Assembly: GCA_900318535.1 (NCBI GenBank)
Contig: ONKU01000011.1
Span: forward strand, 1-64,000
DNA length: 64,000 bases
Origin: an uncultured Prevotellaceae bacterium
GTDB lineage: Bacteria; Bacteroidota; Bacteroidia; Bacteroidales; Muribaculaceae
Direction: 5' to 3'
How positions within the stretch are numbered: the stretch's first letter is position 1; each line of letters starts with the position of its first letter. Of this stretch, positions 1 through 64,000 are shown one piece after another. The notes beneath the pieces were generated by a model, which saw only the letters and a list, made by a program, of their open reading frames with translations, was not told the origin of the DNA and searched no databases. A program made the translations under genes and the position numbers.

Positions 1-290
1 GCGCACAGCGAGTTGTGGCAGTTGGTCATTGCGTAGGGCAGGGGGAACTTCTCGAGACCACTGGCGCGGGCGGTTTGGATAATGCCCACGTAGGTGATGT
101 CGTGCGACATCATCGCGTCAAAGCGGATGCGCATCTTCTTGCCCTTGCTGCCGTCCACGTCGTGACTGCGCAGGATGCCGTAGGTGATGGTGTTCTCGCG
201 AGCCTCGTCAGGCGTGGGAAGACCAGCAGCATCAGTGCGAATTTCGTTACCGTTGATTAAGTAAACTCCTTGATTGATTAATTCTACCAT
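1..290 (-). CDS. Aconitase-family hydratase (YbhJ-like), N-terminal part only
   Basis: Reading minus from the ATG at 290 gives about 96 residues beginning MVELINQGVYLINGN and containing TITYGILRSH and GIIQTARASGLEKFPLP, followed by a TNCHNSLC segment that resembles the first cluster-side region of aconitase-superfamily hydratases. The rest lies beyond the window edge. It starts 37 bases after the end of citCG on the same strand, so it is probably the last gene of the citrate lyase operon. An enzyme interconverting citrate and isocitrate, or a related hydroxyacid, would suit citrate metabolism, but the substrate is inferred. The family assignment is from memory of Bacteroides hydratases and rests on the N-terminus alone. 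No Shine-Dalgarno sequence is visible, which is normal for this phylum. Confidence 0.6.
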   Translation of the reverse strand, partial: MVELINQGVYLINGNEIRTDAAGLPTPDEARENTITYGILRSHDVDGSKGKKMRIRFDAMMSHDITYVGIIQTARASGLEKFPLPYAMTNCHNSLC

Positions 291-326
291 GATAAAATTT
301 TGAAAATGTTAATTGATATAGGGTTA

Positions 327-2090
327 TTAATTCAATATCGAGTGAATAAAAATGGTGAGTGCAACCATGTCGGCACTGCCGCCGGGAGAGACGTTGCGCG
401 CGATGTAGTCGCGGTTCAGTGCTTCCATGCCGGCAGCGCTGTAGCCGTCGAGCAATGCCTGTGCCTCTTGCTTGACCTGTTGCGCCTGTTCATAGCCCAC
501 ACGGTGGATGACGTTGGTGTCGTCCAGCTGGCTCATGATGAGCAACAGCAGGCGGTGGCAAGCGGTATCGGCGCCATCGGCAAGATAAGAGCGGTAGGCG
601 GGCAGCCAGCCGTTGAACAACTGCTCATAACCTGCTTTGGCGAGGTCGAGGGCGCCCATTACACGGTGCGCATTCACGGCATCGTTGCCGTGGGTGCCCG
701 CCGTGGGAGCGAATCCTTCTGCAACCTGCATGATGAGGTCTCGCAGCGGTTGTTCTTCGGTCTTGCCGTCGTGTGCCATGCACCATGAGGCGGCCAGTAC
801 GGCCAGTCCCATGGCAAACAGTGCTCCGCGATGGGTGTTTACCCCGCCAGTGGCCGTGAGCATGGCCTTTTCGGCTTCAATGCCGATGTGGCGCACCTTT
901 TCGGCCTCGGGGAGGGCATTCTGCTGTCCGCAACCATGGCCGTATAGCGCCAGTTGTACCATGAAAGGCAGCAAAGCGTCAATACTGCGGCTCATCAGCG
1001 CCAGATCCATGTCCTTGTGTGCCCCGTTGTCGTTGCGGTCCACCAGCCCGGGTTTGGGCGTGGTGTCGAGCTCGATGTGCATAGCCATGGCAGCCTTTTG
1101 GGCAATGATATAAGGTACTGTGGTTGTCGGGACAAGGGCGGCAGCATGGCTCAACGAGCCCTCGGCCATCGCTTGGCGAACGCGAGAGGCGCTCACCGCC
1201 TGATGGTCTTGTGCCAGGCGTTCCACGGTCTTTACAGCGATGCCGTGTTGCGGCAACTGCTCTTGCATGAGCTCGTTGTAACGCTGCGTCAAAGCATCGA
1301 TGGGCTCGCTGCCCACAAATCGTGTGGTCACGCCCAGGGCGGGTGCGATGTGCCGTGCAAACAGGTCCAGATCCAGCGTGATGTGGGTGTCGGTGGCGTC
1401 GGTCACTTGCTTGAGGAAATAGGTGGGGAACGTCAGTTCGCTGATGGCATAATCGCTGCCCTCGACCACCACGACGTTGTCCAGCCCCTTGCAGCCGGCC
1501 TGAATCATGGCCAGGCGCTCGGCATAGCTGAATGTGGAGCGGTCCTCGCGCACAGCGATGACATACAGCGTCGATGCTTGGGCGGCGGCTTGCTCCACCA
1601 GGTAGCGGTGGCCGCGGGTGAACGGGTTGGCGTTCATCACGATGGCGGCAGCGTCGTCGGGACGGTCACCACGCGTGCGGCGCAGGTAGTCGGTATAGCG
1701 GCCGATGCCTTTCATGCCGTTCTCCATGAGGATGGCACGTGGAGCACTGGCAATGACCTTAAAGCCCATGCTCTCAAACACCGTGCGGTTGTCAGGCTTG
1801 GTAAACACCTTTACCGAGTCGGCTCCCTGCTGGTTGGCCATGCCGATGAGGTGGGAAATCAGCTTGTTGCTCAGTCCCGTCTCACGGGCTGCCTCGCCCA
1901 CGGCTATGCACTTGATGACGTTGCCCTGCAAGCCCCCGCCGGCAATGATGTTGCCATCGTCATCGGTGACGGCGGCATAGTAGTCCACGTCCTCGAGACG
2001 CAGGCCACTGTCGGCAAGGAAACGCTCCACTCGAGCCCTGTTGGACTTGAGCGAGAGCGGCATGTCGCAGATTTCAAAGTTACCGTACAT
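327..2090 (-). CDS. citCG: CitC-CitG fusion: citrate lyase ligase + triphosphoribosyl-dephospho-CoA synthase
   Basis: This 587-residue protein joins two citrate lyase maturation enzymes. Residues about 1-320 are CitC, with an N-terminal GNAT-like part (GGGLQGNVIKCIAVGE, then FTKPDNRTVFESMGFK) and a nucleotidyltransferase part with the nucleotide-binding motif NANPFTRGHRYLVEQA. CitC acetylates the prosthetic thiol of citrate lyase using acetate and ATP. Residues about 325-587 are CitG, recognised by LDTTPKPGLVDRNDNGAHKD and GGVNTHRGALFAMG. CitG makes the 2'-(5''-triphosphoribosyl)-3'-dephospho-CoA precursor of the prosthetic group. The start overlaps the end of citX by 11 bases, which suggests translational coupling. 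CitX-CitG fusions are known in other bacteria; a CitC-CitG arrangement is less familiar to me. No break or stop is visible between the two halves. Confidence 0.88.
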   Translation of the reverse strand: MYGNFEICDMPLSLKSNRARVERFLADSGLRLEDVDYYAAVTDDDGNIIAGGGLQGNVIKCIAVGEAARETGLSNKLISHLIGMANQQGADSVKVFTKPDNRTVFESMGFKVIASAPRAILMENGMKGIGRYTDYLRRTRGDRPDDAAAIVMNANPFTRGHRYLVEQAAAQASTLYVIAVREDRSTFSYAERLAMIQAGCKGLDNVVVVEGSDYAISELTFPTYFLKQVTDATDTHITLDLDLFARHIAPALGVTTRFVGSEPIDALTQRYNELMQEQLPQHGIAVKTVERLAQDHQAVSASRVRQAMAEGSLSHAAALVPTTTVPYIIAQKAAMAMHIELDTTPKPGLVDRNDNGAHKDMDLALMSRSIDALLPFMVQLALYGHGCGQQNALPEAEKVRHIGIEAEKAMLTATGGVNTHRGALFAMGLAVLAASWCMAHDGKTEEQPLRDLIMQVAEGFAPTAGTHGNDAVNAHRVMGALDLAKAGYEQLFNGWLPAYRSYLADGADTACHRLLLLIMSQLDDTNVIHRVGYEQAQQVKQEAQALLDGYSAAGMEALNRDYIARNVSPGGSADMVALTIFIHSILN

Positions 2091-2583
2091 AGTCGTTGAC
2101 TACCTGTTGGATGTGTGCCATCAGTTCCTCTTGTGAGTGGCTGTGGTTGCGCATGCACCAGCGTGCCTCATTGTCACACAGCAGGCAACGGCGGGGCTCC
2201 CCACCCACCGCTTGGCGGGCGATGGGGTTGCCGTCGGCACCCATGACATCAATGTCGAACAGCCGCCCTAACGGGTGGCTGTCTTCGATGTCACAAGTCA
2301 CACGTTTGGCCTCGAGCGCCGGCAAGTCGGTGATGAGGTAGGCCTCATAGCCGGTCGCCAGGTCGCGGGCGCGTGTTGCCTGCACATGCTCGCCCAGACG
2401 GTCGAGCAGGGCTGTCAGGGCCGCTTGTGCAGTCACTACCGAATAGAGATTACGCTTGACGCTGCCGGGCATCACCACCGTCAGGCACACGAGGGTGCTG
2501 CCGGGATGTTGCTGGATCAACTGCTGTTGCAGCGCGTGACGGGCGTCACGGCTTTGCAGTAGGGCGTCGAGCGTAATCTCCAT
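2080..2583 (-). CDS. citX: Holo-citrate lyase synthase CitX
   Basis: A protein of 167 residues, normal for CitX. It transfers the phosphoribosyl-dephospho-CoA prosthetic group onto a serine of the acyl carrier subunit CitD. Family features visible are the N-terminal LDALLQSRDARHALQQQL, the central VCLTVVMPGSVKRN, the DIEDSHPLGRLFDIDVM block (the usual HPxGRxFDIDV signature) and a Cys-rich RRCLLCDNEARWCMRNHSHS tail. It lies between citF (35 bases upstream) and citCG (overlapping), so the whole activation pathway sits together with the lyase subunits. Start chosen at the ATG that gives the standard length. Confidence 0.9.
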   Translation of the reverse strand: MEITLDALLQSRDARHALQQQLIQQHPGSTLVCLTVVMPGSVKRNLYSVVTAQAALTALLDRLGEHVQATRARDLATGYEAYLITDLPALEAKRVTCDIEDSHPLGRLFDIDVMGADGNPIARQAVGGEPRRCLLCDNEARWCMRNHSHSQEELMAHIQQVVNDYVR

Positions 2584-2617
2584 CGCTAGTGTTATAGGGT
2601 CAGACTAAATGCGTGAT

Positions 2618-4156
2618 TTAGCCAACGATGTTCTTGATAACGTCCTGTACCGAGCCGTCGCGGTTCAAAACGACGCCCACAACCTTGTCGCCGAAGGGCA
2701 GGGGAGCGGGATCGCCGATGATCGAGCGGGCCTTGGCAGCCAGGTCGTGGATGTCCACGATGTTCAGGCCGGCAGCCTCCAGGCGCTCCTTGATCTCAGG
2801 ACGGTTGGGGTTAACGGCGATACCATACTCGGTAACGACAACGTCAACGTTGCTGCCCGGGGTGATGAGGGTGGTTACCTCGTCAACGATGCAGGGGATG
2901 CGGCCGCGCAGCAGCGGGCAAACGATAACCGACAGGGCGCTGTCTTGAGCAGTGTCGGGGTGACCGCCGATGGCGCCACGGATGATACCGTCGCTACCAA
3001 CGAGCACGTTCACGTTGAAGTTGACGTCAACCTCCAGGGCCGACAGGATAACAACATCCAGGAAGTGGGTTGCTGAACCCGGCTCCAGCATGGCAGCATA
3101 CTCGTTGGCCGACACGCTCTTGTGCAACGGGTCGTTCATCAGCGACTCGGCAGCTACCTTGTCAAATGACTGAACGTCGATCAGACGGCCAATCAGACCT
3201 TCCTGATGCAGTTTCACCATATGGCTGGTGATACCACCCAGTGCGAAGCTGGCCTTGATACCCTTGTCGATCATACCCTGACGCAGATACTTGGTCACGG
3301 CGAGCGAAGCACCGCCCGAACCGGTCTGCAGTGAGAAACCGTTCTCAAAGTAGCCACTGTTCATGACCACCTTGGCAGCCTGCTTGGCCAGGAGGATGTC
3401 GCGGGGGTTCTTGGTGTCACGGATGGCACCCGAGGAAATCTTGCTCGAGTCACCTACCGAGTCAACAACGACAACATAGTCCACGTCGGCCTCGCTGATG
3501 GCGTTGTGCTGGTTGGGATAGTCAACCAGGTCGTCGGTCAGGATGACGGTGTGGTCAGCATACTTGGCATCGGGCAGGGCGTAACCCAGTGAACCGCAGA
3601 TGCTCTTGGCATTCTCGCTGGCCGAGTAACCGGCAGCGTTGCCCAGGGGGTCGCATGACGAAGCACCCAGGAAGGCAACATCAATGTGCAGCTCACCGCT
3701 CTTGATGGCGTAGCCGCGCGAACCGTGTGAACGGAACACAACGGGCTCCTTCATCAGGCCGTGGGATACCTCGGTAGCGAGGGCGCCGCGCAGACCGCTG
3801 GTCGAGATGCGGGTGATAACACCGTTCTTGATGTGGTCGATCAGGGGCTCATGCACGTCGATCAGGCTGGACGATGCCAGGTGCAGGTCCTTAAAGCCCA
3901 TCTCGGCGAGCTTGGCAACTACCATGTTGATGACCTTGTCACCGCCGCGGAAGTGGTGGTGGAACGAGATGGTCATGCCGTCCTTGAGGCCGCTCTTCTT
4001 GATGGCTTCCTCGAGGGTGACAACCTTGCTGCTCTTGCGCTGCAACTCGTGACGCGGCGTGAGATCTTTCTTAACGTTGGCGTCGTTATAAACGCCCTTG
4101 TTCATCTTCTTTGCAGCCTCGGCAATCAGGGCTGCTCTATCTTTGATACTGTTCAT
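2618..4156 (-). CDS. citF: Citrate lyase alpha subunit (citrate:acetyl-ACP transferase)
   Basis: A protein of 512 residues, full length for CitF. It exchanges the acetyl group on CitD for citrate, producing citryl-ACP, which CitE cleaves to acetyl-ACP and oxaloacetate. Family features include DGMTISFHHHFRGGDKVINM near residue 60, a Gly-rich QTGSGGASLAVTKYLRQ segment near 280 and VVTEYGIAVNPNRPE near 465. The ATG overlaps the citE stop in an ATGA arrangement, and an AGGAGG lies 7 bases upstream inside the citE reading frame. That is a rare clear Shine-Dalgarno for this phylum and suggests translational coupling that keeps subunit amounts matched. Confidence 0.95.
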   Translation of the reverse strand: MNSIKDRAALIAEAAKKMNKGVYNDANVKKDLTPRHELQRKSSKVVTLEEAIKKSGLKDGMTISFHHHFRGGDKVINMVVAKLAEMGFKDLHLASSSLIDVHEPLIDHIKNGVITRISTSGLRGALATEVSHGLMKEPVVFRSHGSRGYAIKSGELHIDVAFLGASSCDPLGNAAGYSASENAKSICGSLGYALPDAKYADHTVILTDDLVDYPNQHNAISEADVDYVVVVDSVGDSSKISSGAIRDTKNPRDILLAKQAAKVVMNSGYFENGFSLQTGSGGASLAVTKYLRQGMIDKGIKASFALGGITSHMVKLHQEGLIGRLIDVQSFDKVAAESLMNDPLHKSVSANEYAAMLEPGSATHFLDVVILSALEVDVNFNVNVLVGSDGIIRGAIGGHPDTAQDSALSVIVCPLLRGRIPCIVDEVTTLITPGSNVDVVVTEYGIAVNPNRPEIKERLEAAGLNIVDIHDLAAKARSIIGDPAPLPFGDKVVGVVLNRDGSVQDVIKNIVG

Positions 4157-4935
4157 GCTAAGTCCTCCTTTGTCAAGATGCCCGACGCGATGGCCAGGTC
4201 GATGGTACGTTGTGCTCTGATAACCACGGGGCGGTCAACCATTTTGCCGTTATTGATGATCGACTTGCCGTCGAAGCCCATAGCCTTGATCATCTCAACC
4301 TCACGACGGAAGGTGTCCATGTCGTTCAGGTTGCTGAACACGGTGTCCAGGGCGTCGATGCCGGCAGCACGGGCAGCCGTCACGATGCACTGACGAGCAA
4401 ACTGCAGTTCCATGCCGAAGTTGGGCGAGTCGCCAGTCGTGCGCTGTGCCTTCAGGTTAGCGCAGTAGTCCTCAGCGCCCAGGGCGATACCCATCATGCG
4501 CTTGCTGGCGGTAGCGATGGAATAGGCGTTGAGTGCGCCCAGCGTGCTCTCGATGGCAGCCATGATCTGAGTGCGGCCTACGCAGCCCAGCTCGGTCTCC
4601 ACCTTGATGATTTCCTCTTCGAGTTCCTTCACCTCCTCGGCGGTCTCGGTCTTGGGCATGCGGATGACGTGAACGCCAGCCTTTACCACGGCCTCAACAT
4701 CCTTCTTGCCATAAGGGGTGCTCAGCGGGTTGATACGTACCACCATCTCGGTCTTGCCGTAGTCGATGGTCTTGAGTGCATTATGAACAAGCAGACGCGC
4801 TGCGTCCTTTTCGGCCATCGATACAGAGTCCTCGAGGTCGAGCATGATTGAATCGGGACCGTAAATGTGAGCGTCGGCCATCATTCCCGGGTTGTTACCA
4901 GGGACAAACATCATTGTTCTTCTGAGTCGTTGCAT
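4153..4935 (-). CDS. citE: Citrate lyase beta subunit (citryl-ACP lyase)
   Basis: A HpcH/HpaI-type TIM-barrel protein that splits citryl-ACP into acetyl-ACP and oxaloacetate. The family N-terminus RRTMMFVPGNNPGM and the metal and substrate region SIMLDLEDSVSMAEKDAAR are present, as are VVRINPLSTPYGKKDVEAV and MGIALGAEDYCANL. An in-frame ATG exists at 4986, but it overlaps citD and adds 17 residues unlike the family. The ATG at 4935 gives 260 residues and the usual start, so it was chosen. The gene ends in an ATGA overlap with citF. Confidence 0.94.
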   Translation of the reverse strand: MQRLRRTMMFVPGNNPGMMADAHIYGPDSIMLDLEDSVSMAEKDAARLLVHNALKTIDYGKTEMVVRINPLSTPYGKKDVEAVVKAGVHVIRMPKTETAEEVKELEEEIIKVETELGCVGRTQIMAAIESTLGALNAYSIATASKRMMGIALGAEDYCANLKAQRTTGDSPNFGMELQFARQCIVTAARAAGIDALDTVFSNLNDMDTFRREVEMIKAMGFDGKSIINNGKMVDRPVVIRAQRTIDLAIASGILTKEDLA

Positions 4936-4973
4936 AACAATTTTCTCGTTTTTAGATGGTTTTTCGGTGTTAA

Positions 4974-5255
4974 TTAGTCGGCCCACACGTCCTTGCCGGT
5001 GGCGCGAACGGCAGCTGCCGTAACGCGGGCGCGGATGGTGCAGTCAAGGGCTCCCTTGTCCGTGGCTTTCACCTCGGCTTGGTCGATGCCCAGGCCCTGC
5101 AGGGTCTCGGTGATAACTTTCTTGATTTGGTCGCCAAACTGGTAGGCTACCGTACTGTCAAGATCAATGTGCAGTCCAGCGTTGTCGTTGGGCGCAATCT
5201 GGATGAAGATGTCGCCGGATTCAAGCGTTCCGGCCATTGCAGTTTTGATCTCCAT
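4974..5255 (-). CDS. citD: Citrate lyase acyl carrier protein (gamma subunit)
   Basis: A small protein of 93 residues, normal for CitD. It carries the phosphoribosyl-dephospho-CoA arm on which acetyl and citryl groups ride. The modified serine is most likely Ser13 in AGTLESGDIFI, matching the known attachment site near residue 14 in the family. It is the first gene of the operon, with a good promoter about 90 bases upstream. A downstream start for citE leaves 38 bases between the two genes. Confidence 0.92.
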   Translation of the reverse strand: MEIKTAMAGTLESGDIFIQIAPNDNAGLHIDLDSTVAYQFGDQIKKVITETLQGLGIDQAEVKATDKGALDCTIRARVTAAAVRATGKDVWAD

Positions 5256-5343
5256 TGTTTAGATTGAAAACGTTTTTAAAATATTAATAAAAGTTCGTTA
5301 ATGTGTAGTCAATTACCAATTAGAGGGTTGCTTAAATAGCGCT

Positions 5344-5374
5344 CAAAATTAGGCATTATTTTATTATTGGCAAA
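5344..5374 (-). promoter_or_regulatory. Promoter of the citrate lyase operon
   Basis: On the minus strand, TTTG at 5374-5371 and TAATTTTG at 5351-5344 are separated by 19 bases, matching the Bacteroides -33/-7 consensus. Transcription would give a leader of roughly 80 bases before citD. The remaining DNA between 5375 and the end of the acyltransferase gene at 5569 is AT-rich; no other element was recognised in it. Confidence 0.7.
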
Positions 5375-5568
5375 ATATTTTCCCGATGTTTTATCGACAC
5401 GTTTTCTGGTGGGAGGAGAGGGTGTTTTTGCTCTGGCTCAAAACCCAAAGTTTTCCTATACGCAAAAGTGGAAAATAGTGTTTTTTCTTGGGTTTAGCTT
5501 TCAGTTTGTCGTTTTGGATGTCATTTGTGCTTTTCTGCTGTTTGGAACGAAAATATTGGGGAGAGTTC

Positions 5569-6657
5569 TCATTTTGGCAGCTGCGGTATCGACAGGCGTC
5601 GGGCCAGGGGCTTGACGTAGTAGCGGTGTGTAAGCCAGGCTGTGAGAATCAGTCCTGTCATCTGGATCAAGAAGTAGGGCAGTAGCTGTTCGGTCAGGCC
5701 AAGCGGCTTACACAGGTACTTGATGAAGAAATACACGCAATACTGCATCAGGTAAATTTCGGCGTTCACACCTGATAGCGCTGCCAGCGGCTTAATGCTT
5801 ATGGCCTTGGAAATCAGCCCTTGACGGGAATTTGTCATAATAAAGGTGGTGAACAGCACCACGATGGCGGGTGCCGACGCGCAATAGGCACGATAGCAGT
5901 GGGTGTGGATGACGTCCTTGCCCACCCTGTAAAGCACAACGAATAGCAGCAGAGCAATCACCTCGGCGATAGTGCTGGTCCGGGGAGTGAGACATTCTTG
6001 CAACCGTTGCCACGCTTGCGTGTGGCCGACATTAAAGATGGCCACGCCAGTGGCAAAGTCCAGCAGGCGGATGGGCGGGAACTGATACGGCACATAGATG
6101 TTAAGGAAGTCGGAGCCGGAGTGGGCATTGGCAATAGCTCCCCCTACAAACTCCAGCAACAGGAGTACTGCCATCAACACGACCTGCCACAGGGGCGCAA
6201 GACGACCCAGCGTTCGCACCACAATGGGCGCCATCAGGTACAAGAAGAACAAGTCGCAGACAAACCATGCAACAGGGTTGGCACCGATGTAGTAGGCCGG
6301 ATCGGGAATCCATGAACTGGTCAACGTCAGGTGCGCCAACAGTATCTTCAGACTCACAGCGCCGCCCCATGACAGTATCGCCACTACGATACTCAGCACC
6401 ACGGCGAGCACATGCAGGGGATAGAGTCTGGCCAGCTTGTCGCGCAAGAAGGCTAAGTGTTCTTTCAGGCCATAGCCACGACCAAAGGTATGCCGCCTTG
6501 CGGTGAAGTAGCCACTATAAACAAAGCAAAAACTCACGCCCACGCTGTTCATGTACACCGAGTCGTCCAGCCAAAAGTGCCCTAGTACCACGGCGAAGAC
6601 CGCCAGGAGTTGCAGGGACCTCAGGGATTGCAGGAATGTACTTTCATTAGATGTCAT
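5569..6657 (-). CDS. Acyltransferase family 3 membrane protein
   Basis: A 362-residue integral membrane protein with about ten hydrophobic segments, resembling the acyltransferase-3 family (OafA/NolL type) that O-acylates surface glycans or lipids. Visible features are LQLLAVFAVVLGHFWLD near the N-terminus, where the family has its catalytic histidine in the first helix, a Tyr/Arg-rich loop ARLYPLHVLAVVLS (the usual R-x-x-R-x-x-P region) and the multi-helix C-terminal half. Substrate unknown. It starts 38 bases after vsr on the same strand and may be cotranscribed with it. No glycan biosynthesis cluster surrounds it, so the acceptor cannot be guessed. Confidence 0.82.
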   Translation of the reverse strand: MTSNESTFLQSLRSLQLLAVFAVVLGHFWLDDSVYMNSVGVSFCFVYSGYFTARRHTFGRGYGLKEHLAFLRDKLARLYPLHVLAVVLSIVVAILSWGGAVSLKILLAHLTLTSSWIPDPAYYIGANPVAWFVCDLFFLYLMAPIVVRTLGRLAPLWQVVLMAVLLLLEFVGGAIANAHSGSDFLNIYVPYQFPPIRLLDFATGVAIFNVGHTQAWQRLQECLTPRTSTIAEVIALLLFVVLYRVGKDVIHTHCYRAYCASAPAIVVLFTTFIMTNSRQGLISKAISIKPLAALSGVNAEIYLMQYCVYFFIKYLCKPLGLTEQLLPYFLIQMTGLILTAWLTHRYYVKPLARRLSIPQLPK

Positions 6658-6695
6658 GGCTCTTCAGTTTTGCAAGGCAAAGGTAAGCCTTTTCT

Positions 6696-7211
6696 TCAAC
6701 CTGTGCAAGGGTCGAGAGGGGACATTGGCGGCTCGGCAGCGATGGCAGGGTTGTCATCGATGTCGGGGTAGGGTGCGGGAGCGCCGTTATGCTGCAGCAC
6801 GATGCGGCTCAGCGCCAGGTCCAGCTCACGCAGTGTGTCCAGGCGGCGCTTGGGCATCAGTTGGCATTCCCAGATGACAATCACGTGCCATCCTGCGGCC
6901 TGCAACTGCGCCTGGTTGCGCGCGTCGCGCTCGCGGTTGCGGACGATTTTCTCTTGCCAGAATTGGGCATTGGTCGCAGGGCGGTGCTTTTGGCACCCGT
7001 GTCCGTGCCAGAAACAGCCGTTCACAAAAATCACCGTCTGCCATTTGCGCATCACGATGTCGGGCCGTCCCGGCAACGACTTGACGTACAGCCTGTAGCG
7101 GAATCCCTGGTGCCACAGCCATCGCCGCACCACCAGCTCAGGCTTGGTGTCGCGTCCCCTGATGCGGCTCATGCAACGGTGCCGCTGTTCCGGTGTCATC
7201 CTGTCCGCCAT
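6696..7211 (-). CDS. vsr: Very short patch repair (Vsr) DNA mismatch endonuclease
   Basis: A protein of 171 residues from the ATG at 7211. Vsr nicks DNA 5' of a T:G mismatch produced by deamination of methylcytosine. The family is recognised by MTPEQRHRCMSRIRGRDTKP, the catalytic GRPDIVM (Asp), the zinc and active-site block FVNGCFWHGHGCQKHR and the C-terminal GWHVIVIWECQL. A longer in-frame start at 7352 would add 47 unrelated residues and pass through the promoter, so it was rejected. No cytosine methyltransferase gene is visible nearby, although Vsr usually accompanies one. The C-terminus is a little longer than typical and proline-rich. Confidence 0.92.
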   Translation of the reverse strand: MADRMTPEQRHRCMSRIRGRDTKPELVVRRWLWHQGFRYRLYVKSLPGRPDIVMRKWQTVIFVNGCFWHGHGCQKHRPATNAQFWQEKIVRNRERDARNQAQLQAAGWHVIVIWECQLMPKRRLDTLRELDLALSRIVLQHNGAPAPYPDIDDNPAIAAEPPMSPLDPCTG

Positions 7212-7219
7212 CTCTGCGG

Positions 7220-7251
7220 CAAAATTACCACATTTCCCGTCACTCTGCAAA
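7220..7251 (-). promoter_or_regulatory. Promoter of vsr, nearly leaderless
   Basis: Minus-strand TTTG at 7251-7248, a 20-base spacer and TAATTTTG at 7227-7220 match the Bacteroides consensus. The ATG of vsr is only 8 bases past the -7 box, so the transcript should start at or within a few bases of the start codon. Confidence 0.65.
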
Positions 7252-7291
7252 AAATAATCTGTGCACACGATGTCGTGTGGGAAAAAAGCAG

Positions 7292-7299
7292 TATCTTTA
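7292..7299 (+). promoter_or_regulatory. Probable -7 box for holB
   Basis: TATCTTTA at 7292-7299 is one base off TAnnTTTG and lies 27 bases before the holB ATG, divergent from the vsr promoter. No clear -33 element was seen. Confidence 0.45.
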
Positions 7300-7326
7300 C
7301 AATTCAAAACTAAAAACGAGCAATAC

Positions 7327-8457
7327 ATGAAATTCAGTGAAGTTATTGGCAATGAACAGGCAATAGAGCAGATTCGGCGGATGATTGATGCCGACCGTTT
7401 GCCCCACGCATTGCTGCTCTATGGTGAGCCCGGCGTCCCCAAATTGGGCCTGGCGATGGCGGCCGCGCAGTATCTGCATTGCCGCAACCATGTGGACGGC
7501 GATTCCTGCGGCGTGTGCCCCATGTGCCGCCAGCACCAGTCCTTTAACCAGGTGGACACGCACTTCAGCTACCCGTTTACCAATCGCAAGGGCGACAGCA
7601 ACAGCCCCTGCGACGCCAACGACTATATCGACGAGTGGCGTGAGTTTGTCACGCAGTATCCCGTCGAGGATTATCAGGCTTGGCTGGGTCTGTTGAAGAA
7701 CGATAATGCCCAGCCGCAGATTTTTGTGCGTGAAGCCGACAGCATCATGCGCAAAATGACCTTGAGCGCCTATACAGCCAAGTACAAAGTCCTGATCATG
7801 TGGCTGCCCGAGAAACTGAAGGACGAGGCAGCCAACAAACTGCTCAAACTCATCGAGGAGCCCTATGACGACTGCAAATTCATTCTCGTGAGCGATAACG
7901 AGAAAGGCATCCTGGGCACCATTCTGTCGCGATGCCAGCGCATCGAGTTGCGCAAGCCCTCAACGCCCGTGGTGGCCCAATATCTGGTCGACCGCTACGG
8001 CATGGACATGCAGGACGCCCTGGCGCTTGCCGCCCCGGCCGACGGCAACGTCACCATGGCCGAGCGCATGGTGCAGACGGGCAGCGAGTTCCACGAGTTT
8101 CGTGAGCGTTTCATTGAGTTGATGCGTCTGTCCTATCAGCATGACCTGGCCAAGCTCAAGGTCTGGAGCGAGGCCGTTGCCGACATGAAGCGTGAGAAGG
8201 CGCGCCGTTTCCTCGATTACGCGGTGCGGCAGGTGCGCGAGAACTTCATTTACAACCTGCACAATCCTGCCCTCAACTACTTGACCCGCGAGGAAGAAGC
8301 TTTCTCGACCCGTTTTTCTCCGTTCATCAACGAACGCAACGTCGAGGGCATCGCTGGCGAGTTGCAGCGAGCCAGTGCCGACATCGCCGGCAACGCCAAT
8401 GCCAAATTGGTGCTGTTCGACCTCACGATCCGTCTCTCCATCCTCATCAGGAAATAG
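7327..8457 (+). CDS. holB: DNA polymerase III subunit delta' (clamp loader)
   Basis: A 376-residue AAA-fold clamp-loader subunit. From the ATG at 7327 it reads MKFSEVIGNEQAIEQI, then LPHALLLYGEPGVPKLGLA where an active ATPase would have a full Walker A (G-x4-GK-S/T). The loop here is degenerate (GVPKLG), as expected for the non-hydrolysing delta' subunit. A zinc-binding Cys cluster follows (CHC, then CGVCPMC at residues about 50-72). The later NKLLKLIEEPYDDCKFILVSDN and ILSRCQRIELRKP are standard sensor-1 region and SRC-type motifs. An in-frame start at 7261 adds 22 residues unlike the family and was rejected. The next gene on the same strand follows after 43 bases. Confidence 0.88.
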   Translation: MKFSEVIGNEQAIEQIRRMIDADRLPHALLLYGEPGVPKLGLAMAAAQYLHCRNHVDGDSCGVCPMCRQHQSFNQVDTHFSYPFTNRKGDSNSPCDANDYIDEWREFVTQYPVEDYQAWLGLLKNDNAQPQIFVREADSIMRKMTLSAYTAKYKVLIMWLPEKLKDEAANKLLKLIEEPYDDCKFILVSDNEKGILGTILSRCQRIELRKPSTPVVAQYLVDRYGMDMQDALALAAPADGNVTMAERMVQTGSEFHEFRERFIELMRLSYQHDLAKLKVWSEAVADMKREKARRFLDYAVRQVRENFIYNLHNPALNYLTREEEAFSTRFSPFINERNVEGIAGELQRASADIAGNANAKLVLFDLTIRLSILIRK

Positions 8458-8500
8458 GCATTAGGCAAATATCTAACAACTAAGAACTAACAACTGAATT

Positions 8501-11500
8501 GTGAAACCTTTTCTCCAGCAAGTGGCACGATATTACCTTGAGGCTGAGTGTCTTGAGGACTATTGTTTCGTATTTCCCAATCGTCGTAGCGGTCAGTTCT
8601 TCTCCCACTACATGCAGCGGGAATTTGCTGCAACCTCTATCCAGCCTCATCTGTTGCCGCGGGTGACGACCATCAATGACTTGGTCACCGAGTTGACCCG
8701 TACCACTGTTGCCACCGACATTGAGATGATGTTCGCCCTCTATGATGCCTATTGCCAAGCAATGGGCGACAGGGCGCAGTCGTTTGACAAGTTCGTTTAT
8801 TGGGCCCAGCTCATTATCAGTGACTTTAACGACATCGACCGCTCGATGGCCGATGCCGGGGAAATCTACCGCAACCTCGATAGCCTGAACAGCCTGGGCA
8901 GCAACTATTTGACACCCGAGGTGCAAGAGGCGGTCGAGAGGGTATTCGGACCGAGCCTGTTCACCGCGTTTTTCGACACCAGTGCCGATGCCGACCTGTG
9001 GCAGCGACGCAGCCACGGTGAACAGCCAGAAGGTTCTGTCAAACAGGAATTTATGAGCCTGTGGAATGCCCTGCATGCCATCTATGTGGAATATCATCGT
9101 GCATTGGAGGAGAAGGGGGTGATTTCGCCTGGCAGACAGTTGCGGTTGGCGGCCGAACAAGACATCGACATGAACCGATATGCCCGGCTGGTGTTTGTGG
9201 GCTTTGGTGTGTTGTCGATTGCCGAGGTCAAGTTGTTTGACCGCTTCAATAAGGCCCGAAAGGCCGACTTCTGGTGGGATAATGCGGGCATTCAGCAGCA
9301 GCTCGACAAGGCGCCGCATGACCCTGGAGCATTGCTCATCGATGGCTATTGCAAGCGATTTGGTGCCAAGGAGTTGCAGCATCTCGATGGCTGCACACCC
9401 AAGGTGAGTGTGGTCGCAGTGGCGTCCAATGTGGGACAGGCCAAGCAGGCTTTTGGCCTCGTGCAGGCGATGCGGGCTGATGAACAGAATGCCGACGACA
9501 TCGAAACTGCCATCGTTCTGCCCGATGAGAACCTGTTGGTGCCCCTGCTGCACTCGGTTCACGATGTGGCACAACTGAACGTCACGCTGGGCTACCCCCT
9601 GCGCAGTTCGGGCATCGTGTCACTCATGCATCTGGTTGCGCGCCTGCATCACCAGGCCAAAAAGGAGGAGGGAGCCTGGACTTATTACCGCGAGGACGTG
9701 AACGACATCCTGTCGCATCCGCTCATCAAGACGCACTTCACCAGCGACGCGATGACGATGGCGGCCCAACTGGCCCGTACCAACCGCTTTCGCGTGCCGG
9801 CAGCCGAGTTTGAGTCATTGCCGTTCCACGACCTGTTCGCGCCGGCCATGGACAGCGAGGCGTCGGCCTCTGCACAAGAGTCAAGATCTCGCTACCTGGA
9901 CCACTTGCTGGCATTCTGCAACTTATTGATGGAGAGGATGTCAACGGCGCCCGTCAGCGAGGCGGATGATGGCGATGACGAGCCAGACGGCAATCATGTG
10001 GAATTGCCGCTGCAGCAGGCTTTCCTGGACATGTACATCAACGTGCTCAATCAGCTCAAGCATTCCTTGGAAACGTGCCAGCAGCGGTTGGAGAGCACAA
10101 CGGTCTTCTATTTGATCGACAGGCTCACCTCGTCGGCCACAGTATCCTTCACTGGTGAACCCTTGCGTGGCCTTCAGGTCATGGGCTTGCTCGAGACGCG
10201 AAGCCTCGATTTCAAGCACCTGCTCATCTTGTCGATGAACGAGCGCGTCTTCCCGCGACGTCGCAGCATCAACTCCTTCATTCCCAATTATATCCGTCGT
10301 GCTCACGGCATGTCCACCATCGAGCAGCAAGAGGCCATCGTGGCCTATAATTTCTATCGTTTGCTCAACCGTGCCGTGAATGTGACGTTGGTCTATGACT
10401 CCAGTGCTCAAAAATTGGGCTCCAGCGAACCGTCGCGATACATCGCCCAGCTCGAGAAGGTCTACGGCATGAAGCTGCAGCACATCGAGATGAGCCCAGC
10501 TGTCAAGACGTCATCGCCTATCACTATCGAGGTGCCCAATGCGGGCTATGACGACCTGCGCCGTCGGTACCTGTCCTATCGCCCTTATGCCGAGGAGTGG
10601 ATCCTCTCGGCCAGCGCCATCAACAAGTATGTGAACTGCCCCATGTCGTTCTACATGCAATACATGCAAGGCTTGAGCAATGACAACGATGTGAGCGATT
10701 TCATGGACTATGGCACCTTTGGCACGATTGTCCACGACACGTTGAAGGATTGCTACGACTGCGAGCAGTCGCATGCCCGTGGCGGACTCATCGACCGCCC
10801 CTATATCGAGTGGTTCAAGAAGAGCAGGATGGAGGATGTGGTTACCCGCAATATCAAGAAGACCTACCTGCACGTGCGAGAACAGGACTTGGATACCGAT
10901 ACGAAACCCCTGCGCGGCGAGGCTTTCATGCTTGTTGACACCATCAAGAGCTATGTCAACTTTGTGCTCGACCATGACTTGGAACTCATCGACAGTCAGG
11001 GGCCGTTCACCATCCTGGAGTGTGAGTGCCGTCATGTGTTGCCAGCCATGAAAATCGGTGGCGCGACCATGAACTTCACCTACACGCCCGACCGCATCGA
11101 CCGCCTTGCCGACGGGACAGTGCGCATCATCGATTACAAGACGGGTTCCGATCCTACTACCTTCTCAACGATGGATGACTTGTTTGACCAGAAAAAGAAC
11201 AAAAACAAAGGCGAAAATGGGCGCCGCAAGGCCATTTTGCAGCTTTTCCTGTACTGCTATGCCTATTTGCTGGAACATCAGGAGATGGAGCGCATTACCC
11301 CGCTCATCTACAAGATCGGTTCGATGAAGGACAGCGGTGTCAAGTACAAGCCGCAGCCAAACAGCAAGCAACCGGGCGAGCAGTATGTGTTCTCGATGAA
11401 TGATGGTGTGGCCATGGCATTCATTGCCGAGATGGGAGAAACCATCAATAATCTGTACAGTAAAGCCTTTGGACAGGCCGATGAGGCCTCAACAGTGTGC

Positions 11501-11557
11501 GGACATTGCCGCTTTATCGACTTTTGCCGGCGCATGCCTCCCAAAAAGGCCTTCTAG
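8501..11557 (+). CDS. AddB-like PD-(D/E)XK nuclease/helicase-related protein
   Basis: A large protein of 1018 residues beginning with GTG, the first in-frame start after holB. The N-terminal part (YCFVFPNRRSGQFFSHYM) resembles the inactivated helicase domain of AddB-type proteins. The C-terminal part has the PD-(D/E)XK nuclease signature RIIDYKTGSD near residue 875 and a following QLFLYCYAYLLE helix. A cysteine in INKYVNCPMSFYM (near 710) plus CGHCRFIDFC near the end fits the four-Cys iron-sulfur clasp of AddB nucleases. It probably works in double-strand break processing with an AddA-type helicase, which is not encoded in this window. The gene ends just before a strong bidirectional terminator. 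Confidence 0.8.
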   Translation: MKPFLQQVARYYLEAECLEDYCFVFPNRRSGQFFSHYMQREFAATSIQPHLLPRVTTINDLVTELTRTTVATDIEMMFALYDAYCQAMGDRAQSFDKFVYWAQLIISDFNDIDRSMADAGEIYRNLDSLNSLGSNYLTPEVQEAVERVFGPSLFTAFFDTSADADLWQRRSHGEQPEGSVKQEFMSLWNALHAIYVEYHRALEEKGVISPGRQLRLAAEQDIDMNRYARLVFVGFGVLSIAEVKLFDRFNKARKADFWWDNAGIQQQLDKAPHDPGALLIDGYCKRFGAKELQHLDGCTPKVSVVAVASNVGQAKQAFGLVQAMRADEQNADDIETAIVLPDENLLVPLLHSVHDVAQLNVTLGYPLRSSGIVSLMHLVARLHHQAKKEEGAWTYYREDVNDILSHPLIKTHFTSDAMTMAAQLARTNRFRVPAAEFESLPFHDLFAPAMDSEASASAQESRSRYLDHLLAFCNLLMERMSTAPVSEADDGDDEPDGNHVELPLQQAFLDMYINVLNQLKHSLETCQQRLESTTVFYLIDRLTSSATVSFTGEPLRGLQVMGLLETRSLDFKHLLILSMNERVFPRRRSINSFIPNYIRRAHGMSTIEQQEAIVAYNFYRLLNRAVNVTLVYDSSAQKLGSSEPSRYIAQLEKVYGMKLQHIEMSPAVKTSSPITIEVPNAGYDDLRRRYLSYRPYAEEWILSASAINKYVNCPMSFYMQYMQGLSNDNDVSDFMDYGTFGTIVHDTLKDCYDCEQSHARGGLIDRPYIEWFKKSRMEDVVTRNIKKTYLHVREQDLDTDTKPLRGEAFMLVDTIKSYVNFVLDHDLELIDSQGPFTILECECRHVLPAMKIGGATMNFTYTPDRIDRLADGTVRIIDYKTGSDPTTFSTMDDLFDQKKNKNKGENGRRKAILQLFLYCYAYLLEHQEMERITPLIYKIGSMKDSGVKYKPQPNSKQPGEQYVFSMNDGVAMAFIAEMGETINNLYSKAFGQADEASTVCGHCRFIDFCRRMPPKKAF

Positions 11558-11574
11558 TCCAACTTTAAGATATG

Positions 11575-11626
11575 GCAAGGCGCTGTATCGTCATTCTCGC
11601 AATTGAATGATGACACAGCGCCTTGC
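11575..11626. terminator. Bidirectional terminator between converging genes
   Basis: A long hairpin: a 12-base perfect stem (11575-11586 with 11615-11626) continued by a 9-base inner stem after one bulged base. It lies 17 bases after the AddB-like gene and 21 bases past the end of the S4-domain gene, so it can stop both. Flanking T-runs are weak. Confidence 0.7.
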
Positions 11627-11647
11627 TGTTCTCCTAGCCGCGGGTAA

Positions 11648-12157
11648 TCACTTGTTGCCCTTGTTGCGGCGGGCGATTTCCTCGTTCAGGCGGTTCTCGT
11701 CGTCCTCGGTCCACAGGGGATTATCGTCCTCGTCCCAGTCGAACGCGTCGTCGAGTGGCGAAGGATCGTCGAAGCCGAAGAAGGCATCGTCGGTGAAGTC
11801 CTGCAGCTCGCGGCCTTCCTTCTTGGTGGGACGCCCCATGCCGCGCTGGCGGTTGACGAAGCCGTCGATCTTGACCATCTCGAGCAGGCGCAGCTGATCC
11901 TCGCTGGTGACGTTCTTGAGGTATTGCGGCACCAGTTTGGCCCCCACGCGGTTGTTGAGCAGCGCGATGACTTCAAAGGAATAGGTCACCGGGGGCTTAC
12001 GCACGTCGATGCGGTCGCCCACCTTGATGCCGTGTGACGGCTTCACGGTCATGCCGCCAATGGTTACTCGGCCCAGCTTGCAGGCTGTCGTAGCGATGGT
12101 GCGCGTCTTGAACACGCGTGTGGCCCACAGCCACTTGTCGATTCTCACTTCCTTCAT
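11648..12157 (-). CDS. S4-domain RNA-binding protein (Hsp15/HslR-like)
   Basis: A protein of 169 residues. The N-terminal S4 RNA-binding domain is clear: MKEVRIDKWLWATRVFKTRT, then LGRVTIGGMTVKPSHGIKVGD. This matches Hsp15 (HslR), which binds stalled 50S subunits carrying nascent chains. From about residue 105 the protein becomes acidic and low in complexity (Asp/Glu with Pro), ending in a short basic stretch. That tail is common in Bacteroidales homologues. It is the last gene of a minus-strand run of translation genes, 50 bases after pth. An exact role beyond ribosome-associated RNA binding cannot be read from the sequence. Confidence 0.85.
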   Translation of the reverse strand: MKEVRIDKWLWATRVFKTRTIATTACKLGRVTIGGMTVKPSHGIKVGDRIDVRKPPVTYSFEVIALLNNRVGAKLVPQYLKNVTSEDQLRLLEMVKIDGFVNRQRGMGRPTKKEGRELQDFTDDAFFGFDDPSPLDDAFDWDEDDNPLWTEDDENRLNEEIARRNKGNK

Positions 12158-12207
12158 GCCAATAGTGTTACAGATTGTCTAAAAACCCCTAAACTCTAAA
12201 CTTTAAT

Positions 12208-12771
12208 CTACTTGTTATTGTAGTTGTTCATCGCAAAGGTCACCCCTGACAGGCAAAAGGCCTTGATCGCGTCCACCGCCACCTTGGCCCGCTCGGGCAA
12301 TATGGCGAGCTCCTCGGGGGTGGGGTAGCCCAGCACGTAATCCACTTGGGCTCCCGGCGGGAAATCATTCCCTATACCGAAGCGCAATCGGGCCCACTGC
12401 TGGCTGCCCAGCATCTCGTTGATGCTTTTGAGCCCGTTGTGGCCGCCATCGGCACCCTTGGGACGGATGCGTATCTGGCCAAAGGGCAATGCGATGTCAT
12501 CGACGATGACCAGCAGGTGGTCAAGGTCGATCTTTTCCTTAATCATCCAGTAGCGCACGGCTTCACCGCTCAGGTTCATGTAGGTGGACGGCTTGAGCAG
12601 CACGAGCTGCTGGTTCTTGAGGCGCATTTCGGCCACGGCACCATAACGCCCGGTCTTGAAAACAATATTGGATGCCTCAGCGAGAGCATCCAATACTGTA
12701 AAACCTATGTTGTGGCGGGTCCCCTGGTACTCGGCACCAATGTTTCCCAAGCCGACAATGAGATACTTCAT
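12208..12771 (-). CDS. pth: Peptidyl-tRNA hydrolase
   Basis: A protein of 187 residues, standard length for Pth, which frees tRNA from peptidyl-tRNA released from stalled ribosomes. [20 protein letters not shown] contains the conserved Asn and the catalytic His of the GLGNPGxxYxxTRHN motif (here I replaces P). [13 protein letters not shown] and [19 protein letters not shown] are also diagnostic, as is GGHNGLKS. It lies 50 bases downstream of rplY, a pairing seen in many bacteria. Confidence 0.95.
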
Positions 12772-12821
12772 AGGGTTGTTTGTCGTTTATTGTAGCGGCG
12801 ATTGCCACTACGGGACATTGA

Positions 12822-13523
12822 TTACTCGGCAGCAGCCTCGCCCTCAGCAGCTTCGCCCTCAGCCTCCTCGGTTGCAGCAGCGGCAGCAGCATTGCGGGTG
12901 GTGCGTACGCCAGCGATAACCAGATCCTTGGCGTTAACGAGCTCGTAGTTGTCGAACTGGCAGTCGCGAACCTTGATGGTCTTGCCAATCTCCAGATTGT
13001 CCACGTTGAGCAGGATGGTCTCGGGAATGTCCTTGTACAGGCCTTTCACCTTCACCTTCTTCATGCTCAGGTAGAGCTTACCACCGGCCTTAACACCGAC
13101 AGCGTGACCCTCGAGGTGCACGGGAATCTCAACAACAACGGGCTTGTCGTCGGTAACTTCCAGCAGGTCGATGTGCAGGACAGCGTCGCTCACGGGGTGA
13201 TACTGCAGGTCCTTCAGGACAGCCTTGCGGGTCTGGCCGTCATAAGTCAGGTCGATAACATACACGTCGGTGCTGTAGATCAGCTTGCGAACGTCGGCCT
13301 TGTTCACTACCAGGTCAGTGGTGATGATGCCCTTGCCGTCACGGCCAACGGGAACCACCTTCTCACCAGCGAGCAGCTTGCCATTGTACTTGCCGTCCTT
13401 GTCGAGCTCAACGAGCTTGCCACCATTCAGGACAACGGGAATCTTGTTCTCCTTGCGGAGGGCCTTAGCGGCCTTCTTGCCGAGGTCGGTACGAGCCTCT
13501 GCGTTCAATTGAAAAGTCTTCAT
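12822..13523 (-). CDS. rplY: 50S ribosomal protein L25/general stress protein Ctc
   Basis: A protein of 233 residues of the long (Ctc/TL5) form. The N-terminal L25 domain binds 5S rRNA (MKTFQLNAEARTDLGKKAAK, IPVVLNGG), and the beta-rich Ctc domain follows (YHPVSDAVLHIDLLEV). The last 25 residues are almost only Ala and Glu, a low-complexity tail. It has its own promoter and is separated from tsf by a terminator, so it probably heads a short rplY-pth-S4 unit. Confidence 0.94.
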   Translation of the reverse strand: MKTFQLNAEARTDLGKKAAKALRKENKIPVVLNGGKLVELDKDGKYNGKLLAGEKVVPVGRDGKGIITTDLVVNKADVRKLIYSTDVYVIDLTYDGQTRKAVLKDLQYHPVSDAVLHIDLLEVTDDKPVVVEIPVHLEGHAVGVKAGGKLYLSMKKVKVKGLYKDIPETILLNVDNLEIGKTIKVRDCQFDNYELVNAKDLVIAGVRTTRNAAAAAATEEAEGEAAEGEAAAE

Positions 13524-13618
13524 TTTTAATTGGTTGTGTTACTCAAAATTAAAGTTTTGGTTTGTAAAAACGCTTCCTTTAATTTCCCATCACACTGGAA
13601 AACTTGAAAAAAGCGGGG

Positions 13619-13648
13619 CAAAGATACAACATTTTTCCAAACCGGCAA
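13619..13648 (-). promoter_or_regulatory. Promoter of rplY-pth-S4 unit
   Basis: Minus-strand TATCTTTG at 13626-13619 is a perfect -7 box; TTG at 13648-13646 sits 19 bases upstream as -33. It lies downstream of the tsf terminator and about 95 bases before the rplY start. Confidence 0.65.
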
Positions 13649-13689
13649 TGCGATTTCCGGTAAAAAGTTCAAGCAATGCCCTGATGTGG

Positions 13690-13728
13690 GTAAAAACTGA
13701 GTGCCAGCGGATAAAGCCGCTGGCACTC
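13690..13728 (-). terminator. Rho-independent terminator after tsf
   Basis: A perfect 12-base stem (13728-13717 with 13710-13699) with a six-base loop, followed on the minus strand by a run of five T. It lies 27 bases after the tsf stop codon. Confidence 0.88.
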
Positions 13729-13754
13729 ACACGGATTGTATCTCGAATGAGAAA

Positions 13755-14750
13755 TTAGTCCACGTTGAGGTTGACACGCTTCAGGTCGATGGCCTTCAGG
13801 TCCTTGTCGGCAGCGGCCAGGAACTGTGCAACAGTCTCCTTGTTCTCGCCAGCCTCGTAAACCTGCTCCATCAGGACGTTCTCCTGATAGAACTTGTTCA
13901 GGCGACCCTGTGCGATGTTCTGAATCATCTGCTCGGGCATGTTGGCCTCCTTCTGCTTAGCGGTCTCATCCATGAGCTTCAGGGCCTCGGCAACCTGCTC
14001 CTCGGTCATGTAACCCTTGCGGATGGCCTCGTCGCGATGCTCCTCGGTAGCGCAGTAGTAGGGGTTGAAACCGGCCTTCTTCAGGGCGTTCTCAACAGCC
14101 TTGCTCACCTGCTCGGCCTTGGTCTTGTCGATAGCCATGCGCAACTCCTCGTCGATAACCTCCTGAGAGATCTGGTCGCGGGTAGCCTTGATGGGGTTCA
14201 TCGATGCAACCTGCATAGCGATAGCCTTGGCAACATCCTCGGCCACGTTCTCCTGGTTGAAGGCAACAGCAGCCGACAGCATACCGTTGAAGTGGTTGTA
14301 GACAACAGTCGAGGGGGCATCCAGGCACTCATAGGTACCCAACTCCATCTTCTCGCCGGTGATACCGCTCAGGGCGGTGATCTGCTCGCTCACGGGCTTG
14401 CCGTCCATGTCAAGGGCGTTCAGCGCGTCGAGGTTAGCGGGCTTCTGGGCCATTGCGAGGTCCAGGATAGCCTTGGCGAGGTTGACAAACTTCTCGTTCT
14501 TGGCAACGAAGTCGGTCTCACACTTGAGGGCGATGATAGCAGCAAACTTGCCGTCGGTCTTACCGATAGCGATACCCTGAGCTGCCTGACGGTCTTCACG
14601 CTTGGCGGCGATGGCCTGGCCGCGCTTGCGGATCAGCTCCATAGCCTTGGTGATGTCGTTGTCGCTCTCGATGAGCGCCTTCTTGCAGTCGCTCAAGCCT
14701 GCGCCGGTCATGTCGCGCAGTTTCTTGATGTCATTGATGGTTACAGCCAT
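13755..14750 (-). CDS. tsf: Elongation factor Ts
   Basis: A protein of 331 residues. EF-Ts exchanges GDP for GTP on EF-Tu. The N-terminal UBA-like domain (MAVTINDIKKLRDMTGAGLS, DCKKALIESDNDITKA) and the core motif ALKCETDFVAKNEKFVNLA are exact family features. The C-terminal part (VLMEQVYEAGENKETVAQFL) completes the dimerisation and core domains. It follows rpsB by 41 bases, the usual rpsB-tsf order. Confidence 0.97.
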   Translation of the reverse strand: MAVTINDIKKLRDMTGAGLSDCKKALIESDNDITKAMELIRKRGQAIAAKREDRQAAQGIAIGKTDGKFAAIIALKCETDFVAKNEKFVNLAKAILDLAMAQKPANLDALNALDMDGKPVSEQITALSGITGEKMELGTYECLDAPSTVVYNHFNGMLSAAVAFNQENVAEDVAKAIAMQVASMNPIKATRDQISQEVIDEELRMAIDKTKAEQVSKAVENALKKAGFNPYYCATEEHRDEAIRKGYMTEEQVAEALKLMDETAKQKEANMPEQMIQNIAQGRLNKFYQENVLMEQVYEAGENKETVAQFLAAADKDLKAIDLKRVNLNVD

Positions 14751-14791
14751 AATTCTGTTTTGGTAAACTTGTTAGTTGTTATAGTTTGGAA

Positions 14792-15562
14792 TTATTCCTC
14801 TGACTTGGGAGCTTCCTCGGCTGCGGGAGCCTCTTCGGCCTTGGGGGCTTCATCGGCGGGGGCAGCACGGCGAACGCGCTGGCGGCGGGGCTTGGGAGCC
14901 TCTTTTACCTCCTCGGCGTCACCCTCGGCGTCCTTGTTGTCGATCTGCTCAACCTTGCGCTCCTCCAGACCTTCCTTGATGGCCTCGCATACGGTAGCCA
15001 GGATGATGTCGATCGACTTGCTGGCGTCGTCGTTAGCGGGGATCACAAAGTCCACGTTGCTGGGGTCGCTGTTGGTGTCCACGATACCGAACACGGGGAT
15101 ACCCAGGCGGTTGGCCTCGGCAACAGCGATGTGCTCCTTGAGCACGTCAACCACGAACAGTGCGCTGGGCAGACGGTTCAAGTTCTTGATAGAACCCAGG
15201 TTCTTCTCCAACTTGGCGCGCTGACGGCTCAGCTGCAGCTTCTCGCGCTTGGACATGTTGGCCATCGTGCCGTCGGTCTCCATCTTGTCGATGGTGTCCA
15301 TCTTCTTCACAGCCTTGCGGATGGTGGTGAAGTTGGTCAGCATACCGCCGGGCCAACGCTCGATCACGTAGGGCATATCAACGCTCATGGCACGCTCGCG
15401 GGTCACGTCCTTGGCCTGCTTCTTGGTGGCAACAAACAGCACGCGCTTGCCGCTCTTGGCAATGTTCTTCAGGGCGTTTGCTGCCTCTTCCAGCTTGGCG
15501 CTGGTCTTGTATAAGTCGATGATGTGGATACCGTTACGCTCCATGAAGATGTAGGGCGCCAT
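14792..15562 (-). CDS. rpsB: 30S ribosomal protein S2, start codon unclear
   Basis: The body of S2 is clear: MAPYIFMERNGIHIIDLYKT, GKRVLFVATKKQAKD, WPGGMLTNFTTIRKAVKKM and IPVFGIVDTNSDPSNVDFVI. From the only in-frame ATG (15562) the protein has 256 residues, but the usual N-terminal ~26 residues are then missing. Upstream in the same frame the codons still encode family residues (CHFGHLKRKWNPA, preceded by LLCEAT), so homology continues to about 15620. An in-frame TAG occurs at 15661-15659, and the 32 codons between contain no ATG, GTG or TTG. The true start may be a rare codon, or the 5' end may be damaged or misassembled. The C-terminus is a Pro/Glu/Ala-rich extension common in this order. 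Confidence 0.88.
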   Translation of the reverse strand: MAPYIFMERNGIHIIDLYKTSAKLEEAANALKNIAKSGKRVLFVATKKQAKDVTRERAMSVDMPYVIERWPGGMLTNFTTIRKAVKKMDTIDKMETDGTMANMSKREKLQLSRQRAKLEKNLGSIKNLNRLPSALFVVDVLKEHIAVAEANRLGIPVFGIVDTNSDPSNVDFVIPANDDASKSIDIILATVCEAIKEGLEERKVEQIDNKDAEGDAEEVKEAPKPRRQRVRRAAPADEAPKAEEAPAAEEAPKSEE

Positions 15563-15597
15563 AGCGGGGTTCCATTTGCGTTTCAGGTGACCAAAGT

Positions 15598-15681
15598 GGC
15601 AAGTAGCCTCGCATAGTAGCCACCGCAGTTCCCAGTGTGAGTCTATGCGATTTGGATACTAAACTCTTCAATAGCCTTGCC
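15598..15681 (-). promoter_or_regulatory. Nested inverted repeats at the rpsB 5' end
   Basis: Two nested perfect inverted repeats lie here: six bases (15598-15603 with 15676-15681) enclosing eight bases (15609-15616 with 15643-15650). As minus-strand RNA they would fold the rpsB leader and its first conserved codons into one structure. Ribosomal protein leaders are often autoregulatory, so an S2-binding leader is possible, but I know of no matching described motif. The remainder of the gap up to the rpsI stop at 15766 shows nothing definite. Confidence 0.4.
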
Positions 15682-15765
15682 CCAACCCGTGGGACGGTCA
15701 CTATTATATAATGTAGAGCAAGCATCGCCCACGGCAGCATGCCGCGGTGCGTCGTCATGCGGCGA

Positions 15766-16152
15766 TTAGCGCTTGCTGAACTGGAATCTCTTGCGAGCTT
15801 TGGGCTGACCGGGTTTCTTGCGCTCTACAGCACGCGGGTCGCGGGTCATGAAACCCTCCTTGCGCAGCGCGCTCTTGTCCTCGGGGTTGATCTTTACCAG
15901 GGCGCGGGCGATAGCCAGGCGCAGGGCCTCGGCCTGTCCCTTGTAACCGCCACCAACCAGGTTAACCTTGATGTCATACTTCTCAGCGGCATCCAGCGTG
16001 CTAAGCGGCTGCTTAACGATATATTGCAGGATGGGGTTGGGGAAGTAGTCTGCCAACGGGCGTTTGTTGATTGTGATTTCGCCATTGCCTTCCTTCACAT
16101 ACACGCGAGCGATAGCGGCTTTACGGCGACCTACTGCATTAATCTGTTCCAT
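15766..16152 (-). CDS. rpsI: 30S ribosomal protein S9
   Basis: A protein of 128 residues, full length. VGRRKAAIARVYVKEGNGEI at the N-terminus and the C-terminal RKKPGQPKARKRFQFSKR, whose basic tail reaches the P-site tRNA, are diagnostic. It starts 5 bases after the rplM stop codon, the conserved rplM-rpsI pair. Confidence 0.97.
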   Translation of the reverse strand: MEQINAVGRRKAAIARVYVKEGNGEITINKRPLADYFPNPILQYIVKQPLSTLDAAEKYDIKVNLVGGGYKGQAEALRLAIARALVKINPEDKSALRKEGFMTRDPRAVERKKPGQPKARKRFQFSKR

Positions 16153-16157
16153 GCTTC

Positions 16158-16640
16158 TTATTTCAGTTTGTTAATGTCAATAACTTTGGGATTCTGTGCC
16201 TCGTGGGGATGCTCGGGGCCATTGTAAACGTGAACGTTCTTCAACAGCTTAGCGCCCAGACGGTTCTTGGGCAGCATGCCCTTGATAACTTGCATGTACA
16301 GGGGGTGCATACCCTTGCGCAGGTCTTTCTTCTTCTCGCTCTTGGCCTGAAGCAGGGCGGGAGTAGAGAAACGCTGGCCACCGGGATAGCCCGTGTAGCG
16401 CACGTACTGGTGCTCGGTCCACTTCTTGCCAGTCATCTTGCACTTGTCGGCATTGATGATGATTACATTGTCGCCACAGTCAACGTGGGGAGTGTAGTTG
16501 GGTTTGTACTTGCCGCGCAGCAACTTTGCCACCTTCGAGCACAAGCGACCCAAGATCTGGTCGGTAGCATCCACTACCACCCATTCCTTTTGTACGGTTT
16601 CGGCATTAGCCGAAATGGTTTTGTAACTTAAAGTATCCAC
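16158..16640 (-). CDS. rplM: 50S ribosomal protein L13
   Basis: A protein of 160 residues. Family features are EWVVVDATDQILGRLCSKVA, the NYTPHVDCGDNVIIINADKC segment, KKWTEHQYVRYTGYPGG and the C-terminal HPLYMQVIKGMLPKNRLGAK. It is the first gene of the L13-S9 (and probably S2-EF-Ts) run and is preceded by a consensus promoter. Confidence 0.97.
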   Translation of the reverse strand: MDTLSYKTISANAETVQKEWVVVDATDQILGRLCSKVAKLLRGKYKPNYTPHVDCGDNVIIINADKCKMTGKKWTEHQYVRYTGYPGGQRFSTPALLQAKSEKKKDLRKGMHPLYMQVIKGMLPKNRLGAKLLKNVHVYNGPEHPHEAQNPKVIDINKLK

Positions 16641-16753
16641 TTTATAAAATCCTAATTAATAGTTAGTTAATTGCCCAAGCAACATCCTGCAGGACGGCCA
16701 AATCCCACACGACATTGCCCTAATGGGCTCTTACTTTGGATATAATCGGCGCG

Positions 16754-16785
16754 CAAAGGTACTGCTTTTCATTTTCCTGACCAAA
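16754..16785 (-). promoter_or_regulatory. Promoter of the rplM operon, with a leader of about 110 bases
   Basis: Minus-strand TTTG at 16785-16782, a 20-base spacer and TACCTTTG at 16761-16754 match the consensus fully. The leader between 16750 and 16641 contains short palindromes (TCCTGCAGGA and GCCC-TAAT-GGGC) that could form a regulatory structure, although this is only a possibility. From 16786 to 16915 no other element was recognised in the AT-rich DNA. Confidence 0.72.
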
Positions 16786-16915
16786 ACATTTTCCCCTTTT
16801 ACCCTTTCAACTGAGCAAAAATCGTCTTGATTTCACTTCTTTTAAGATTAATTAACGTTCCATCTTCTTCTTTCCCTTCGATTTTCATCCTCAATCGCCC
16901 ATTCTTGCCCCATTT

Positions 16916-17089
16916 TTACGGGACACGACGACTGTGATTTGTCCCGTGGACCAGTGCTCTGCCTTGGTCACATTGTGCATATGAGGGCGACTGGTAGTCG
17001 TGGCGGTCATGCCGCCGCTTCATCGACTGGTGCCGTTCCAGCTCGGGGTGGGCGGCCAGCCAGCGCTTCTTGTTCTCGCTCAGGGCCAT
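16916..17089 (-). CDS. Small unknown protein or gene remnant between hairpin repeats
   Basis: A 57-residue frame from the ATG at 17089, MALSENKKRWLAAHPELERH, then a His/Arg-rich part and QSPSYAQ. The upstream AAAGAAAAGAG could serve as a purine-rich ribosome site. The last 18 or so residues are encoded by the hairpin repeat copy at 16918-16966, so the C-terminus is probably not ancestral. I do not recognise the family. It sits between two copies of the same repeat, so it may be part of a small mobile or repeat-borne unit or a decayed gene end. Coding status is uncertain. Confidence 0.35.
   Translation of the reverse strand: MALSENKKRWLAAHPELERHQSMKRRHDRHDYQSPSYAQCDQGRALVHGTNHSRRVP
16918..16966. 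repeat. Partial second copy of the hairpin repeat
   Basis: Contains an 8-base inverted repeat ACGGGACA/TGTCCCGT (16918-16925 with 16940-16947) and then bases closely resembling the arm of the larger hairpin at 17106-17169, in the same orientation. One outer arm is missing, so it appears truncated. Confidence 0.6.
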
Positions 17090-17105
17090 TCTCTTTTCTT
17101 TAACG

Positions 17106-17169
17106 GGGCAGAGCCCCGGCCCACGGGACACGACATTGCGGGGGTGTCTCGTGGGCCAGGGCTCTGCCC
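17106..17169. repeat. Large GC-rich hairpin repeat
   Basis: Two 26-base arms (17106-17131 and 17144-17169) pair at 24 of 26 positions around a 12-base loop. It lies just after the true end of the acyl-CoA synthetase frame and could act as its terminator, but its partial copy nearby suggests a dispersed repeat family. Much more GC-rich than the neighbouring intergenic DNA. Confidence 0.8.
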
Positions 17170-17180
17170 TGGTTGTGATA

Positions 17181-19180
17181 TTACTTCTCGATGCGGATGC
17201 GGGCGTCAACGGCGGTGACGTGGTCGGGACCGGCCAGCAGCGGGTTGATGTCCATCTCCTTGATCTCAGGAGCATAGTGCAGCATGGTCGAGAGGCGGCA
17301 GATGATCCCTTGAGGGAGCGCACCATGTGCTCGGCCTCGGGCTGTGACAGCGGTGCAAGACCGAACTGCACGTCCTTGAGCACCTCAACGAAGATGCCGC
17401 CCAGACCGCACAGCACGTTGTGGCCGAAGGTGGGCTCGAACTTGGCGCCGATGAACAGCTCGGTACCGCTGATCATCTTCTGGATCATCACGGCGGTGGC
17501 GTCGGGAATCTGCATCATGCGGTCGAACTCAGCCTCGAGCTGTGCATCGTCCTTGACGTTGAGCGTCACGCCGCCCACGTCGCTCTTGTGCACGGGACCA
17601 ACGACCTTGACCACGATGGGATAACCCATCTCGCGCGCTGCGGCAACGAGTTCGTCACGGTTGGCCGATACCTTCTCGGGAACGACGGGGATAGCGGCAG
17701 CCTGCAGCAGGGCACGCACGTTGTCGGGGGCGATGTAGCCGTCTTCCTTGATGCCGTCGATGATGGCACGCACGGCCTTGACATCAACTTCGGGGCACAG
17801 GTTGTCGGCGGTAGCGGGCTTGGGCGTGTCGCTCACGCGGATGAGTGCTTCGGCCAGAGCCACCTCATCGGCAAAGTTCACATGACCCTTGTCAATGAAC
17901 TCCTTCACCTCGCGGCCGGCGATGTTCAGGCACGGCAGGACGGGGAAGATGGGCTTCTTGCAGGTGAGCATCTTCTCGTGCAGCACGTTGTAGGCGTCGT
18001 CGCAGGGAACCAGGCCCGGCGTGCCAAAGATGACCACGATGGCGTCCACGTTGTCGTAGCGCTTCTCACAGAAGTCGATGCAGATGCCCAGGTGCTCGGG
18101 GGTACCTGTTGCCAGGAAGTCGATGGGGTTGGCTACCGATGAACCGGGATAGAGCTGTGCCTTGAGTTCCTCGCCGATCTTGGCATCGAGCAGGGGCACG
18201 TTCATGCCGCCCTTGCTCAGGGCGTCGGTCAGCATCACGCCGGGACCGCCGGCGTGGGTAACGATGGCCACATTCTTGCCGGTCATCTCGGGCAGGGTGA
18301 GCACACAGCCGATGGTAGTCAACTGGTCGCGCGAGTAGCAGCGCACGATGCCGGCCTTGCGGAACAGGGCATCGACGGCGGTGTCGCTCGATGCGATGGC
18401 ACCGGTGTGGCTGGATGCGGCACGGCTACCACTCTCGCTGGAACCCGACTTGACGGCGGCGATGCGGCAACCCTTGCTGATGAGCGAGCGGGCATGCTTG
18501 AGCAGGCGCTCGGGGTGAGAGATGTTCTCGATATAGAGCAGCTTGACCTTGGAGTCGCGCTCGGGGTCAAAATGTTCGTCCATGTATTCCAGCACGTCCT
18601 CGATGCCGATTTGCTTGCCGTTACCGATCGACCACACGCTGTTGAACTGCAGGCCCTTGCTCACGCCCGAGTCGATGATGAACACGGCGGTAGCGCCCGA
18701 GCCGCTGATGAAGTCGGCTCCCTTGGGGCTTAGGGCGGGGATGGGCAGTGTGAACACGCTGTGGTGGTTGGTGGTCAACAAGCCGATGCAGTTGGGGCCG
18801 ATGAGCGCGGCACCGTACTTCTCGCAAGTGTCCAGGATGTGCTGCTCGAGCAGGGCACCCTCGTGGGTCTCCTCGCCAAAGCCGGCACTGATAATGATGA
18901 ACGCGCGTACGCCCTTATTCTCGGTCAGGTAGTCGACATACTCGGGGCAGTACTTGGCTGCCACCACCAGGATGGCCAGGTCGGCGTTGGGCAGGTCCTT
19001 CATGTCGTGATGGGCCTGGATGCCTTGTACGACGTCCTCTTTGGGGTTAAGGACGTAGAGGTCACCCTTAAAACCGCCCTGCTTCAAGTTGCGCACGATA
19101 GCGCCACCGGGCTTCTGCTCGTTGTTGCTGCCGCCAATGACGACAATACTCTTAGGATTCAGTAATTGCTGGTTAATCAT
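17181..19180 (-). pseudogene. ADP-forming acyl-CoA synthetase (alpha-beta fusion) with a C-terminal frameshift
   Basis: Residues 1 to about 623 are a normal ADP-forming acyl-CoA synthetase, which makes ATP and a free acid from an acyl-CoA. Visible parts are the CoA-binding domain (LLNPKSIVVIGGSNNEQKPG), the ligase-type domains with the SHTGA phospho-histidine region, and the ATP-grasp beta part (MGYPIVVKVVGPVHKSDVGG, then LCGLGGIFVEVLKD). After MVRSLKG near 17309 the frame changes. The family C-terminus resumes in another frame (IICRLSTMLHYAPEIKEMDI, NPLLAGPDHV) and ends at a stop at 17181. About 20 residues usual in the family are absent at the junction, so an out-of-frame deletion (or collapsed assembly) is likely. 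Divergent from iorAB, its expected pathway partner. Confidence 0.82.
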
Positions 19181-19197
19181 TGTTATTCTTTTTTATT

Positions 19198-19222
19198 GTA
19201 GAGACGCAAAATCTTGCGTCTC
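19198..19222. repeat. GTAGAGACGCAA palindromic repeat, copy 1
   Basis: A 9-base perfect inverted repeat (GAGACGCAA, loop AATC, TTGCGTCTC) in the predicted leader of the acyl-CoA synthetase gene. A near-identical palindrome occurs at 61059-61086. I recall similar sequences as frequent intergenic repeats in Bacteroidales. Confidence 0.75.
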
Positions 19223-19255
19223 AAATCTTTGGTTTATGTTCTTTCATTCTGGCGG

Positions 19256-19263
19256 CAAAGGTA
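19256..19263 (-). promoter_or_regulatory. -7 box for the acyl-CoA synthetase gene
   Basis: Minus-strand TACCTTTG at 19263-19256 is a perfect -7 element about 75 bases before the start codon. A -33 TTTG at the right distance was not found. The palindromic repeat lies between this box and the gene. Confidence 0.5.
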
Positions 19264-19333
19264 CACAAAATAATCGACAAACCGTTGACGGCTGGGAGAT
19301 AATTCGGTTATTTGGTCAAAAATGCTTAAAAAA

Positions 19334-19365
19334 TTTGTAGGGTGAGGATTATATGTGTAACTTTG
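19334..19365 (+). promoter_or_regulatory. Promoter of iorA-iorB-aminotransferase
   Basis: TTTG at 19334-19337, a 20-base spacer and TAACTTTG at 19358-19365 match the consensus. The leader is about 60 bases. It is divergent from the acyl-CoA synthetase promoter. Confidence 0.72.
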
Positions 19366-19428
19366 TGACTTCAAAGAAACTTCTAATACATTTTTAAAGA
19401 GAGATAATACTAGTTAAACCTTATAATA

Positions 19429-21039
19429 ATGAGAAAGTTACTCTTAGGTGATGAGGCTATCGCCCAGGGTGCGCTTGACGCGGGCCTGAGTGGCGTGTAT
19501 GCCTATCCAGGTACTCCCTCGACCGAGATCACGGAGTACATTCAGAATTCCAAGTTAGCGGTGGAACGCAACGTTCATCGCCGCTGGTGTACCAACGAAA
19601 AGACGGCGATGGAGGCTGCCCTCGGCATGTCCTTCATGGGCAAGCGCGCCCTGGTCTGCATGAAGCATGTGGGCCTGAACGTGTGCGCCGACCCGTTCGT
19701 TAACTCGGGCATGACGGGTGTGAACGGCGGTCTGGTGGTCCTCGTGGCCGACGACCCCTCGATGCACTCCTCCCAGGACGAGCAGGACAGCCGCTTCTAT
19801 GGCAAGTTCGCGATGATTCCCACGCTGGAGCCCAGCACCCAGCAGGAGGCCTATGACATGATGGAGAAGGCCTACGAGCTGAGCGAGGAGGTTTGCCTCC
19901 CCGTGCTCATGCGCGTGACCACCCGCATGGCCCACAGCCGTGCCGTTGTCGAGGTGAAGGAAACTCCGCGTGCCGAGAACGAATTGAACTATGACGCCAA
20001 GGCCAGCCACTGGGTATTGCTCCCCGGCAACGCCATCAAGCGCAACATCACGGTCACCGGCCAGCAGGCCGAGCTCGAGGAGCGTGCCGTCAAGAGCGAG
20101 TACAACAAGTACATCGACGGTGCTGACCACTCGATGGGTGTCATCGCCACCGGTATCGCTTATAACTATCTGATGGAATGCTATCCCGACGGTTGCCCCT
20201 ATCCCGTGCTCAAAATCAGCCAGTATCCCATGCCCAAGGAGCTCATCCGCCGCATGACCGCCGAGTGTGATGCCGTCCTCATCGCCGAGGAAGGCCAGCC
20301 CTTCGTCGAGGACCTGGTGCGTGGCGTGATGCCCGGCAATGCCGAGATCAAAGGCCGCCTCACCGGCGAACTGCCCCGTACTGGCGAGCTGAACCCCGAC
20401 GCATTGAAGAATGCTCTGGGTCTGCCCGTGAGCGAGGGTTATCCCAGCTGTGAGAATGTCGCTCCGCGTCCCCCCGCATTGTGCCAGGGCTGCGGTCACC
20501 GCGACGTCTACACCGCCCTCAACGAGGTGTTGAAGGAGTATCCCAACGCCCGCGTGTTTGGCGACATCGGTTGCTACACTTTGGGCTTCATGCCTCCCTT
20601 CAAGGCCATCCATTCGTGTGTTGACATGGGTGCCAGCATCACCATGGCCAAGGGTGCCGCCGATGCCGGCCAGTGGCCCGCAGTTGCCATCATCGGTGAC
20701 TCCACCTTCACCCACTCAGGTATGACGGGTCTGCTCGATGCCATCAACGAGAATGCCAACATCACCGTCATCATCAGCGACAACCTCACCACCGGCATGA
20801 CGGGTGGTCAGGACTCGGCAGGCACCAACAAGTTTGAGGCCATCTGCCGTGGCTTGGGTATGACCGACGAGCACCTCAAGGTGGTTGTCCCCCTGCCCAA
20901 GAACATGCCCGAAATCACGCAGGTCATGCGTGACGAGATCAACTATCGCGGCACCAGCGTGATTATCCCGCGCCGCGAGTGCATGCAAACATTACAACGT
21001 CATCTCAAACAAAAGAAAGCACAGGAGGCAAAGCAATGA
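19429..21039 (+). CDS. iorA: Indolepyruvate:ferredoxin oxidoreductase alpha subunit
   Basis: A 536-residue thiamine pyrophosphate enzyme subunit that oxidatively decarboxylates aryl-pyruvates to aryl-acetyl-CoA, reducing ferredoxin. The N-terminal part (LLLGDEAIAQGALDAGLSGV, then YPGTPSTEITEY) and the TPP-binding half (FGDIGCYTLGFMPP, AIIGDSTFTHSGMTGLLDAI) are diagnostic, as is LCQGCGHRDVYTAL. The protein ends shortly after IIPRRECMQTL. The C-terminal ferredoxin-like domain with Cys-x2-Cys-x2-Cys clusters found in archaeal IorA is absent, so electrons must leave by another route or partner. The stop overlaps iorB in an ATGA arrangement. Confidence 0.93.
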   Translation: MRKLLLGDEAIAQGALDAGLSGVYAYPGTPSTEITEYIQNSKLAVERNVHRRWCTNEKTAMEAALGMSFMGKRALVCMKHVGLNVCADPFVNSGMTGVNGGLVVLVADDPSMHSSQDEQDSRFYGKFAMIPTLEPSTQQEAYDMMEKAYELSEEVCLPVLMRVTTRMAHSRAVVEVKETPRAENELNYDAKASHWVLLPGNAIKRNITVTGQQAELEERAVKSEYNKYIDGADHSMGVIATGIAYNYLMECYPDGCPYPVLKISQYPMPKELIRRMTAECDAVLIAEEGQPFVEDLVRGVMPGNAEIKGRLTGELPRTGELNPDALKNALGLPVSEGYPSCENVAPRPPALCQGCGHRDVYTALNEVLKEYPNARVFGDIGCYTLGFMPPFKAIHSCVDMGASITMAKGAADAGQWPAVAIIGDSTFTHSGMTGLLDAINENANITVIISDNLTTGMTGGQDSAGTNKFEAICRGLGMTDEHLKVVVPLPKNMPEITQVMRDEINYRGTSVIIPRRECMQTLQRHLKQKKAQEAKQ

Positions 21040-21608
21040 AAACTGATATCATCCTTTGCGGCGTGGGTGGACAAGGTATCCTCTCCATCGCCACCGTGAT
21101 TGGCGAAGCAGCCATGCACGAGAATCTTTATATCAAGCAGGCCGAGGTTCACGGTATGTCGCAGCGTGGCGGTGACGTGCAGTCCAACCTGCGCATCAGC
21201 AGCAACCCCATCCACAGCGACCTGATCGCTAAGGGATCGGCCGACGTCATCATCTCGATGGAGCCGATGGAGGCCCTGCGCTACCTGCCTTTCTTGAGCA
21301 AGGAGGGCTGGATCATCACTTCCAGCAAACCCTTTGTCAACATCCCCAACTACCCCGAGGTGGACACCGTGATGGCCGACCTGGCCAAGGTGAAGAACGT
21401 CATCATCCTCGACATCGAGCAGTTGGCCAAGGATAACGAGATTCCCCGCTCGGCCAACGTCATCCTGCTGGGTGCTGCCCAGAAGGCCCTCGGCATCGAG
21501 TATGAGAAACTGGAGAACGCTATCCGCCGCGTCTTTGGCCGCAAGGGCGACGCCGTGGTAGATGCCAACCTCAAGGCACTTGCCATCGGAAAGGAGGCCC
21601 AGCGATGA
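21036..21608 (+). CDS. iorB: Indolepyruvate:ferredoxin oxidoreductase beta subunit
   Basis: A 190-residue subunit with the family start MKTDIILCGVGGQGILSIAT and the motif AEVHGMSQRGGDVQSNLRIS. The chosen ATG at 21036 overlaps the iorA stop. An AGGAGG 8 bases upstream, within the iorA frame, supports this start over the in-frame ATG at 20979. It ends in an ATGA overlap with the aminotransferase, so three genes are translationally linked. Confidence 0.94.
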   Translation: MKTDIILCGVGGQGILSIATVIGEAAMHENLYIKQAEVHGMSQRGGDVQSNLRISSNPIHSDLIAKGSADVIISMEPMEALRYLPFLSKEGWIITSSKPFVNIPNYPEVDTVMADLAKVKNVIILDIEQLAKDNEIPRSANVILLGAAQKALGIEYEKLENAIRRVFGRKGDAVVDANLKALAIGKEAQR

Positions 21609-22921
21609 GACCCACTCCCATTAGCCGCGAGATTATCGACCGCGCGATTGACGAGTATGGCATCATCGACTATGCCAACGCCACCATCCGTGAGGTGAAG
21701 GCCATCGCCGAGCGTGCCGAGCGTGAGTCGGGACAGGAGTTCATCAAGATGGAAATGGGTATTCCCGGCCTGCCCGCAGCCAAGATCGGTGTCGAGGCAC
21801 AGATCAAGGCCCTGCAGAACGGCTGCGCCCGCCTGTATCCCGCCTTGCCTGGTGAGCCGATGATCAAGGACGCTACTTCGCGTTTCATCAAGGCGTTCAT
21901 CGACATTGACATCCCCGCCGAGTGCTGTATTCCCACCGTCGGCTCGATGCAGGGTACCTTTGCCTCGTTGCTCACCATCACCCAGAGCAACAAGAAGAAG
22001 AACAAGGCCCTGTTTATCGACCCCGGTTTCCCCGTGCAGAAACTCCAGCTGGAGATTCAGGATGTGCCTTACGAGACCTTCGACATCTACGAGTTCCGCG
22101 GCAAGAAGCTGCGTGCCAAGCTCGAGGAATATATGGCCAAGGGCGACGTTTGCTGCTTGATCTACAGCAACCCCAACAATCCCGCTTGGATTTGCCTGAC
22201 CGACGACGAGTTGCGTGACATCGGTGAACTGGCTACCAAGTATGACGTGATTGTGCTCGAAGACCTGGCCTACTTCGCCATGGACTTCCGTCTGGACATC
22301 AGCAAGCCCTTTGAGCCGCCCTTCCAGCCCAGCGTGGCCAAGTACACCGACAACTACATCATGCACATCAGTGGCAGCAAGGCCTTCTCCTATGCTGGCG
22401 AGCGCATCGCTATGACCTGCATCAGCCCGGCCATCTTCAACCGCCACTATCCCGATTTGTCGGCCCGCTACGACGGCCTGCCCTTCGGCAAGGTGTTCAT
22501 CACCCGCACGCTCTATGCCCTCTCATCGGGCACGAGCCATAGTGCCCAGTATGCGCTTGCCGCCATCATGGACGCTGCCAGCAACGGTGAGTACCACTTC
22601 CGTGACGACGTCATCGTCTATGGCGAGCGCGCCCACAAGCTCAAAGAGATTTTCACGCGCCATGGCTTCCGCATCGTTTACGGCATGGACGGCGACCAAC
22701 CCATTGCCGACGGTTTCTACTTCACCATCGGCTACGGCAACATGACCAGCGGTCAGTTGGCACGTGAACTGATGTACTACGGCGTGAGCGCCATCTGCCT
22801 GGCCACCACCGGATCATGGCAGGAAGGTCTGCGCGTGTGCACCTCGTTCATCCAGGATCACCAGTACGACATCCTCGATGAGCGCATGGCCATCTTTGCC
22901 GAGAACAACCCCATCGGCTAA
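21605..22921 (+). CDS. Fold-type I aminotransferase (aromatic or broad range)
   Basis: A 438-residue PLP-dependent aminotransferase. The substrate and cofactor motif YSNPNNPAW, the Asp-containing VIVLEDLAYFAMDFR strand and the PLP lysine in HISGSKAFSYAGERIAM are visible. It starts in an ATGA overlap with iorB, preceded by AGGAGG within the iorB frame. Location implies it converts aromatic amino acids to the aryl-pyruvates used by IorAB, or runs in reverse for synthesis from aryl-acetates; the exact substrate is inferred. The long N-terminal helix region (IIDRAIDEYGIIDYANATIR) is typical of the Bacteroidales members beside iorAB. Confidence 0.87.
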   Translation: MRPTPISREIIDRAIDEYGIIDYANATIREVKAIAERAERESGQEFIKMEMGIPGLPAAKIGVEAQIKALQNGCARLYPALPGEPMIKDATSRFIKAFIDIDIPAECCIPTVGSMQGTFASLLTITQSNKKKNKALFIDPGFPVQKLQLEIQDVPYETFDIYEFRGKKLRAKLEEYMAKGDVCCLIYSNPNNPAWICLTDDELRDIGELATKYDVIVLEDLAYFAMDFRLDISKPFEPPFQPSVAKYTDNYIMHISGSKAFSYAGERIAMTCISPAIFNRHYPDLSARYDGLPFGKVFITRTLYALSSGTSHSAQYALAAIMDAASNGEYHFRDDVIVYGERAHKLKEIFTRHGFRIVYGMDGDQPIADGFYFTIGYGNMTSGQLARELMYYGVSAICLATTGSWQEGLRVCTSFIQDHQYDILDERMAIFAENNPIG

Positions 22922-22970
22922 ACGAATTTAGATGAGAAGTTAAGAAACTGTATTTTATAAGTACACGCAC

Positions 22971-23005
22971 ATAGTAGCGGGAGCCAATACGGCTCCCGCT
23001 ACTAT
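22971..23005. terminator. Bidirectional terminator
   Basis: A perfect 15-base stem (22971-22985 with 22991-23005) with a five-base loop, between the aminotransferase (plus) and the precursor-like gene at 23029 (minus). AT-rich on both sides; the T-tracts are short. Confidence 0.8.
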
Positions 23006-23028
23006 TATAACAAATTTTGGGGCAGTGT

Positions 23029-23670
23029 TTATTCCTTATTAATGGGTGTAACAACCTCGGCGATGAAGTTGGCGACGCGACGCAGGGTGCCGAGTTGCTT
23101 CAGCATATCTTCGGTGAGCTGCACTTCGAAGCGGTCTGCTATCTCTTGTTGCAGCATTTCCAATTGCTTGGAATCCATCATGAGATCACGAACGAGGTCG
23201 CGGTCTTCTCTTAAAATGATGTGGCCTGTGACATTGGAATCAAGTGGCCTCTGGCGACAATAATCCATGAGCGCCTCGAGAATCACGTCGGCAGCTTCCT
23301 GCTTATCGTTGGCCGCGATGGAGCGCAACTCTTCGGGCCCGACAGACTGATACCTGGGAGGTGGAGGCCCGTAAACCTCGGCAATCGACTGGTTAATGGA
23401 ATCTTGACGTTGTGCCTTGTGAATGGACGGCGGTGGCCCATAAACTTTGGGTATATCACGCGGGTCGCGCCTGATCTGCTCCATGGCAAACAACTCGTCA
23501 AAATCAAATACATCGCCACCAATCGAGACAGCGTCGGCTGCAGTTAGCTCGACATCGTTGATTGGCGGTTGTGATGCCGGTGATCCAGAGATAATGCCTG
23601 GGGTGAGCCCTGCGGCAACCACTGCACTGACAGCCGTGATTGATTTTCTTCCTTTATTCTTCTTTTTCAT
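23029..23670 (-). CDS. Radical-SAM-associated VYGPP/ACP-like protein, paralogue B
   Basis: A 213-residue protein that does not match any family I can name. Residues 1-63 are nearly identical to paralogue A: a Lys-rich start, a hydrophobic stretch (TAVSAVVAAGLTPGI) resembling a signal or leader, then TAADAVSIGGDVFDFDELFA. Two VYGPPP motifs follow at residues 76-81 and 99-104. Residues about 128-210 look like an acyl carrier protein: DLVRDLMMDSKQLEMLQQEI aligns with the ACP serine region, keeping Asp166-Ser167, and FEVQLTEDMLKQLGTLRRVA matches helix III onward. The gene follows paralogue A by 11 bases. It is probably a substrate of the upstream radical SAM enzyme, which is inferred from context and the repeated motif. 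Confidence 0.75.
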   Translation of the reverse strand: MKKKNKGRKSITAVSAVVAAGLTPGIISGSPASQPPINDVELTAADAVSIGGDVFDFDELFAMEQIRRDPRDIPKVYGPPPSIHKAQRQDSINQSIAEVYGPPPPRYQSVGPEELRSIAANDKQEAADVILEALMDYCRQRPLDSNVTGHIILREDRDLVRDLMMDSKQLEMLQQEIADRFEVQLTEDMLKQLGTLRRVANFIAEVVTPINKE

Positions 23671-23681
23671 CGTGTTATGAA

Positions 23682-24347
23682 TTACTCCTCAATGGGTTTA
23701 ACCACTTCAACAATGAATTTGGAAAGGCGATCCAATGTATTGAGTCGCTTGAGCATGTCGTCCGATATCTGAACATCATAGTTTTCCTCTATCTCGTCAC
23801 GCAGAATTTGCAGTTGCTCAAAATCCAACTTCAAGTCCTTGGTGAGGTCAGTATCAGGACCGATAGTGGCATCGGAAATATTAAGCTTGCGGGTAATCCA
23901 ATATGTGATGTCCTCTTGAATGTAGCCTATGGCTCTATCTTTACTGTCGGCTGCGATTTGGCGTAACTCTTCTGCTATTGACATTCGGAGCATAGATGGG
24001 GGGCCGTAAACAAGCTCTCTAGCCTCCATCGCACGGCGGATGGAATCCTCTCGCATCTTGGCACGTATGGCTGCTTGCCGTTCATCGTCATCTTTTGCTA
24101 TGGGAGGCGGAGGACCGTAAACGGTTTTTGGGTGCTGTTGCTCGGTAACGACTTGTTGCATGGCAAACAGCTCGTCAAAATCGAACACATCACCGCCAAT
24201 CGAGACAGCGTCGGCGGCAGTGATCTCGACATCAGGTATAGGTGGCTGTGAGGCAGGAGCACCGGTAACAATGCCTGGTGTGAGGCCTGCAGCGACCACC
24301 GCACCTACAGCGGTGAGCGATTTTTTCCCTTTGTTTTTCTTTTTCAT
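23682..24347 (-). CDS. Radical-SAM-associated VYGPP/ACP-like protein, paralogue A
   Basis: A 221-residue paralogue of the next gene. Residues 1-63 are the shared leader-like region; VYGPPPP lies at 76-82 and VYGPP at 113-117, separated by a charged helical spacer rich in Arg, Glu and Met. Residues about 135-218 resemble an acyl carrier protein (DTDLTKDLKLDFEQLQILRD, then YDVQISDDMLKRLNTLDRLS), but the position of the phosphopantetheine serine is Phe176, so this copy could not be modified there. Its ATG overlaps the radical SAM stop codon (ATGA), which suggests a functional unit. The N-terminal hydrophobic stretch may mean export or membrane association; no lipobox cysteine is present. Function unknown. 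Confidence 0.75.
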   Translation of the reverse strand: MKKKNKGKKSLTAVGAVVAAGLTPGIVTGAPASQPPIPDVEITAADAVSIGGDVFDFDELFAMQQVVTEQQHPKTVYGPPPPIAKDDDERQAAIRAKMREDSIRRAMEARELVYGPPSMLRMSIAEELRQIAADSKDRAIGYIQEDITYWITRKLNISDATIGPDTDLTKDLKLDFEQLQILRDEIEENYDVQISDDMLKRLNTLDRLSKFIVEVVKPIEE

Positions 24348-25429
24348 TGTGTTGTATTATTAAGTTTAATGTTCTTCAGTCGGTTATAGTGACATAACAT
24401 CAAGTCACCATTTTCGTCGCGCAGGTGGAAACCGTTGCCCTCGCAATAGCGGAAAGCTTCACAGTCACGACATGGACCACGCCGCATCCACTCGCGGTCG
24501 CGGTATGGCTCAAAACGGCTCTCCCAGACGTCCCAAAAGCGGTCGCGGTAGATATTTCCCTGGTTGTAATCGCTGCGGATACTCAGGCACCCCGATATGG
24601 CGCCATCGGCACGGATGCTTGCCACCGTCAGCCCGGCTTGGCAATTGAAGAAATAGTCGCGCACAAGCCCTTCATAGGCGCCCAGATAGCCCTCGCAGGA
24701 ATAACTCAGGTTGATTTTTCCCTCGCGGCGTGTGAGAACAATGAAATTGAGCAAGTCACGGAACTGTTCGTCGGTGAGCTGCAGACTATCGTCATCAGCA
24801 GCACGTCCCATGGGGATGATGGTAAAGCAGCGCCAGTGGGTGACGCCAGCCTCAATCAGTAGTTTCTTGAGCTCTTCCAGCCTGTTGATGTTGCGGCTGT
24901 TCACACAGGTAATCACGTCCCACGTTAGGTCGGGGATGGTCTGCACGGCTTCAACGGCTCGCATGGCGCGGTCGAAGCCCGTAGAGGAGTTGCGCAGCCA
25001 ATTGTGGTCATCGCGGGTGCCGTCCACGTCAATGGCAAGGGTATTGATGCCCGCTTGGGCCATTTCATGGGCAACAGCGCGGTCAAGGGTGATACCATTG
25101 GTCACCAGTCCCCACATGAAGCCGCGTTCACGGATGGCACGCCCGCAGTCCATTAGGTCTGGACGTACCAGCGGCTCGCCGCCCACGGTGTTCACCAGCA
25201 CCTGTCTGGGGTTGCAGTGTGCCGCCACATCGTCGAGCACGGGCAGGAAGTCGGCAAGCGGCATGTCGGGCACGGCAGACACCTTCAGGCAGTCGCTGCC
25301 GCAGTGCCGGCACGCCATGTTGCAGCGCAGGGTACATTCCCAAAACAGCTGCCGCAAGGGGTGCTTGCGTTTGAGCCGCTCCACGTGGTCATGTGTGGCC
25401 TCCAAGTATTGTTGTTGTAGCACATTCAT
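24344..25429 (-). CDS. Radical SAM/SPASM maturase (resembles the rSAM/lipoprotein-system family)
   Basis: A 361-residue protein. The radical SAM cluster CNMACRHC (Cys36, Cys40, Cys43) follows LRQLFWECTLR, and VGGEPLVRPDL is the SAM-binding GGEP motif. The C-terminal third is a SPASM domain with an array of cysteines (ISGCLSIRSD, GPCRDCEAFRYCEGNGFHLR and a final LCHY) for auxiliary iron-sulfur clusters, typical of peptide-modifying enzymes. From memory it closely resembles the Bacteroides family TIGR04133, which pairs with lipoproteins bearing a YGxP motif. Here it is followed by two VYGPP proteins instead. It has its own promoter and forms an operon with them. Reaction not predictable from sequence. 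Confidence 0.88.
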   Translation of the reverse strand: MNVLQQQYLEATHDHVERLKRKHPLRQLFWECTLRCNMACRHCGSDCLKVSAVPDMPLADFLPVLDDVAAHCNPRQVLVNTVGGEPLVRPDLMDCGRAIRERGFMWGLVTNGITLDRAVAHEMAQAGINTLAIDVDGTRDDHNWLRNSSTGFDRAMRAVEAVQTIPDLTWDVITCVNSRNINRLEELKKLLIEAGVTHWRCFTIIPMGRAADDDSLQLTDEQFRDLLNFIVLTRREGKINLSYSCEGYLGAYEGLVRDYFFNCQAGLTVASIRADGAISGCLSIRSDYNQGNIYRDRFWDVWESRFEPYRDREWMRRGPCRDCEAFRYCEGNGFHLRDENGDLMLCHYNRLKNIKLNNTTQ

Positions 25430-25454
25430 GAGCCAACAAATTTATTGATATTCG

Positions 25455-25486
25455 CAAAGTTACTACAACAGGTCCAATTATGCAAG
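25455..25486 (-). promoter_or_regulatory. Promoter of the radical SAM operon
   Basis: Minus-strand TAACTTTG at 25462-25455 is a perfect -7 box; CTTG at 25486-25483, 20 bases upstream, is close to the TTTG -33. It lies between the patatin gene and the radical SAM gene, so the operon can be expressed on its own. Confidence 0.6.
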
Positions 25487-25510
25487 TGCGGGTGGCAAAA
25501 AACTGGAAAA

Positions 25511-27535
25511 CTAGAACTCGAAGCCTAGGTTGATGTAGATGGAGACTTGCTTGGTGAAGTTGCTCCAGCTCAACGAGCCGCCCAGGGGGCCGAGGATACT
25601 GTTATAGGCATAGCCGATCTGGGTGCCCCAGATGGGCTTGCCGTCAAAGATGTCGCCCAGTTTGTTGTTTTGTTGGGCGACGTGGCCCTTGACCATGATA
25701 TAGTGCTCCTTGAACAGGCGCTGCTGCACCTTGAGACCTGCAACGAGCACATTCTTTTCCATGACATGACAGTGCCCGAAGCCCGAGAACGGCAGTTGCT
25801 GGGCATAATAGATGCCTCCGCGGTTGCCGCCTAACATGTTCATCGCTGTAGCTGGAATGTCTTTGCCGAACAGCATGCGGCCATATACCATGGGCTGCAG
25901 ATGGGTCGTGCTGGTCAACGGCATGGTCATGCGCCAACGGGCACTCACCTCGCTGAAGCCGGCGTGGCCTTTCCACTGGGCAAAATTGTTGGTATAGTAC
26001 GCATATAAGGCCTCGGCTCGCATACCCGTGTGGGTGAAGTACCAGTGGTCCTCGCTGTTGTACTGGGCGCGGGCGTGGTAGTTGAAATAGTACTCGTTTT
26101 TCAGGAATTCGCTGACACTGTAGGCGCTGTTCAGCACATCATAGTGGTGGTAATGTTCCCAGGCGATGCCCAGGTCAACGTTCAGGTTGAGCGCATCAAA
26201 CGAGAACAGGGTGGCATTGGCCTTCTGATAGATGAATTTTATGGCGTCAGAGCGATGCTTGCCCTGGTACAGGTCGATGCCCTCGTGCCAGATTTCATAG
26301 GACAAGCCTATCTTGCGGTGAGGCTTGGGTATCATGTTCCAGGCCAGGCGGCCCATGGTGCGCTTACCCAGCCTGAGGGTGAGGTCCAGCGTCTTGTCAA
26401 GCTTGTTGCCGAAATAATAGGTTGCACCCACTTGTGCCGCTACCAATTCCTCGTTGTCATAGCGCAGGCCCACGCTCGCCTTGATGGAGTTTTTGGCATT
26501 TTCCTCGTTCACGAGTTTGCCCGCTGTGGTGTTGTCGACGTCGCTCAGGCTGATGATACTGTAATCGGGCTTGTAGTCGTCGGGAACGCCAACCATTCGC
26601 TTGAGTATCATGATGGAGTCCATTTGGGCCCTTGTTGCCTCCTCGCCGCGCCTGATAAGTTCCTTGATGGCCGAGCGGTAGAAATGGGCCGCTGAATAGC
26701 CCCTCACAGGCACGCGGATGATGAGGTCGCAATACTTGTCGTTCTCGTCGCTGCGGTTGTGGATATCGGCTCCCACCGAGCGCTCCAGGATATCGGATGT
26801 TGAGTAGTATTTATCGTTCAGACCCAAATCGGTCCTGACGCCGATGACGATGTCTGCACCCATCCTGCGCGCCAGGTCGGCAGGGAAGTTGTTCTTGGTG
26901 CCGCCATCGACCAGGATATAAGGATCCATTCTCACGGGAGCGAAAACGCCGGGAACGGCCATGCTCGCCCTGATGGACCGTGGCAGCGAGCCGTGGTCAA
27001 GCACCACCTCGCTGTCGGTAACCAGGTCGGTGGCAATGCAGCCAAAGGGGCGCGGCAACTTCTTGAAGTCGATATCCTCGGGTTGGCGCAGGTAGTGGCG
27101 CAGGGTTTTCTCGACGTTGATGCCGCGGATGAAACCTCCCGCCAGCGTGTCCTGGCTCTTGTCCAGGAACAGGCGGTAGTCAAACAGGTAGATGTTCTGC
27201 TTCTCGCGTTCGGCAAGCGTCTGGTTTCTCATCGACAGGCGGTCGCGCAGGATGTCGCCCCAGTCCATGCTGTTGACAATGGTCTCGATGTCGTCAGCAT
27301 CATAGCCCACGGCATACATGCCACCGATGATGCTGCCCATCGATGTACCGGTCACCATGTCGATGGGGATGCCGGCCTCTTCAAGCACCTTGAGGGTGCC
27401 GATGTGGATGGCGCCCATTGCTCCGCCGCCACACAGCACGACGGCCACTTTTTTGCGGTTTCTGTTATCTACTGGCTGGGCAACCAAGCCTGTGATTGCC
27501 AGCAGCATGATGAGTGATGTAATGAATTTTTTCAT
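25511..27535 (-). CDS. Patatin-like phospholipase with C-terminal outer-membrane barrel
   Basis: A 674-residue protein with a signal peptide (LIMLLAITGLVAQ). The patatin domain (about 28-230) shows the oxyanion loop CGGGAMGAIHIGTL, the nucleophile motif GTSMGS and the catalytic Asp in VDGGTKNNFPADL. The middle resembles a POTRA-like linker. From about residue 340 the protein is beta-rich with alternating aromatic residues, ending in YINLGFEF, whose final Phe is typical of BamA/TamA-type barrels. It resembles PlpD-type autotransported lipases, in which a patatin passenger is fused to a 16-strand barrel. The likely role is outer-membrane or secreted phospholipase activity. Confidence 0.88.
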   Translation of the reverse strand: MKKFITSLIMLLAITGLVAQPVDNRNRKKVAVVLCGGGAMGAIHIGTLKVLEEAGIPIDMVTGTSMGSIIGGMYAVGYDADDIETIVNSMDWGDILRDRLSMRNQTLAEREKQNIYLFDYRLFLDKSQDTLAGGFIRGINVEKTLRHYLRQPEDIDFKKLPRPFGCIATDLVTDSEVVLDHGSLPRSIRASMAVPGVFAPVRMDPYILVDGGTKNNFPADLARRMGADIVIGVRTDLGLNDKYYSTSDILERSVGADIHNRSDENDKYCDLIIRVPVRGYSAAHFYRSAIKELIRRGEEATRAQMDSIMILKRMVGVPDDYKPDYSIISLSDVDNTTAGKLVNEENAKNSIKASVGLRYDNEELVAAQVGATYYFGNKLDKTLDLTLRLGKRTMGRLAWNMIPKPHRKIGLSYEIWHEGIDLYQGKHRSDAIKFIYQKANATLFSFDALNLNVDLGIAWEHYHHYDVLNSAYSVSEFLKNEYYFNYHARAQYNSEDHWYFTHTGMRAEALYAYYTNNFAQWKGHAGFSEVSARWRMTMPLTSTTHLQPMVYGRMLFGKDIPATAMNMLGGNRGGIYYAQQLPFSGFGHCHVMEKNVLVAGLKVQQRLFKEHYIMVKGHVAQQNNKLGDIFDGKPIWGTQIGYAYNSILGPLGGSLSWSNFTKQVSIYINLGFEF

Positions 27536-27557
27536 TGCCTGTTATCATTATTTTAGG

Positions 27558-27565
27558 CAAAATTA
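27558..27565 (-). promoter_or_regulatory. -7 box for the patatin gene
   Basis: Minus-strand TAATTTTG at 27565-27558, 22 bases before the start codon. No -33 match at the right distance. Confidence 0.45.
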
Positions 27566-27587
27566 CGTTTTTTCCCGCTATTATTGC

Positions 27588-27595
27588 TACCTTTG
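27588..27595 (+). promoter_or_regulatory. -7 box for the dTDP-glucose dehydratase gene
   Basis: TACCTTTG at 27588-27595, 27 bases before the ATG at 27623, divergent from the patatin -7 box. A -33 TTTG is not evident. Confidence 0.5.
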
Positions 27596-27622
27596 TAGAT
27601 GAAATCAAACCTTTACTGAATT

Positions 27623-28822
27623 ATGAAGACCTATCTCGTGACTGGAGCCGCAGGTTTTATTGGCTCAAACTTTGTGAAATACATCCTCGACAAGTATGGC
27701 GACAATATCGAGGTCATTATTCTTGACGCCTTGACCTATGCAGGCAATCTCGCTTCCATCAAGGAGGAAATCGAGCGCCCCAACGTAACCTTCATCCGTG
27801 GCGATGTGCGCGACCGCGAACTGGTGCAGGATATCCTGAACAACTCCGATGTGGACTACATCGTCAACTTTGCCGCCGAGAGTCATGTGGACCGCAGCAT
27901 CACCAACCCGCGCCTGTTCCTCGAGGTCAATATCCTGGGCACCCAGAATATGCTTGACTGCGCCCGCGAAGCATGGTTCACCGGCAAGGACGCACAGGGC
28001 CGCAACACCTATGCCCCCGGCAAGAAATACCTTCAAATTTCGACCGACGAGGTCTATGGTTCGCTCAGCAAAGACTTTAACGAGCCGCAGCCGCTGGAGG
28101 TGAGCGACGACGTGCGCGAGGTGATTGAGGGCCGCACCGACCTGAAGACCTTTGGTCGCCATTTCTTCACCGAGGAGACTCCGCTTGCGCCCCGTTCGCC
28201 CTATTCGGCCAGCAAGACCAGTGCCGACCTCATCACGATGGCTTATCACGAGACCTATGGCCTGCCCGTCAACATCACCCGCTGCAGCAACAACTACGGC
28301 CCCTACCACTTCCCCGAGAAGCTCATTCCGCTGATTATCAAAAATATTCTCGAAGGTAAGAAACTGCCCGTCTATGGCAAGGGAGAGAACGTGCGCGACT
28401 GGCTCTACGTCGAGGACCACTGCAAGGGCATCGACCTGGTGCTGCGTCAGGGCACCGTCGGCGAGGTGTACAACATCGGTGGCTTCAACGAGGAGAGCAA
28501 CATCAACATTGTCAAGCAAGTCATTGCCATCATCGCCCGCATCATGCGCGAGGAGCCCGAGTATCAGCAACTGCTCAAGTGCGACCTCGATGTCATTAAC
28601 AATGACCTTATCGAGTTCGTCACCGACCGCCCCGGCCACGACATGCGCTATGCCATCGATCCCAGCAAGATTGCCCGTGAACTCGGTTGGTACCCCGAGA
28701 CCCCCTTCACCGAGGGCATCGAGAAGACCATCCGCTGGAACCTCGACCACCAGCCCTGGGTCAACAGCGTCACCAGCGGCGACTACCAGCGCTACTACGA
28801 GGAAATGTACGGCGACCGGTAA
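27623..28822 (+). CDS. rfbB: dTDP-glucose 4,6-dehydratase
   Basis: A 399-residue short-chain dehydrogenase/reductase-fold enzyme that converts dTDP-glucose to dTDP-4-keto-6-deoxyglucose for rhamnose and other deoxysugars. The NAD-binding VTGAAGFIGSNFVKYIL, the AAESHVDRSI motif, the STDEVYGSL catalytic region and YSASKTSADL (Tyr-x3-Lys) are present, followed by TRCSNNYGPYHFPEKLIPL. It is about 40 residues longer than typical RfbB because of an insert between STDEVYGSL and EETPLAPRSPYSASK, a feature I associate with Bacteroidales members. No other dTDP-sugar genes are next to it, so it appears to be a stand-alone copy. Confidence 0.94.
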   Translation: MKTYLVTGAAGFIGSNFVKYILDKYGDNIEVIILDALTYAGNLASIKEEIERPNVTFIRGDVRDRELVQDILNNSDVDYIVNFAAESHVDRSITNPRLFLEVNILGTQNMLDCAREAWFTGKDAQGRNTYAPGKKYLQISTDEVYGSLSKDFNEPQPLEVSDDVREVIEGRTDLKTFGRHFFTEETPLAPRSPYSASKTSADLITMAYHETYGLPVNITRCSNNYGPYHFPEKLIPLIIKNILEGKKLPVYGKGENVRDWLYVEDHCKGIDLVLRQGTVGEVYNIGGFNEESNINIVKQVIAIIARIMREEPEYQQLLKCDLDVINNDLIEFVTDRPGHDMRYAIDPSKIARELGWYPETPFTEGIEKTIRWNLDHQPWVNSVTSGDYQRYYEEMYGDR

Positions 28823-28947
28823 AGTCCTCAAGCAATAAACGACATAATACCGCCTTTCAGGCGGGAAATTGTACGAATTTTAATAATAATGTGATGAATT
28901 TCCCGTGCGTCAGCACGGTCAAATGGCATTAAGAACTTTGTTGTATC

Positions 28948-29175
28948 ATGCAGTATCGGGTGGTTTTTGAGTTTCAGAGCGAAGACGGCGCAATGAGCGA
29001 CGTGTACAACTACCGTGACGAGCAGCAGGCACAGGACAAGTTTGCCGAGTTGCGCGATGAGATTGTGGGCGCTGTAGGCCACACTCAATGCGAGGTGATC
29101 GACGAGCCCACGCACTATAGCCTCATCAACCGCAACCGAGGCATCTATGGCTACGTCCGCCTGCTCACCGAGTGA
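28948..29175 (+). CDS. Small conserved-looking protein of unknown function
   Basis: A 75-residue soluble protein, MQYRVVFEFQSEDGAMSDVY, with a charged helical middle (DEQQAQDKFAELRDEI) and an aromatic C-terminal strand (NRGIYGYVRLLTE). The alternation suggests a small alpha-beta fold. Codon choice resembles its neighbours, which supports a real gene. I do not recognise the family. The 125 bases before it contain a short CCGCCT-TTC-AGGCGG hairpin just after rfbB that could be a weak terminator, and no consensus promoter. Confidence 0.6.
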   Translation: MQYRVVFEFQSEDGAMSDVYNYRDEQQAQDKFAELRDEIVGAVGHTQCEVIDEPTHYSLINRNRGIYGYVRLLTE

Positions 29176-29586
29176 CTTGGTATCCGCGCTCAACTAAACT
29201 ACGAATTGCGCGAATCGAACTAAAGGCATCCGCATTCGCTTAATTATTGGCGAATTAAGCTAATTGGCATCAGCGCTCCAACTGTCGTGCGGATGCCAAT
29301 CATAATAATCCGTTAAATCCGCCGACCATTAAAACTTAGCGCCTTTGCGCCTTTGCGCCTTTGCGTGAGGCTCGGGGCGCGGATGCCTCTTTTCTCTAAT
29401 TACTAATCTGCGAGCGCAGCTCGCATAAAGTGGCAGATGGGGGTGACGATTTGTCACATTATAAAGAAATGGCATATTATTTGAGGTGGAGTGGGGCAGT
29501 GACCTCCCTCCACGACTGTTTTATGTGTGACGCAAGTCCACTAACAACTAAAAAACTAAAAACTAAGGACTAACAACTAAAATACT
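29176..29586. other. Intergenic region with several short repeats
   Basis: No gene was seen in these 411 bases. They contain a 10-base inverted repeat (GGCATCCGCA at 29225-29234 with TGCGGATGCC at 29288-29297) enclosing a smaller GCTTAATT/AATTAAGC hairpin, the tandem array at 29339-29365, a GTGGAG/CTCCAC pair near 29490-29512, and an A/C-rich AACTAA-type tract just before htpG. A similar AACTAA tract precedes the AddB-like gene at 8471-8497. Confidence 0.6.
29339..29365. repeat. Tandem repeat of GCGCCTTTGC-type units
   Basis: Three 9-base copies of a CGCCTTTG unit in a row. Such arrays are common between genes in Bacteroidales; copy number may vary between strains. Confidence 0.75.
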
Positions 29587-31635
29587 ATGCCAAAAGGAAC
29601 TATTGGGGTAACGACTAACAACATCTTCCCCGTTATCAAGAAGTTTTTGTACAGTGACCACGAGATTTTCCTGCGTGAGCTCGTGAGCAACGCTGTTGAC
29701 GCCACGCAGAAGCTGAAAACCCTGCAGGGTGCCGGCGAGTTCAAGGGCTCGACCGAGGGCTTGAAGGTCAACATCAGCGTCGATAAGGAGGCTGGCACGC
29801 TCACCGTGAGCGATTGCGGCATCGGCATGACTGCCGAGGAAATCGACAAGTACATCAACCAGATCGCCTTCTCGGGTGCTGAGGAATTTCTCGAAAAATA
29901 CAAGGACACCGCCAATGCCATCATCGGCCACTTCGGCCTGGGCTTCTATTCAGCCTTCATGGTGGCCAAGAAGGTGGAAATACGCACCTTGAGCTGGCAG
30001 GAGGGCGCCAAGGCCGTCAGCTGGACCTGCGACGGCTCGCCCGAATTTGAGATGGAAGAGTGTGACAAGGCCGAGCGCGGTACCGACATCATCCTCACCC
30101 TCGACGACGATGAGAAGGAATTTCTCGAGACCGCCCGCATCGAAGGCCTGCTGAAGAAGTATTGCCGCTTCCTGCCCGTGCCCATCATCTTCGGCAAGGA
30201 GCAGGAGTGGAAAGACGGCAAGTACCAGGATACCGACAAGGACAAGGTCATCAACGACGTGGAGCCCCTGTGGTCGCGCATGCCTGCCGACCTCAAGGAC
30301 GAAGACTACCTGAAGTTCTACCACGCCATCGAGCCGATGCAGGACGATCCCTTGTTCTGGATCCATCTGAACGTGGATTATCCGTTCACGCTGACGGGTA
30401 TTCTCTACTTCCCCAAGATCAAGAACAACTTGGACATCCGCAAAGACCGCATCCAGCTCTATTGCAACCAGGTCTATGTGACCGACAGCGTCGAGGGCGT
30501 CGTGCCCGACTGGCTCATGTTGCTGCAGGGCGTCATCGACAGCCCTGACATCCCGCTGAACGTGTCGCGCAGCTACCTGCAGAGCGACCGTGCGGTGAAA
30601 AAGATTTCGAACTACATCACCAAGAAGGTGGCTGCCCGCCTCGAGGAAATCGCCAAGAACCAGCCCGACGAGTTCGAGAAGAAGTGGAACGACATCAAGA
30701 TCTTCATCGAGTACGGCATGCTGAGCGACGAGAAGTTCTGTGAGTCGGGCCTCAAGTTCGCCCTGCTCGAGAACTGCGACGGCAAGTACTTCAAGATTGA
30801 GGACTACCGCAAGCTCATCGAGGGCGAGCAGACCGACAAGGAGGGCAACCTCATCTGCCTGTATGCTACCGACAAGGAGGCACAGTATGCCTACATCAAG
30901 GCGGCTACCGACAAGGGCTATGATGTGCTGCTGATGAACGGCGAGCTCGACGTGCCCTTTGTGGGGATGTTGGAGCAGAAGCAGGAAAAGATGCGCTTTG
31001 TGCGCGTCGACAGCGACGTGCTCGATAACCTCATCCGCAAGCAGGATGACAACAAGCCGCAATTCACGCCCGAGCAGCAGGAAATGGCCCAGACGCTGTT
31101 CCATTCCCAGATTCCGCCCGTCGAGAAAACTGAGTTCATGGTCAGCTTCGCCGCCATGTCGCCCGACGACAAGCCCGTGGTCATCACCCAGGCCGAATAC
31201 ATGCGCCGCATGAAGGAGATGGCACGATTCCAGCCCGGCATGAGCTTCTATGGCGAGATGCCTGACATGTACAGCCTGGTGCTCAACACCAAGCACCCGC
31301 TCATCCAGAAGATCGTCGATCTGGCCGAGAAAGCCCTGGATGCCGAGCTCAAGCCCGTCAACGAGGACATCAATGCCACGCAAAACGTGATCAATGCCCT
31401 GCGCGACCTCAAGAAGGACAACAAGGAGTTGCCCGAGGACAAGAAGAAAGACCTTGAGGACAACGAGAAGCAGTTGGAAGAGCTGCGCAACAAGAAGAAA
31501 GGCATCATCACGGCCTATGCTGCCGGCGAGAGCCGTGTGCACCAGCTCATCGACATTGCCCTGTTGAGCAACAACATGCTCAAGGGCGAGGGTCTGGACC
31601 GCTTCTTGAAACGCTCCATCGGCCTGCTCAAGTAA
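29587..31635 (+). CDS. htpG: Chaperone HtpG (Hsp90)
   Basis: A 682-residue ATP-dependent chaperone. The GHKL ATPase domain shows FLRELVSNAVDATQKLK, VSDCGIGMTAEEID and HFGLGFYSAFMVA. The middle domain has LNVSRSYLQSDRAVKKISNY with the conserved Arg that contacts ATP. The C-terminal part includes a highly charged Lys/Asp/Glu stretch (near residues 600-645) before the dimerisation helices, a feature of Bacteroidetes HtpG. No consensus promoter was found in the region directly upstream. Confidence 0.96.
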   Translation: MPKGTIGVTTNNIFPVIKKFLYSDHEIFLRELVSNAVDATQKLKTLQGAGEFKGSTEGLKVNISVDKEAGTLTVSDCGIGMTAEEIDKYINQIAFSGAEEFLEKYKDTANAIIGHFGLGFYSAFMVAKKVEIRTLSWQEGAKAVSWTCDGSPEFEMEECDKAERGTDIILTLDDDEKEFLETARIEGLLKKYCRFLPVPIIFGKEQEWKDGKYQDTDKDKVINDVEPLWSRMPADLKDEDYLKFYHAIEPMQDDPLFWIHLNVDYPFTLTGILYFPKIKNNLDIRKDRIQLYCNQVYVTDSVEGVVPDWLMLLQGVIDSPDIPLNVSRSYLQSDRAVKKISNYITKKVAARLEEIAKNQPDEFEKKWNDIKIFIEYGMLSDEKFCESGLKFALLENCDGKYFKIEDYRKLIEGEQTDKEGNLICLYATDKEAQYAYIKAATDKGYDVLLMNGELDVPFVGMLEQKQEKMRFVRVDSDVLDNLIRKQDDNKPQFTPEQQEMAQTLFHSQIPPVEKTEFMVSFAAMSPDDKPVVITQAEYMRRMKEMARFQPGMSFYGEMPDMYSLVLNTKHPLIQKIVDLAEKALDAELKPVNEDINATQNVINALRDLKKDNKELPEDKKKDLEDNEKQLEELRNKKKGIITAYAAGESRVHQLIDIALLSNNMLKGEGLDRFLKRSIGLLK

Positions 31636-31709
31636 GGGCTCGATATCAACATTATTGCAGGTAGAGGCATGGATTGACATGCTTCTGCCTGTCTTTTTTG
31701 TCTATGCCA

Positions 31710-31739
31710 TTGAAGGTAGATGATTTTTTGCTACCTTTG
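31710..31739 (+). promoter_or_regulatory. Promoter of the dockerin protein gene
   Basis: TTG at 31710-31712 and a perfect TACCTTTG at 31732-31739 spaced by 19 bases; the ATG lies 22 bases downstream. Confidence 0.6.
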
Positions 31740-31761
31740 TGCATCGAATCAAGTAACCAAA

Positions 31762-32442
31762 ATGCCTATGAAACAGCGTTTACTTCTTGTATTAGTCCTA
31801 TTCACGGCGATACTGTGTTGTGCCCAGGTTCCCCAGTTCTCTTCCTCAGAGTATGATGGGTGGATTTATAATAACCCTAACATCCCCCTAGAGCAGAACA
31901 CCATCATCAACAACAAGATTGCCCTGTACGTCGTCTCCAATGGCCTGGTGCTATCGCTCACTTCGCCGGCTTTCACCTGCCAGATGGGGGAGTATATTGA
32001 CATGGAAGTCCAGTGGATCACCCCGCAGTGGCAAAACGAGAACTTCTTGGTGGAGTGGGTGGCCCTTACTGCTGCACTGCTCGATGAGAACGGCATGACG
32101 GTAGATTCGGTCACGTGCATCCCTGATCCGGTCAGCCGTACCAACCACCTGAACATGTCGCTCACTGTGCCACGCTCCATTCAGCAGGCGCGGCTGCGCT
32201 TCGTCGCTTGGAAATCCATCGTCAGCAACTGCGGCATCATCAGGGAAATCAAGGCAACCTGCGGCAATCGTGCCGACGTCAATGGCGACGGCGAGGTCAG
32301 CATCGCCGACATCAATGCTATTATAAATGTGATTTTGGGCCTTGACGAGACTCCGGAGATGATATTGAAGGCCGATGTGAATGGCGACGGCGAGGTCAAC
32401 ATCCCCGATGTCAATAAGGTGATAGAAGTCATTCAAAGTTGA
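31762..32442 (+). CDS. Secreted protein with C-terminal dockerin domain
   Basis: A 226-residue protein from the ATG at 31762, with a signal peptide (LLLVLVLFTAILCCAQ). The middle part is beta-rich and unrecognised. The C-terminus is a type I dockerin with two calcium-binding repeats: ADVNGDGEVSIADINAIINV and, about 40 residues on, ADVNGDGEVNIPDVNKVIEV. In cellulosomes dockerins bind cohesins, but Bacteroidales proteins often carry them without any cohesin partner, and none is seen here. The likely location is the periplasm or surface. The in-frame ATG at 31720 lies inside the promoter and is rejected. Role unknown. Confidence 0.85.
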   Translation: MPMKQRLLLVLVLFTAILCCAQVPQFSSSEYDGWIYNNPNIPLEQNTIINNKIALYVVSNGLVLSLTSPAFTCQMGEYIDMEVQWITPQWQNENFLVEWVALTAALLDENGMTVDSVTCIPDPVSRTNHLNMSLTVPRSIQQARLRFVAWKSIVSNCGIIREIKATCGNRADVNGDGEVSIADINAIINVILGLDETPEMILKADVNGDGEVNIPDVNKVIEVIQS

Positions 32443-32467
32443 TGAAGTGAAAGAAATCCGTTTAAAA

Positions 32468-32499
32468 TTTGTTTAATCTGAATTTTTGTCTTATATTTG
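32468..32499 (+). promoter_or_regulatory. Distal promoter of the OmpA-family gene (P1)
   Basis: TTTG at 32468-32471, a 20-base spacer and TATATTTG at 32492-32499. It would give a leader of about 180 bases. Confidence 0.65.
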
Positions 32500-32608
32500 C
32501 GACAGATTGGAGAAATGGCTCCTTTTAGGACTTTTTGGGGTGAAAGTGTTCTGTTTTTCGCTTTAAAATGCCTAAATAGCAGTTTTTCTTTCTTAAGGAA
32601 CGTTAAAT

Positions 32609-32640
32609 TTTGGTTGGATTAGAAAATTGTATTACTTTTG
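32609..32640 (+). promoter_or_regulatory. Proximal promoter of the OmpA-family gene (P2)
   Basis: TTTG at 32609-32612, a 20-base spacer and TACTTTTG at 32633-32640, with the ATG 42 bases downstream. It matches the Bacteroides consensus closely and suits a highly expressed porin. Confidence 0.75.
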
Positions 32641-32681
32641 CCACAAATTTTGTCTAATATAGTTTTTAAATTTTTGTTAAA

Positions 32682-33932
32682 ATGAAAAAGATTATCTTGA
32701 CTTTAGCCCTTCTTATGGGTGTGTGTGCTGCTCAGGCTCAGTCTCTGGAGCAGAACAAGTTCTTTGACAACATTTCGGTAACCTTGAAGGGTGGTGCTAT
32801 CATGCCCTTCCAGGGTTATGCCTTCTGGCCCAGCGCTCGTGGCATCTTCGGTATGGAGATCAAGAAGCAGCTGACTCCGGTCTTTGGCATGGGCGTTGAG
32901 GGTGAGGCCACCATCAACACCACCAGCTGGGAGAAGGAACCCAACTTCTGGGGTCCCAAGAGCCCGAACATCATCGACCACACTCTGGCCGGTCTGTTTG
33001 GTACTGTTAACTTGAGCAACCTGTTCGCAGGTTACGCTGGCAAGCCCCGCGTATTCGAGCTCGAGGGTGTTATTGGTGCTGGTTGGCTGCACGCCTTCCA
33101 CCGCAACGAGTCGGCCAACTTCTATGGCAACGACTACAACAGCTGGTACACCAAGGCAGGTGCTAACCTGAACTTCAACTTTGGTGAGAGCCGCGCTTGG
33201 ACCTTCAGTCTGAAGCCCGCTGTTGTTTGGGACATGAATGGTGACATCATGATTCCTTATCGTTACAACCTGCCCGCTCGTCTGACTTGGGAGGGTGAGC
33301 CCCGCAACGGTAAGAGCCAGATGAACGCTAACCACGCTGCTGTAGAGCTTGAGGCTGGTATCACCTACCACTTCAAGGGTAGCAACGGCGAGCGTTACAT
33401 CACTTTCTGCCCCTACAAGTACAGCCAGGACGACATCGATGCTCTCAATGGCCAGATCAACGGTCTGCGTGGCCAGCTCAATGGCCTGCAGGGTGACCTC
33501 GACGCTGCTAACGCACGCAACGCTCAGCTCCAGCGCGACCTGGATGCTGCCAAGAAGGCTAAGCCCGAAACCGTTGACAAGACCAAGTATGTTGAGCGTG
33601 ACGCTATGTACATGAACGTCCTCGTTCACTTCAAGGTTAACAAGACCAACATCACCCCCGACCAGCAGCCCAATGTAGAGCGCGTTGCTATGTACCTGAA
33701 GAACAACCCCAACGCTACCGTTGACATCAAGGGTTATGCTTCTGTAGAAGGTCCTCAGGACAACAACATCCGCCTGGCTAATGGCCGTGCCGAGGCTGTG
33801 AAGAACATGCTGGTTAACAAGTACAAGATTGATGCTAGCCGCATCAATGCTCAGGGCTGTGGTACCACCGACATGTTCCAGGAGCTCAGCTGGAACCGCG
33901 TTTCGATCTGCGAACTCATCGTTAAGAAGTAA
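32682..33932 (+). CDS. OmpA-family outer membrane protein
   Basis: A 416-residue protein with a signal peptide (IILTLALLMGVCAAQAQ). An N-terminal eight-strand-type barrel (about 22-245) is followed by a coiled coil with Gln-Leu-Asn/Asp heptads (QINGLRGQLNGLQGDLDAAN) and a C-terminal OmpA peptidoglycan-binding domain: VHFKVNKTNITPDQQPNVER, KGYASVEGPQDNNIRLANGR and ISICEL-like end strand (VSICELIVKK). It anchors the outer membrane to the cell wall. Codon use is more biased than its neighbours (many GCT and GGT codons), consistent with abundant expression from the tandem promoters. Confidence 0.93.
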   Translation: MKKIILTLALLMGVCAAQAQSLEQNKFFDNISVTLKGGAIMPFQGYAFWPSARGIFGMEIKKQLTPVFGMGVEGEATINTTSWEKEPNFWGPKSPNIIDHTLAGLFGTVNLSNLFAGYAGKPRVFELEGVIGAGWLHAFHRNESANFYGNDYNSWYTKAGANLNFNFGESRAWTFSLKPAVVWDMNGDIMIPYRYNLPARLTWEGEPRNGKSQMNANHAAVELEAGITYHFKGSNGERYITFCPYKYSQDDIDALNGQINGLRGQLNGLQGDLDAANARNAQLQRDLDAAKKAKPETVDKTKYVERDAMYMNVLVHFKVNKTNITPDQQPNVERVAMYLKNNPNATVDIKGYASVEGPQDNNIRLANGRAEAVKNMLVNKYKIDASRINAQGCGTTDMFQELSWNRVSICELIVKK

Positions 33933-33974
33933 TTCTTGATTGAGAGTTTGATCGGATAACGGTCAAGTAAAAAA

Positions 33975-34006
33975 CTGCCCCGTTGACAATCGCGTCAACG
34001 GGGCAG
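33975..34006. terminator. Strong bidirectional terminator
   Basis: A perfect 13-base stem (33975-33987 with 33994-34006) with a six-base loop, followed by a T-run on the plus strand and preceded by an A-run, so it can stop both the OmpA-family gene and the converging lipoprotein gene. Confidence 0.92.
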
Positions 34007-34034
34007 CTTTTTTAGTGTGATAGAGTGAAGGCGG

Positions 34035-34658
34035 TCACTTGAGCATGCGCGCGTGCTCCTGGTCCAGCTGGCGGGCGTAGCGCTCGCGGATGATGCGGCC
34101 CACTGCATCGCCGCGGTTGATGCGCTCGACGGTGAGGCGTTGCAGCGAGTCGTTGAGCAGGCTGTCCTGGCGCACCATCAGCACCTCGTCATCGCGCTTG
34201 AGCGACGAGTCGGCCGACATCTTGAGGTATTCCTGCCAGGTGGCGATACGGGCGTCCATGATGCCGTTGCGCTGGTTGATGTAGTGCAGGTAGGCGCTGT
34301 TCTGCGGGCTGCCCGTGATATTCCATTTGCCTGATGAGAGGGAGACATTGATATCGCCGCTTTCCAGCACGAAGTAAAACGGCTCTACCGTGTCGTTGTC
34401 CCAGCGGATCAGGGCCGCCTTGGGCTTGTCGGTCTGTCCCGTGAAGGTGAGCTTGCCGTTTTTTACACGGGCCGTTCCGCACACCCTGAGACGGTTGTAC
34501 TCCTCTTCAAGTACCAGCAGTGTAGCGCTGTCGTGATGATGCTTGTTGTCCAGGACGACGTTCACCCGGTAGTCCAGGCCGCTGTGGCCGCGGTTGTCGC
34601 AGCCGTTGCCCAGCATGAGGGCCAAAGCGAGGCCCACAGTGATCATGATCTTCTTCAT
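34035..34658 (-). CDS. DUF4369 lipoprotein
   Basis: A 207-residue protein with a lipoprotein signal (ALALMLGNGC, Cys20). The following beta-sandwich (SATLLVLEEEYNRLRVCGTA, then KAALIRWDNDTVEPFYFVLE, SGDINVSLSSGKWNITGS) is the DUF4369 domain, which in many Bacteroidetes proteins precedes a thioredoxin or AhpC/TSA domain. Here it stands alone, followed by a charged helical C-terminus (about 125-207) and no CxxC redox motif. Role unknown; periplasmic or outer-membrane attached. Confidence 0.82.
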   Translation of the reverse strand: MKKIMITVGLALALMLGNGCDNRGHSGLDYRVNVVLDNKHHHDSATLLVLEEEYNRLRVCGTARVKNGKLTFTGQTDKPKAALIRWDNDTVEPFYFVLESGDINVSLSSGKWNITGSPQNSAYLHYINQRNGIMDARIATWQEYLKMSADSSLKRDDEVLMVRQDSLLNDSLQRLTVERINRGDAVGRIIRERYARQLDQEHARMLK

Positions 34659-34663
34659 GGGGA

Positions 34664-34671
34664 CAAAATTA
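34664..34671 (-). promoter_or_regulatory. -7 box of the DUF4369 gene, nearly leaderless
   Basis: Minus-strand TAATTTTG at 34671-34664 ends 5 bases before the ATG, so the mRNA would start at or next to the start codon. No -33 match was found. Confidence 0.45.
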
Positions 34672-34758
34672 CGAAATGTTTCCCATTTCTTTGTGTTGTC
34701 ACAGGGGCATTAACAAGTGTTTTTAGGTGGGTAAGTAGGCTTTCTCGGCAGAAAAGCA

Positions 34759-34766
34759 TATCTTTG
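34759..34766 (+). promoter_or_regulatory. -7 box of the DPP-IV gene
   Basis: TATCTTTG at 34759-34766, 36 bases before the ATG at 34803. The -33 element is not clear. Confidence 0.5.
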
Positions 34767-34802
34767 CGACAAAATACGATAACCATAACATTACCTGAAC
34801 GA

Positions 34803-36983
34803 ATGAAAAAGACAAAACGACATGGCATGATGTTACTGCTCATGGCTCTGCTGGCCTTGCCGGCTGTAGCCCAGCAGCAGTTCACGCTCGAGGACTTGAA
34901 CTTTGGCGGGACCAATTACCAGAAAATGATTCCCCAAAACCGACCGCTCAAGTGGTGGGGCGACCAGTTGGTGCGCCTCTCGAGGGATACCCTCTGGACC
35001 GTCAATCCCCAGAACGGTAAGGAAAAAGTGTTGTTCACCCGCGCTCAACTCAACAAACGGGCCGGCTTGACTGCCGACTCATTACAGGTCAGGCGATTGA
35101 ACATGGCATCGTTCCCCTATGCCGACAAGCCGCTGGTGCTGGTCTATAACGACAGCGAGCAACGGCTCATCAACTTCAAGACAGGAAAGACAGAGTGGCG
35201 CCAGGGCATCGATTACGATGTGCAAGCCGCTGAATGGAGCGACATGAGCCGTGCTACAGCCTATGTCAAGGACGATAATCTGTATGTCACCGATGGCGCT
35301 GGCAGCACACGCCAGGTGACCAGCGACGGCTCGCGCGACCTGGTCTATGGCCAGAGTGTGCACCGCAACGAGTTCGGCATCGAGGGCGGTCTGTTCTGGA
35401 ACCCGCAGGGCACCCGGCTGGCCTTCTATCGCATGGACCAGAGCATGGTGACCGACTACCCGTTGATTACCGTTCCCGAGCTGAATGATTCAACCCAAGT
35501 GAGCGCTACGCCGGCTCCCGAGAAGTATCCCATGGCGGGACAGACGTCTCACCTCGTGTGGGTGGGCGTGCTGGACGTGGCCACGGGCGACACCGTCTAT
35601 CTCAAGGCGGGTGACCCCACCGACCGCTACTTCTCCAATATCTCGTGGAATCCCGACGGTGACATTGTCTATATGATGGAAGGCAACCGCGACCAGAACG
35701 TGGTGGACCTGGTGGCCTATGATGCCGTGACAGGTAATCGCATCGCGTCGATCTACCACGAGGCCCATCCCAAATACGTGGAGCCGCAGCATCCCATCAC
35801 GTTCCTCCCTTGGGACAAGGAGAAATTCCTCCTGTGGAGCGAGCGTGACGGCTACAACCATCTCTACATCTATGACACTGCCGGCAAACTGGATAAGCAG
35901 CTCACCAGCGGCAACTGGGTGGTCATGGACCTTCTGGGCTTTGACGAGCAGCAGCGTGCGGTCATCATCAGCGCCAATGCCGACAGCCCCATCCAGCAGA
36001 ACCTCTATCGCGTGGACGTCACTACGGGCAAGATGACCCGCATCGACGAGGGCGGTAAGGGTTGGCACAGCGGAAACCTGAGTGCCAGCGGCCGCTACCT
36101 CATCGACAACTATCAGGAACCTGACGTGCCCCGCAACATCGCCATAGTGGACACCCGCAACAATAAGCAGAAACGCTACTTTACCGCTCCCGATCCCTGG
36201 CAGGGCTATACTGTTCCCGAATACCGTTGCGGCAGCATCAAGGCCGCTGACGACAGCACCGACCTGTATTACCGCATGGTGATGCCTGTGGATTTTGACC
36301 CCAATAAGAAATATCCCACGGTGGTCTATGTTTATGGTGGACCCCATGCCCACAACGTGGATGCACGCTGGCACTACAGCAGCCGCAGTTGGGAGACCTA
36401 TATGGCCCAGCGCGGCTATCTCCTGTTCATCCTCGACAACCGTGGCAGCGAGAACCGCGGACGTGATTTTGAGCAGGCCACTTTCCGCCATCTGGGACAT
36501 GTCGAGATGCAGGACCAGATGCGGGGCGTGGACTTCCTCAGGACCCTTAACTACGTCGATACTGCACGCCTGGGTGTTCACGGATGGAGTTTTGGCGGCT
36601 TTATGACTATCAGCCTGATGACCAACTATCCTGATGTCTTCAAGGTGGGTGTAGCCGGTGGTCCCGTCATCGACTGGAAATGGTATGAGGTGATGTATGG
36701 CGAGCGCTACATGGACACACCGCAGACTAACCCCGACGGTTATGCCCAGACCAGCCTCATCCACAAGGCGGCAGACCTCAAGGGCCGCTTGCAGATTATC
36801 ATTGGCCTCAATGACCCCACCGTCGTGCCGCAGCATGCCTACAGCTTCTTCAAGGCTTGCATTGCAGCCGGCACGCAGCCCGATTTCTTCGTTTATCCGG
36901 GCCAGGGCCACAATATGCGCGGTCATCAGAGTGTGCATCTGCACGAGCGCATCACACGCTACTTCGACGATTACCTCAAGTAA
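34803..36983 (+). CDS. Prolyl dipeptidyl peptidase (S9B, DPP-IV family)
   Basis: A 726-residue secreted or periplasmic peptidase with a signal peptide (MMLLLMALLALPAVAQQ). The N-terminal beta-propeller domain runs to about residue 490. The catalytic alpha/beta hydrolase domain shows the nucleophile GWSFGGFMTI, the Asp region GLNDPTVVPQHAYSF and the His in YPGQGHNMRGHQ. It removes X-Pro dipeptides from peptide N-termini. A much longer in-frame start at 34533 would run antisense through the lipoprotein gene and lacks a signal peptide, so 34803 was chosen. It ends before a strong terminator facing the GH3 gene. Confidence 0.94.
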   Translation: MKKTKRHGMMLLLMALLALPAVAQQQFTLEDLNFGGTNYQKMIPQNRPLKWWGDQLVRLSRDTLWTVNPQNGKEKVLFTRAQLNKRAGLTADSLQVRRLNMASFPYADKPLVLVYNDSEQRLINFKTGKTEWRQGIDYDVQAAEWSDMSRATAYVKDDNLYVTDGAGSTRQVTSDGSRDLVYGQSVHRNEFGIEGGLFWNPQGTRLAFYRMDQSMVTDYPLITVPELNDSTQVSATPAPEKYPMAGQTSHLVWVGVLDVATGDTVYLKAGDPTDRYFSNISWNPDGDIVYMMEGNRDQNVVDLVAYDAVTGNRIASIYHEAHPKYVEPQHPITFLPWDKEKFLLWSERDGYNHLYIYDTAGKLDKQLTSGNWVVMDLLGFDEQQRAVIISANADSPIQQNLYRVDVTTGKMTRIDEGGKGWHSGNLSASGRYLIDNYQEPDVPRNIAIVDTRNNKQKRYFTAPDPWQGYTVPEYRCGSIKAADDSTDLYYRMVMPVDFDPNKKYPTVVYVYGGPHAHNVDARWHYSSRSWETYMAQRGYLLFILDNRGSENRGRDFEQATFRHLGHVEMQDQMRGVDFLRTLNYVDTARLGVHGWSFGGFMTISLMTNYPDVFKVGVAGGPVIDWKWYEVMYGERYMDTPQTNPDGYAQTSLIHKAADLKGRLQIIIGLNDPTVVPQHAYSFFKACIAAGTQPDFFVYPGQGHNMRGHQSVHLHERITRYFDDYLK

Positions 36984-37030
36984 ACTGAGCGCATAAACTC
37001 TGGCCTTCCATGATGGCCAGGAAAATAAAG

Positions 37031-37068
37031 ATCAAGGCGAAACAGGTTGATTGCTGTTTCGCCTTGAT
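37031..37068. terminator. Bidirectional terminator
   Basis: A perfect 15-base stem (37031-37045 with 37054-37068), eight-base loop, between the DPP-IV gene (plus) and the last PUL gene (minus). Confidence 0.87.
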
Positions 37069-37091
37069 TATATGCGTTTAGCTCGTGCGGC

Positions 37092-39365
37092 TTATTTCAG
37101 GGTAAAGGTCTTGCGCTGGACGTCGCGGCTGTTGGGGCCGATCATGGCCTCGAACTGGCCGGGTTCACAGACGTATTCCAAATCCTTGTTGTAGAACTTG
37201 AGCAGCTCGGCATCGATGGTGAAGGTAACGGTGCGGCTCTCACCGGGCTTGAGGCTGATGCGCTCAAATCCCTTGAGTTCCTGCACAGGTCGTGCGATGC
37301 TGCCCACCATGTCGCGGATGTAGAACTGAACCACCTCGGTGCCCTCAACAGCTCCCGTGTTGGTGACGTTGACACTGGCGGTAATCTTGCCGCTTGTGGT
37401 CATGGCGTCGCTGCTCAGCGTCATTGGGCTGTATTCAAAGGTGGTGTAGCTCAGTCCGTAGCCAAAGGGGAACAACGGGTCGTTGGGGACATCCAGATAG
37501 TTGGTCGTGAACTTGGTGAACCACTTGGGATTGGGACGGCCCGTGTTCAGGTGGTTGTAATAGATGGGAATCTGGCCCACGCTGCGGGGCATGGTGACGG
37601 TGAGTTTACCGCTGGGCGCCACGTCGCCAAAGACGACGTCACAGATGGCGTCAGCAGCCTCACTGCCGCCAAACCAAACGTTGAGGATGGTGGGGATGTT
37701 CTCCACTTCCCAATCCATCACGGTGGCGCGTCCTGTGAAGTTGAGCAGCACGATGGGTTTGCCTGTGGCCTTGAGTGCCATGAGCAGGTCTTTCTGGGCA
37801 TCGAGGATGGACAGGTCGCTGCGCGAACTGCTCTCGCCCGACATCTCGCTGGGCTCGCCCATGGCAGCCACAATCACGTCGCACTCGTTGGCGATACGCA
37901 AGGCTTCGTCGCGCATCACATCCACGGGACGGTTGTCGCGCATCTCACGGCCGAACATCGTCGAGTTTTTCTCCAATTCGGCATCGTAGCACACGTTGCA
38001 GCCCTTGGCATACATCACCTCGGCCTTGTCGCCCACAGCGCGGCGCATGGCCTCGAGCAGCGTGCTGTAACGGTCACTGGCGGCGGCAACGCTCCAGGTG
38101 CCGGGCATGTTGGCGCGTGTGTTGGCCAGCGGGCCCACGAGGGCGATTTTGCCCGTGCGCTTGAGCGGCAGCACGTTGTCCTTGTTCTGCAGCAGGACAA
38201 ACGTCTCGGTGGCCAGTTGGCGTGCAGCGGCGCGGTGTTCATCGGTATAGATTTCCTTCTTGGCGCGCTTGGCGTCCAGGTAGCGGTAGGGGTCGTCGAA
38301 CAGGCCCAGTTTGTACTTCGCCTCAAGAATGCGGCGGCAGGCCTTGTCGATGTCGGCCATGGTCACCTTGCCCTCGTTGAGCGATTTCTCGAGTGTGCCC
38401 AGGAAACCGTCGGCCACCATATCCATGTCGGTACCGGCTTTGAGTGCCAGCGCCGAAACCTCCTGCAGATTGCCCATGCCGTGCTGGATCATCTCGCTGA
38501 TGGCGGTGTAGTCGGTCACGACAAAACCGTCAAAACCCCAGCGGTCGCGCAGCACCTCGGTCATGAGCCAGCGGTTGCCCGTGGCGGGGATGTAGTCGAT
38601 GACGTTGAACGAGGTCATGTAGCTGCCTGCACCGGCTTCCACACCGGCCTTGTAGGGCGGGAAAAACTCGTTGAACATGCGCACGTGGCTCATATCCACC
38701 GTGTTGTAGTCGCGGCCGGCCTCGGGAGCGCCGTAGAGGGCGAAATGCTTGACGCATGCCATCATGGTGGCTTTGTCGGTCAGATCGGTGCCCTGGTAAC
38801 CTTCAATCATCGCGCGGCAGATGGCAGAACCCAGGAACGGGTCTTCACCGTTGCCCTCGCTCATGCGTCCCCAGCGGGGTTCGCGGCAGATGTCCACCAT
38901 GGGGCTGAAGGTCCAGCAGATGCCGTCGGCCGTGGCCTCAATCGAGGCGATGCGGGCCGAGTTGCGGATGGCGTCCATGTCCCAGCTCATCGACATGGCA
39001 AATGGAATCGGGAACACCGTCTCATAGCCGTGGATCACGTCCATACCGAAAATCAGGGGAATGCCCAGTCGGCTCTGCTTGACAGCGACTTCCTGCAACG
39101 CGCGGATGCTCTGCACGCCCTTCATGTTGAACAGGCCGCCCACCTGGCCGGCCTTGATCTTGCCAACGACGTCGCCGCTCACGGTCGAACCCGTGATGAT
39201 GTCGCCCGTAACAGGCAGATTGAGCTGCCCGATTTTCTCCTGCAGGGTCATTTTGCCCATCAGGTCGTTGATAAACTGGTCCATCTTGGCTTGGTCAACG
39301 GCTTGAACGCTCAAGGTGCCAACCACCATAGCCAGTGCGAATAGAATACTTTTGTACTTCATCAT
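37092..39365 (-). CDS. GH3 beta-glucosidase (BglX-like)
   Basis: A 757-residue periplasmic enzyme with a signal peptide ending near AVDQ. The GH3 N-terminal barrel has LGIPLIFGMDVIHGYETVFP, CVKHFALYGAPEAGRDYN and the catalytic nucleophile Asp in GFDGFVVTDYTAISEM. The C-terminal sandwich and a fibronectin-III-like end (LKGFERISLKPGESRTVTFT) follow. It releases glucose from oligosaccharide non-reducing ends. It is the last gene of the downstream PUL, 32 bases after the GH144-like gene. GH3 enzymes beside GH144 in other Bacteroides act on sophorose, so beta-1,2-linked oligosaccharides are a reasonable guess. Confidence 0.92.
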   Translation of the reverse strand: MMKYKSILFALAMVVGTLSVQAVDQAKMDQFINDLMGKMTLQEKIGQLNLPVTGDIITGSTVSGDVVGKIKAGQVGGLFNMKGVQSIRALQEVAVKQSRLGIPLIFGMDVIHGYETVFPIPFAMSMSWDMDAIRNSARIASIEATADGICWTFSPMVDICREPRWGRMSEGNGEDPFLGSAICRAMIEGYQGTDLTDKATMMACVKHFALYGAPEAGRDYNTVDMSHVRMFNEFFPPYKAGVEAGAGSYMTSFNVIDYIPATGNRWLMTEVLRDRWGFDGFVVTDYTAISEMIQHGMGNLQEVSALALKAGTDMDMVADGFLGTLEKSLNEGKVTMADIDKACRRILEAKYKLGLFDDPYRYLDAKRAKKEIYTDEHRAAARQLATETFVLLQNKDNVLPLKRTGKIALVGPLANTRANMPGTWSVAAASDRYSTLLEAMRRAVGDKAEVMYAKGCNVCYDAELEKNSTMFGREMRDNRPVDVMRDEALRIANECDVIVAAMGEPSEMSGESSSRSDLSILDAQKDLLMALKATGKPIVLLNFTGRATVMDWEVENIPTILNVWFGGSEAADAICDVVFGDVAPSGKLTVTMPRSVGQIPIYYNHLNTGRPNPKWFTKFTTNYLDVPNDPLFPFGYGLSYTTFEYSPMTLSSDAMTTSGKITASVNVTNTGAVEGTEVVQFYIRDMVGSIARPVQELKGFERISLKPGESRTVTFTIDAELLKFYNKDLEYVCEPGQFEAMIGPNSRDVQRKTFTLK

Positions 39366-39397
39366 TTATTAGATTATTAGTTATTGGTTGTCAATTT

Positions 39398-40762
39398 TCA
39401 AGGGTTCCTGGTCATTCCCAACTTGGCGAGACCCTGCTGCACCTCGGGACAGCTCATGAACAGGCGCCACAGCAGGCCAGTGCGGTAATTCTCGATCATC
39501 GGGGCGATGGTGCACTGGTCAATGGCCAGATAGCGGGGCAACGTCCAGCCGCTTGCGGGACTGAAGGCGTCATAGAAGCCGTATTTGCCCCAGATCGACT
39601 CTCCGCGACCGTAGAAACCCTTGAGGGCCGCCATCGACTGCTCGGGCGTGTAGGGGAATGAGGACAGCGCTGCCGTGGGCGTGATTACACCCAGGTCGTT
39701 GCCGGGACAGTGGGCCGAATAGCCCTCGGTCGAGTAACTGGCAGTCAATCCCCAGCAGTCGGGGCCATAACCCGTATAATGCTTGGGATTCTCGACACAG
39801 TATTTGTAGTTGCTCATGGCATGGTTGCGCACGACATTCCAGTAGTCGGCATACTGGTCTTTCAGTTCCCGTGGGTCCAAGCCAATCCAACTGTAGTGTG
39901 CCCAGAAGAGCGGACCGCCCGTCTGCTCAGCACCGTTGTGTTTGACTTCCAGGGGGTAGCCATAGGGGGCTGCATCGCTCTTGATGCCACCGCTGCGTGC
40001 CCATCCCTTGTGGTAGCACGAGGCCGGAACCGTGTGGGTGGGCGATGCCGCAGCCAGCACATACACGATGAGGCACTCGTTGTAGCCCTCCAGCGGGAAA
40101 TTCATCTCCCATTCATACTCGGGCGACCAGTGCCAGTAGAGGACGTCCTGCCCGCCACGGGTGTACCAGTCAAACTGCATGCCGTGCCACAGGGCATTGA
40201 TGCGGTCTATCAGGTTTTTCTCTTTCTCGTTGCCGTCGTTAAGGTACTGGCGGACACACAGCAGTCCCTGCATCAGGAAACAACTCTCCACGAGGTCGCC
40301 GCCGTTGTCCTTCTGGCCAAAGGGCTTCACCTTGCCCGTCGGTCCGTTGATCCAGTGGGACCACACGCCGTGAAAGCGGTCGGCGCGCTCCAGGAAGTCC
40401 ACGATGCGCGTCAAGCGCTCAACACCCTGGTCACGGGTGATGAAACCGCGTTCCATGGCGACGACAAGTCCTGCGATGCCAAATCCGCTGCCTCCCGTGG
40501 TCACCACGTCCTGGTCGTGTTCGGGATACTGGCCGTCGAGGTGGATGCGCTCACGGGCCAGGCCCGAAGTGGGCTCTGCACCGTCCCACATGTAGTTGAA
40601 GTGCACGCGCTGGATATAGTCGAGCATGGCCTCGTCGTTGGCAAACGATTCGGGACGTTGTGTCTCCTCGTTTCTGGGAACTGGATTGGTTGCCTCGCTC
40701 TTGCAGGCAGGAAGCGCTGTCAAGAGGGTGAGTAACAGTATTTGAAAGATGACTTTGTACAT
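39398..40762 (-). CDS. GH144-like (glucoamylase-like domain) lipoprotein
   Basis: A 454-residue lipoprotein (LLTALPACKSE, Cys20). The alpha/alpha-barrel domain matches the glucoamylase-like family PF10091: LDYIQRVHFNYMWDGAEPTS, the VVTTGGSGFGIAGLVVAMER segment, GPLFWAHYSWIGLDPRELKD and DCWGLTASY. Characterised members (GH144) are endo-beta-1,2-glucanases. It lies 12 bases after the GH43-like gene and before a GH3, which together suggest beta-1,2-glucan breakdown at the outer surface. Family recognition is from memory; subfamily not provable here. Confidence 0.85.
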   Translation of the reverse strand: MYKVIFQILLLTLLTALPACKSEATNPVPRNEETQRPESFANDEAMLDYIQRVHFNYMWDGAEPTSGLARERIHLDGQYPEHDQDVVTTGGSGFGIAGLVVAMERGFITRDQGVERLTRIVDFLERADRFHGVWSHWINGPTGKVKPFGQKDNGGDLVESCFLMQGLLCVRQYLNDGNEKEKNLIDRINALWHGMQFDWYTRGGQDVLYWHWSPEYEWEMNFPLEGYNECLIVYVLAAASPTHTVPASCYHKGWARSGGIKSDAAPYGYPLEVKHNGAEQTGGPLFWAHYSWIGLDPRELKDQYADYWNVVRNHAMSNYKYCVENPKHYTGYGPDCWGLTASYSTEGYSAHCPGNDLGVITPTAALSSFPYTPEQSMAALKGFYGRGESIWGKYGFYDAFSPASGWTLPRYLAIDQCTIAPMIENYRTGLLWRLFMSCPEVQQGLAKLGMTRNP

Positions 40763-40774
40763 AACATACCGGAA

Positions 40775-42874
40775 TTATGGGTTAATCTTAACGGTTTTGG
40801 AAAGCAGGCTGCGTCCCGTTTCGGCCAGGGCCTCGATGGCGAAATAGTAATCGGTGCCCAGGTCCAGGCCGCGCATGTCATACTGTGTATCGCCGTTCAC
40901 GGTGATGCAGTGATAGAGTTTGTCGGGCGCGATGCCAAAGTAGATGTTGTAGCCGTAGGCGCCATCAACGGGTGACCACGTAATCATCGCGTTGCGACGG
41001 TCATTTTTGTCGCGCTTGACGGTGAACTTTTTCACCGCCTGGGGCAACGCACCCTCGGCTTTGCCGAAGACGCGCACCTCGCTCAGGCAGAAGTGCCCAT
41101 TGGAGGGCATGTGCAGGTTCTCGATGCGCAGGTAGCGGGTATTGAGCGCCTTGCGCAGTTCGATATAGTCGTGCGGTACATCACGGTCGTTATCGCCCTT
41201 GTCCACCGCCAGTGTCCAATGCTGCCCGTCGTCGCTGGCCAGGATGCGGTACTGATAGTAGATGTCGTTGGCGCGGTTGTGCTGCACCGTCTTGTGGTCG
41301 TAGAAATTGAGTTGCAGGGCATGTACCTCACGCATGCCGCCCAGATCTATCTCAATCCATTCATCGCTGTTGCCGCTGGCCGCGCTCCAGTAGGTGCGCA
41401 TGTCCTCGTCGGTGAGACTGGCGGCGGTCAGGGCGCTGTCGTTACTCGACACGGTGCAGGGCTTACCATAGGAGAGCAGCATCCAGCCCGTGAAGCGGTC
41501 AGCAGGATTCTTGATATCGTGGTCGGCGTTCCAGATGGGATAGTCGCCAAAGGCCGTGATGCAGTACATCACGCCGTCGCTATCAAAGGCGGTGGGGTAG
41601 AGGCCGATGCGGCGCTCAAATTTATACTTGAGCGAGAGCATGCAGGTGCCCACGTGCCAATAGTTGCCCTTGAGGTCGGCAAAGGTGCCGCCGTGGCCCA
41701 CACCCTGCACGAAACCGCCAGGCTTGTAGCTCATGGGGTTGTGGCGCTGATAGGTGAACGGTCCCAGCGGGTGGTCACCCACATAGACGCCGTCGGCATA
41801 CACCTTGAACTCGGTGCCCGGGGCCCCGTACTGGAGATAGTACTTGCCGTTATGTTTGGTCATGAAAGCGCCCTCCATAAAGGGCTTGAGGGTCACCTCG
41901 TCATCGTTGTTCATCCCGAAGCGTTCCCAGCCGTGCTTGTCGGGCTGCAGGAGCACCAGGTCATGAATTTTGCTGACGGGTGTGAAGTCTTCGCGGCTGA
42001 TTTCAACGCCCTTGACGGGATATTCGTTGCTCGAGCCGTAGTATTCGTAGAGCCTGCCGTCATCGTCGAGGAAGACGTAAGGATCCCAGGTGGGCAGCGT
42101 GTTGCGCTCCACGGCACGGCGCCAACGGCCGCTTTTGGGGTTGGTAGAGTACCAGATGGGCAGGCCCTCGTAGGTGGAACCCGTATAGTATAAGGTGTCG
42201 CCCACTACCCAGGCTGCCGGTGCGCACTCGTCGTCATCGGCGGGATAGCGCTGGAACGAGGCTTGACAAAAGTCCCAGTCGCTCAGGTTGCGCGAGTAGT
42301 GGAAGCCGCCCTGATTGGTCGAAAACAGGTAGTATTCGCCTTTGTAAGCCAGCCCCATGGGGTCGGCACTCGAGCGGAACGAGCCCCCCTGCTGGGTGTT
42401 GTTGTTCCAGGGCTCATAGTTGTAGCTGATGTTGAGAGGATTGCAATAGGTGCTGGTGGTGTTTTTAGGGTCATACCAGCGGGTGGCTTGTGCCCCACGG
42501 CGTGGTGCGGCGATGCTGCCACTGGTCTTATCGGGCAGCGTGATGTTGACCTGCCGCTGACCATCGCGACGGGTGAAAACAGTCATTTCCTTGCCTGGAT
42601 AATGGACACACAGCAGGCTGTCATGGTCGGTGCCCACGATAGAAAAGCGACCCTGGGCATCGGTGTTGTCGTGCGCAGGGCTGTAAAGCCACATCACGGT
42701 GGCGCCTTCCAGGGGCCTACCCTGCGTGTCGGTCACCACGCCAGTCACCTTGTAGTCGGTCACGACAGGGATGTAGTAATCGCTCACCTGGCCCTTGACC
42801 ACCTTGACCGAGTCGTTGCTGGCACTGGCTGCCAGAGCGGTGAGTATCACTATTGCGGCAAGAAAACGTTTCAT
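40775..42874 (-). CDS. Multidomain GH43-like enzyme with F5/8C and fibronectin III domains
   Basis: A 699-residue exported protein. Order: signal peptide; carboxypeptidase-regulatory-like sandwich (about 40-120, VTGVVTDTQGRPLEGATVMW); five-bladed propeller (about 140-465); F5/8C discoidin domain (about 470-605, WIEIDLGGMREVHALQLNFY); fibronectin III (about 610-699). In the propeller the GH43 residues can be placed: base Asp in RSSADPMGLAYKG, modulator Asp in PTWDPYVFLDD and acid Glu in FMEGAFMTKHNGKYYLQYG. The true activity could be an arabinosidase, xylosidase or galactosidase; in this locus it may remove side groups. A terminator-like hairpin lies just upstream, after susD. Confidence 0.82.
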   Translation of the reverse strand: MKRFLAAIVILTALAASASNDSVKVVKGQVSDYYIPVVTDYKVTGVVTDTQGRPLEGATVMWLYSPAHDNTDAQGRFSIVGTDHDSLLCVHYPGKEMTVFTRRDGQRQVNITLPDKTSGSIAAPRRGAQATRWYDPKNTTSTYCNPLNISYNYEPWNNNTQQGGSFRSSADPMGLAYKGEYYLFSTNQGGFHYSRNLSDWDFCQASFQRYPADDDECAPAAWVVGDTLYYTGSTYEGLPIWYSTNPKSGRWRRAVERNTLPTWDPYVFLDDDGRLYEYYGSSNEYPVKGVEISREDFTPVSKIHDLVLLQPDKHGWERFGMNNDDEVTLKPFMEGAFMTKHNGKYYLQYGAPGTEFKVYADGVYVGDHPLGPFTYQRHNPMSYKPGGFVQGVGHGGTFADLKGNYWHVGTCMLSLKYKFERRIGLYPTAFDSDGVMYCITAFGDYPIWNADHDIKNPADRFTGWMLLSYGKPCTVSSNDSALTAASLTDEDMRTYWSAASGNSDEWIEIDLGGMREVHALQLNFYDHKTVQHNRANDIYYQYRILASDDGQHWTLAVDKGDNDRDVPHDYIELRKALNTRYLRIENLHMPSNGHFCLSEVRVFGKAEGALPQAVKKFTVKRDKNDRRNAMITWSPVDGAYGYNIYFGIAPDKLYHCITVNGDTQYDMRGLDLGTDYYFAIEALAETGRSLLSKTVKINP

Positions 42875-42889
42875 GTTGTATGGGTTGAT

Positions 42890-42935
42890 TTAAAAATCAG
42901 GCAGGGTGTCGCATGAGGGCGTTTCACCCTGCCTG
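42890..42935 (-). terminator. Intra-operon terminator between susD and the GH43-like gene
   Basis: An 11-base perfect stem (42935-42925 with 42908-42898) with a 16-base loop, followed on the minus strand by ATTTTTAAA. It would reduce transcription into the enzyme genes relative to susCD. Confidence 0.72.
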
Positions 42936-42956
42936 AAAAGCTATGAATAAATCGAT

Positions 42957-44405
42957 TTATTCGTTCTTGGGATCGTTGCTAAGAGTGGGCACGGTCTGGA
43001 CCTGTGTCAGAGGCAGAGGATAGTACTTCACACCCTCGTTCCAGCCACTGAGTACGCTGGCAGCCAAACCGGTGCGGATGAGGTCGTTGTAACGCTCGCC
43101 CCACTCGCACACGAGCTCCATGCGGCGCTCGTCAAGGATCTGTTCAACCGTGACATTGCTCAACGTGGGCATCTGAGCGCGTGTGCGCACCTGGTTGAAC
43201 GGCTGGTCGCCATTCTTGCCCTGGCGCACCTTGGCCTCGGCATTGATGAGCAGCACGTCGGCATAGCGCAGAATGCGGATGTTGTTGTTCGAGCCGTACT
43301 TGGTGCGGCCGGGAGTCAACTGGTTGGTGGGCGTGTAGGCCTTACCGTTCCAGGTGTTGGTGTTGTTGACATTGCCCATCACGTTGATTTCGTCACCATC
43401 ACGGGTGGTCGTGCCGCCAAAGAGCACTGACGTCTCCAGACGGATGGTCTCGCCGCGGGCCTGAGCCCAGTTGATGAAGTTGTCGGTAATGCCCACAAAG
43501 TTCCAACCACCCAGGTTACCGGGACCCTGGAACACAAACCACTGGTCGGCATCAACCATGTCGCCGCTACCCTGGCCGAAATCGGTGCACTGGCACTCCA
43601 TCAGGCTCTCGTTACACATCTTGCCGGGAATCTTGAACAGGTTGTAGAAGTCGCCAAAGAGCTGGAACTTGTTGCTGCCGATAATGTCGTCGGTCAAAGC
43701 CTCGGCCTGGGCGTACTCGCCACGGTTCAGGCGAATCTTGGCGGCAAGAGCCTCGGCGGTGTAGGCCGTTACAGCACCGAAGTGCGAAGCCTCGTTGGGA
43801 CGTATCTTGGGGCAATTCTCCATGGCATACTGCAAGTCCTCGAGCATGTAACGCTCAACAGCGTCCTTGGTCGAGCGGGTGAGGTCGCTCTGGCTGTTGT
43901 CGCGCAGGATGGTCACGTCGCCAAAGGCTTGCGTGAGCCTGTAGTAAGCGTAGGCACGCAGAATGCGCACCTCGCCGCAGTAGGCGCGATAGGTGGCTCG
44001 GTCGGCATCGCTGGTGATGTGCTCGGCATAGGAGTCGAGCGATGTCAGGGCCCCGTTGGCTACCTTAATCATACCGTAATACTGGTTCCACATCTCGTTC
44101 AGACCCCAGAACGAGTTGTCATACCTGAAGTTGCCGAAGTCAACCAGCAGACCCTGGTCGTCGACACGGCCGCTCCACACGTCTCCGTCACGCACGATGG
44201 TCAAGGGCCAGATCACCCAGTGCATGCCACCAGTGCGCAGCTTGGCATAGACACCCGAAACGGGCATATACATCTCGCTGGTTTTGGTGTAATCCACATC
44301 CGACTCGGGAAGCGTGTTCTCGGGCAGGATGTCCATCCAATCATTGCAGGAGGTGGCGCCCACCATCAGCAGACCTGCAATCATGATATATTTCAGAAAT
44401 TTCAT
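42957..44405 (-). CDS. SusD-like glycan-binding lipoprotein (downstream PUL)
   Basis: A 482-residue SusD/RagB-family lipoprotein (LLMVGATSCNDW, Cys20). TPR-like helices hold the glycan-binding surface over the SusC pore. Family features are MDILPENTLPESDVDYTKTS near the N-terminus, EVRILRAYAYYRLTQAFGDV, and the C-terminal ADVLLINAEAKVRQG and QILDERRMELVCEWGERYND. It lies 40 bases after its SusC partner and before a hairpin terminator. Confidence 0.94.
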   Translation of the reverse strand: MKFLKYIMIAGLLMVGATSCNDWMDILPENTLPESDVDYTKTSEMYMPVSGVYAKLRTGGMHWVIWPLTIVRDGDVWSGRVDDQGLLVDFGNFRYDNSFWGLNEMWNQYYGMIKVANGALTSLDSYAEHITSDADRATYRAYCGEVRILRAYAYYRLTQAFGDVTILRDNSQSDLTRSTKDAVERYMLEDLQYAMENCPKIRPNEASHFGAVTAYTAEALAAKIRLNRGEYAQAEALTDDIIGSNKFQLFGDFYNLFKIPGKMCNESLMECQCTDFGQGSGDMVDADQWFVFQGPGNLGGWNFVGITDNFINWAQARGETIRLETSVLFGGTTTRDGDEINVMGNVNNTNTWNGKAYTPTNQLTPGRTKYGSNNNIRILRYADVLLINAEAKVRQGKNGDQPFNQVRTRAQMPTLSNVTVEQILDERRMELVCEWGERYNDLIRTGLAASVLSGWNEGVKYYPLPLTQVQTVPTLSNDPKNE

Positions 44406-44444
44406 TGTCTTTATCTTTTTATGATGTTTGAAAAACTTGAAGAA

Positions 44445-47400
44445 TTAGAAGTCGATGGTTACACCAAAGGTGTAGGTAGCTGTCAACGGATAAACCTCGG
44501 TATCCCAGCCCTCAGGATCGTTCAACTCGGGAGTGAAGCTGTTGGCCTTGAATAGGGTGAGGGGACGGTCGGCGGTAGCGCTCAGGCGCAGCGACGGCAG
44601 CGTGTAGTTGCCCAGGTGGATGTTCCTGAAGGTGTAGCCGAGCGTGACGTTCTGGATGCGGAAGAAGTCGGCATCCTCAACGAAGAACGAGTTCACGCGC
44701 TGGTCGCTGACGTTCCATGAGCGGATCCAGCCCTCGGCCGAGGGATACTTGTTGGTCGAGCCGGCACCGGTCCAGCGGTTAGCCACCTGATCGTGGTCGA
44801 AGTTGTAGTTGGACTGGGCATAACGCAGGGCGCGCTTGCGGTTGTACATCTGTGCACCAGCGTTGCCGTAGGTGGTCAACGCGAAGTCCAGGTTCTTCCA
44901 CTGGAAGCCCAGGTTGATGCTGTAGATGAAGTTGGGCAGATAAGAGCCCAGGGTGGTGCGGTCCTCGCCGTCAACGATGCCGTCGCCGTTCAGGTCCTTA
45001 TACTTGAAGTCACCAGGCTGCAGACCGTTGGCTTGAGCGGTCCTGTCGGCGGCGCATTCCTGTTCGGTCTGATAGATGCCGTCAACAACGTAGCCGTAGA
45101 ACGAGTTCATCTCCTTGCCCACAAACTGATAGGTCTTACCACCGGCGATATAGGGGTTGCCGGCCAGGCTCTTCACCTCGTTCTTGAGGTAGGACAGATT
45201 GGCGCCGATGTAGTACTTGAAGTCGTCACCCACACGGTCGGCCCAGTTGATGCTCACGTCAACACCAGTGTTGAGGATCTTACCGATGTTCTGCAGCAGC
45301 GTGCCGTTCTCGAAGGGCAGGCGCGGTGCAATCACAGCCTTGCGGGTCATGCGGTAGAACCAGTCGACGTCAACGCTCAAGCGGTTGTTCAGGGTAGCGA
45401 ACTCAACACCCACGTTGGTCTCGTCAACAACCTCCCACTTCAGGTTGGTGAAGTAGCTGTTGTTCTGGAAACCGGCGATGGTGGAGTTTCCGAACACGCC
45501 CGACGACCAGGTGCCCGTCGATACCGAGCGGAAACCGTCGCTGGCGGGAACGGTGTTGTTACCCAGGCGACCCCAGCTGGCGCGCCACTTCAGGTAGTCC
45601 ACAACGTTCTGGTTATCCATGAAGCTTTCCTTGCTCATTACCCATGCTACACCAAACGAGGGATAGTAGCCCCAGGTCTCCTGGTACTTGCTGGTACCGT
45701 CGGCACGGAAGGTGGCCATGAACAGGTACTTGCCCAGGTAGTCATAGTTGATACGGCCAAAGTAGCTGTTGCTGCGGTAGCGGGTACCGCCATCGCTGGC
45801 GCGGCGGCTGTCGCTCTCGGTGCTCAGGTCGATGTACTTGAATGCGTCATCACCGTCAACGATACCGTAGCCGATACCGTACAGGGAGTTGTACTTGTCC
45901 TCGCGCAGCGAGTGACCCAGCATCACGCCCAGGTTGTGGTCACCGAAGGTCTCCTTGTAGGTCAGCACGTTGTCCCAAATCCAGTTGTTGTAGTTGGACT
46001 CGGTCTTGCTTACCCACGACTTGTCGTTGCGCTGTACGGCGCTCACATAGAACTCGGGCATGTAAGTGCGGTTGTGCACGGCCGTGAAGTCATAGGAGTA
46101 GCTCGTCTTGAAGTTCAGCTTGCTGGGAATGAACGTGATTTGGGCATAGAAGTTGGTCAGATACTTGTTGATGTCATTCACGCTGTTCTGGTAGTTGGCC
46201 GTGGCAACGGGGTTGTAGAAGTTGTTGGTGAAGCCAACCGACTCGGGCGAACCGTAGTGGGTGGGGAAGGTGTTGTCATTCCTCTCGTCCATCACGGGAT
46301 AGATGCCGGGAGCGTTGAACGCCTGCTGCCATGCGGCATTGTTGGGCGTGCGCTGCTTGCCCTTCGAGAAGATGCCGTTGAAGCCCACCTTCAGCCAGTT
46401 GGTAGCCTCGTAGTCGAGGGCGGCGCGGAAGTTCATGCGGTTGTAGAAGTTCTTCACGTCCATCACACCATCCTGATGCAGGTAGTTGATACCCAGCGAG
46501 TAGGTGGCCTTCTCGCCACCGCCGGTGATGGTCAGGCTGTGGTCGGTGATGGCTGCCGTACGCAGCAGTTCATTGTACCAGTTGGTGTCACTGCCGTAGG
46601 TCCAGTTGTGGAAGTCACCGCTGTAGTTGCCGCCATAGCGGTCGATCGAAGCTTTCATCGTCGATACATAGGCATCGTAGTTGGCCTCCATCAGCATCGT
46701 GGCATATTCGCTCGAATTGGCCATCTTCAGCACGTTGGTGGCCTTCTGGATACCATAGTAGCCGTTGTAGGTGATCTTCGCAGGCTGGTTCTTGTTGCCG
46801 TGCTTGGTGGTGATCAGCACAACACCGTTAGCGGCGCGCACACCGTAGATGGCGGCTGCCGAGGCGTCCTTCAGCACCGACATGTCGGCGATGTCGTTGG
46901 CGTTCAGGAAGTCGATGTTGTCATAGAACATCCCGTCCACAACATACAGCGGGCTGCCGCTGGTGAATGAACCGTTACCGCGGATGTGGACCTTGGGGCC
47001 CTCGCCGGGGGTACCGCTGTTCACCACGTTCACACCTGCCACCTTGCCCTGCATGGCGGCCATGGGTGACGCTGTGGGCACAGCCAGCAGCTCTTCACCT
47101 TTAACGACAGCGATGGGTGCGGTCAAGTCCTTGGCTTGGGCCGAGCCGTAACCGATCACGACAACCTCGTCGAGGTTGCGCACGTCGTCTAGCAGTTGCA
47201 CACTCATCATTTCGCTGGCTTCCATCTCCACGGCCTGCATGCCCATGAAGGTGAACTTCAGCATGGCGCCATCGGGAACATTGGCAATCTCGAAGTTGCC
47301 GTCAAAGTCGGTGACTGCTCCCATCGTGGTCCCCAGGACCTTGACGGTGGCACCGATCACGGGCTCGTTGACCTGGTCAACGACCGTTCCTCTTACCGTG

Positions 47401-47465
47401 AGCGCATGCAGGCTTGCAAAGGCACACGTCACAACGAGTAAGAGCATGAAAATTCTTTTTTTCAT
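44445..47465 (-). CDS. SusC-like TonB-dependent transporter (downstream PUL)
   Basis: A 1006-residue outer-membrane importer. Signal peptide, then a carboxypeptidase-regulatory-like domain (LTVRGTVVDQVNEPVIGATV), a TonB-box-like strand (LDEVVVIGYGSAQ), a plug domain (VHIRGNGSFTSGSPLYVVDG, ASAAAIYGVRAANGVVLITT) and a 22-strand barrel to the C-terminal Phe (TYTFGVTIDF). It imports oligosaccharides captured by the adjacent SusD. It has its own promoter, so this PUL can be expressed apart from the upstream one. Confidence 0.95.
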   Translation of the reverse strand: MKKRIFMLLLVVTCAFASLHALTVRGTVVDQVNEPVIGATVKVLGTTMGAVTDFDGNFEIANVPDGAMLKFTFMGMQAVEMEASEMMSVQLLDDVRNLDEVVVIGYGSAQAKDLTAPIAVVKGEELLAVPTASPMAAMQGKVAGVNVVNSGTPGEGPKVHIRGNGSFTSGSPLYVVDGMFYDNIDFLNANDIADMSVLKDASAAAIYGVRAANGVVLITTKHGNKNQPAKITYNGYYGIQKATNVLKMANSSEYATMLMEANYDAYVSTMKASIDRYGGNYSGDFHNWTYGSDTNWYNELLRTAAITDHSLTITGGGEKATYSLGINYLHQDGVMDVKNFYNRMNFRAALDYEATNWLKVGFNGIFSKGKQRTPNNAAWQQAFNAPGIYPVMDERNDNTFPTHYGSPESVGFTNNFYNPVATANYQNSVNDINKYLTNFYAQITFIPSKLNFKTSYSYDFTAVHNRTYMPEFYVSAVQRNDKSWVSKTESNYNNWIWDNVLTYKETFGDHNLGVMLGHSLREDKYNSLYGIGYGIVDGDDAFKYIDLSTESDSRRASDGGTRYRSNSYFGRINYDYLGKYLFMATFRADGTSKYQETWGYYPSFGVAWVMSKESFMDNQNVVDYLKWRASWGRLGNNTVPASDGFRSVSTGTWSSGVFGNSTIAGFQNNSYFTNLKWEVVDETNVGVEFATLNNRLSVDVDWFYRMTRKAVIAPRLPFENGTLLQNIGKILNTGVDVSINWADRVGDDFKYYIGANLSYLKNEVKSLAGNPYIAGGKTYQFVGKEMNSFYGYVVDGIYQTEQECAADRTAQANGLQPGDFKYKDLNGDGIVDGEDRTTLGSYLPNFIYSINLGFQWKNLDFALTTYGNAGAQMYNRKRALRYAQSNYNFDHDQVANRWTGAGSTNKYPSAEGWIRSWNVSDQRVNSFFVEDADFFRIQNVTLGYTFRNIHLGNYTLPSLRLSATADRPLTLFKANSFTPELNDPEGWDTEVYPLTATYTFGVTIDF

Positions 47466-47518
47466 TCGATTGTTTAATGTTAATGGTTGATAAAACTAAT
47501 TTGTCGCAGTTCTGAGGG

Positions 47519-47550
47519 CAAATATAAAGCTTTTTTTTGAAAAAATGCAA
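47519..47550 (-). promoter_or_regulatory. Promoter of the downstream PUL
   Basis: Minus-strand TTG at 47550-47548, a 21-base spacer made largely of A and T runs, and TATATTTG at 47526-47519. The leader before susC is about 50 bases. Confidence 0.65.
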
Positions 47551-47633
47551 TTTTTATAAAAATCTTACGCATTTTCTATTTAAATGGGTGATTTTGGCCA
47601 TGTTCAAGCCGATAATGTGAGGTGTTTATGTGA

Positions 47634-47671
47634 CAGTAGGCAGGATGCATCAATTTGCTTCCTGCCTACTG
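47634..47671. terminator. Terminator-like hairpin between the two PULs
   Basis: A perfect 12-base stem (47634-47645 with 47660-47671) with a 14-base loop, 21 bases past the GH5-GH3 stop codon. The T-run on the minus side is weak. Confidence 0.65.
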
Positions 47672-47692
47672 TAAAAAGGTGTATATTGCCCT

Positions 47693-50600
47693 CTAGCGGA
47701 CGGTGAAATCGGCCTTCAGCGGCAGCTTGTCGCTGGCTGTGCCCACGAGCATCGTGCGGTTGCCCAGTGACGTTGCCCAGTCGCCCTTAGCCTCGTCCCA
47801 ATACTGGAACGCGCGACCGCCGATGGTGATGCTCACGTCGCGGCTCTCGCCAGGCTTTAAGGTAACTTTCTGGAATCCGCGCAGCTCCTTCACGGGCATA
47901 TCGACCGTAGCATTGTGGTCGCTCACGTACAGTTGGATCACCTCGGCACCGGTGCGGTTACCGGTGTTCTTGACGGTCACTGTAGCGGTCACGGTGCCGT
48001 CGGCAGCCACCTCGCGCTTGTCGAGGCGCAGGTTGCTCACGGCAAAGGTCGTGTAGCTCAGGCCGTGGCCGAAAGCAAAGGCGGGTTTCACGTCCTTCTG
48101 CTTGTCGGTCCAGCGGTAGCCCACATAGATGCCTTCCTTGTACTCCTCATCGATGATCTGGTGACCCTCGCGCCATGTTCCGGGATAGGACGCCAGGGCA
48201 TGGGCACCCAAGTCATTGAGGCTTACAGGCCAGGTGAACGGCAGTTTGCCCGAGGGGTTGGCATCGCCCACGAGAATGCTGGCGAATGCCTTGCCTGTCT
48301 CGCTGCCGATGAACCAGCCTTGCACGATGGCAGCGACCTTGTCGCGCCACGGCATGGCCACCGCGTCACCCGAGATGTTGACAAACACCACGTTCTTGTT
48401 CACACGGGCCAATGCCTCGACCAGTGCATCCTGGCCGTAGGGCATGTCCATGTGCTTGCGGTCGTGACCCTCGGCATCCTGGTAGTCGCTCTTGTTCAGG
48501 CCGCCAAAAATGATGACATAGTCGGCCGTCTTGGCCTTGGCAACGGCTTCAGCGATCAGTTCGCTGGCGGGACGGTTCTCGGCCAATGATTGCTTGGCGA
48601 CCACACCATTGTACTCGCCGGTGGTGTCACCCACGTAGCCGCGGGCATAGTCCACCTCGATGCCTGTGCCTGCAAGACGGGCCTTGAGGCCCTCCAGCGG
48701 CAGGATTTCGTGCTGAACCTTGAGCGAGCTGCTGCCGCCGCCGACGGTCATCATCTTGATGGCGTTTTCGCCGACAACCAGCACGCGCTTGGCACTGTTC
48801 AGGTCAATAGGCAAGACATTGCGCTTGTTCTGCAGCAGCACGATGCCGTCCTGGGCGATTTTCAAGGCAGCGTCATAGTGAGCCTCGCTGCACAGGAAAC
48901 CCTGAGAACGATGGTTGTTCATCGTCGTGCGGAAGAACAGGCGCAGCACACGCCTCACCTTGTCGTCCAGTTCACGGGTGGTGAAATTGCCCTCTTGGAT
49001 CATCTTCTTGTATGGCAGGGCCATGTGGTAGGCGTCGTAGGCGTTGCTTGCGCCCCATGCCAGACCGTCGGTCCAGCTGCCGAACTCCATGTCCAGGCCG
49101 TTCTTGACCGCCATCTCGGTGTCGTGGGCACCGCCCCAATCGCTAACCACCACGCCGTCAAATTTCCAGTCACCCTTGAGGATGTCGTTGAGTGTGTACT
49201 GGTTTTGGCAGCAGTGCTGGTCCTTGTAGAGGTTGTAGGAACCCATGATGCCCCAAGCGTGGCCCTCCTTGACGGCGGCCTCGAATGCGGGCAGATAGAT
49301 CTCACGCAGGGCGCGGTCACTCACGATGACGTTGACCTGATGGCGGTATTCCTCATCGTTGTTCAGGCAGAAGTGCTTGACACAGGCCGAGGTGCCCGTG
49401 CTTTGCAGTCCCTGGACGTAGGGCACTACCATGCGCGATGCCAGCAGCGGATCCTCGCCCATGTACTCAAAGTTGCGGCCGTTCAACGGAGTGCGGTTGA
49501 TGTTCACGCCAGGACCCAGGATCATGTCCTTGCCACGATAGCGCGCCTCCTCACCCAAACTGCGGCCGTAGAGCTCAGCCAGCACGGGATTCCATGAGGC
49601 TGCCAGGCAGGTCAGGGCGGGAAATGCCACGCACGAGTCGTTGGTCTGTCCTGCCTGTTCCCATTCGTCCCAGAGGACGTCGGGGCGCACGCCGTGAGGC
49701 CCATCGTCGGTCCAGAAGTCGGGAAATCCCAGGCGCTTCACGCCGGGTGACGAGAATTTGCTCTGGGCATGGATGACGGCAATTTTCTCATCGAGCGTCA
49801 TGCGTGCCAAGGCGTCCTCGACGCGCTGCTCGATGGGTAACGTCTCGTCAAGATAGACAGGCACCTTCGGTGTCATTCCCAGCGACTGGATGTAGTCCAT
49901 CTGCGGGTTGCAGTTCTCGTAACGGCTGTTTTCAGCATATTGCATCAGCAGATTGCGGAACGTTTCCTGGTCAGGACGGGCCTCGCGCAACTCCTTATAG
50001 GTGGTGCGGGGAGCCTCGGAGTACTTCACGACGATGCTGTCCCACATCTCGGGCCTGGTGATACCCATCATGCACGAGTTGTCAATCTTCTTGTAGGGCC
50101 AGAACGTGTAGCCGATGTTGGCCTTTTTCATCACGTCGACCATCTGCGCCTGCCACTCGTTGCTGTTGTGCCCGGTCTCACCCATGTACATCGGCAGTCC
50201 CGTCTTGTCGCGGAAGTCGATGTAATCCTTGATGGCCTCGGCAGTGGCGTCGCCGCCATAGCGGTGGCAGGTGTACATGATGTTGTCGTCAAATTTCCAG
50301 TCGTTGAACATGAAGAAGTCAGAGTTCCAGCGGGCACCGCCCAACAGGATGACGTGGTTCTTGTCCACCTGACGGATGGCTTTAACGGTACGCTGGTAGA
50401 GCGGTTCGAGCTTCTTGTTCAGCTCATCCTTGTTCTCGAAATAGTGGGCGATTGGCTCGTTCATCAGCTCGTAGCCCAGAATCACCGGCTCGTCGCTGTA
50501 ACGGGCGGCGATGCGCTGCCAGATGTCGCAGAACAACTGCTGGCTGGGCTCGCTCTCGAAGAGCCACGGATAGCCGTGACCGTCGTCGATGTTGTCACCG

Positions 50601-51091
50601 GTCTGGCCGCCGGGACAGTCGTGCATGTCGAGAATCAGATAGAGGCCTGCAGCACGGCACCATCTCACGACCGAGTCGATGCGTGCGAAGCCGTCCTGTT
50701 CGCTGGACCGTCCCATATAGTCCTCGTCGGTGAAAAGCCTGTAGTTGAAGGGCAGGCGAATGGTATTCGCCCCCTGGCGAGCGATGAAGCTGATGTCGGC
50801 GCGGGTGATGTAATTGTCCTTGAACTGACGCCAGAAATCGGCGGCAAAGTCAGGTCCCACGGCCTCCTTGATCATCAGGTCGATCATCCAGGGCGAGTTG
50901 GTCTTGCTGAAACCGAACATGTAGCCCTCGGGATTGAGCCAGTTGCCCAGGTTTGTACCTTGAATGTAGAGTTTTTCTCCGTTAGGTTGCACCAGATCGG
51001 TCCCTTCTACATGTACAAACTTGCCTTGGGGCTTAGCATGAAGCCCCAAGGCAAGAATAAGAGAGAGTATGATTAATAAAGATCCTCTCAT
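47693..51091 (-). CDS. Bifunctional GH5-GH3 glycoside hydrolase
   Basis: A 1132-residue exported protein with two complete hydrolases. Residues about 25-395 are GH5: QGTNLGNWLNPEGYMFGF, GANTIRLPFNYRLF, LILDMHDCPGGQ, the acid Glu in GYELMNEPI and the nucleophile Glu in MYMGETGHNSNEW. Residues about 415-1132 are GH3: LGFPDFWTDDGPHGVRPD, CVKHFCLNNDEEYRHQ, the nucleophile Asp in FDGVVVSDWGGAHDTE, then the C-terminal sandwich and fibronectin-III-like end. An endo-acting GH5 joined to an exo-acting GH3 could take a beta-glucan chain to glucose on one polypeptide. It is last in the upstream PUL, after GH16. Confidence 0.92.
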   Translation of the reverse strand: MRGSLLIILSLILALGLHAKPQGKFVHVEGTDLVQPNGEKLYIQGTNLGNWLNPEGYMFGFSKTNSPWMIDLMIKEAVGPDFAADFWRQFKDNYITRADISFIARQGANTIRLPFNYRLFTDEDYMGRSSEQDGFARIDSVVRWCRAAGLYLILDMHDCPGGQTGDNIDDGHGYPWLFESEPSQQLFCDIWQRIAARYSDEPVILGYELMNEPIAHYFENKDELNKKLEPLYQRTVKAIRQVDKNHVILLGGARWNSDFFMFNDWKFDDNIMYTCHRYGGDATAEAIKDYIDFRDKTGLPMYMGETGHNSNEWQAQMVDVMKKANIGYTFWPYKKIDNSCMMGITRPEMWDSIVVKYSEAPRTTYKELREARPDQETFRNLLMQYAENSRYENCNPQMDYIQSLGMTPKVPVYLDETLPIEQRVEDALARMTLDEKIAVIHAQSKFSSPGVKRLGFPDFWTDDGPHGVRPDVLWDEWEQAGQTNDSCVAFPALTCLAASWNPVLAELYGRSLGEEARYRGKDMILGPGVNINRTPLNGRNFEYMGEDPLLASRMVVPYVQGLQSTGTSACVKHFCLNNDEEYRHQVNVIVSDRALREIYLPAFEAAVKEGHAWGIMGSYNLYKDQHCCQNQYTLNDILKGDWKFDGVVVSDWGGAHDTEMAVKNGLDMEFGSWTDGLAWGASNAYDAYHMALPYKKMIQEGNFTTRELDDKVRRVLRLFFRTTMNNHRSQGFLCSEAHYDAALKIAQDGIVLLQNKRNVLPIDLNSAKRVLVVGENAIKMMTVGGGSSSLKVQHEILPLEGLKARLAGTGIEVDYARGYVGDTTGEYNGVVAKQSLAENRPASELIAEAVAKAKTADYVIIFGGLNKSDYQDAEGHDRKHMDMPYGQDALVEALARVNKNVVFVNISGDAVAMPWRDKVAAIVQGWFIGSETGKAFASILVGDANPSGKLPFTWPVSLNDLGAHALASYPGTWREGHQIIDEEYKEGIYVGYRWTDKQKDVKPAFAFGHGLSYTTFAVSNLRLDKREVAADGTVTATVTVKNTGNRTGAEVIQLYVSDHNATVDMPVKELRGFQKVTLKPGESRDVSITIGGRAFQYWDEAKGDWATSLGNRTMLVGTASDKLPLKADFTVR

Positions 51092-51112
51092 AGAGTCATT
51101 TGGGTTAAACAG

Positions 51113-52219
51113 TTACTTCTTTTGGAATACGCGCACGTAATCCACTTCCATCGTAACAGGCAGCACGCTCTCGTCAACACCTTGAGCGCCACCCCAGTCG
51201 CCACCCCAAGCGAGGTTGAGGATAACGTAGAAGGGGTCATCGTAGGGCCAGTCGTCACGACCCAGTCCACGGTTGTCGTAGCTCAGCTGCACCTTACCGT
51301 CAACGTAGGTGGTGATGTTCTGGGCCGTCCATTCGATGGCATAGGTGTGGAACTCGCCCTCAGCACCCTTGCAATACATCTCATGGGTCACTTGGGTGCC
51401 ATTGGAGTGAACGTGGGCCTTGGCATGAAGGCTCGACGACACATAGTCGGGATGGTAGCCCACCTCTTCCATGATGTCGATTTCGCCGTCATCGGGCCAA
51501 GAATGGAAGTTGACGGGCATCATCCAGAAGGCAGGCCAGGTACCCTTGCCCTTAGGCAGCTTGATGCTGGCCTCGATGTAGCCATACTTCCAGCCCTGTC
51601 TGTCCTTGGCATAGACGCGACCAGAGTAAATCTTGCCATTCTCCTTGAGTGCGGTGATGCGAAGTTTGCCGTCACGAATCTCGGTGACAAGGGCGCCGCC
51701 GGGCGTCTTGTGGTTCACGTAGTTCTGCAACTCGTGATTCACCCAACCGCTGTTCTGTACCTCATGCCTCCAGTCGTCGCCATTCAATTCAGAGCCCTTG
51801 TCGAACTCATCGTGCCAAACAAGGCTGTAGCCGTCAGGAGCATAGTAGGCCGACTGCTCGGCAGCTTCCTGAGTGACACTGATGCTCTTGCGGGCCGCTC
51901 CCGACATGATGGTGACCGTAGCCGTGCGGACCTCGGTCATGGGATTTGCAGCAACGATGACTGCCATGGTGCCCGACTGTGAAGTGGTGTTCTTGGCGTC
52001 GATGGTGATGAAATCCTTGTCGGCATAGGCACCCCATTCCTTGCCTGTGGTAGTGACATTGATGGTGTAGGTGCCACCCGCAGCAGGAACGGTGATGTTG
52101 TCCTGCGAGACGGTGATGTTCACGTTCCCAGGCTGAGGCTCATCCTTGCCATCTCCACCGCAGCCCCAAAGGGCTACGGTGAGAGAAAGCAATAATGTGT
52201 AAAGCATGAATCGTTTCAT
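51113..52219 (-). CDS. GH16 endo-beta-glucanase lipoprotein with BACON domain
   Basis: A 368-residue lipoprotein (LTVALWGCGGDG, Cys20). Residues about 30-115 form a BACON domain (VPAAGGTYTINVTTTGKEWG, RKSISVTQEA). The GH16 domain (about 125-368) has the catalytic motif DGEIDIMEEVG with nucleophile and acid Glu flanking Asp, GTWPAFWMMPVNFHSWPDDG and the C-terminal MEVDYVRVFQ. It resembles laminarinase-type GH16 subfamily 3, cutting beta-1,3 or mixed beta-1,3/1,4-glucans at the cell surface. A BACON-GH16 lipoprotein is also found in the mixed-linkage glucan locus of Bacteroides ovatus (from memory). Confidence 0.92.
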   Translation of the reverse strand: MKRFMLYTLLLSLTVALWGCGGDGKDEPQPGNVNITVSQDNITVPAAGGTYTINVTTTGKEWGAYADKDFITIDAKNTTSQSGTMAVIVAANPMTEVRTATVTIMSGAARKSISVTQEAAEQSAYYAPDGYSLVWHDEFDKGSELNGDDWRHEVQNSGWVNHELQNYVNHKTPGGALVTEIRDGKLRITALKENGKIYSGRVYAKDRQGWKYGYIEASIKLPKGKGTWPAFWMMPVNFHSWPDDGEIDIMEEVGYHPDYVSSSLHAKAHVHSNGTQVTHEMYCKGAEGEFHTYAIEWTAQNITTYVDGKVQLSYDNRGLGRDDWPYDDPFYVILNLAWGGDWGGAQGVDESVLPVTMEVDYVRVFQKK

Positions 52220-52238
52220 TTTGAAAGGTTATTCAGCT

Positions 52239-54167
52239 TTATTTGTGCTTTTGGATGATGATGTTGCTGACCTTGGCCTCAAAGCCGGCGGGACATCCAC
52301 CGAAGTCGAGGATGAACTTACCCTGGTCAAACTCGATGTCTTCGCCATTGTTCTTGGCAACCACACCGATGAACTGGAGTACGTTCTCGCCATCCTCGAG
52401 GGCGAAGTCGCCCTTGTAGCACAGCGTGTTGGGATCGTTGGTCACGTCAGGATCCTTGTTGACCTTGACGGTGGCACGGCCCAGCTCCATGTTGGTGGTG
52501 ATGGTGACGCGAACATCATAAGCCTGGCCCTTCTCGATGTGCAGGGGTACGCCATTGATAGCGCACTGGGCCTGCCACTCCGAGGCGGTACCTTCGTTGG
52601 CAGTGATGGTATAAACACCGTTGGCAAAGGAGAAGCCCGGGTCAGCGATCTGTGACCAACCGGCATCTGCCCACCAGAAGCTCATCGTACCTGCAGTGTT
52701 GAAACCTGCACCCAGGTTCTCGGCAGAATTCACATCTACCCACTCTACAGTAGGCTCGTCGGGGGTAACGGGCAGGATGGTGCCGTCATCGTTAGCATGG
52801 TCCTTGAGGACGATGTTAGAGATGTTGACGGTGGTACCAGCCTGGCAACCGCCGAAGTCGAAGAACAGGTTAACACGCTCCATGTCGATACCGGGCATGT
52901 CGCTCTTCCAGAAGATGTAGTCTTGGCCAGCTTTCAGGTCAACACGGTCGGCAAAGTAGAAGACATTGTCGTCTCCGTCCATCACGAGCTTCACGGTGAC
53001 ACCGTTCAGGTCCTTGTCGCTGTTGAGGATGCAGGAGAAGTCATAGTGCTTGTCGGCACTTGTCGAGATGTTGGTCGTCTTGAATGCCATCTGTGCCTGC
53101 CACTGATCGGTAGTTGCCTCGGGCAGGAATACGGTATAGTCATTGCCATTGGCCTCAAAGCCGGGATCAGCAATCTGGTTCCAACCGGGAGCGTACCAGA
53201 AGAACATGTTGTATTCCACGTTCTTCCACATGTTGAAGTCGCTGTTGGGGTCAAATCCGGTGAATCCCTTCTCTTCGGGCTCGCTGGTGAAGATAAAGCG
53301 CCATGCGATACCACGGTCGGGAGCGTCATAGACGAGGACCATCTTCTTGGCCGTCAGCGTCTCGATACGGAACTTGGGATTCTCGTACTGGGCATCAGAG
53401 CTGATGTAGGGGAACAAGGTGTTGGGAGCGAGCTGGATGTAGGTCTGCTTGCTCACGTTGCCGTCGGCGTCCTCCCAATCATACTCCTCGAAGCTCCAGG
53501 TACTGTTCTGGTTGCCGATAGTGGCGTCCCAGTCAGCACCTTGTGTGCCCCACTTGGTAGTACCGGTGTTGACATAGGTCAAGCCGTCTTCACCGGCATT
53601 GTAGAAGTAGTTGCCGCCCTTGCGGTTCTCAGCGGTGAAGCTGATGCGGTCGTCATACATACCGAAGTCCTTCTTCTCATCGGGCTGAGCTGACCACCAT
53701 CCTGTACCGGCAGTGCCGGCGGGGCCGCAAGCCAAGTGGGCCACTTCCTTGTGGTCGAAGCGCCACTCCTTCTCGGTGATGCGACGGAAGTCGTTGGTAT
53801 AGTCAATCTTGGACTCGTTGAAGGTATATTCCTTCTTGATACCGGTCTGGCTGATGCCGTTGCGGTTACCCAGGCGCAGCTCGATGGTGTGAGTGCCTGC
53901 CTCGTTGTTCTTGTAACCCACTTCCTGCAGGGTAGAGTAGGAGGTGCCGTCGAGAATCCAAATGGGATAGACACCAGGTCCAGGAGTGTAGTTGGCAATC
54001 ATCTGGTTGGTCTCCTGGTCAACAGAGAGGTTGAAGTCAACACCGCTCACCGTGGGAAGACCGTTGGGGTCTGCTCCTTCAAATTCCTCGGGAGAGCAGG
54101 CCGTGAAAGCCATAGCCAATAACAGGATTGCTATTGCGCTGCTTATTTTGTTGATCTTGGTAATCAT
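52239..54167 (-). CDS. Surface glycan-binding lipoprotein with tandem CBM-like repeats
   Basis: A 642-residue lipoprotein (LLAMAFTACSPEEF, Cys24) in the position of SusE/SGBP-B genes. An N-terminal PKD-like domain (about 35-110) is followed by an unrecognised beta domain (about 120-315), then two related beta-sandwich modules. Module one holds FFWYAPGWNQIADPGFEANG and module two FWWADAGWSQIADPGFSFAN; each ends in FFDFGGCQAG or ILDFGGCPAG plus VSNI. These resemble CBM4/9-type carbohydrate-binding modules, and the conserved Trp residues could stack on glucose rings. No catalytic residues are recognised, so it likely binds the glycan. Confidence 0.8.
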   Translation of the reverse strand: MITKINKISSAIAILLLAMAFTACSPEEFEGADPNGLPTVSGVDFNLSVDQETNQMIANYTPGPGVYPIWILDGTSYSTLQEVGYKNNEAGTHTIELRLGNRNGISQTGIKKEYTFNESKIDYTNDFRRITEKEWRFDHKEVAHLACGPAGTAGTGWWSAQPDEKKDFGMYDDRISFTAENRKGGNYFYNAGEDGLTYVNTGTTKWGTQGADWDATIGNQNSTWSFEEYDWEDADGNVSKQTYIQLAPNTLFPYISSDAQYENPKFRIETLTAKKMVLVYDAPDRGIAWRFIFTSEPEEKGFTGFDPNSDFNMWKNVEYNMFFWYAPGWNQIADPGFEANGNDYTVFLPEATTDQWQAQMAFKTTNISTSADKHYDFSCILNSDKDLNGVTVKLVMDGDDNVFYFADRVDLKAGQDYIFWKSDMPGIDMERVNLFFDFGGCQAGTTVNISNIVLKDHANDDGTILPVTPDEPTVEWVDVNSAENLGAGFNTAGTMSFWWADAGWSQIADPGFSFANGVYTITANEGTASEWQAQCAINGVPLHIEKGQAYDVRVTITTNMELGRATVKVNKDPDVTNDPNTLCYKGDFALEDGENVLQFIGVVAKNNGEDIEFDQGKFILDFGGCPAGFEAKVSNIIIQKHK

Positions 54168-54195
54168 AATATTTAATCTCTAAATTACTTGATGA

Positions 54196-55731
54196 TTAAT
54201 AGTTGTTCTGAACCAGTGTGGGGTCAGCATCGAGCTCACTCTGTGCCAGAGGAATATACTTCTTGCTGGGAGTCCACGAGTTGGTACGGTAACCGTAGCT
54301 GTCGGGAACCAGGACGGTCGAAGCCTTCTGGGTTGCACCGGCAATGCCCTCGGCACGCACGAGGTCGAAGTAGCGCTTGCCCTCGCCACAGAATTCGAGA
54401 TGACGCTCGTTGAAGATGTCATCGATGGTGACGCTGGTCAGATTGCCAAGTCCGGCACGGTTGCGAACCTCGTTCACATAGCCGGCAGCCTCGGCTGCAC
54501 TGCCTCCGGTAAGGATCAACAGCTCAGCAGCGTTGAGCAGGGTCTCAGCATAGCGGTAGATGCGCTTGTTGTTGTTATAGTTCAGGTTCTTGCTGGTGGG
54601 GCAGTCCTTGTTGTTGTCGCTCTGGGGGCGATACTTGCCGTGCCAGATGTGGGTGTCCTGGTAGCGCTCGGTGTAGCTGTAGCCACGCACGTCCCAGCAG
54701 GTAACATCGCGACGCAGGTCGCCCTCGCTGTACATGTTGTAGGTTTCCACGCGCATGGGCAGGAAGCCCCAACCGTCGGCACCGCTGTCCCAGCCTTCAC
54801 CGCCGCCCCAACCGTTGGGCGAGCACAGGGTGGGAAATACAGTGCCACCGGCAGCCATCGAGGTGCTCCAGTCGCGCTGTGCCTGGTCATCGTTGTAGTT
54901 GATCTCAAAGATGCTCTCGGCGCACCACTCACCGCTCTCCTGCCACAGGTCATAGAAGCTGGGGTTGAGCTTGTAGCTGCTGTCGCCAATGATCTGCTTC
55001 ATGTAGGCGAGCGCCTGAGCATATCGGGCCTGGTCGTTCTGGTACATGACCATCTCGGCATAGAGCATGTAGGCAAAAGCCTGGCTCACGCGGCCAGCCT
55101 CGGCATTGGGCCAACGCATGGGCAGCACGTTAGAAGCGATGATCTCTTCAAGCTCGGGAAGGAGATTGTTGTAGATCTCGTCGGCAGTGATCTGCGGAGC
55201 AGTATAAGGCTGCGAGAGGTTCTCCAGATAGAAGGGCACGTTGCCGTAGTAGTGCCACAGGATATTATAATAGTACACGCGCAAGAGACGGGCCTGCATC
55301 TCCATCGAACGACGGAAACTCTCGCTGGCTTCGGTTTCCCACGAAGCATACTTGATAGCATCGTTGCAACGCTTGATGCCGCTGTAGAAGTCGCCCCACA
55401 AGGTAGCGAGGGTGTTGTTGCCGTCGGCCTCGAAGTTGAACAGACGGTGCCAGTGCTGGTTGTCGGTGTTATCGGAACCGCCTACCCAGAAGTCGTCGCC
55501 CATGATCTCGCCGTCAACGGTGAGGTCGTTGTAGGCGGTACCGTCCCAGTCGGGCCAGTGCAGAGGAGCGTAGGCTGCAGTGAGCGCCTCGTTAAGGGTC
55601 TCCTCGGTGGTGTAGTATTCCTCAAGGGGTTCACCCGTCGGGTTCTTCACCTCAAGAAAATCGTCGCTACAGGCAGTCAGTGCGAGAAATGCTGCACACA
55701 GGCCTGCTATGATATTAATATGCTTTTTCAT
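54196..55731 (-). CDS. SusD-like glycan-binding lipoprotein (upstream PUL)
   Basis: A 511-residue SusD/RagB-family lipoprotein (AAFLALTACSDDFL, Cys21). Family features include EYYTTEETLNEALTAAYAPL, LLRVYYYNILWHYYGNVPFY and the C-terminal AETLLNAAELLILTGG and DIFNERHLEFCGEGKRYFDL. It lies 24 bases after its SusC partner and 28 before the SGBP gene. Confidence 0.94.
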   Translation of the reverse strand: MKKHINIIAGLCAAFLALTACSDDFLEVKNPTGEPLEEYYTTEETLNEALTAAYAPLHWPDWDGTAYNDLTVDGEIMGDDFWVGGSDNTDNQHWHRLFNFEADGNNTLATLWGDFYSGIKRCNDAIKYASWETEASESFRRSMEMQARLLRVYYYNILWHYYGNVPFYLENLSQPYTAPQITADEIYNNLLPELEEIIASNVLPMRWPNAEAGRVSQAFAYMLYAEMVMYQNDQARYAQALAYMKQIIGDSSYKLNPSFYDLWQESGEWCAESIFEINYNDDQAQRDWSTSMAAGGTVFPTLCSPNGWGGGEGWDSGADGWGFLPMRVETYNMYSEGDLRRDVTCWDVRGYSYTERYQDTHIWHGKYRPQSDNNKDCPTSKNLNYNNNKRIYRYAETLLNAAELLILTGGSAAEAAGYVNEVRNRAGLGNLTSVTIDDIFNERHLEFCGEGKRYFDLVRAEGIAGATQKASTVLVPDSYGYRTNSWTPSKKYIPLAQSELDADPTLVQNNY

Positions 55732-55755
55732 ATTGATAATTTCTTTATTGGATTG

Positions 55756-58700
55756 TTAGAATGAGAGGTTGCATCCGACAGTGAAGGTGCGTGCTTGCGG
55801 ATAGATACCGTAGTCTACACCAAGGCTGGTGGAACCAGAACCGATTTCAGGATCGAAACCCCAATACTTGGTCCAGGTGAAGAGATTCTCGGCACGGCCA
55901 TAAATGCGCAGGCGGCTGATGCCGATCTTGTTGGTCAGGCTGGGGTGCAAGGTGTAACCGAGGGTGATGTTCTTCAGGCGCAGGTAGCTGCCGTCCTGAA
56001 TGTACATGTCACTGCATACCCAGTTCTTGGAGTCACCCAGGGTGGGCACGGTGTTGCTGGTGCCTTCACCGGTCCAGCGCTGGAGTACCCAAGTGGGATA
56101 GTTACCCGAGGCGATGTCCTGACGGTAGGTGGCGTCGAATACGTCGGCACCATGAACGCCCTGGAAGAAGACGCCAAAGTCGAAGCCCTTCCAGTCAACG
56201 TCGAAGGTCAGACCAAAGGTCCAGTCGGGCACACCGTTACCGATGTTGGTACGGTCGTCGCTGTTGATCTTGTTGTCACCGTTGGTGTCCACGAAGCGGA
56301 AGTCACCAGGATTTGACGAGGTGCCGTACTTTGAGTTATAGGCGTCGGCCTCGGCCATGTTCTGGATGATGCCGTCGGTCTTGTAGCCATAGAAGAAGGG
56401 GAAGGGCTGGCCATTCTCGGCACGTGTGCCACCATCGCTGAACTGGCTGATGCCGTAGTTCAGGAAGCCGGTGTCGTTACCCAGGTTTTTCAGCTTGTTC
56501 TTCAGGTAAGAAGCGTTACCCTTCACATTGAAGTGTGCATCGGCGATGTTCCAGCGATAACCGAGCTCAAACTCGACACCGCTGTTTTCCATGTCACCCA
56601 CGTTGGCCAGAGGACGGGCCTCACCCACGTAGCTGGGGATAGGCATCTCGATGATCATGCCGTTGGTCTTCTTGATATAATAGTCAACGCTGAAGGTCAA
56701 CTTGTTGTTCCAGAAGCCGAAGTCGATACCGAGGTCGGTCTGTTCGCTCTCCTCCCACTTGAGGTCTTCGTTAGCCAGGCGGTTGGCCTTGGAGCCGTAA
56801 ACCATGGCTCCGGTCTGACCGAAGTAGTAGTTGCTGGTGTTGCCCAGAGCCGTCAAGGTGGTGTAAGCAAAGTCACCGATGTTGTCGTTACCGTTCTTAC
56901 CCCAGCTGAAACGCAGTTTCAAGTTGTTAAGCCAGTCGCGCTGATCCTCCATGAACTTCTCGTTCATGATGTTCCAACCCAGCGAGAATGAGGGGAAGAT
57001 ACCGTAGCGGTGGTTTGAACCGAAACGGCTCGAACCGTCGCGGCGCACGGTTGCCTGGAACATGTAGCGCTCGTCGTAGTTGTAGCTGACACGGGCAAAC
57101 AGTGAAGACAGGCGATGCTCGGTGTAGGGACCACCCCAAGCGCCCACGAGGCTCGTGGCACCGGTCATCTTGCCGTCGGCGTCGGTCGAGATCTCCAGAT
57201 CGCCGCCGGTGGTGTAGTTGATGCTAGGCTTGTCGGGGTTCACGAGATACCAGTGTGAACCGCCCAGTTCGTCGCCCTTGAACTTCAAGGCACTCTGGCC
57301 GAGCACGACACCGATGGTGTGCTTGCCGAAGGTCTTGTCGTAGGTTACGGTGTTCTCCACCTGCCAGGTGCAGTTGTTGCCCTTGAAGGCCACGGCCGAG
57401 GTGTGGTCGGCATTGTTGTTACCCGAGAGGTAGTACTCCTGCAGGGTAGCGCCATTGTAGCCCCAGAACGAAAGCTCAGCGCTGTAGGTGAAGTGGTACT
57501 TCAGAGCATCCCACAGCTGCAGGTCAACCGAGAACTTGGGCATGAACTTGTGGCTCCAGTTCTTGTTGGGATTGCCATGCATCATGGCGATGGGGTTGTT
57601 CTGCTCCTGATAGCTGCCGATGAAGCCGGGAATCGTGTAGGGCTGTCCGTTCTCATCCTTATACAGGTCGTATGCGCTGTAGCGGTCAATCATCTCCTGT
57701 GCGATGGCACCTTTCAGGGTTACGGGCAGGGTGGGAGCGAGGTAGAGGGCCGAACCCAGGGGAGATCCCCAAGTGGAGTTGGCCTCGATGCCGGTGCTGT
57801 GCACGCGCATATAAGAAAGGTTAGCGCCCAGATCCAATTTGTTCAGGAAGTTGCGCTCCTTGGTGGCATCGATGAGGTTGAACATGTTGTTGGCGCGGAT
57901 GGTCAGACGGTCATAGTTTGACTGGCCATAGTTACCGCCCACGATACCGTCTTGGGTGAAGTAACCCAGCGAGAGGTAGTAGTTCACCTTCTCTGAAGCA
58001 CCGCTGATCGATACGTCGTGCTGCATGATGGGAGCATTGTCGTTGAAGAGCAGATCCTGCCAGTTGGTACCGAAGCCGACAATCTTGTCGCCGTTGGCGT
58101 CAACCAGGTTGTAGGGATCCTGATAGAGAGGAGACAGGCCGTTCTGCACGCGGCGCTCGTTCTGCAGGATAGCATAGTCGGTAGCGCCGGTCACTTTGCG
58201 CTTTCTCCAGGGGCTCTGCCAGCCATAGGAGAAATCGTAGTTGATGCTGGCCTTACCCATGCGGCCCTTCTTGGTCGTCACGAGGATAACACCGTTGGCG
58301 GCACGAGCACCGTAGATGGCACCCGATGCGGCATCCTTCAGCACCTCCATGCTCTCGATGTCATTGGGGTTGACGCTCTCCATACCGTACTGGTCGGTGG
58401 GCATGCCGTCAATGATGTAGAGTGGGTTGGAGTCGTTGATGGTGCCGATACCGCGGATGCGGATCATCGACTGTGCACCGGGCTGGCCCGACGAAGAGGT
58501 GACGTTGACACCGGCGGCCATACCCTTCAGGGCATCCTCGGCACGCAGACGGGTCTTGCCTGCCAGGTCTTCAGCTGAGACCTTAGCGATGGAGGCCGTC
58601 ACAACGCTCTTCTTCTGCACACCATAACCGATAACAACCACCTCGTTGAGCAACTCGGCGTCCTCGGTGATGACGATGTGCATGTTCTGGCCGGCAAGCA

Positions 58701-58944
58701 CGGTCTGCTTACCATAGCCCACATAAGTGATTTCCAACTCGGCACCAGCGGGTGCGTTGATGGAGAAATTGCCGTCGAAGTCCGTAACGGTGGTGTTCGA
58801 CGTTCCCTTTTGCACGATCGTAGCACCAATCACCGGCTCGCCGTTGGGGTCAACGACAGTACCCGTGAAGGTCTGATTCTGTGCAAATGCCGCTATGGAC
58901 AGCATGACTGTCAACAGCAGCGAAAGTAATTTTTTCTCTTTCAT
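55756..58944 (-). CDS. SusC-like TonB-dependent transporter (upstream PUL)
   Basis: A 1062-residue outer-membrane importer with signal peptide (LLLTVMLSIAAFAQ), carboxypeptidase-regulatory-like domain (GTVVDPNGEPVIGATIVQKG), TonB-box-like LNEVVVIGYGVQKK, plug (IRIRGIGTINDSNPLYIIDG, ASGAIYGARAANGVILVTT) and a large barrel ending in VGCNLSF. First gene of the upstream PUL, divergent from the regulator. The barrel is full length with no frame break. Confidence 0.95.
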   Translation of the reverse strand: MKEKKLLSLLLTVMLSIAAFAQNQTFTGTVVDPNGEPVIGATIVQKGTSNTTVTDFDGNFSINAPAGAELEITYVGYGKQTVLAGQNMHIVITEDAELLNEVVVIGYGVQKKSVVTASIAKVSAEDLAGKTRLRAEDALKGMAAGVNVTSSSGQPGAQSMIRIRGIGTINDSNPLYIIDGMPTDQYGMESVNPNDIESMEVLKDAASGAIYGARAANGVILVTTKKGRMGKASINYDFSYGWQSPWRKRKVTGATDYAILQNERRVQNGLSPLYQDPYNLVDANGDKIVGFGTNWQDLLFNDNAPIMQHDVSISGASEKVNYYLSLGYFTQDGIVGGNYGQSNYDRLTIRANNMFNLIDATKERNFLNKLDLGANLSYMRVHSTGIEANSTWGSPLGSALYLAPTLPVTLKGAIAQEMIDRYSAYDLYKDENGQPYTIPGFIGSYQEQNNPIAMMHGNPNKNWSHKFMPKFSVDLQLWDALKYHFTYSAELSFWGYNGATLQEYYLSGNNNADHTSAVAFKGNNCTWQVENTVTYDKTFGKHTIGVVLGQSALKFKGDELGGSHWYLVNPDKPSINYTTGGDLEISTDADGKMTGATSLVGAWGGPYTEHRLSSLFARVSYNYDERYMFQATVRRDGSSRFGSNHRYGIFPSFSLGWNIMNEKFMEDQRDWLNNLKLRFSWGKNGNDNIGDFAYTTLTALGNTSNYYFGQTGAMVYGSKANRLANEDLKWEESEQTDLGIDFGFWNNKLTFSVDYYIKKTNGMIIEMPIPSYVGEARPLANVGDMENSGVEFELGYRWNIADAHFNVKGNASYLKNKLKNLGNDTGFLNYGISQFSDGGTRAENGQPFPFFYGYKTDGIIQNMAEADAYNSKYGTSSNPGDFRFVDTNGDNKINSDDRTNIGNGVPDWTFGLTFDVDWKGFDFGVFFQGVHGADVFDATYRQDIASGNYPTWVLQRWTGEGTSNTVPTLGDSKNWVCSDMYIQDGSYLRLKNITLGYTLHPSLTNKIGISRLRIYGRAENLFTWTKYWGFDPEIGSGSTSLGVDYGIYPQARTFTVGCNLSF

Positions 58945-59051
58945 GTCACATTGTTTATTTGTTTAATAAAAAATATAATGTTGGTTACTGTTTGGTCATC
59001 TTGTGATTGTAAAGGCTTTCAAAAGCTGGTTCTTGGGCCGTAGCCGCATCG

Positions 59052-59059
59052 CAAATTTA
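59052..59059 (-). promoter_or_regulatory. -7 box of the upstream PUL
   Basis: Minus-strand TAAATTTG at 59059-59052, about 108 bases before the susC start; no TTTG at the -33 position, as may be expected of an activator-dependent promoter. The rest of the gap to 59305 is AT-rich and holds the divergent regulator promoter. Confidence 0.5.
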
Positions 59060-59244
59060 GATGAATATAAGATGTGTTGTTCACGATAAAAATGAAAAAG
59101 TGGATGTTTTGAGATGCTATTTTGCTGCAATCCTCAACAAATCAGATATTTAATGATATTCATCAATCGTTAAAAAGTGGTTAAAATGAACCCCTGCCGA
59201 AAAACATGAAAAACGCCATTTCATCGAAGATTTTGCCATTTTTG

Positions 59245-59275
59245 TTGCTCGGGAGACAGATTAAACCTAAATTTG
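59245..59275 (+). promoter_or_regulatory. Promoter of the PUL regulator
   Basis: TTG at 59245-59247, a 20-base spacer and TAAATTTG at 59268-59275; the ATG is 30 bases downstream. Confidence 0.6.
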
Positions 59276-59305
59276 CCGACGCATTAAAAAAGAAGACCTT
59301 CTGAA

Positions 59306-60955
59306 ATGAAAAACCGAATTCTGATATATGTCCTGTTATTGTTGTTCGCGTCACCGGTTGTGATGGCTGATGAGATCAACCTGGGACAGGTGTACCGCCA
59401 GCTCGACGAGGCCATTGAACACACCGACGAGTATGTGCTGCAACGTGAAAACCGCATCAAAGAGGCGAAAACAGCTCTTGTTAACGCCCGGGACGACAAA
59501 AAGCGATATGAGATTTGCCGCCAGCTCTATGACGAGTATAGGCCCTACATGAACGATTCTGCCATCCATTACATCGACCGGTGCATCACCCTGGCCGAAG
59601 GACTGGGCAACCGAGTCCAAGTGCAAGAATGTCAGATACAGCTAGCCTGGCAGTGCACCGAGTCTGGAATGTATTATGAGGCGATGGATATCCTGCACAG
59701 CATTGATACTGAGCAGATTAGTGACGCCCGTAGCCTCAATCAATACCACAGCACCCTTGCCCACCTTTACAGTGAGTTGGGGTATTATTGCAAGGTGCCG
59801 CGGCTCCAGCAGGCTTATTATGCCAAGGGTGACCAGTATAGGCAATTGATCGACCCGACTGTTTGCTCGAGTGATGAAGCATTGCAAATCAAGGAGGTGA
59901 CATGTTTTGGCGCCGGTGATGCCCAGGGTGCACTGCGCTATAGCGACATGCGACTGAAACAAGTTAAGGAGGGATCCCACGAATTCGCCATAGTGGCATT
60001 TTACCGTTATCTGGACTATCAGTTGTCGGGCGACTCGGTGCAGGCGCGCTACTGGGTCACCCAATCGGCGCTGAGTGACGTCAGGAACGCCGTGATGGAT
60101 CAGGGTGCCATGTGGGAATTGGCCAATCTACTCATGGCTGATGGGGATATGGACCGTGCCTACCGGTATATCCACTTTGCATGGCAATGCGCAAGCAAGT
60201 TCAATACGGTGAAGCGAAATAGCCAGATTTCGCCCGTTTTGACGGCCATTAGCGACAATTATGAGGCTTCTCTCAAGCGTGCTAACCGCCAACTTCTTTA
60301 TTTGGCGATTGTGGCGAGTCTGCTGGCCGCCCTGTTCCTGGGCATCCTGTTCTACAGCAACAGTCAGCGCAAAAAGTTGGCACGGGCACGTAATGAGCTC
60401 AGTGCCAGCAATACGCAATTAGCAGAGCTGAACGCTCAGCTGTCGGATCTGAACAGCCGGATGCGCCAGACCAACATCAAACTCAACGAGTCAAACCGCG
60501 TCAAGGACGAATATGTGGGTCGTTTCATTCACCTGTGCTCTTTCTATATCGACCGTCTGGACGAGATGCGCAAGCGCATTCACAAGATGGTCAAGAGCAA
60601 AGATTTGGATGCCTTATACAAGTTTACCGAGGGTAACGATCTGAGGGATAAGAATTTGACGGATCTGTACGAGATGTTTGACAGCACCTTCCTGCATCTG
60701 TTTCCCAACTTCGTGAACGATTTCAATGCCCTTCTGAAGCCCGAATGCCGCATCTCCTTGCCCGACGAGGGGGTGCTGGGCACTGACCTGCGCATCTTTG
60801 CCCTCATCCGCCTGGGCATCGAGGACAGCAGCCGCATTGCCGAGTTCCTGCATTACTCGGTCAACACTATCTACAACTACCGCGCGCGGGTCAAGAACGG
60901 CGCCCTAGACGACCGCGACGCCTTTGAAAGCCAGGTCAAGGCCATCGGCATGTAA
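59306..60955 (+). CDS. Membrane-anchored TPR/HTH transcriptional regulator (DUF6377/SusR-like)
   Basis: A 549-residue protein with a signal peptide (ILIYVLLLLFASPVVMA), a helical TPR-like sensor region (about 20-325), one transmembrane segment (LLYLAIVASLLAALFLGILF, about 331-350), a coiled coil (ARNELSASNTQLAELNAQLS) and a cytoplasmic C-terminal part ending in a LuxR/SusR-like helix-turn-helix (DLRIFALIRLGIEDSSRIAE, FLHYSVNTIYNYRARV). This layout fits regulators that sense a periplasmic oligosaccharide and activate a nearby PUL. It is divergent from susC of the upstream PUL, its most likely target. DUF6377 is named from memory. The gene shows no frame damage. Confidence 0.85.
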   Translation: MKNRILIYVLLLLFASPVVMADEINLGQVYRQLDEAIEHTDEYVLQRENRIKEAKTALVNARDDKKRYEICRQLYDEYRPYMNDSAIHYIDRCITLAEGLGNRVQVQECQIQLAWQCTESGMYYEAMDILHSIDTEQISDARSLNQYHSTLAHLYSELGYYCKVPRLQQAYYAKGDQYRQLIDPTVCSSDEALQIKEVTCFGAGDAQGALRYSDMRLKQVKEGSHEFAIVAFYRYLDYQLSGDSVQARYWVTQSALSDVRNAVMDQGAMWELANLLMADGDMDRAYRYIHFAWQCASKFNTVKRNSQISPVLTAISDNYEASLKRANRQLLYLAIVASLLAALFLGILFYSNSQRKKLARARNELSASNTQLAELNAQLSDLNSRMRQTNIKLNESNRVKDEYVGRFIHLCSFYIDRLDEMRKRIHKMVKSKDLDALYKFTEGNDLRDKNLTDLYEMFDSTFLHLFPNFVNDFNALLKPECRISLPDEGVLGTDLRIFALIRLGIEDSSRIAEFLHYSVNTIYNYRARVKNGALDDRDAFESQVKAIGM

Positions 60956-61058
60956 ACCCAGGGTATCATCGGATCAAAGGATTCCCCTCCTTTTCAGCCA
61001 TGCCGTTCTATTTAACGTGAGTTCGATGAAGTTTTATGCTGAGGCAACCCGTTGTTTT

Positions 61059-61086
61059 GTAGAAACGCAATATTTTGCGTCTCTAC
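61059..61086. repeat. GTAGAGACGCAA palindromic repeat, copy 2
   Basis: GTAGAAACGCAA, loop TATT, TTGCGTCTCTAC: 11 of 12 arm bases pair. It matches the palindrome at 19198-19222. It lies between the converging regulator and DUF4421 genes and may act as their terminator. The rest of 60958-61220 shows nothing else. Confidence 0.78.
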
Positions 61087-61220
61087 ATGTAGAACAATGT
61101 CAATTTTAAATATAATTTGAATTATTTCCCGCACGCAGGGCGGTTATGATTGTGGCATTTGAATTATTAATGACACAGTCACATTCTTTTGCCGTGAGCT
61201 GCACATCATGGGTTCATTTC

Positions 61221-62429
61221 CTAGAAGCGGATACCGACCAGGGCCGTGAAGTCGAGAAGGGAGCCAAAGAAGTGGTGGTTCTGGGACTTGTAACGGTGAA
61301 AATCTCCATAGCTCTGCAGTCCAACATAATATTTCTTGTGGTTATAGACAGCTCCCATGCGGGCACGTATGTTCAGAGACCAGGCGCTGGCGCGATCCTC
61401 ATGCTGCGTTGCAAGCAGATGCCGATAGCCCACATAGGGCGTTACCGTGAAGTTGAGCAACCACTTCGGCCCCAGCACCCAGTTGTACCCATAGCCGGCC
61501 ATGACGCAATAGTCATTATAGAGGAAGTGAGGCATATCCTCGCCAGGTGGTATCTGTTCCTTAGCAATCTGTGGTAACTCCTCTATGTTAATGGACATAT
61601 CGCGGTGCTGCAGGCAGATGCCGGCGATGAACGAGCCGGCGTTGCGTTTCTGGTACTTGGAGAAGCAGTAGGCTGCCGCCTGGGCATAACGGCGGTTGTT
61701 GAAGAAATAGTAAGCACTCATGCCGTAGGCCTTGCGGTGCAGTCCGCCAAATTCCTTGATGGTCATTTTCCATTTCTCGCCATCGGTCTTTCCTCTCACC
61801 CATGCAGTGGTGGTGCCTCGGTTTTCCATATAATAGGCCTCGGCGGCAAACCGGGCACAGGTGAAAGAGAAATCGACTTTGTTAGAAACCTTTTCGCCAT
61901 TAATCAGGTTGGTGATACCTAAGGTATAACCCACACTCACCGCCATAAACGAGAGCTGGAATCCCATGTTTGCCGCTAACTTGCTGCGCATGTCCACGTT
62001 CAGGTCTTTGGCCGAAGGCTTACCCTGGTAATTATCGTTCCAGATATTGGACTTGTACATGAACTTCCAGTTCTTGCCTGTCCCGACAACATAGGCCGAG
62101 TCGTAGCTATTGAATGCCTTGTCGCCCCATTTATAGACTCTCCAGGCGAAACGCAGAAATTTAGGGTAATGGATTGTCTTACCCGTCAGGTCCACCTTAC
62201 CATGCTTCAACGCACGCCACCAGTAAGTGCCGTCACGAATGGTGTCCCATGGCTCATTCATCTTTTCCTCGATGTGCTGCTTAGCACGGGCCTTTAACCG
62301 TTGGAACTTATTCATGTTCTCGACAGTATCTACGGGCATTATAGTGTCGGCAGTCACTTCTTGCCCCCATCCTTCAAGTGAAGCCAGTCCCAAGATCAGA
62401 AACAATAATATGCGGGCATATTTTACCAT
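61221..62429 (-). CDS. DUF4421 outer-membrane protein
   Basis: A 402-residue protein with a signal peptide (ILLFLILGLASLEGWG). The early part is basic and helical (FQRLKARAKQHIEEKM); the rest alternates polar and aromatic residues in strands (GFQLSFMAVSVGYTLGITNL, DYCVMAGYGYNWVLGPKWLL), ending in FTALVGIRF with a terminal Phe, as for an outer-membrane beta-barrel. It matches my memory of the DUF4421 family of Bacteroidales. Function unknown. Monocistronic, converging on the PUL regulator. Confidence 0.8.
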   Translation of the reverse strand: MVKYARILLFLILGLASLEGWGQEVTADTIMPVDTVENMNKFQRLKARAKQHIEEKMNEPWDTIRDGTYWWRALKHGKVDLTGKTIHYPKFLRFAWRVYKWGDKAFNSYDSAYVVGTGKNWKFMYKSNIWNDNYQGKPSAKDLNVDMRSKLAANMGFQLSFMAVSVGYTLGITNLINGEKVSNKVDFSFTCARFAAEAYYMENRGTTTAWVRGKTDGEKWKMTIKEFGGLHRKAYGMSAYYFFNNRRYAQAAAYCFSKYQKRNAGSFIAGICLQHRDMSINIEELPQIAKEQIPPGEDMPHFLYNDYCVMAGYGYNWVLGPKWLLNFTVTPYVGYRHLLATQHEDRASAWSLNIRARMGAVYNHKKYYVGLQSYGDFHRYKSQNHHFFGSLLDFTALVGIRF

Positions 62430-62457
62430 TTGCCTAAATAATAACTGATTTTCGCGT

Positions 62458-62465
62458 CAAAGTTA
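62458..62465 (-). promoter_or_regulatory. -7 box of the DUF4421 gene
   Basis: Minus-strand TAACTTTG at 62465-62458, 28 bases before the start codon; no clear -33. Confidence 0.5.
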
Positions 62466-62851
62466 AGTAAAAGTTTTGAGTCACTCATCATCGAGGTAAT
62501 ATTTTTAAACAGGATTCGCTCCATTCAATTAATCACATTTTCAAAGAACTCTTTGGCCACGCGACGTTGACGTTAGACCAGATTATGAGTTTTATTGTGC
62601 CAAAAATGAGAAGGGGGGAATAAAAAATAGCCTGGTTCCCCCGTTTTTGTCTATTTTCTTCCACAGGAATATCTGTGAATGAAACCTTAATCGAAGCTGC
62701 TGATGTTTCTTTTTTTAATACAGATTATAACATCATCATTCATTGACTATATAGTGTCGTGTTGCAGCAGGATAAATGCACCTATTCCGTCTTAATGAAA
62801 GTTAAAGCGCGGTGGACGATGCTTTTTGATGGTTAAATGATGTGATTCGGT
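62466..62851. other. AT-rich gap before the GIGGG-repeat frame
   Basis: No intact gene was seen in these 386 bases. At 62797 a 13-codon frame (MKVKARWTMLFDG, then TAA) sits just upstream of the GIGGG-repeat frame and could be the remains of a signal-peptide start. A G-run (GGGGGGAA) faces a C-run (TTCCCCC) near 62614-62641, which could pair as a hairpin. Confidence 0.5.
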
Positions 62852-64000
62852 GTGTTGCTCGAAGACTCCGACGGCAAGTTCACTGCAGACTACAGCACTT
62901 ATAACTCAGGTATTGATCCCTCCAACTATTTTACGGCCGACTTATCCAGCCAGAGTGTTACCCTCGTCGATGGTGAAGCCTCCCTTAGCATGTTGGGTGA
63001 AGCCGTCTATTACATCGAACGCGAGTGGGATGAGGATAACAAGGTGGTCAAAGCGACCCAGAAGCCTCTTACTGATTTCATCGAGCTGAAAGGCAACAAC
63101 AGTGAGGCCGCCTACAACCTTGAGTCTGGCAAATGGTATGTAGTAAGGTCGAATGTCGTGTGTAAGAAAATCATAGCTCCCGCGGGCGACCCGGCCCATC
63201 TCGTATTGTGCGACGGAGCCTCTCTCACCTGCCAGGTTACCATTGGAGAAGGCCATGCGCTTCATATCTATGGTCAGGTCTATAATTCGGGTCGCATCGT
63301 GGCCTCGTCTATGGAAGAACCACTTCCTGTAAGTGAGCCCCCATATCATAAATTGATTTCGTCAGCAATTGGTTTTGCAGGCAACATGGGCACGTTGGTC
63401 ATTCATGGTGGTACGATTAACGCTACGAGTGAAAATACCGTGGCTGCTATCGGCGGAGGCAATGCTGTTGATAATTCTGGTCAAGGTGGACATCTCACCA
63501 TTTATGGCGGTACTGTTACGGCCACTGCAGGATATGAAGCGGCTGGAATCGGTGGCTCTCATGGTGATGACGGAGGTGTGACGATCATCTATGGTGGTGT
63601 AGTTACCGCTCGAGGTGATGACAATGCTGCCGGCATCGGTGGCGGTAAATTTGGTGACGGAGGAACGCTCACCGTTAACGGAGGCTTTGTTTACGCTTAT
63701 GGCGGCGAATATGGTGCCGGCATCGGTGGCGGTTCAAATGCTGATGGCGCTCATGTCACTGTCAACGGCGGTTACGTTTATGCTAAAGCCGGCACTGACG
63801 CTGCAGGTATCGGCAGCGGCGAACAAAGTGCTTTCTACTCCCCTTACGGTGGCTCACTGACCGTTACCCGTGGCGAAGTTCATGCCTTCGGCGACGGATG
63901 GGGCGCTGGAATTGGTGGCGGCGAGGATGCTGACGGTGCCGATGTCTTTATCACTGGCGGCATCGTGGAAGCCACAGCTGGCGATGATGTCGCTGATAAG
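62852..64000 (+). CDS. GIGGG-repeat secreted-type protein, start unclear, runs off the window
   Basis: An open frame of 383 codons to the window end. It begins after a TGA at 62843-62845; the first possible start is GTG at 62852, and the sequence there (VLLEDSDGKFTADYSTYN) reads like the inside of a mature protein with no signal peptide. After about 180 residues, at least six imperfect repeats of about 29 residues follow from near 63390, each with (A/G)GIGGG, then a Gly/Asp turn, then a strand such as LTVNGGFVYAY or VTIIYGGVVTAR. The pattern suggests a right-handed beta-helix-like surface repeat. Either a 5'-truncated gene or one with an unusual start. Confidence 0.7.
   Translation, partial: MLLEDSDGKFTADYSTYNSGIDPSNYFTADLSSQSVTLVDGEASLSMLGEAVYYIEREWDEDNKVVKATQKPLTDFIELKGNNSEAAYNLESGKWYVVRSNVVCKKIIAPAGDPAHLVLCDGASLTCQVTIGEGHALHIYGQVYNSGRIVASSMEEPLPVSEPPYHKLISSAIGFAGNMGTLVIHGGTINATSENTVAAIGGGNAVDNSGQGGHLTIYGGTVTATAGYEAAGIGGSHGDDGGVTIIYGGVVTARGDDNAAGIGGGKFGDGGTLTVNGGFVYAYGGEYGAGIGGGSNADGAHVTVNGGYVYAKAGTDAAGIGSGEQSAFYSPYGGSLTVTRGEVHAFGDGWGAGIGGGEDADGADVFITGGIVEATAGDDVADK

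Follow-up and report, generated by a model that had tools for sequence, protein, structure and literature searches.

A TIGR04133 radical SAM/SPASM operon with two VYGPP proteins carrying acyl-carrier-like domains: a candidate splicease-like system in Bacteroidales

The window (the whole 64,000-nucleotide stretch of DNA analysed) carries an operon in which the gene of a radical SAM/SPASM enzyme of family TIGR04133 is followed by those of two related partner proteins, each with the motif VYGPP twice. Tyr-Gly-x-Pro (YGxP) motifs were found next to most enzymes of this family, and we lean slightly towards a splicease-like enzyme that acts at the YGxP of adjacently encoded exported proteins. The splicease reaction, the excision of part of a tyrosine from the protein backbone, was first characterised in a cyanobacterium. 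The YGxP link would tie to it a family that is listed in NCBIfam as a "hypothetical equivalog" with its function unstated.

Operon and enzyme family

The features of the operon are listed in Table 1. As described in the initial annotation, the stop codon of the enzyme gene and the start codon of partner A have an ATGA in common (24344–24347), and partners A and B are spaced by 11 bases. The single promoter proposed for the operon was also located: a match to TTG-N20-TAACTTTG, which we take to be the Bacteroidota-type consensus, lies upstream of the enzyme gene. In the 64-kb window this pattern occurs 8 times (0.35 expected). No separate small PlpY-like ORF of at least 60 aa was present in the operon according to the ORF list, and no peptidase or peptide exporter gene was recognised among the ORFs read between 17 and 32 kb.

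Table 1. Coordinates of the operon and of its features in the window
Feature	Position	Strand	Remarks
TIGR04133 radical SAM/SPASM enzyme, 361 aa	24344..25429	-	CX3CX2C is CNMACRHC; six Cys in the SPASM region
Partner A, 221 aa	23682..24347	-	leader; VYGPP twice; C-terminus of ACP fold, with Phe where the cofactor Ser would be
Partner B, 213 aa	23029..23670	-	leader; VYGPP twice; C-terminus ACP-like, Ser present (DSK)
Promoter match, Bacteroidota type, TTG-N20-TAACTTTG	25455..25485	-	upstream of the enzyme gene
Partner A leader, residues 1–63	24159..24347	-	signal-peptide-like, TAADxVxIxG...FDELxAM
Partner B leader, residues 1–63	23482..23670	-	
Partner A first VYGPP, residues 76–80	24108..24122	-	proposed modification site
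Partner A second VYGPP, residues 113–117	23997..24011	-	
Partner B first VYGPP, residues 76–80	23431..23445	-	
Partner B second VYGPP, residues 99–103	23362..23376	-	
Partner A ACP-like domain, residues 143–214	23706..23921	-	
Partner B ACP-like domain match, residues 155–205	23056..23208	-	

The HMM search of the 361-residue protein confirmed a radical SAM/SPASM enzyme of TIGR04133 (512.6 bits, cut-off 425, E 4.4e-154). PF04055 and PF13186 both scored above their gathering scores, and C36, C40 and C43 of the CX3CX2C motif were invariant in the 26 rows of the alignment. TIGR04103 (PlpX) was the second-best NCBIfam match, at 128.2 bits and outside membership (cut-off 725). The best structural neighbours were SkfB, SuiB and anSME. 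TIGR04133 was above cut-off in 61 of the 295 genomes of the window's order (Bacteroidales); among the 198 genomes of its family, TIGR04133 was above cut-off in 28 and TIGR04134 in only 5. Plasmid records gave three matches of TIGR04133 level (Phocaeicola, Parabacteroides and Treponema; identity 45–55%, next row 29.5%), and phage records three matches with at most 27.6% identity.

YGxP motifs beside the enzymes

For the motif search, 176 enzyme ORFs above 400 bits were reduced to 147 distinct loci by comparing their last 250 residues for identity; one partial enzyme (L152) was below the limit and was excluded. At 124 of the 147 loci, YGxP was present in an ORF on the strand of the enzyme and no more than 1.5 kb away, against a mean of 10.7 loci (range 2–16) in 20 residue shuffles and 23 loci with opposite-strand ORFs, and no YGxP neighbour was found at the 8 control loci of other radical SAM enzymes. 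The motif ORF lay at most 60 bp from the enzyme ORF at 113 of the 124 loci and overlapped it at 51, a count that may be too high with ORFs begun at the first ATG, GTG or TTG. Only a relaxed motif was present at 11 loci, two of them apparently spurious (L150 and L224), and at 12, some at contig ends, neither pattern was found within the distance limits. Three of these 12 (L119, L125 and L153) had leader-type partners with a YG that was far from any proline or past the distance limit.

In the 172 YGxP matches of near ORFs, where Y, G and P were fixed by the search pattern, the residue before YG (X of XYG) was V (56), E (32), C (27), M (19), K (17), L (7), R (4) or another. The near-invariant Y, G and P in an alignment (A2) of 85 of the 126 candidate partners, hand-picked against near-duplicates and obvious non-partners, arise by construction from the choice of rows by motif and were not counted as evidence.

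The partners themselves were of several types: TIGR04134-type or short lipoproteins, tail-anchored peptides and, near the window, leader–ACP-like and leader–TonB_C proteins. The lipoprotein WP_005853865.1 of Parabacteroides distasonis, whose enzyme is WP_036633130.1, has CEYGSP. A lipobox was recognised in 96 of the 126 candidates, which is an undercount, as the pattern misses GFSC-type sites. Candidates had one to four YG each, and the position of YGxP relative to the remaining protein varied. Both features would suit a docking tag for the enzyme, with the modified residues elsewhere in the partner; this is improbable, since several partners are only 54–92 aa long, YGPP occurs in them once or twice with no domain recognised, and little else is seen in common between the partner types. 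YGxP is therefore taken as the likelier modification site.

Leader and exchangeable C-terminal domains

Residues 1–63 of partners A and B match at 55 of 63 positions and the middle parts diverge (19 of 46 identical, 14 gaps), both as first noted; the C-terminal parts are identical at 41 of 98 positions. The 63 leader codons comprise 31 identical pairs, 24 synonymous and 8 non-synonymous differences, a pattern indicative of purifying selection on this region. The leader looks like a signal peptide, and a lipobox-like Cys is present within it in three relatives; residues 9–29 of the predicted partner A model have pLDDT <50. The initial reading of a conserved recognition region followed by a variable modified region was not supported: the short YGxP motif is what the partner types have in common, and the leader is confined to the genus of the window and its close relatives. 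A RiPP leader with a variable core was rejected on the same grounds. The window partners have large folded C-termini.

Homologues of the partners occurring widely with no adjacent radical SAM gene would have counted against a linked system; this was not observed in the 198 family genomes. Leader matches occurred in 9 of these, the window's included, and all 9 adjoin a TIGR04133 gene. By coordinate comparison, the other partner matches in these genomes covered the ACP part only: one (genome G060) belongs to the end of a further partner that adjoins a TIGR04133 gene, and the others are frames of 85–111 aa that resemble housekeeping ACPs.

The partners had been described as ACP-like, which stood for the fold and for PF00550 (21.5 and 22.6 bits for the two partners, gathering score 20.8) and failed in part for the cofactor serine: partner A has Phe (DFEQL) and partner B Ser in DSKQL, and neither has the canonical phosphopantetheine DSL. 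NCBIfam ACP models were matched only below their cut-offs. In Foldseek, the predicted partner A model matched crystal structures of ACPs, with 75 aligned columns (3gzl, TM-score 0.82 by target, 29% identity). Of 26 ACP-type partners, 19 lack the cofactor Ser, partner A among them, and 7 have it; canonical DS[LI] occurs in 4 of the 26 (L148, L009, L011 and L004). Furthermore, TonB_C replaces the ACP domain in 7 of 33 leader-type partners (sister operons). One leader is fused to either domain, and both kinds occur at a single locus in L153, L119 and L120.

The best explanation of these sequences is that the ACP domain serves as a scaffold mostly without the cofactor serine. The partners could instead be working carriers, with phosphopantetheine on the ACP domain and, as the substrate of the enzyme, an acyl or aminoacyl group loaded there, in keeping with the PF00550 scores, the fold and the four DS[LI] partners; the loss of the serine in most relatives and the substitution by TonB_C make this very improbable, and no adenylation-domain or ketosynthase gene was recognised in the ORFs read between 17 and 32 kb. 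A radical SAM enzyme paired with a functional carrier protein was rejected on the same serine loss and substitution.

The proposal that a carrier-protein-like scaffold replaces the lipoprotein was borne out in that the ACP-like partners occupy the place where other TIGR04133 loci have a lipoprotein. Partners A and B gave no TIGR04134 match up to E=1, and their assignment as TIGR04134 lipoproteins was rejected. Compared with the TIGR04133 and TIGR04134 system (NCBIfam hypothetical equivalogs), the window has a full-member enzyme and adjacent YGxP genes, but its partners carry an ACP-like domain in place of Ig-like/CarboxypepD_reg and have two VYGPP each. The operon is less isolated than was thought: pairs of such an enzyme and a YGxP protein are widespread, and it is one variant of them.

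Related systems and proposed chemistry

The PlpX/PlpY spliceases and their spliceotides were reportedly introduced by Morinaka in 2018. Two later papers describe them (PMC11002830, PMC10533398): the target of PlpXY is XYG, naturally MYG and LYG, GYG is accepted and the leader is not needed (PMC10533398); several splicease sites per precursor are possible according to a third (PMC10373908). PlpA-derived tags include PIRPLYGLPI and PIRPGYGLPI, that is, YGxP. When placed in FtsZ, most YGLP tags are marked unmodified and one longer GYGLPI insert is marked modified (PMC10533398). In Nostoc sp. C057, a Nif11 precursor ending in IALYGLPPELF is followed by a TIGR04103-annotated nif11-class maturase 3 and a 71-aa protein in the place of PlpY. 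The window resembles PlpX/PlpY in its SPASM enzyme, the XYG motif beside it, some shared residues, the +3 Pro of some substrates and the possibility of several sites per substrate. It differs in an enzyme far under the TIGR04103 cut-off, the lack of PlpY and of a Nif11 or NHLP leader, and substrates that are proteins with folded C-terminal domains.

The maturases of GDL-motif/DUF1843 peptides (TIGR03913) are also related (119 bits), and their peptides have XYG near the N-terminus (RPYGPAM, KPYGVAI, MLYGGAM), but they are about 54–70 aa long, have no +3 Pro and in some cases carry YA or YM instead of YG. TIGR04069 (ocin_ACP_rel, "peptide maturation system acyl carrier-related protein") likewise places an ACP-related protein in such a system; it was matched only weakly, by 2 of 33 leader-type partners (best E 0.001). 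The literature searched, outside which the splicease survey Scott 2022 and Richter 2024 lie, did not mention TIGR04133, TIGR04134 or the names of its lipoproteins, VYGPP, or a radical SAM enzyme with YGPP.

In a tree of 34 of the 147 TIGR04133 loci, hand-picked for spread, and 23 other rows, the GDL maturase grouped with the PlpX-type enzyme (support 100/99), and TIGR04133 was joined weakly to them (91/54). Residues E31, G44, S45, T174, W199 and G247 are each found in 33 or more of the 34 TIGR04133 rows, in all 7 XYG-group rows and in no more than 3 of the 8 outgroup rows. The wider group also includes 8 rows of a further family, f18, all with E31, S45, T174, W199 and G247 (G44 in 3 of 8); a clear YGxP neighbour was found at L097 only, a distant or doubtful one at L101 and L102, no YGxP neighbour at L096, L098, L100 and L104, and none at L103. 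The shared residues therefore coincide only imperfectly with the XYG motif, and our estimate for tyramine excision was lowered slightly because f18 shares them mostly with no YGxP neighbour.

These observations also bear on another reaction at YGxP (for example epimerisation, an oxidative change, or a cross-link from the beta-carbon or ring of Tyr) in which tyramine is not lost. SPASM enzymes catalyse many reactions, and the best structural neighbours are SkfB, SuiB and anSME; TIGR04133 is joined only weakly to the PlpX group, and the shared residues are also found in relatives with no XYG neighbours. Moreover, the published tag GAVAAGYGVVFPG, without +3 Pro, is marked unmodified in FtsZ (PMC10533398); this proline may not be a general need of PlpX-type enzymes, yet is common at TIGR04133 loci. 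Fixed Y and G with a varying X nevertheless follow the splicease XYG rule, and a cross-link would be expected to fix the neighbouring residue, so that another reaction appears rather unlikely.

Under the preferred splicease-like reading, the TIGR04133 enzyme would modify Tyr-Gly-x-Pro sites of proteins encoded next door, in the window both VYGPP sites of each partner's linker, and each site would lose C8H9NO (about 135.07 Da; 135.0684 Da by calculation, 135.0757 as printed in PMC10533398). The partners would be exported after modification, with the linker held at its N-terminal side by a leader or anchor and at the other by a small folded domain; this domain would be exchangeable between an acyl-carrier fold (window), TonB_C (sister operons) and an Ig-like/CarboxypepD_reg lipoprotein (elsewhere). 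The splicease chemistry is an inference: the enzyme is linked only weakly to the PlpX family, the operon lacks PlpY, and XYG neighbours are absent from some related loci.

If this is true, common Bacteroidales put ketoamides on exported proteins, perhaps as tethered electrophiles or protease inhibitors; related splicease products are reported as protease inhibitors in PMC10373908 and PMC11117315, both citing Scott 2022. More tentatively, and with some doubt on our side, TIGR04133 may form a large splicease class acting on exported proteins and not on small peptides, many Bacteroidales would have proteins in the outer membrane or periplasm whose backbone contains alpha-keto-beta-amino acids, and near the window the lipoprotein would have been recast with ACP and TonB_C folds. 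In CYG lipoproteins, the converted residue would then be the lipid-bearing first Cys, and the lipoprotein would begin with a beta-amino acid. The lipobox cysteine is the X of X-Tyr-Gly in 26 of the 96 lipobox partners.

The operon and its enzyme family

The 361-residue radical SAM/SPASM enzyme was placed in TIGR04133 (512.6 bits against a cut-off of 425), the family to which the initial annotation had likened its system. The second-best profile was TIGR04103 (nif11-class maturase 3, 128.2 bits), followed by the heme b synthase and GDL-motif families (119 bits each). The predicted structure (pLDDT 89.4) had an ordinary SPASM-type fold, with SkfB, SuiB, and anSME as closest structural neighbours. 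The TIGR04133 system is catalogued and unexplained, and the window operon is a new form of it.

TIGR04133 was detected above cut-off in 28 of the 198 genomes of the window's family and in 61 of the 295 genomes of its order; in the order scan, 50 of 184 genera carried the family (E up to 1e-80). The closest named relatives of the enzyme gene (89–90% identity) were in metagenome genomes whose titles name uncultured Bacteroidales or Porphyromonadaceae, and at 85% identity genomes titled Muribaculaceae and Prevotellaceae were found. Plasmid records of Phocaeicola massiliensis, Parabacteroides distasonis, and Treponema saccharophilum also carried it, the last being an occurrence beyond the phylum.

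The gene arrangement read at the outset was borne out by the window sequence: the radical SAM gene and partner A overlap by ATGA, 11 bases separate partners A and B, and the leaders (residues 1–63) are identical at 55 of 63 positions, while the rest of the two proteins has diverged. Leader codons differ by 24 synonymous and 8 non-synonymous changes. The putative promoter matches the Bacteroidota-type consensus. Elsewhere in the window, the final ~120 residues of an acyl-CoA-synthetase-like ORF were arginine/serine-rich, unlike the remainder, and apparently out of frame, possibly through a frameshift or assembly error.

Features of the window and of collected loci
Feature	Location	Strand	Remarks
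Three-gene operon	23029-25429	minus	order: radical SAM/SPASM (361 aa), partner A (221 aa), partner B (213 aa)
Promoter match, Bacteroidota type	25455-25485		within the 81-base gap before the operon
Upstream neighbour gene	25511-27535	same as operon	patatin-like, by reading of the ORF
Acyl-CoA-synthetase-like ORF	16916-19180		by reading
Radical SAM gene and adjoining KYGYP protein, window's order	L099:1468-3599 (also L238)		radical SAM protein of 483 aa
Radical SAM gene, Agathobacter rectalis plasmid	L093:3725-5167		MFS transporter downstream
CYG lipoproteins (n = 26)	L205, L206, L208-L213, L215, L216, L218-L223, L151, L225, L227, L229-L231, L233, L234, L091, L197

The YGxP motif and the partners

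Flanks of 147 distinct TIGR04133-clade enzymes were surveyed for Tyr-Gly-x-Pro (YGxP) in same-strand ORFs within 1.5 kb of the enzyme. The motif was present at 124 of the 147 loci, which are related and therefore not 147 independent events. Residue-shuffled versions of those ORFs (20 rounds) gave 10.7 loci on average (range 2–16), opposite-strand ORFs gave 23 of 147, and none of eight control radical SAM loci (mycofactocin, PqqE, NirJ, TIGR04053, TIGR04347, two beside CGSACGAG peptides, and one phage record) had such a neighbour. At 113 of the 124 loci the enzyme and motif ORFs were no more than 60 bases apart; at 51 the two overlapped, a count that may be too high because ORFs were taken from the first possible start. 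A looser motif (Pro slightly farther after YG) occurred at 11 more of the 147 loci, two of them doubtful, and 12 had no motif under the limits set, among them contig ends and three loci with leader-type partners.

The window leader was common to 33 partners, all from the genus of the window or close relatives; the metagenome genomes of the order scan are not placed by genus. Their C-termini were TonB_C (7) or ACP-like or unassigned (26, including L004, assigned by hand), and the two kinds stood side by side at four loci (L008, L119, L120, and L153). Pfam PP-binding was detected in 14 of the 26, as working carrier proteins would have it, but the cofactor Ser position was occupied by Ser in 7 of the 26, DS[LI] was found at the site in 4, and partner A has Phe there, so that the domain would mostly be unusable as a carrier and such a role is very improbable. 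As judged from these sequences, the ACP domain appears to have real carrier-protein ancestry and to be a scaffold. A lipobox-like Cys close to where the hydrophobic stretch of the leader ends in three partners (L010, L011, and L012) suggests that the leader is the signal peptide of an ancestral lipoprotein.

Eighty-five of the 126 candidate partners, all non-leader, were scanned against profiles: 53 matched TIGR04134 (E up to 0.01), and the most frequent Pfam match was CarboxypepD_reg (36). Further kinds were short lipoproteins carrying VYGPP once to three times, acidic proteins with YGGP, and 54–92-aa peptides, two of which (L035 and L037) had, by reading, a membrane-helix-like C-terminal stretch. 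A lipobox-like Cys preceded YG in 96 of the 126 candidates (median spacing 10 residues). In 26, YGxP directly followed this Cys (e.g., FQACYGTP and LAACYGAP), which would make the residue bearing the lipid also the X of XYG.

Proposed relationship to spliceases

In the enzyme tree (57 rows, several outgroup rows being long branches), the 34 TIGR04133 rows formed a single clade (100/100) and PlpX-type and GDL enzymes grouped together (100/99). Six residues (E31, G44, S45, T174, W199, and G247) were shared by at least 33 of the 34 TIGR04133 rows and all seven XYG-group rows, and occurred in at most three of eight outgroup rows. The eight rows of a further related family (f18) also carried them, G44 in three, yet a single one (L097) had a clear YGxP neighbour; the residues thus mark a wider clade, not the motif.

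TIGR04103 is presumably IPR026482, which is consistent with the locus of Nostoc sp. C057, where an enzyme with the annotation nif11-class maturase 3 lies between a Nif11 precursor ending in IALYGLPPELF and a 71-aa protein, likened to PlpY by position alone. One report assigns PlpX to IPR026482 (PMC11002830). According to another, natural PlpXY sites are MYG and LYG, GYG is accepted, the leader is not required, and tags tried include PIRPLYGLPI and PIRPGYGLPI; in FtsZ most such tags were unmodified and one longer GYGLPI insert was modified (PMC10533398).

We prefer the reading that TIGR04133 is a splicease-like enzyme that would act on YGxP sites of exported proteins, the window being a variant in which the lipoprotein would have been rebuilt as a leader-VYGPP-linker-ACP fold. 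Tyramine excision at YGxP, argued from motif and kinship, is held to be slightly better than an even bet, a figure lowered a little because the f18 rows were weighed. Against the splicease reading, no PlpY was found in the window operon among separate ORFs of at least 60 aa, the window enzyme scored below the TIGR04103 cut-off, the branch joining TIGR04133 and PlpX/GDL against other SPASM enzymes was weak (91/54), and some kin have no YG neighbours. A different reaction at the same YGxP site is a tentative alternative, and use of the motif for docking only seems unlikely. Scott 2022 names proteins as well as peptides in its title, and its survey is reported to have met splicing widely among bacteria (PMC10373908).

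Related peptide loci

GDL-type enzymes adjoined DUF1843-type peptides in Azospirillum, Aureibacter, and another Bacteroidota genome (L095, classed as GDL by tree position). Peptide motifs included RPYGPAM, KPYGVAI, QPYGAGI, MPYGVAV, and similar, differing from YGxP in having XYG without the +3 Pro; in some, YA or YM replaced YG. At L094, L108, L092, and L095 the motif was near the N-terminus and the enzymes clustered with the PlpX-type enzyme; these peptides may be splicease substrates as well.

The L099 enzyme, closest in the tree to that of Agathobacter, adjoined a 214-aa protein with six KYGYP towards the C-terminus, apparently an XYG substrate with multiple sites, beyond TIGR04133. On the Agathobacter plasmid, an unannotated 68-aa ORF upstream of the radical SAM gene ends NLFGPVMYGTGVRM, possibly an XYG peptide system in a Firmicute. 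In two genomes of the window's family (L057 and L058), radical SAM genes adjoined 57-aa peptides with two CGSACGAG repeats, likely Cys-rich RiPP precursors.
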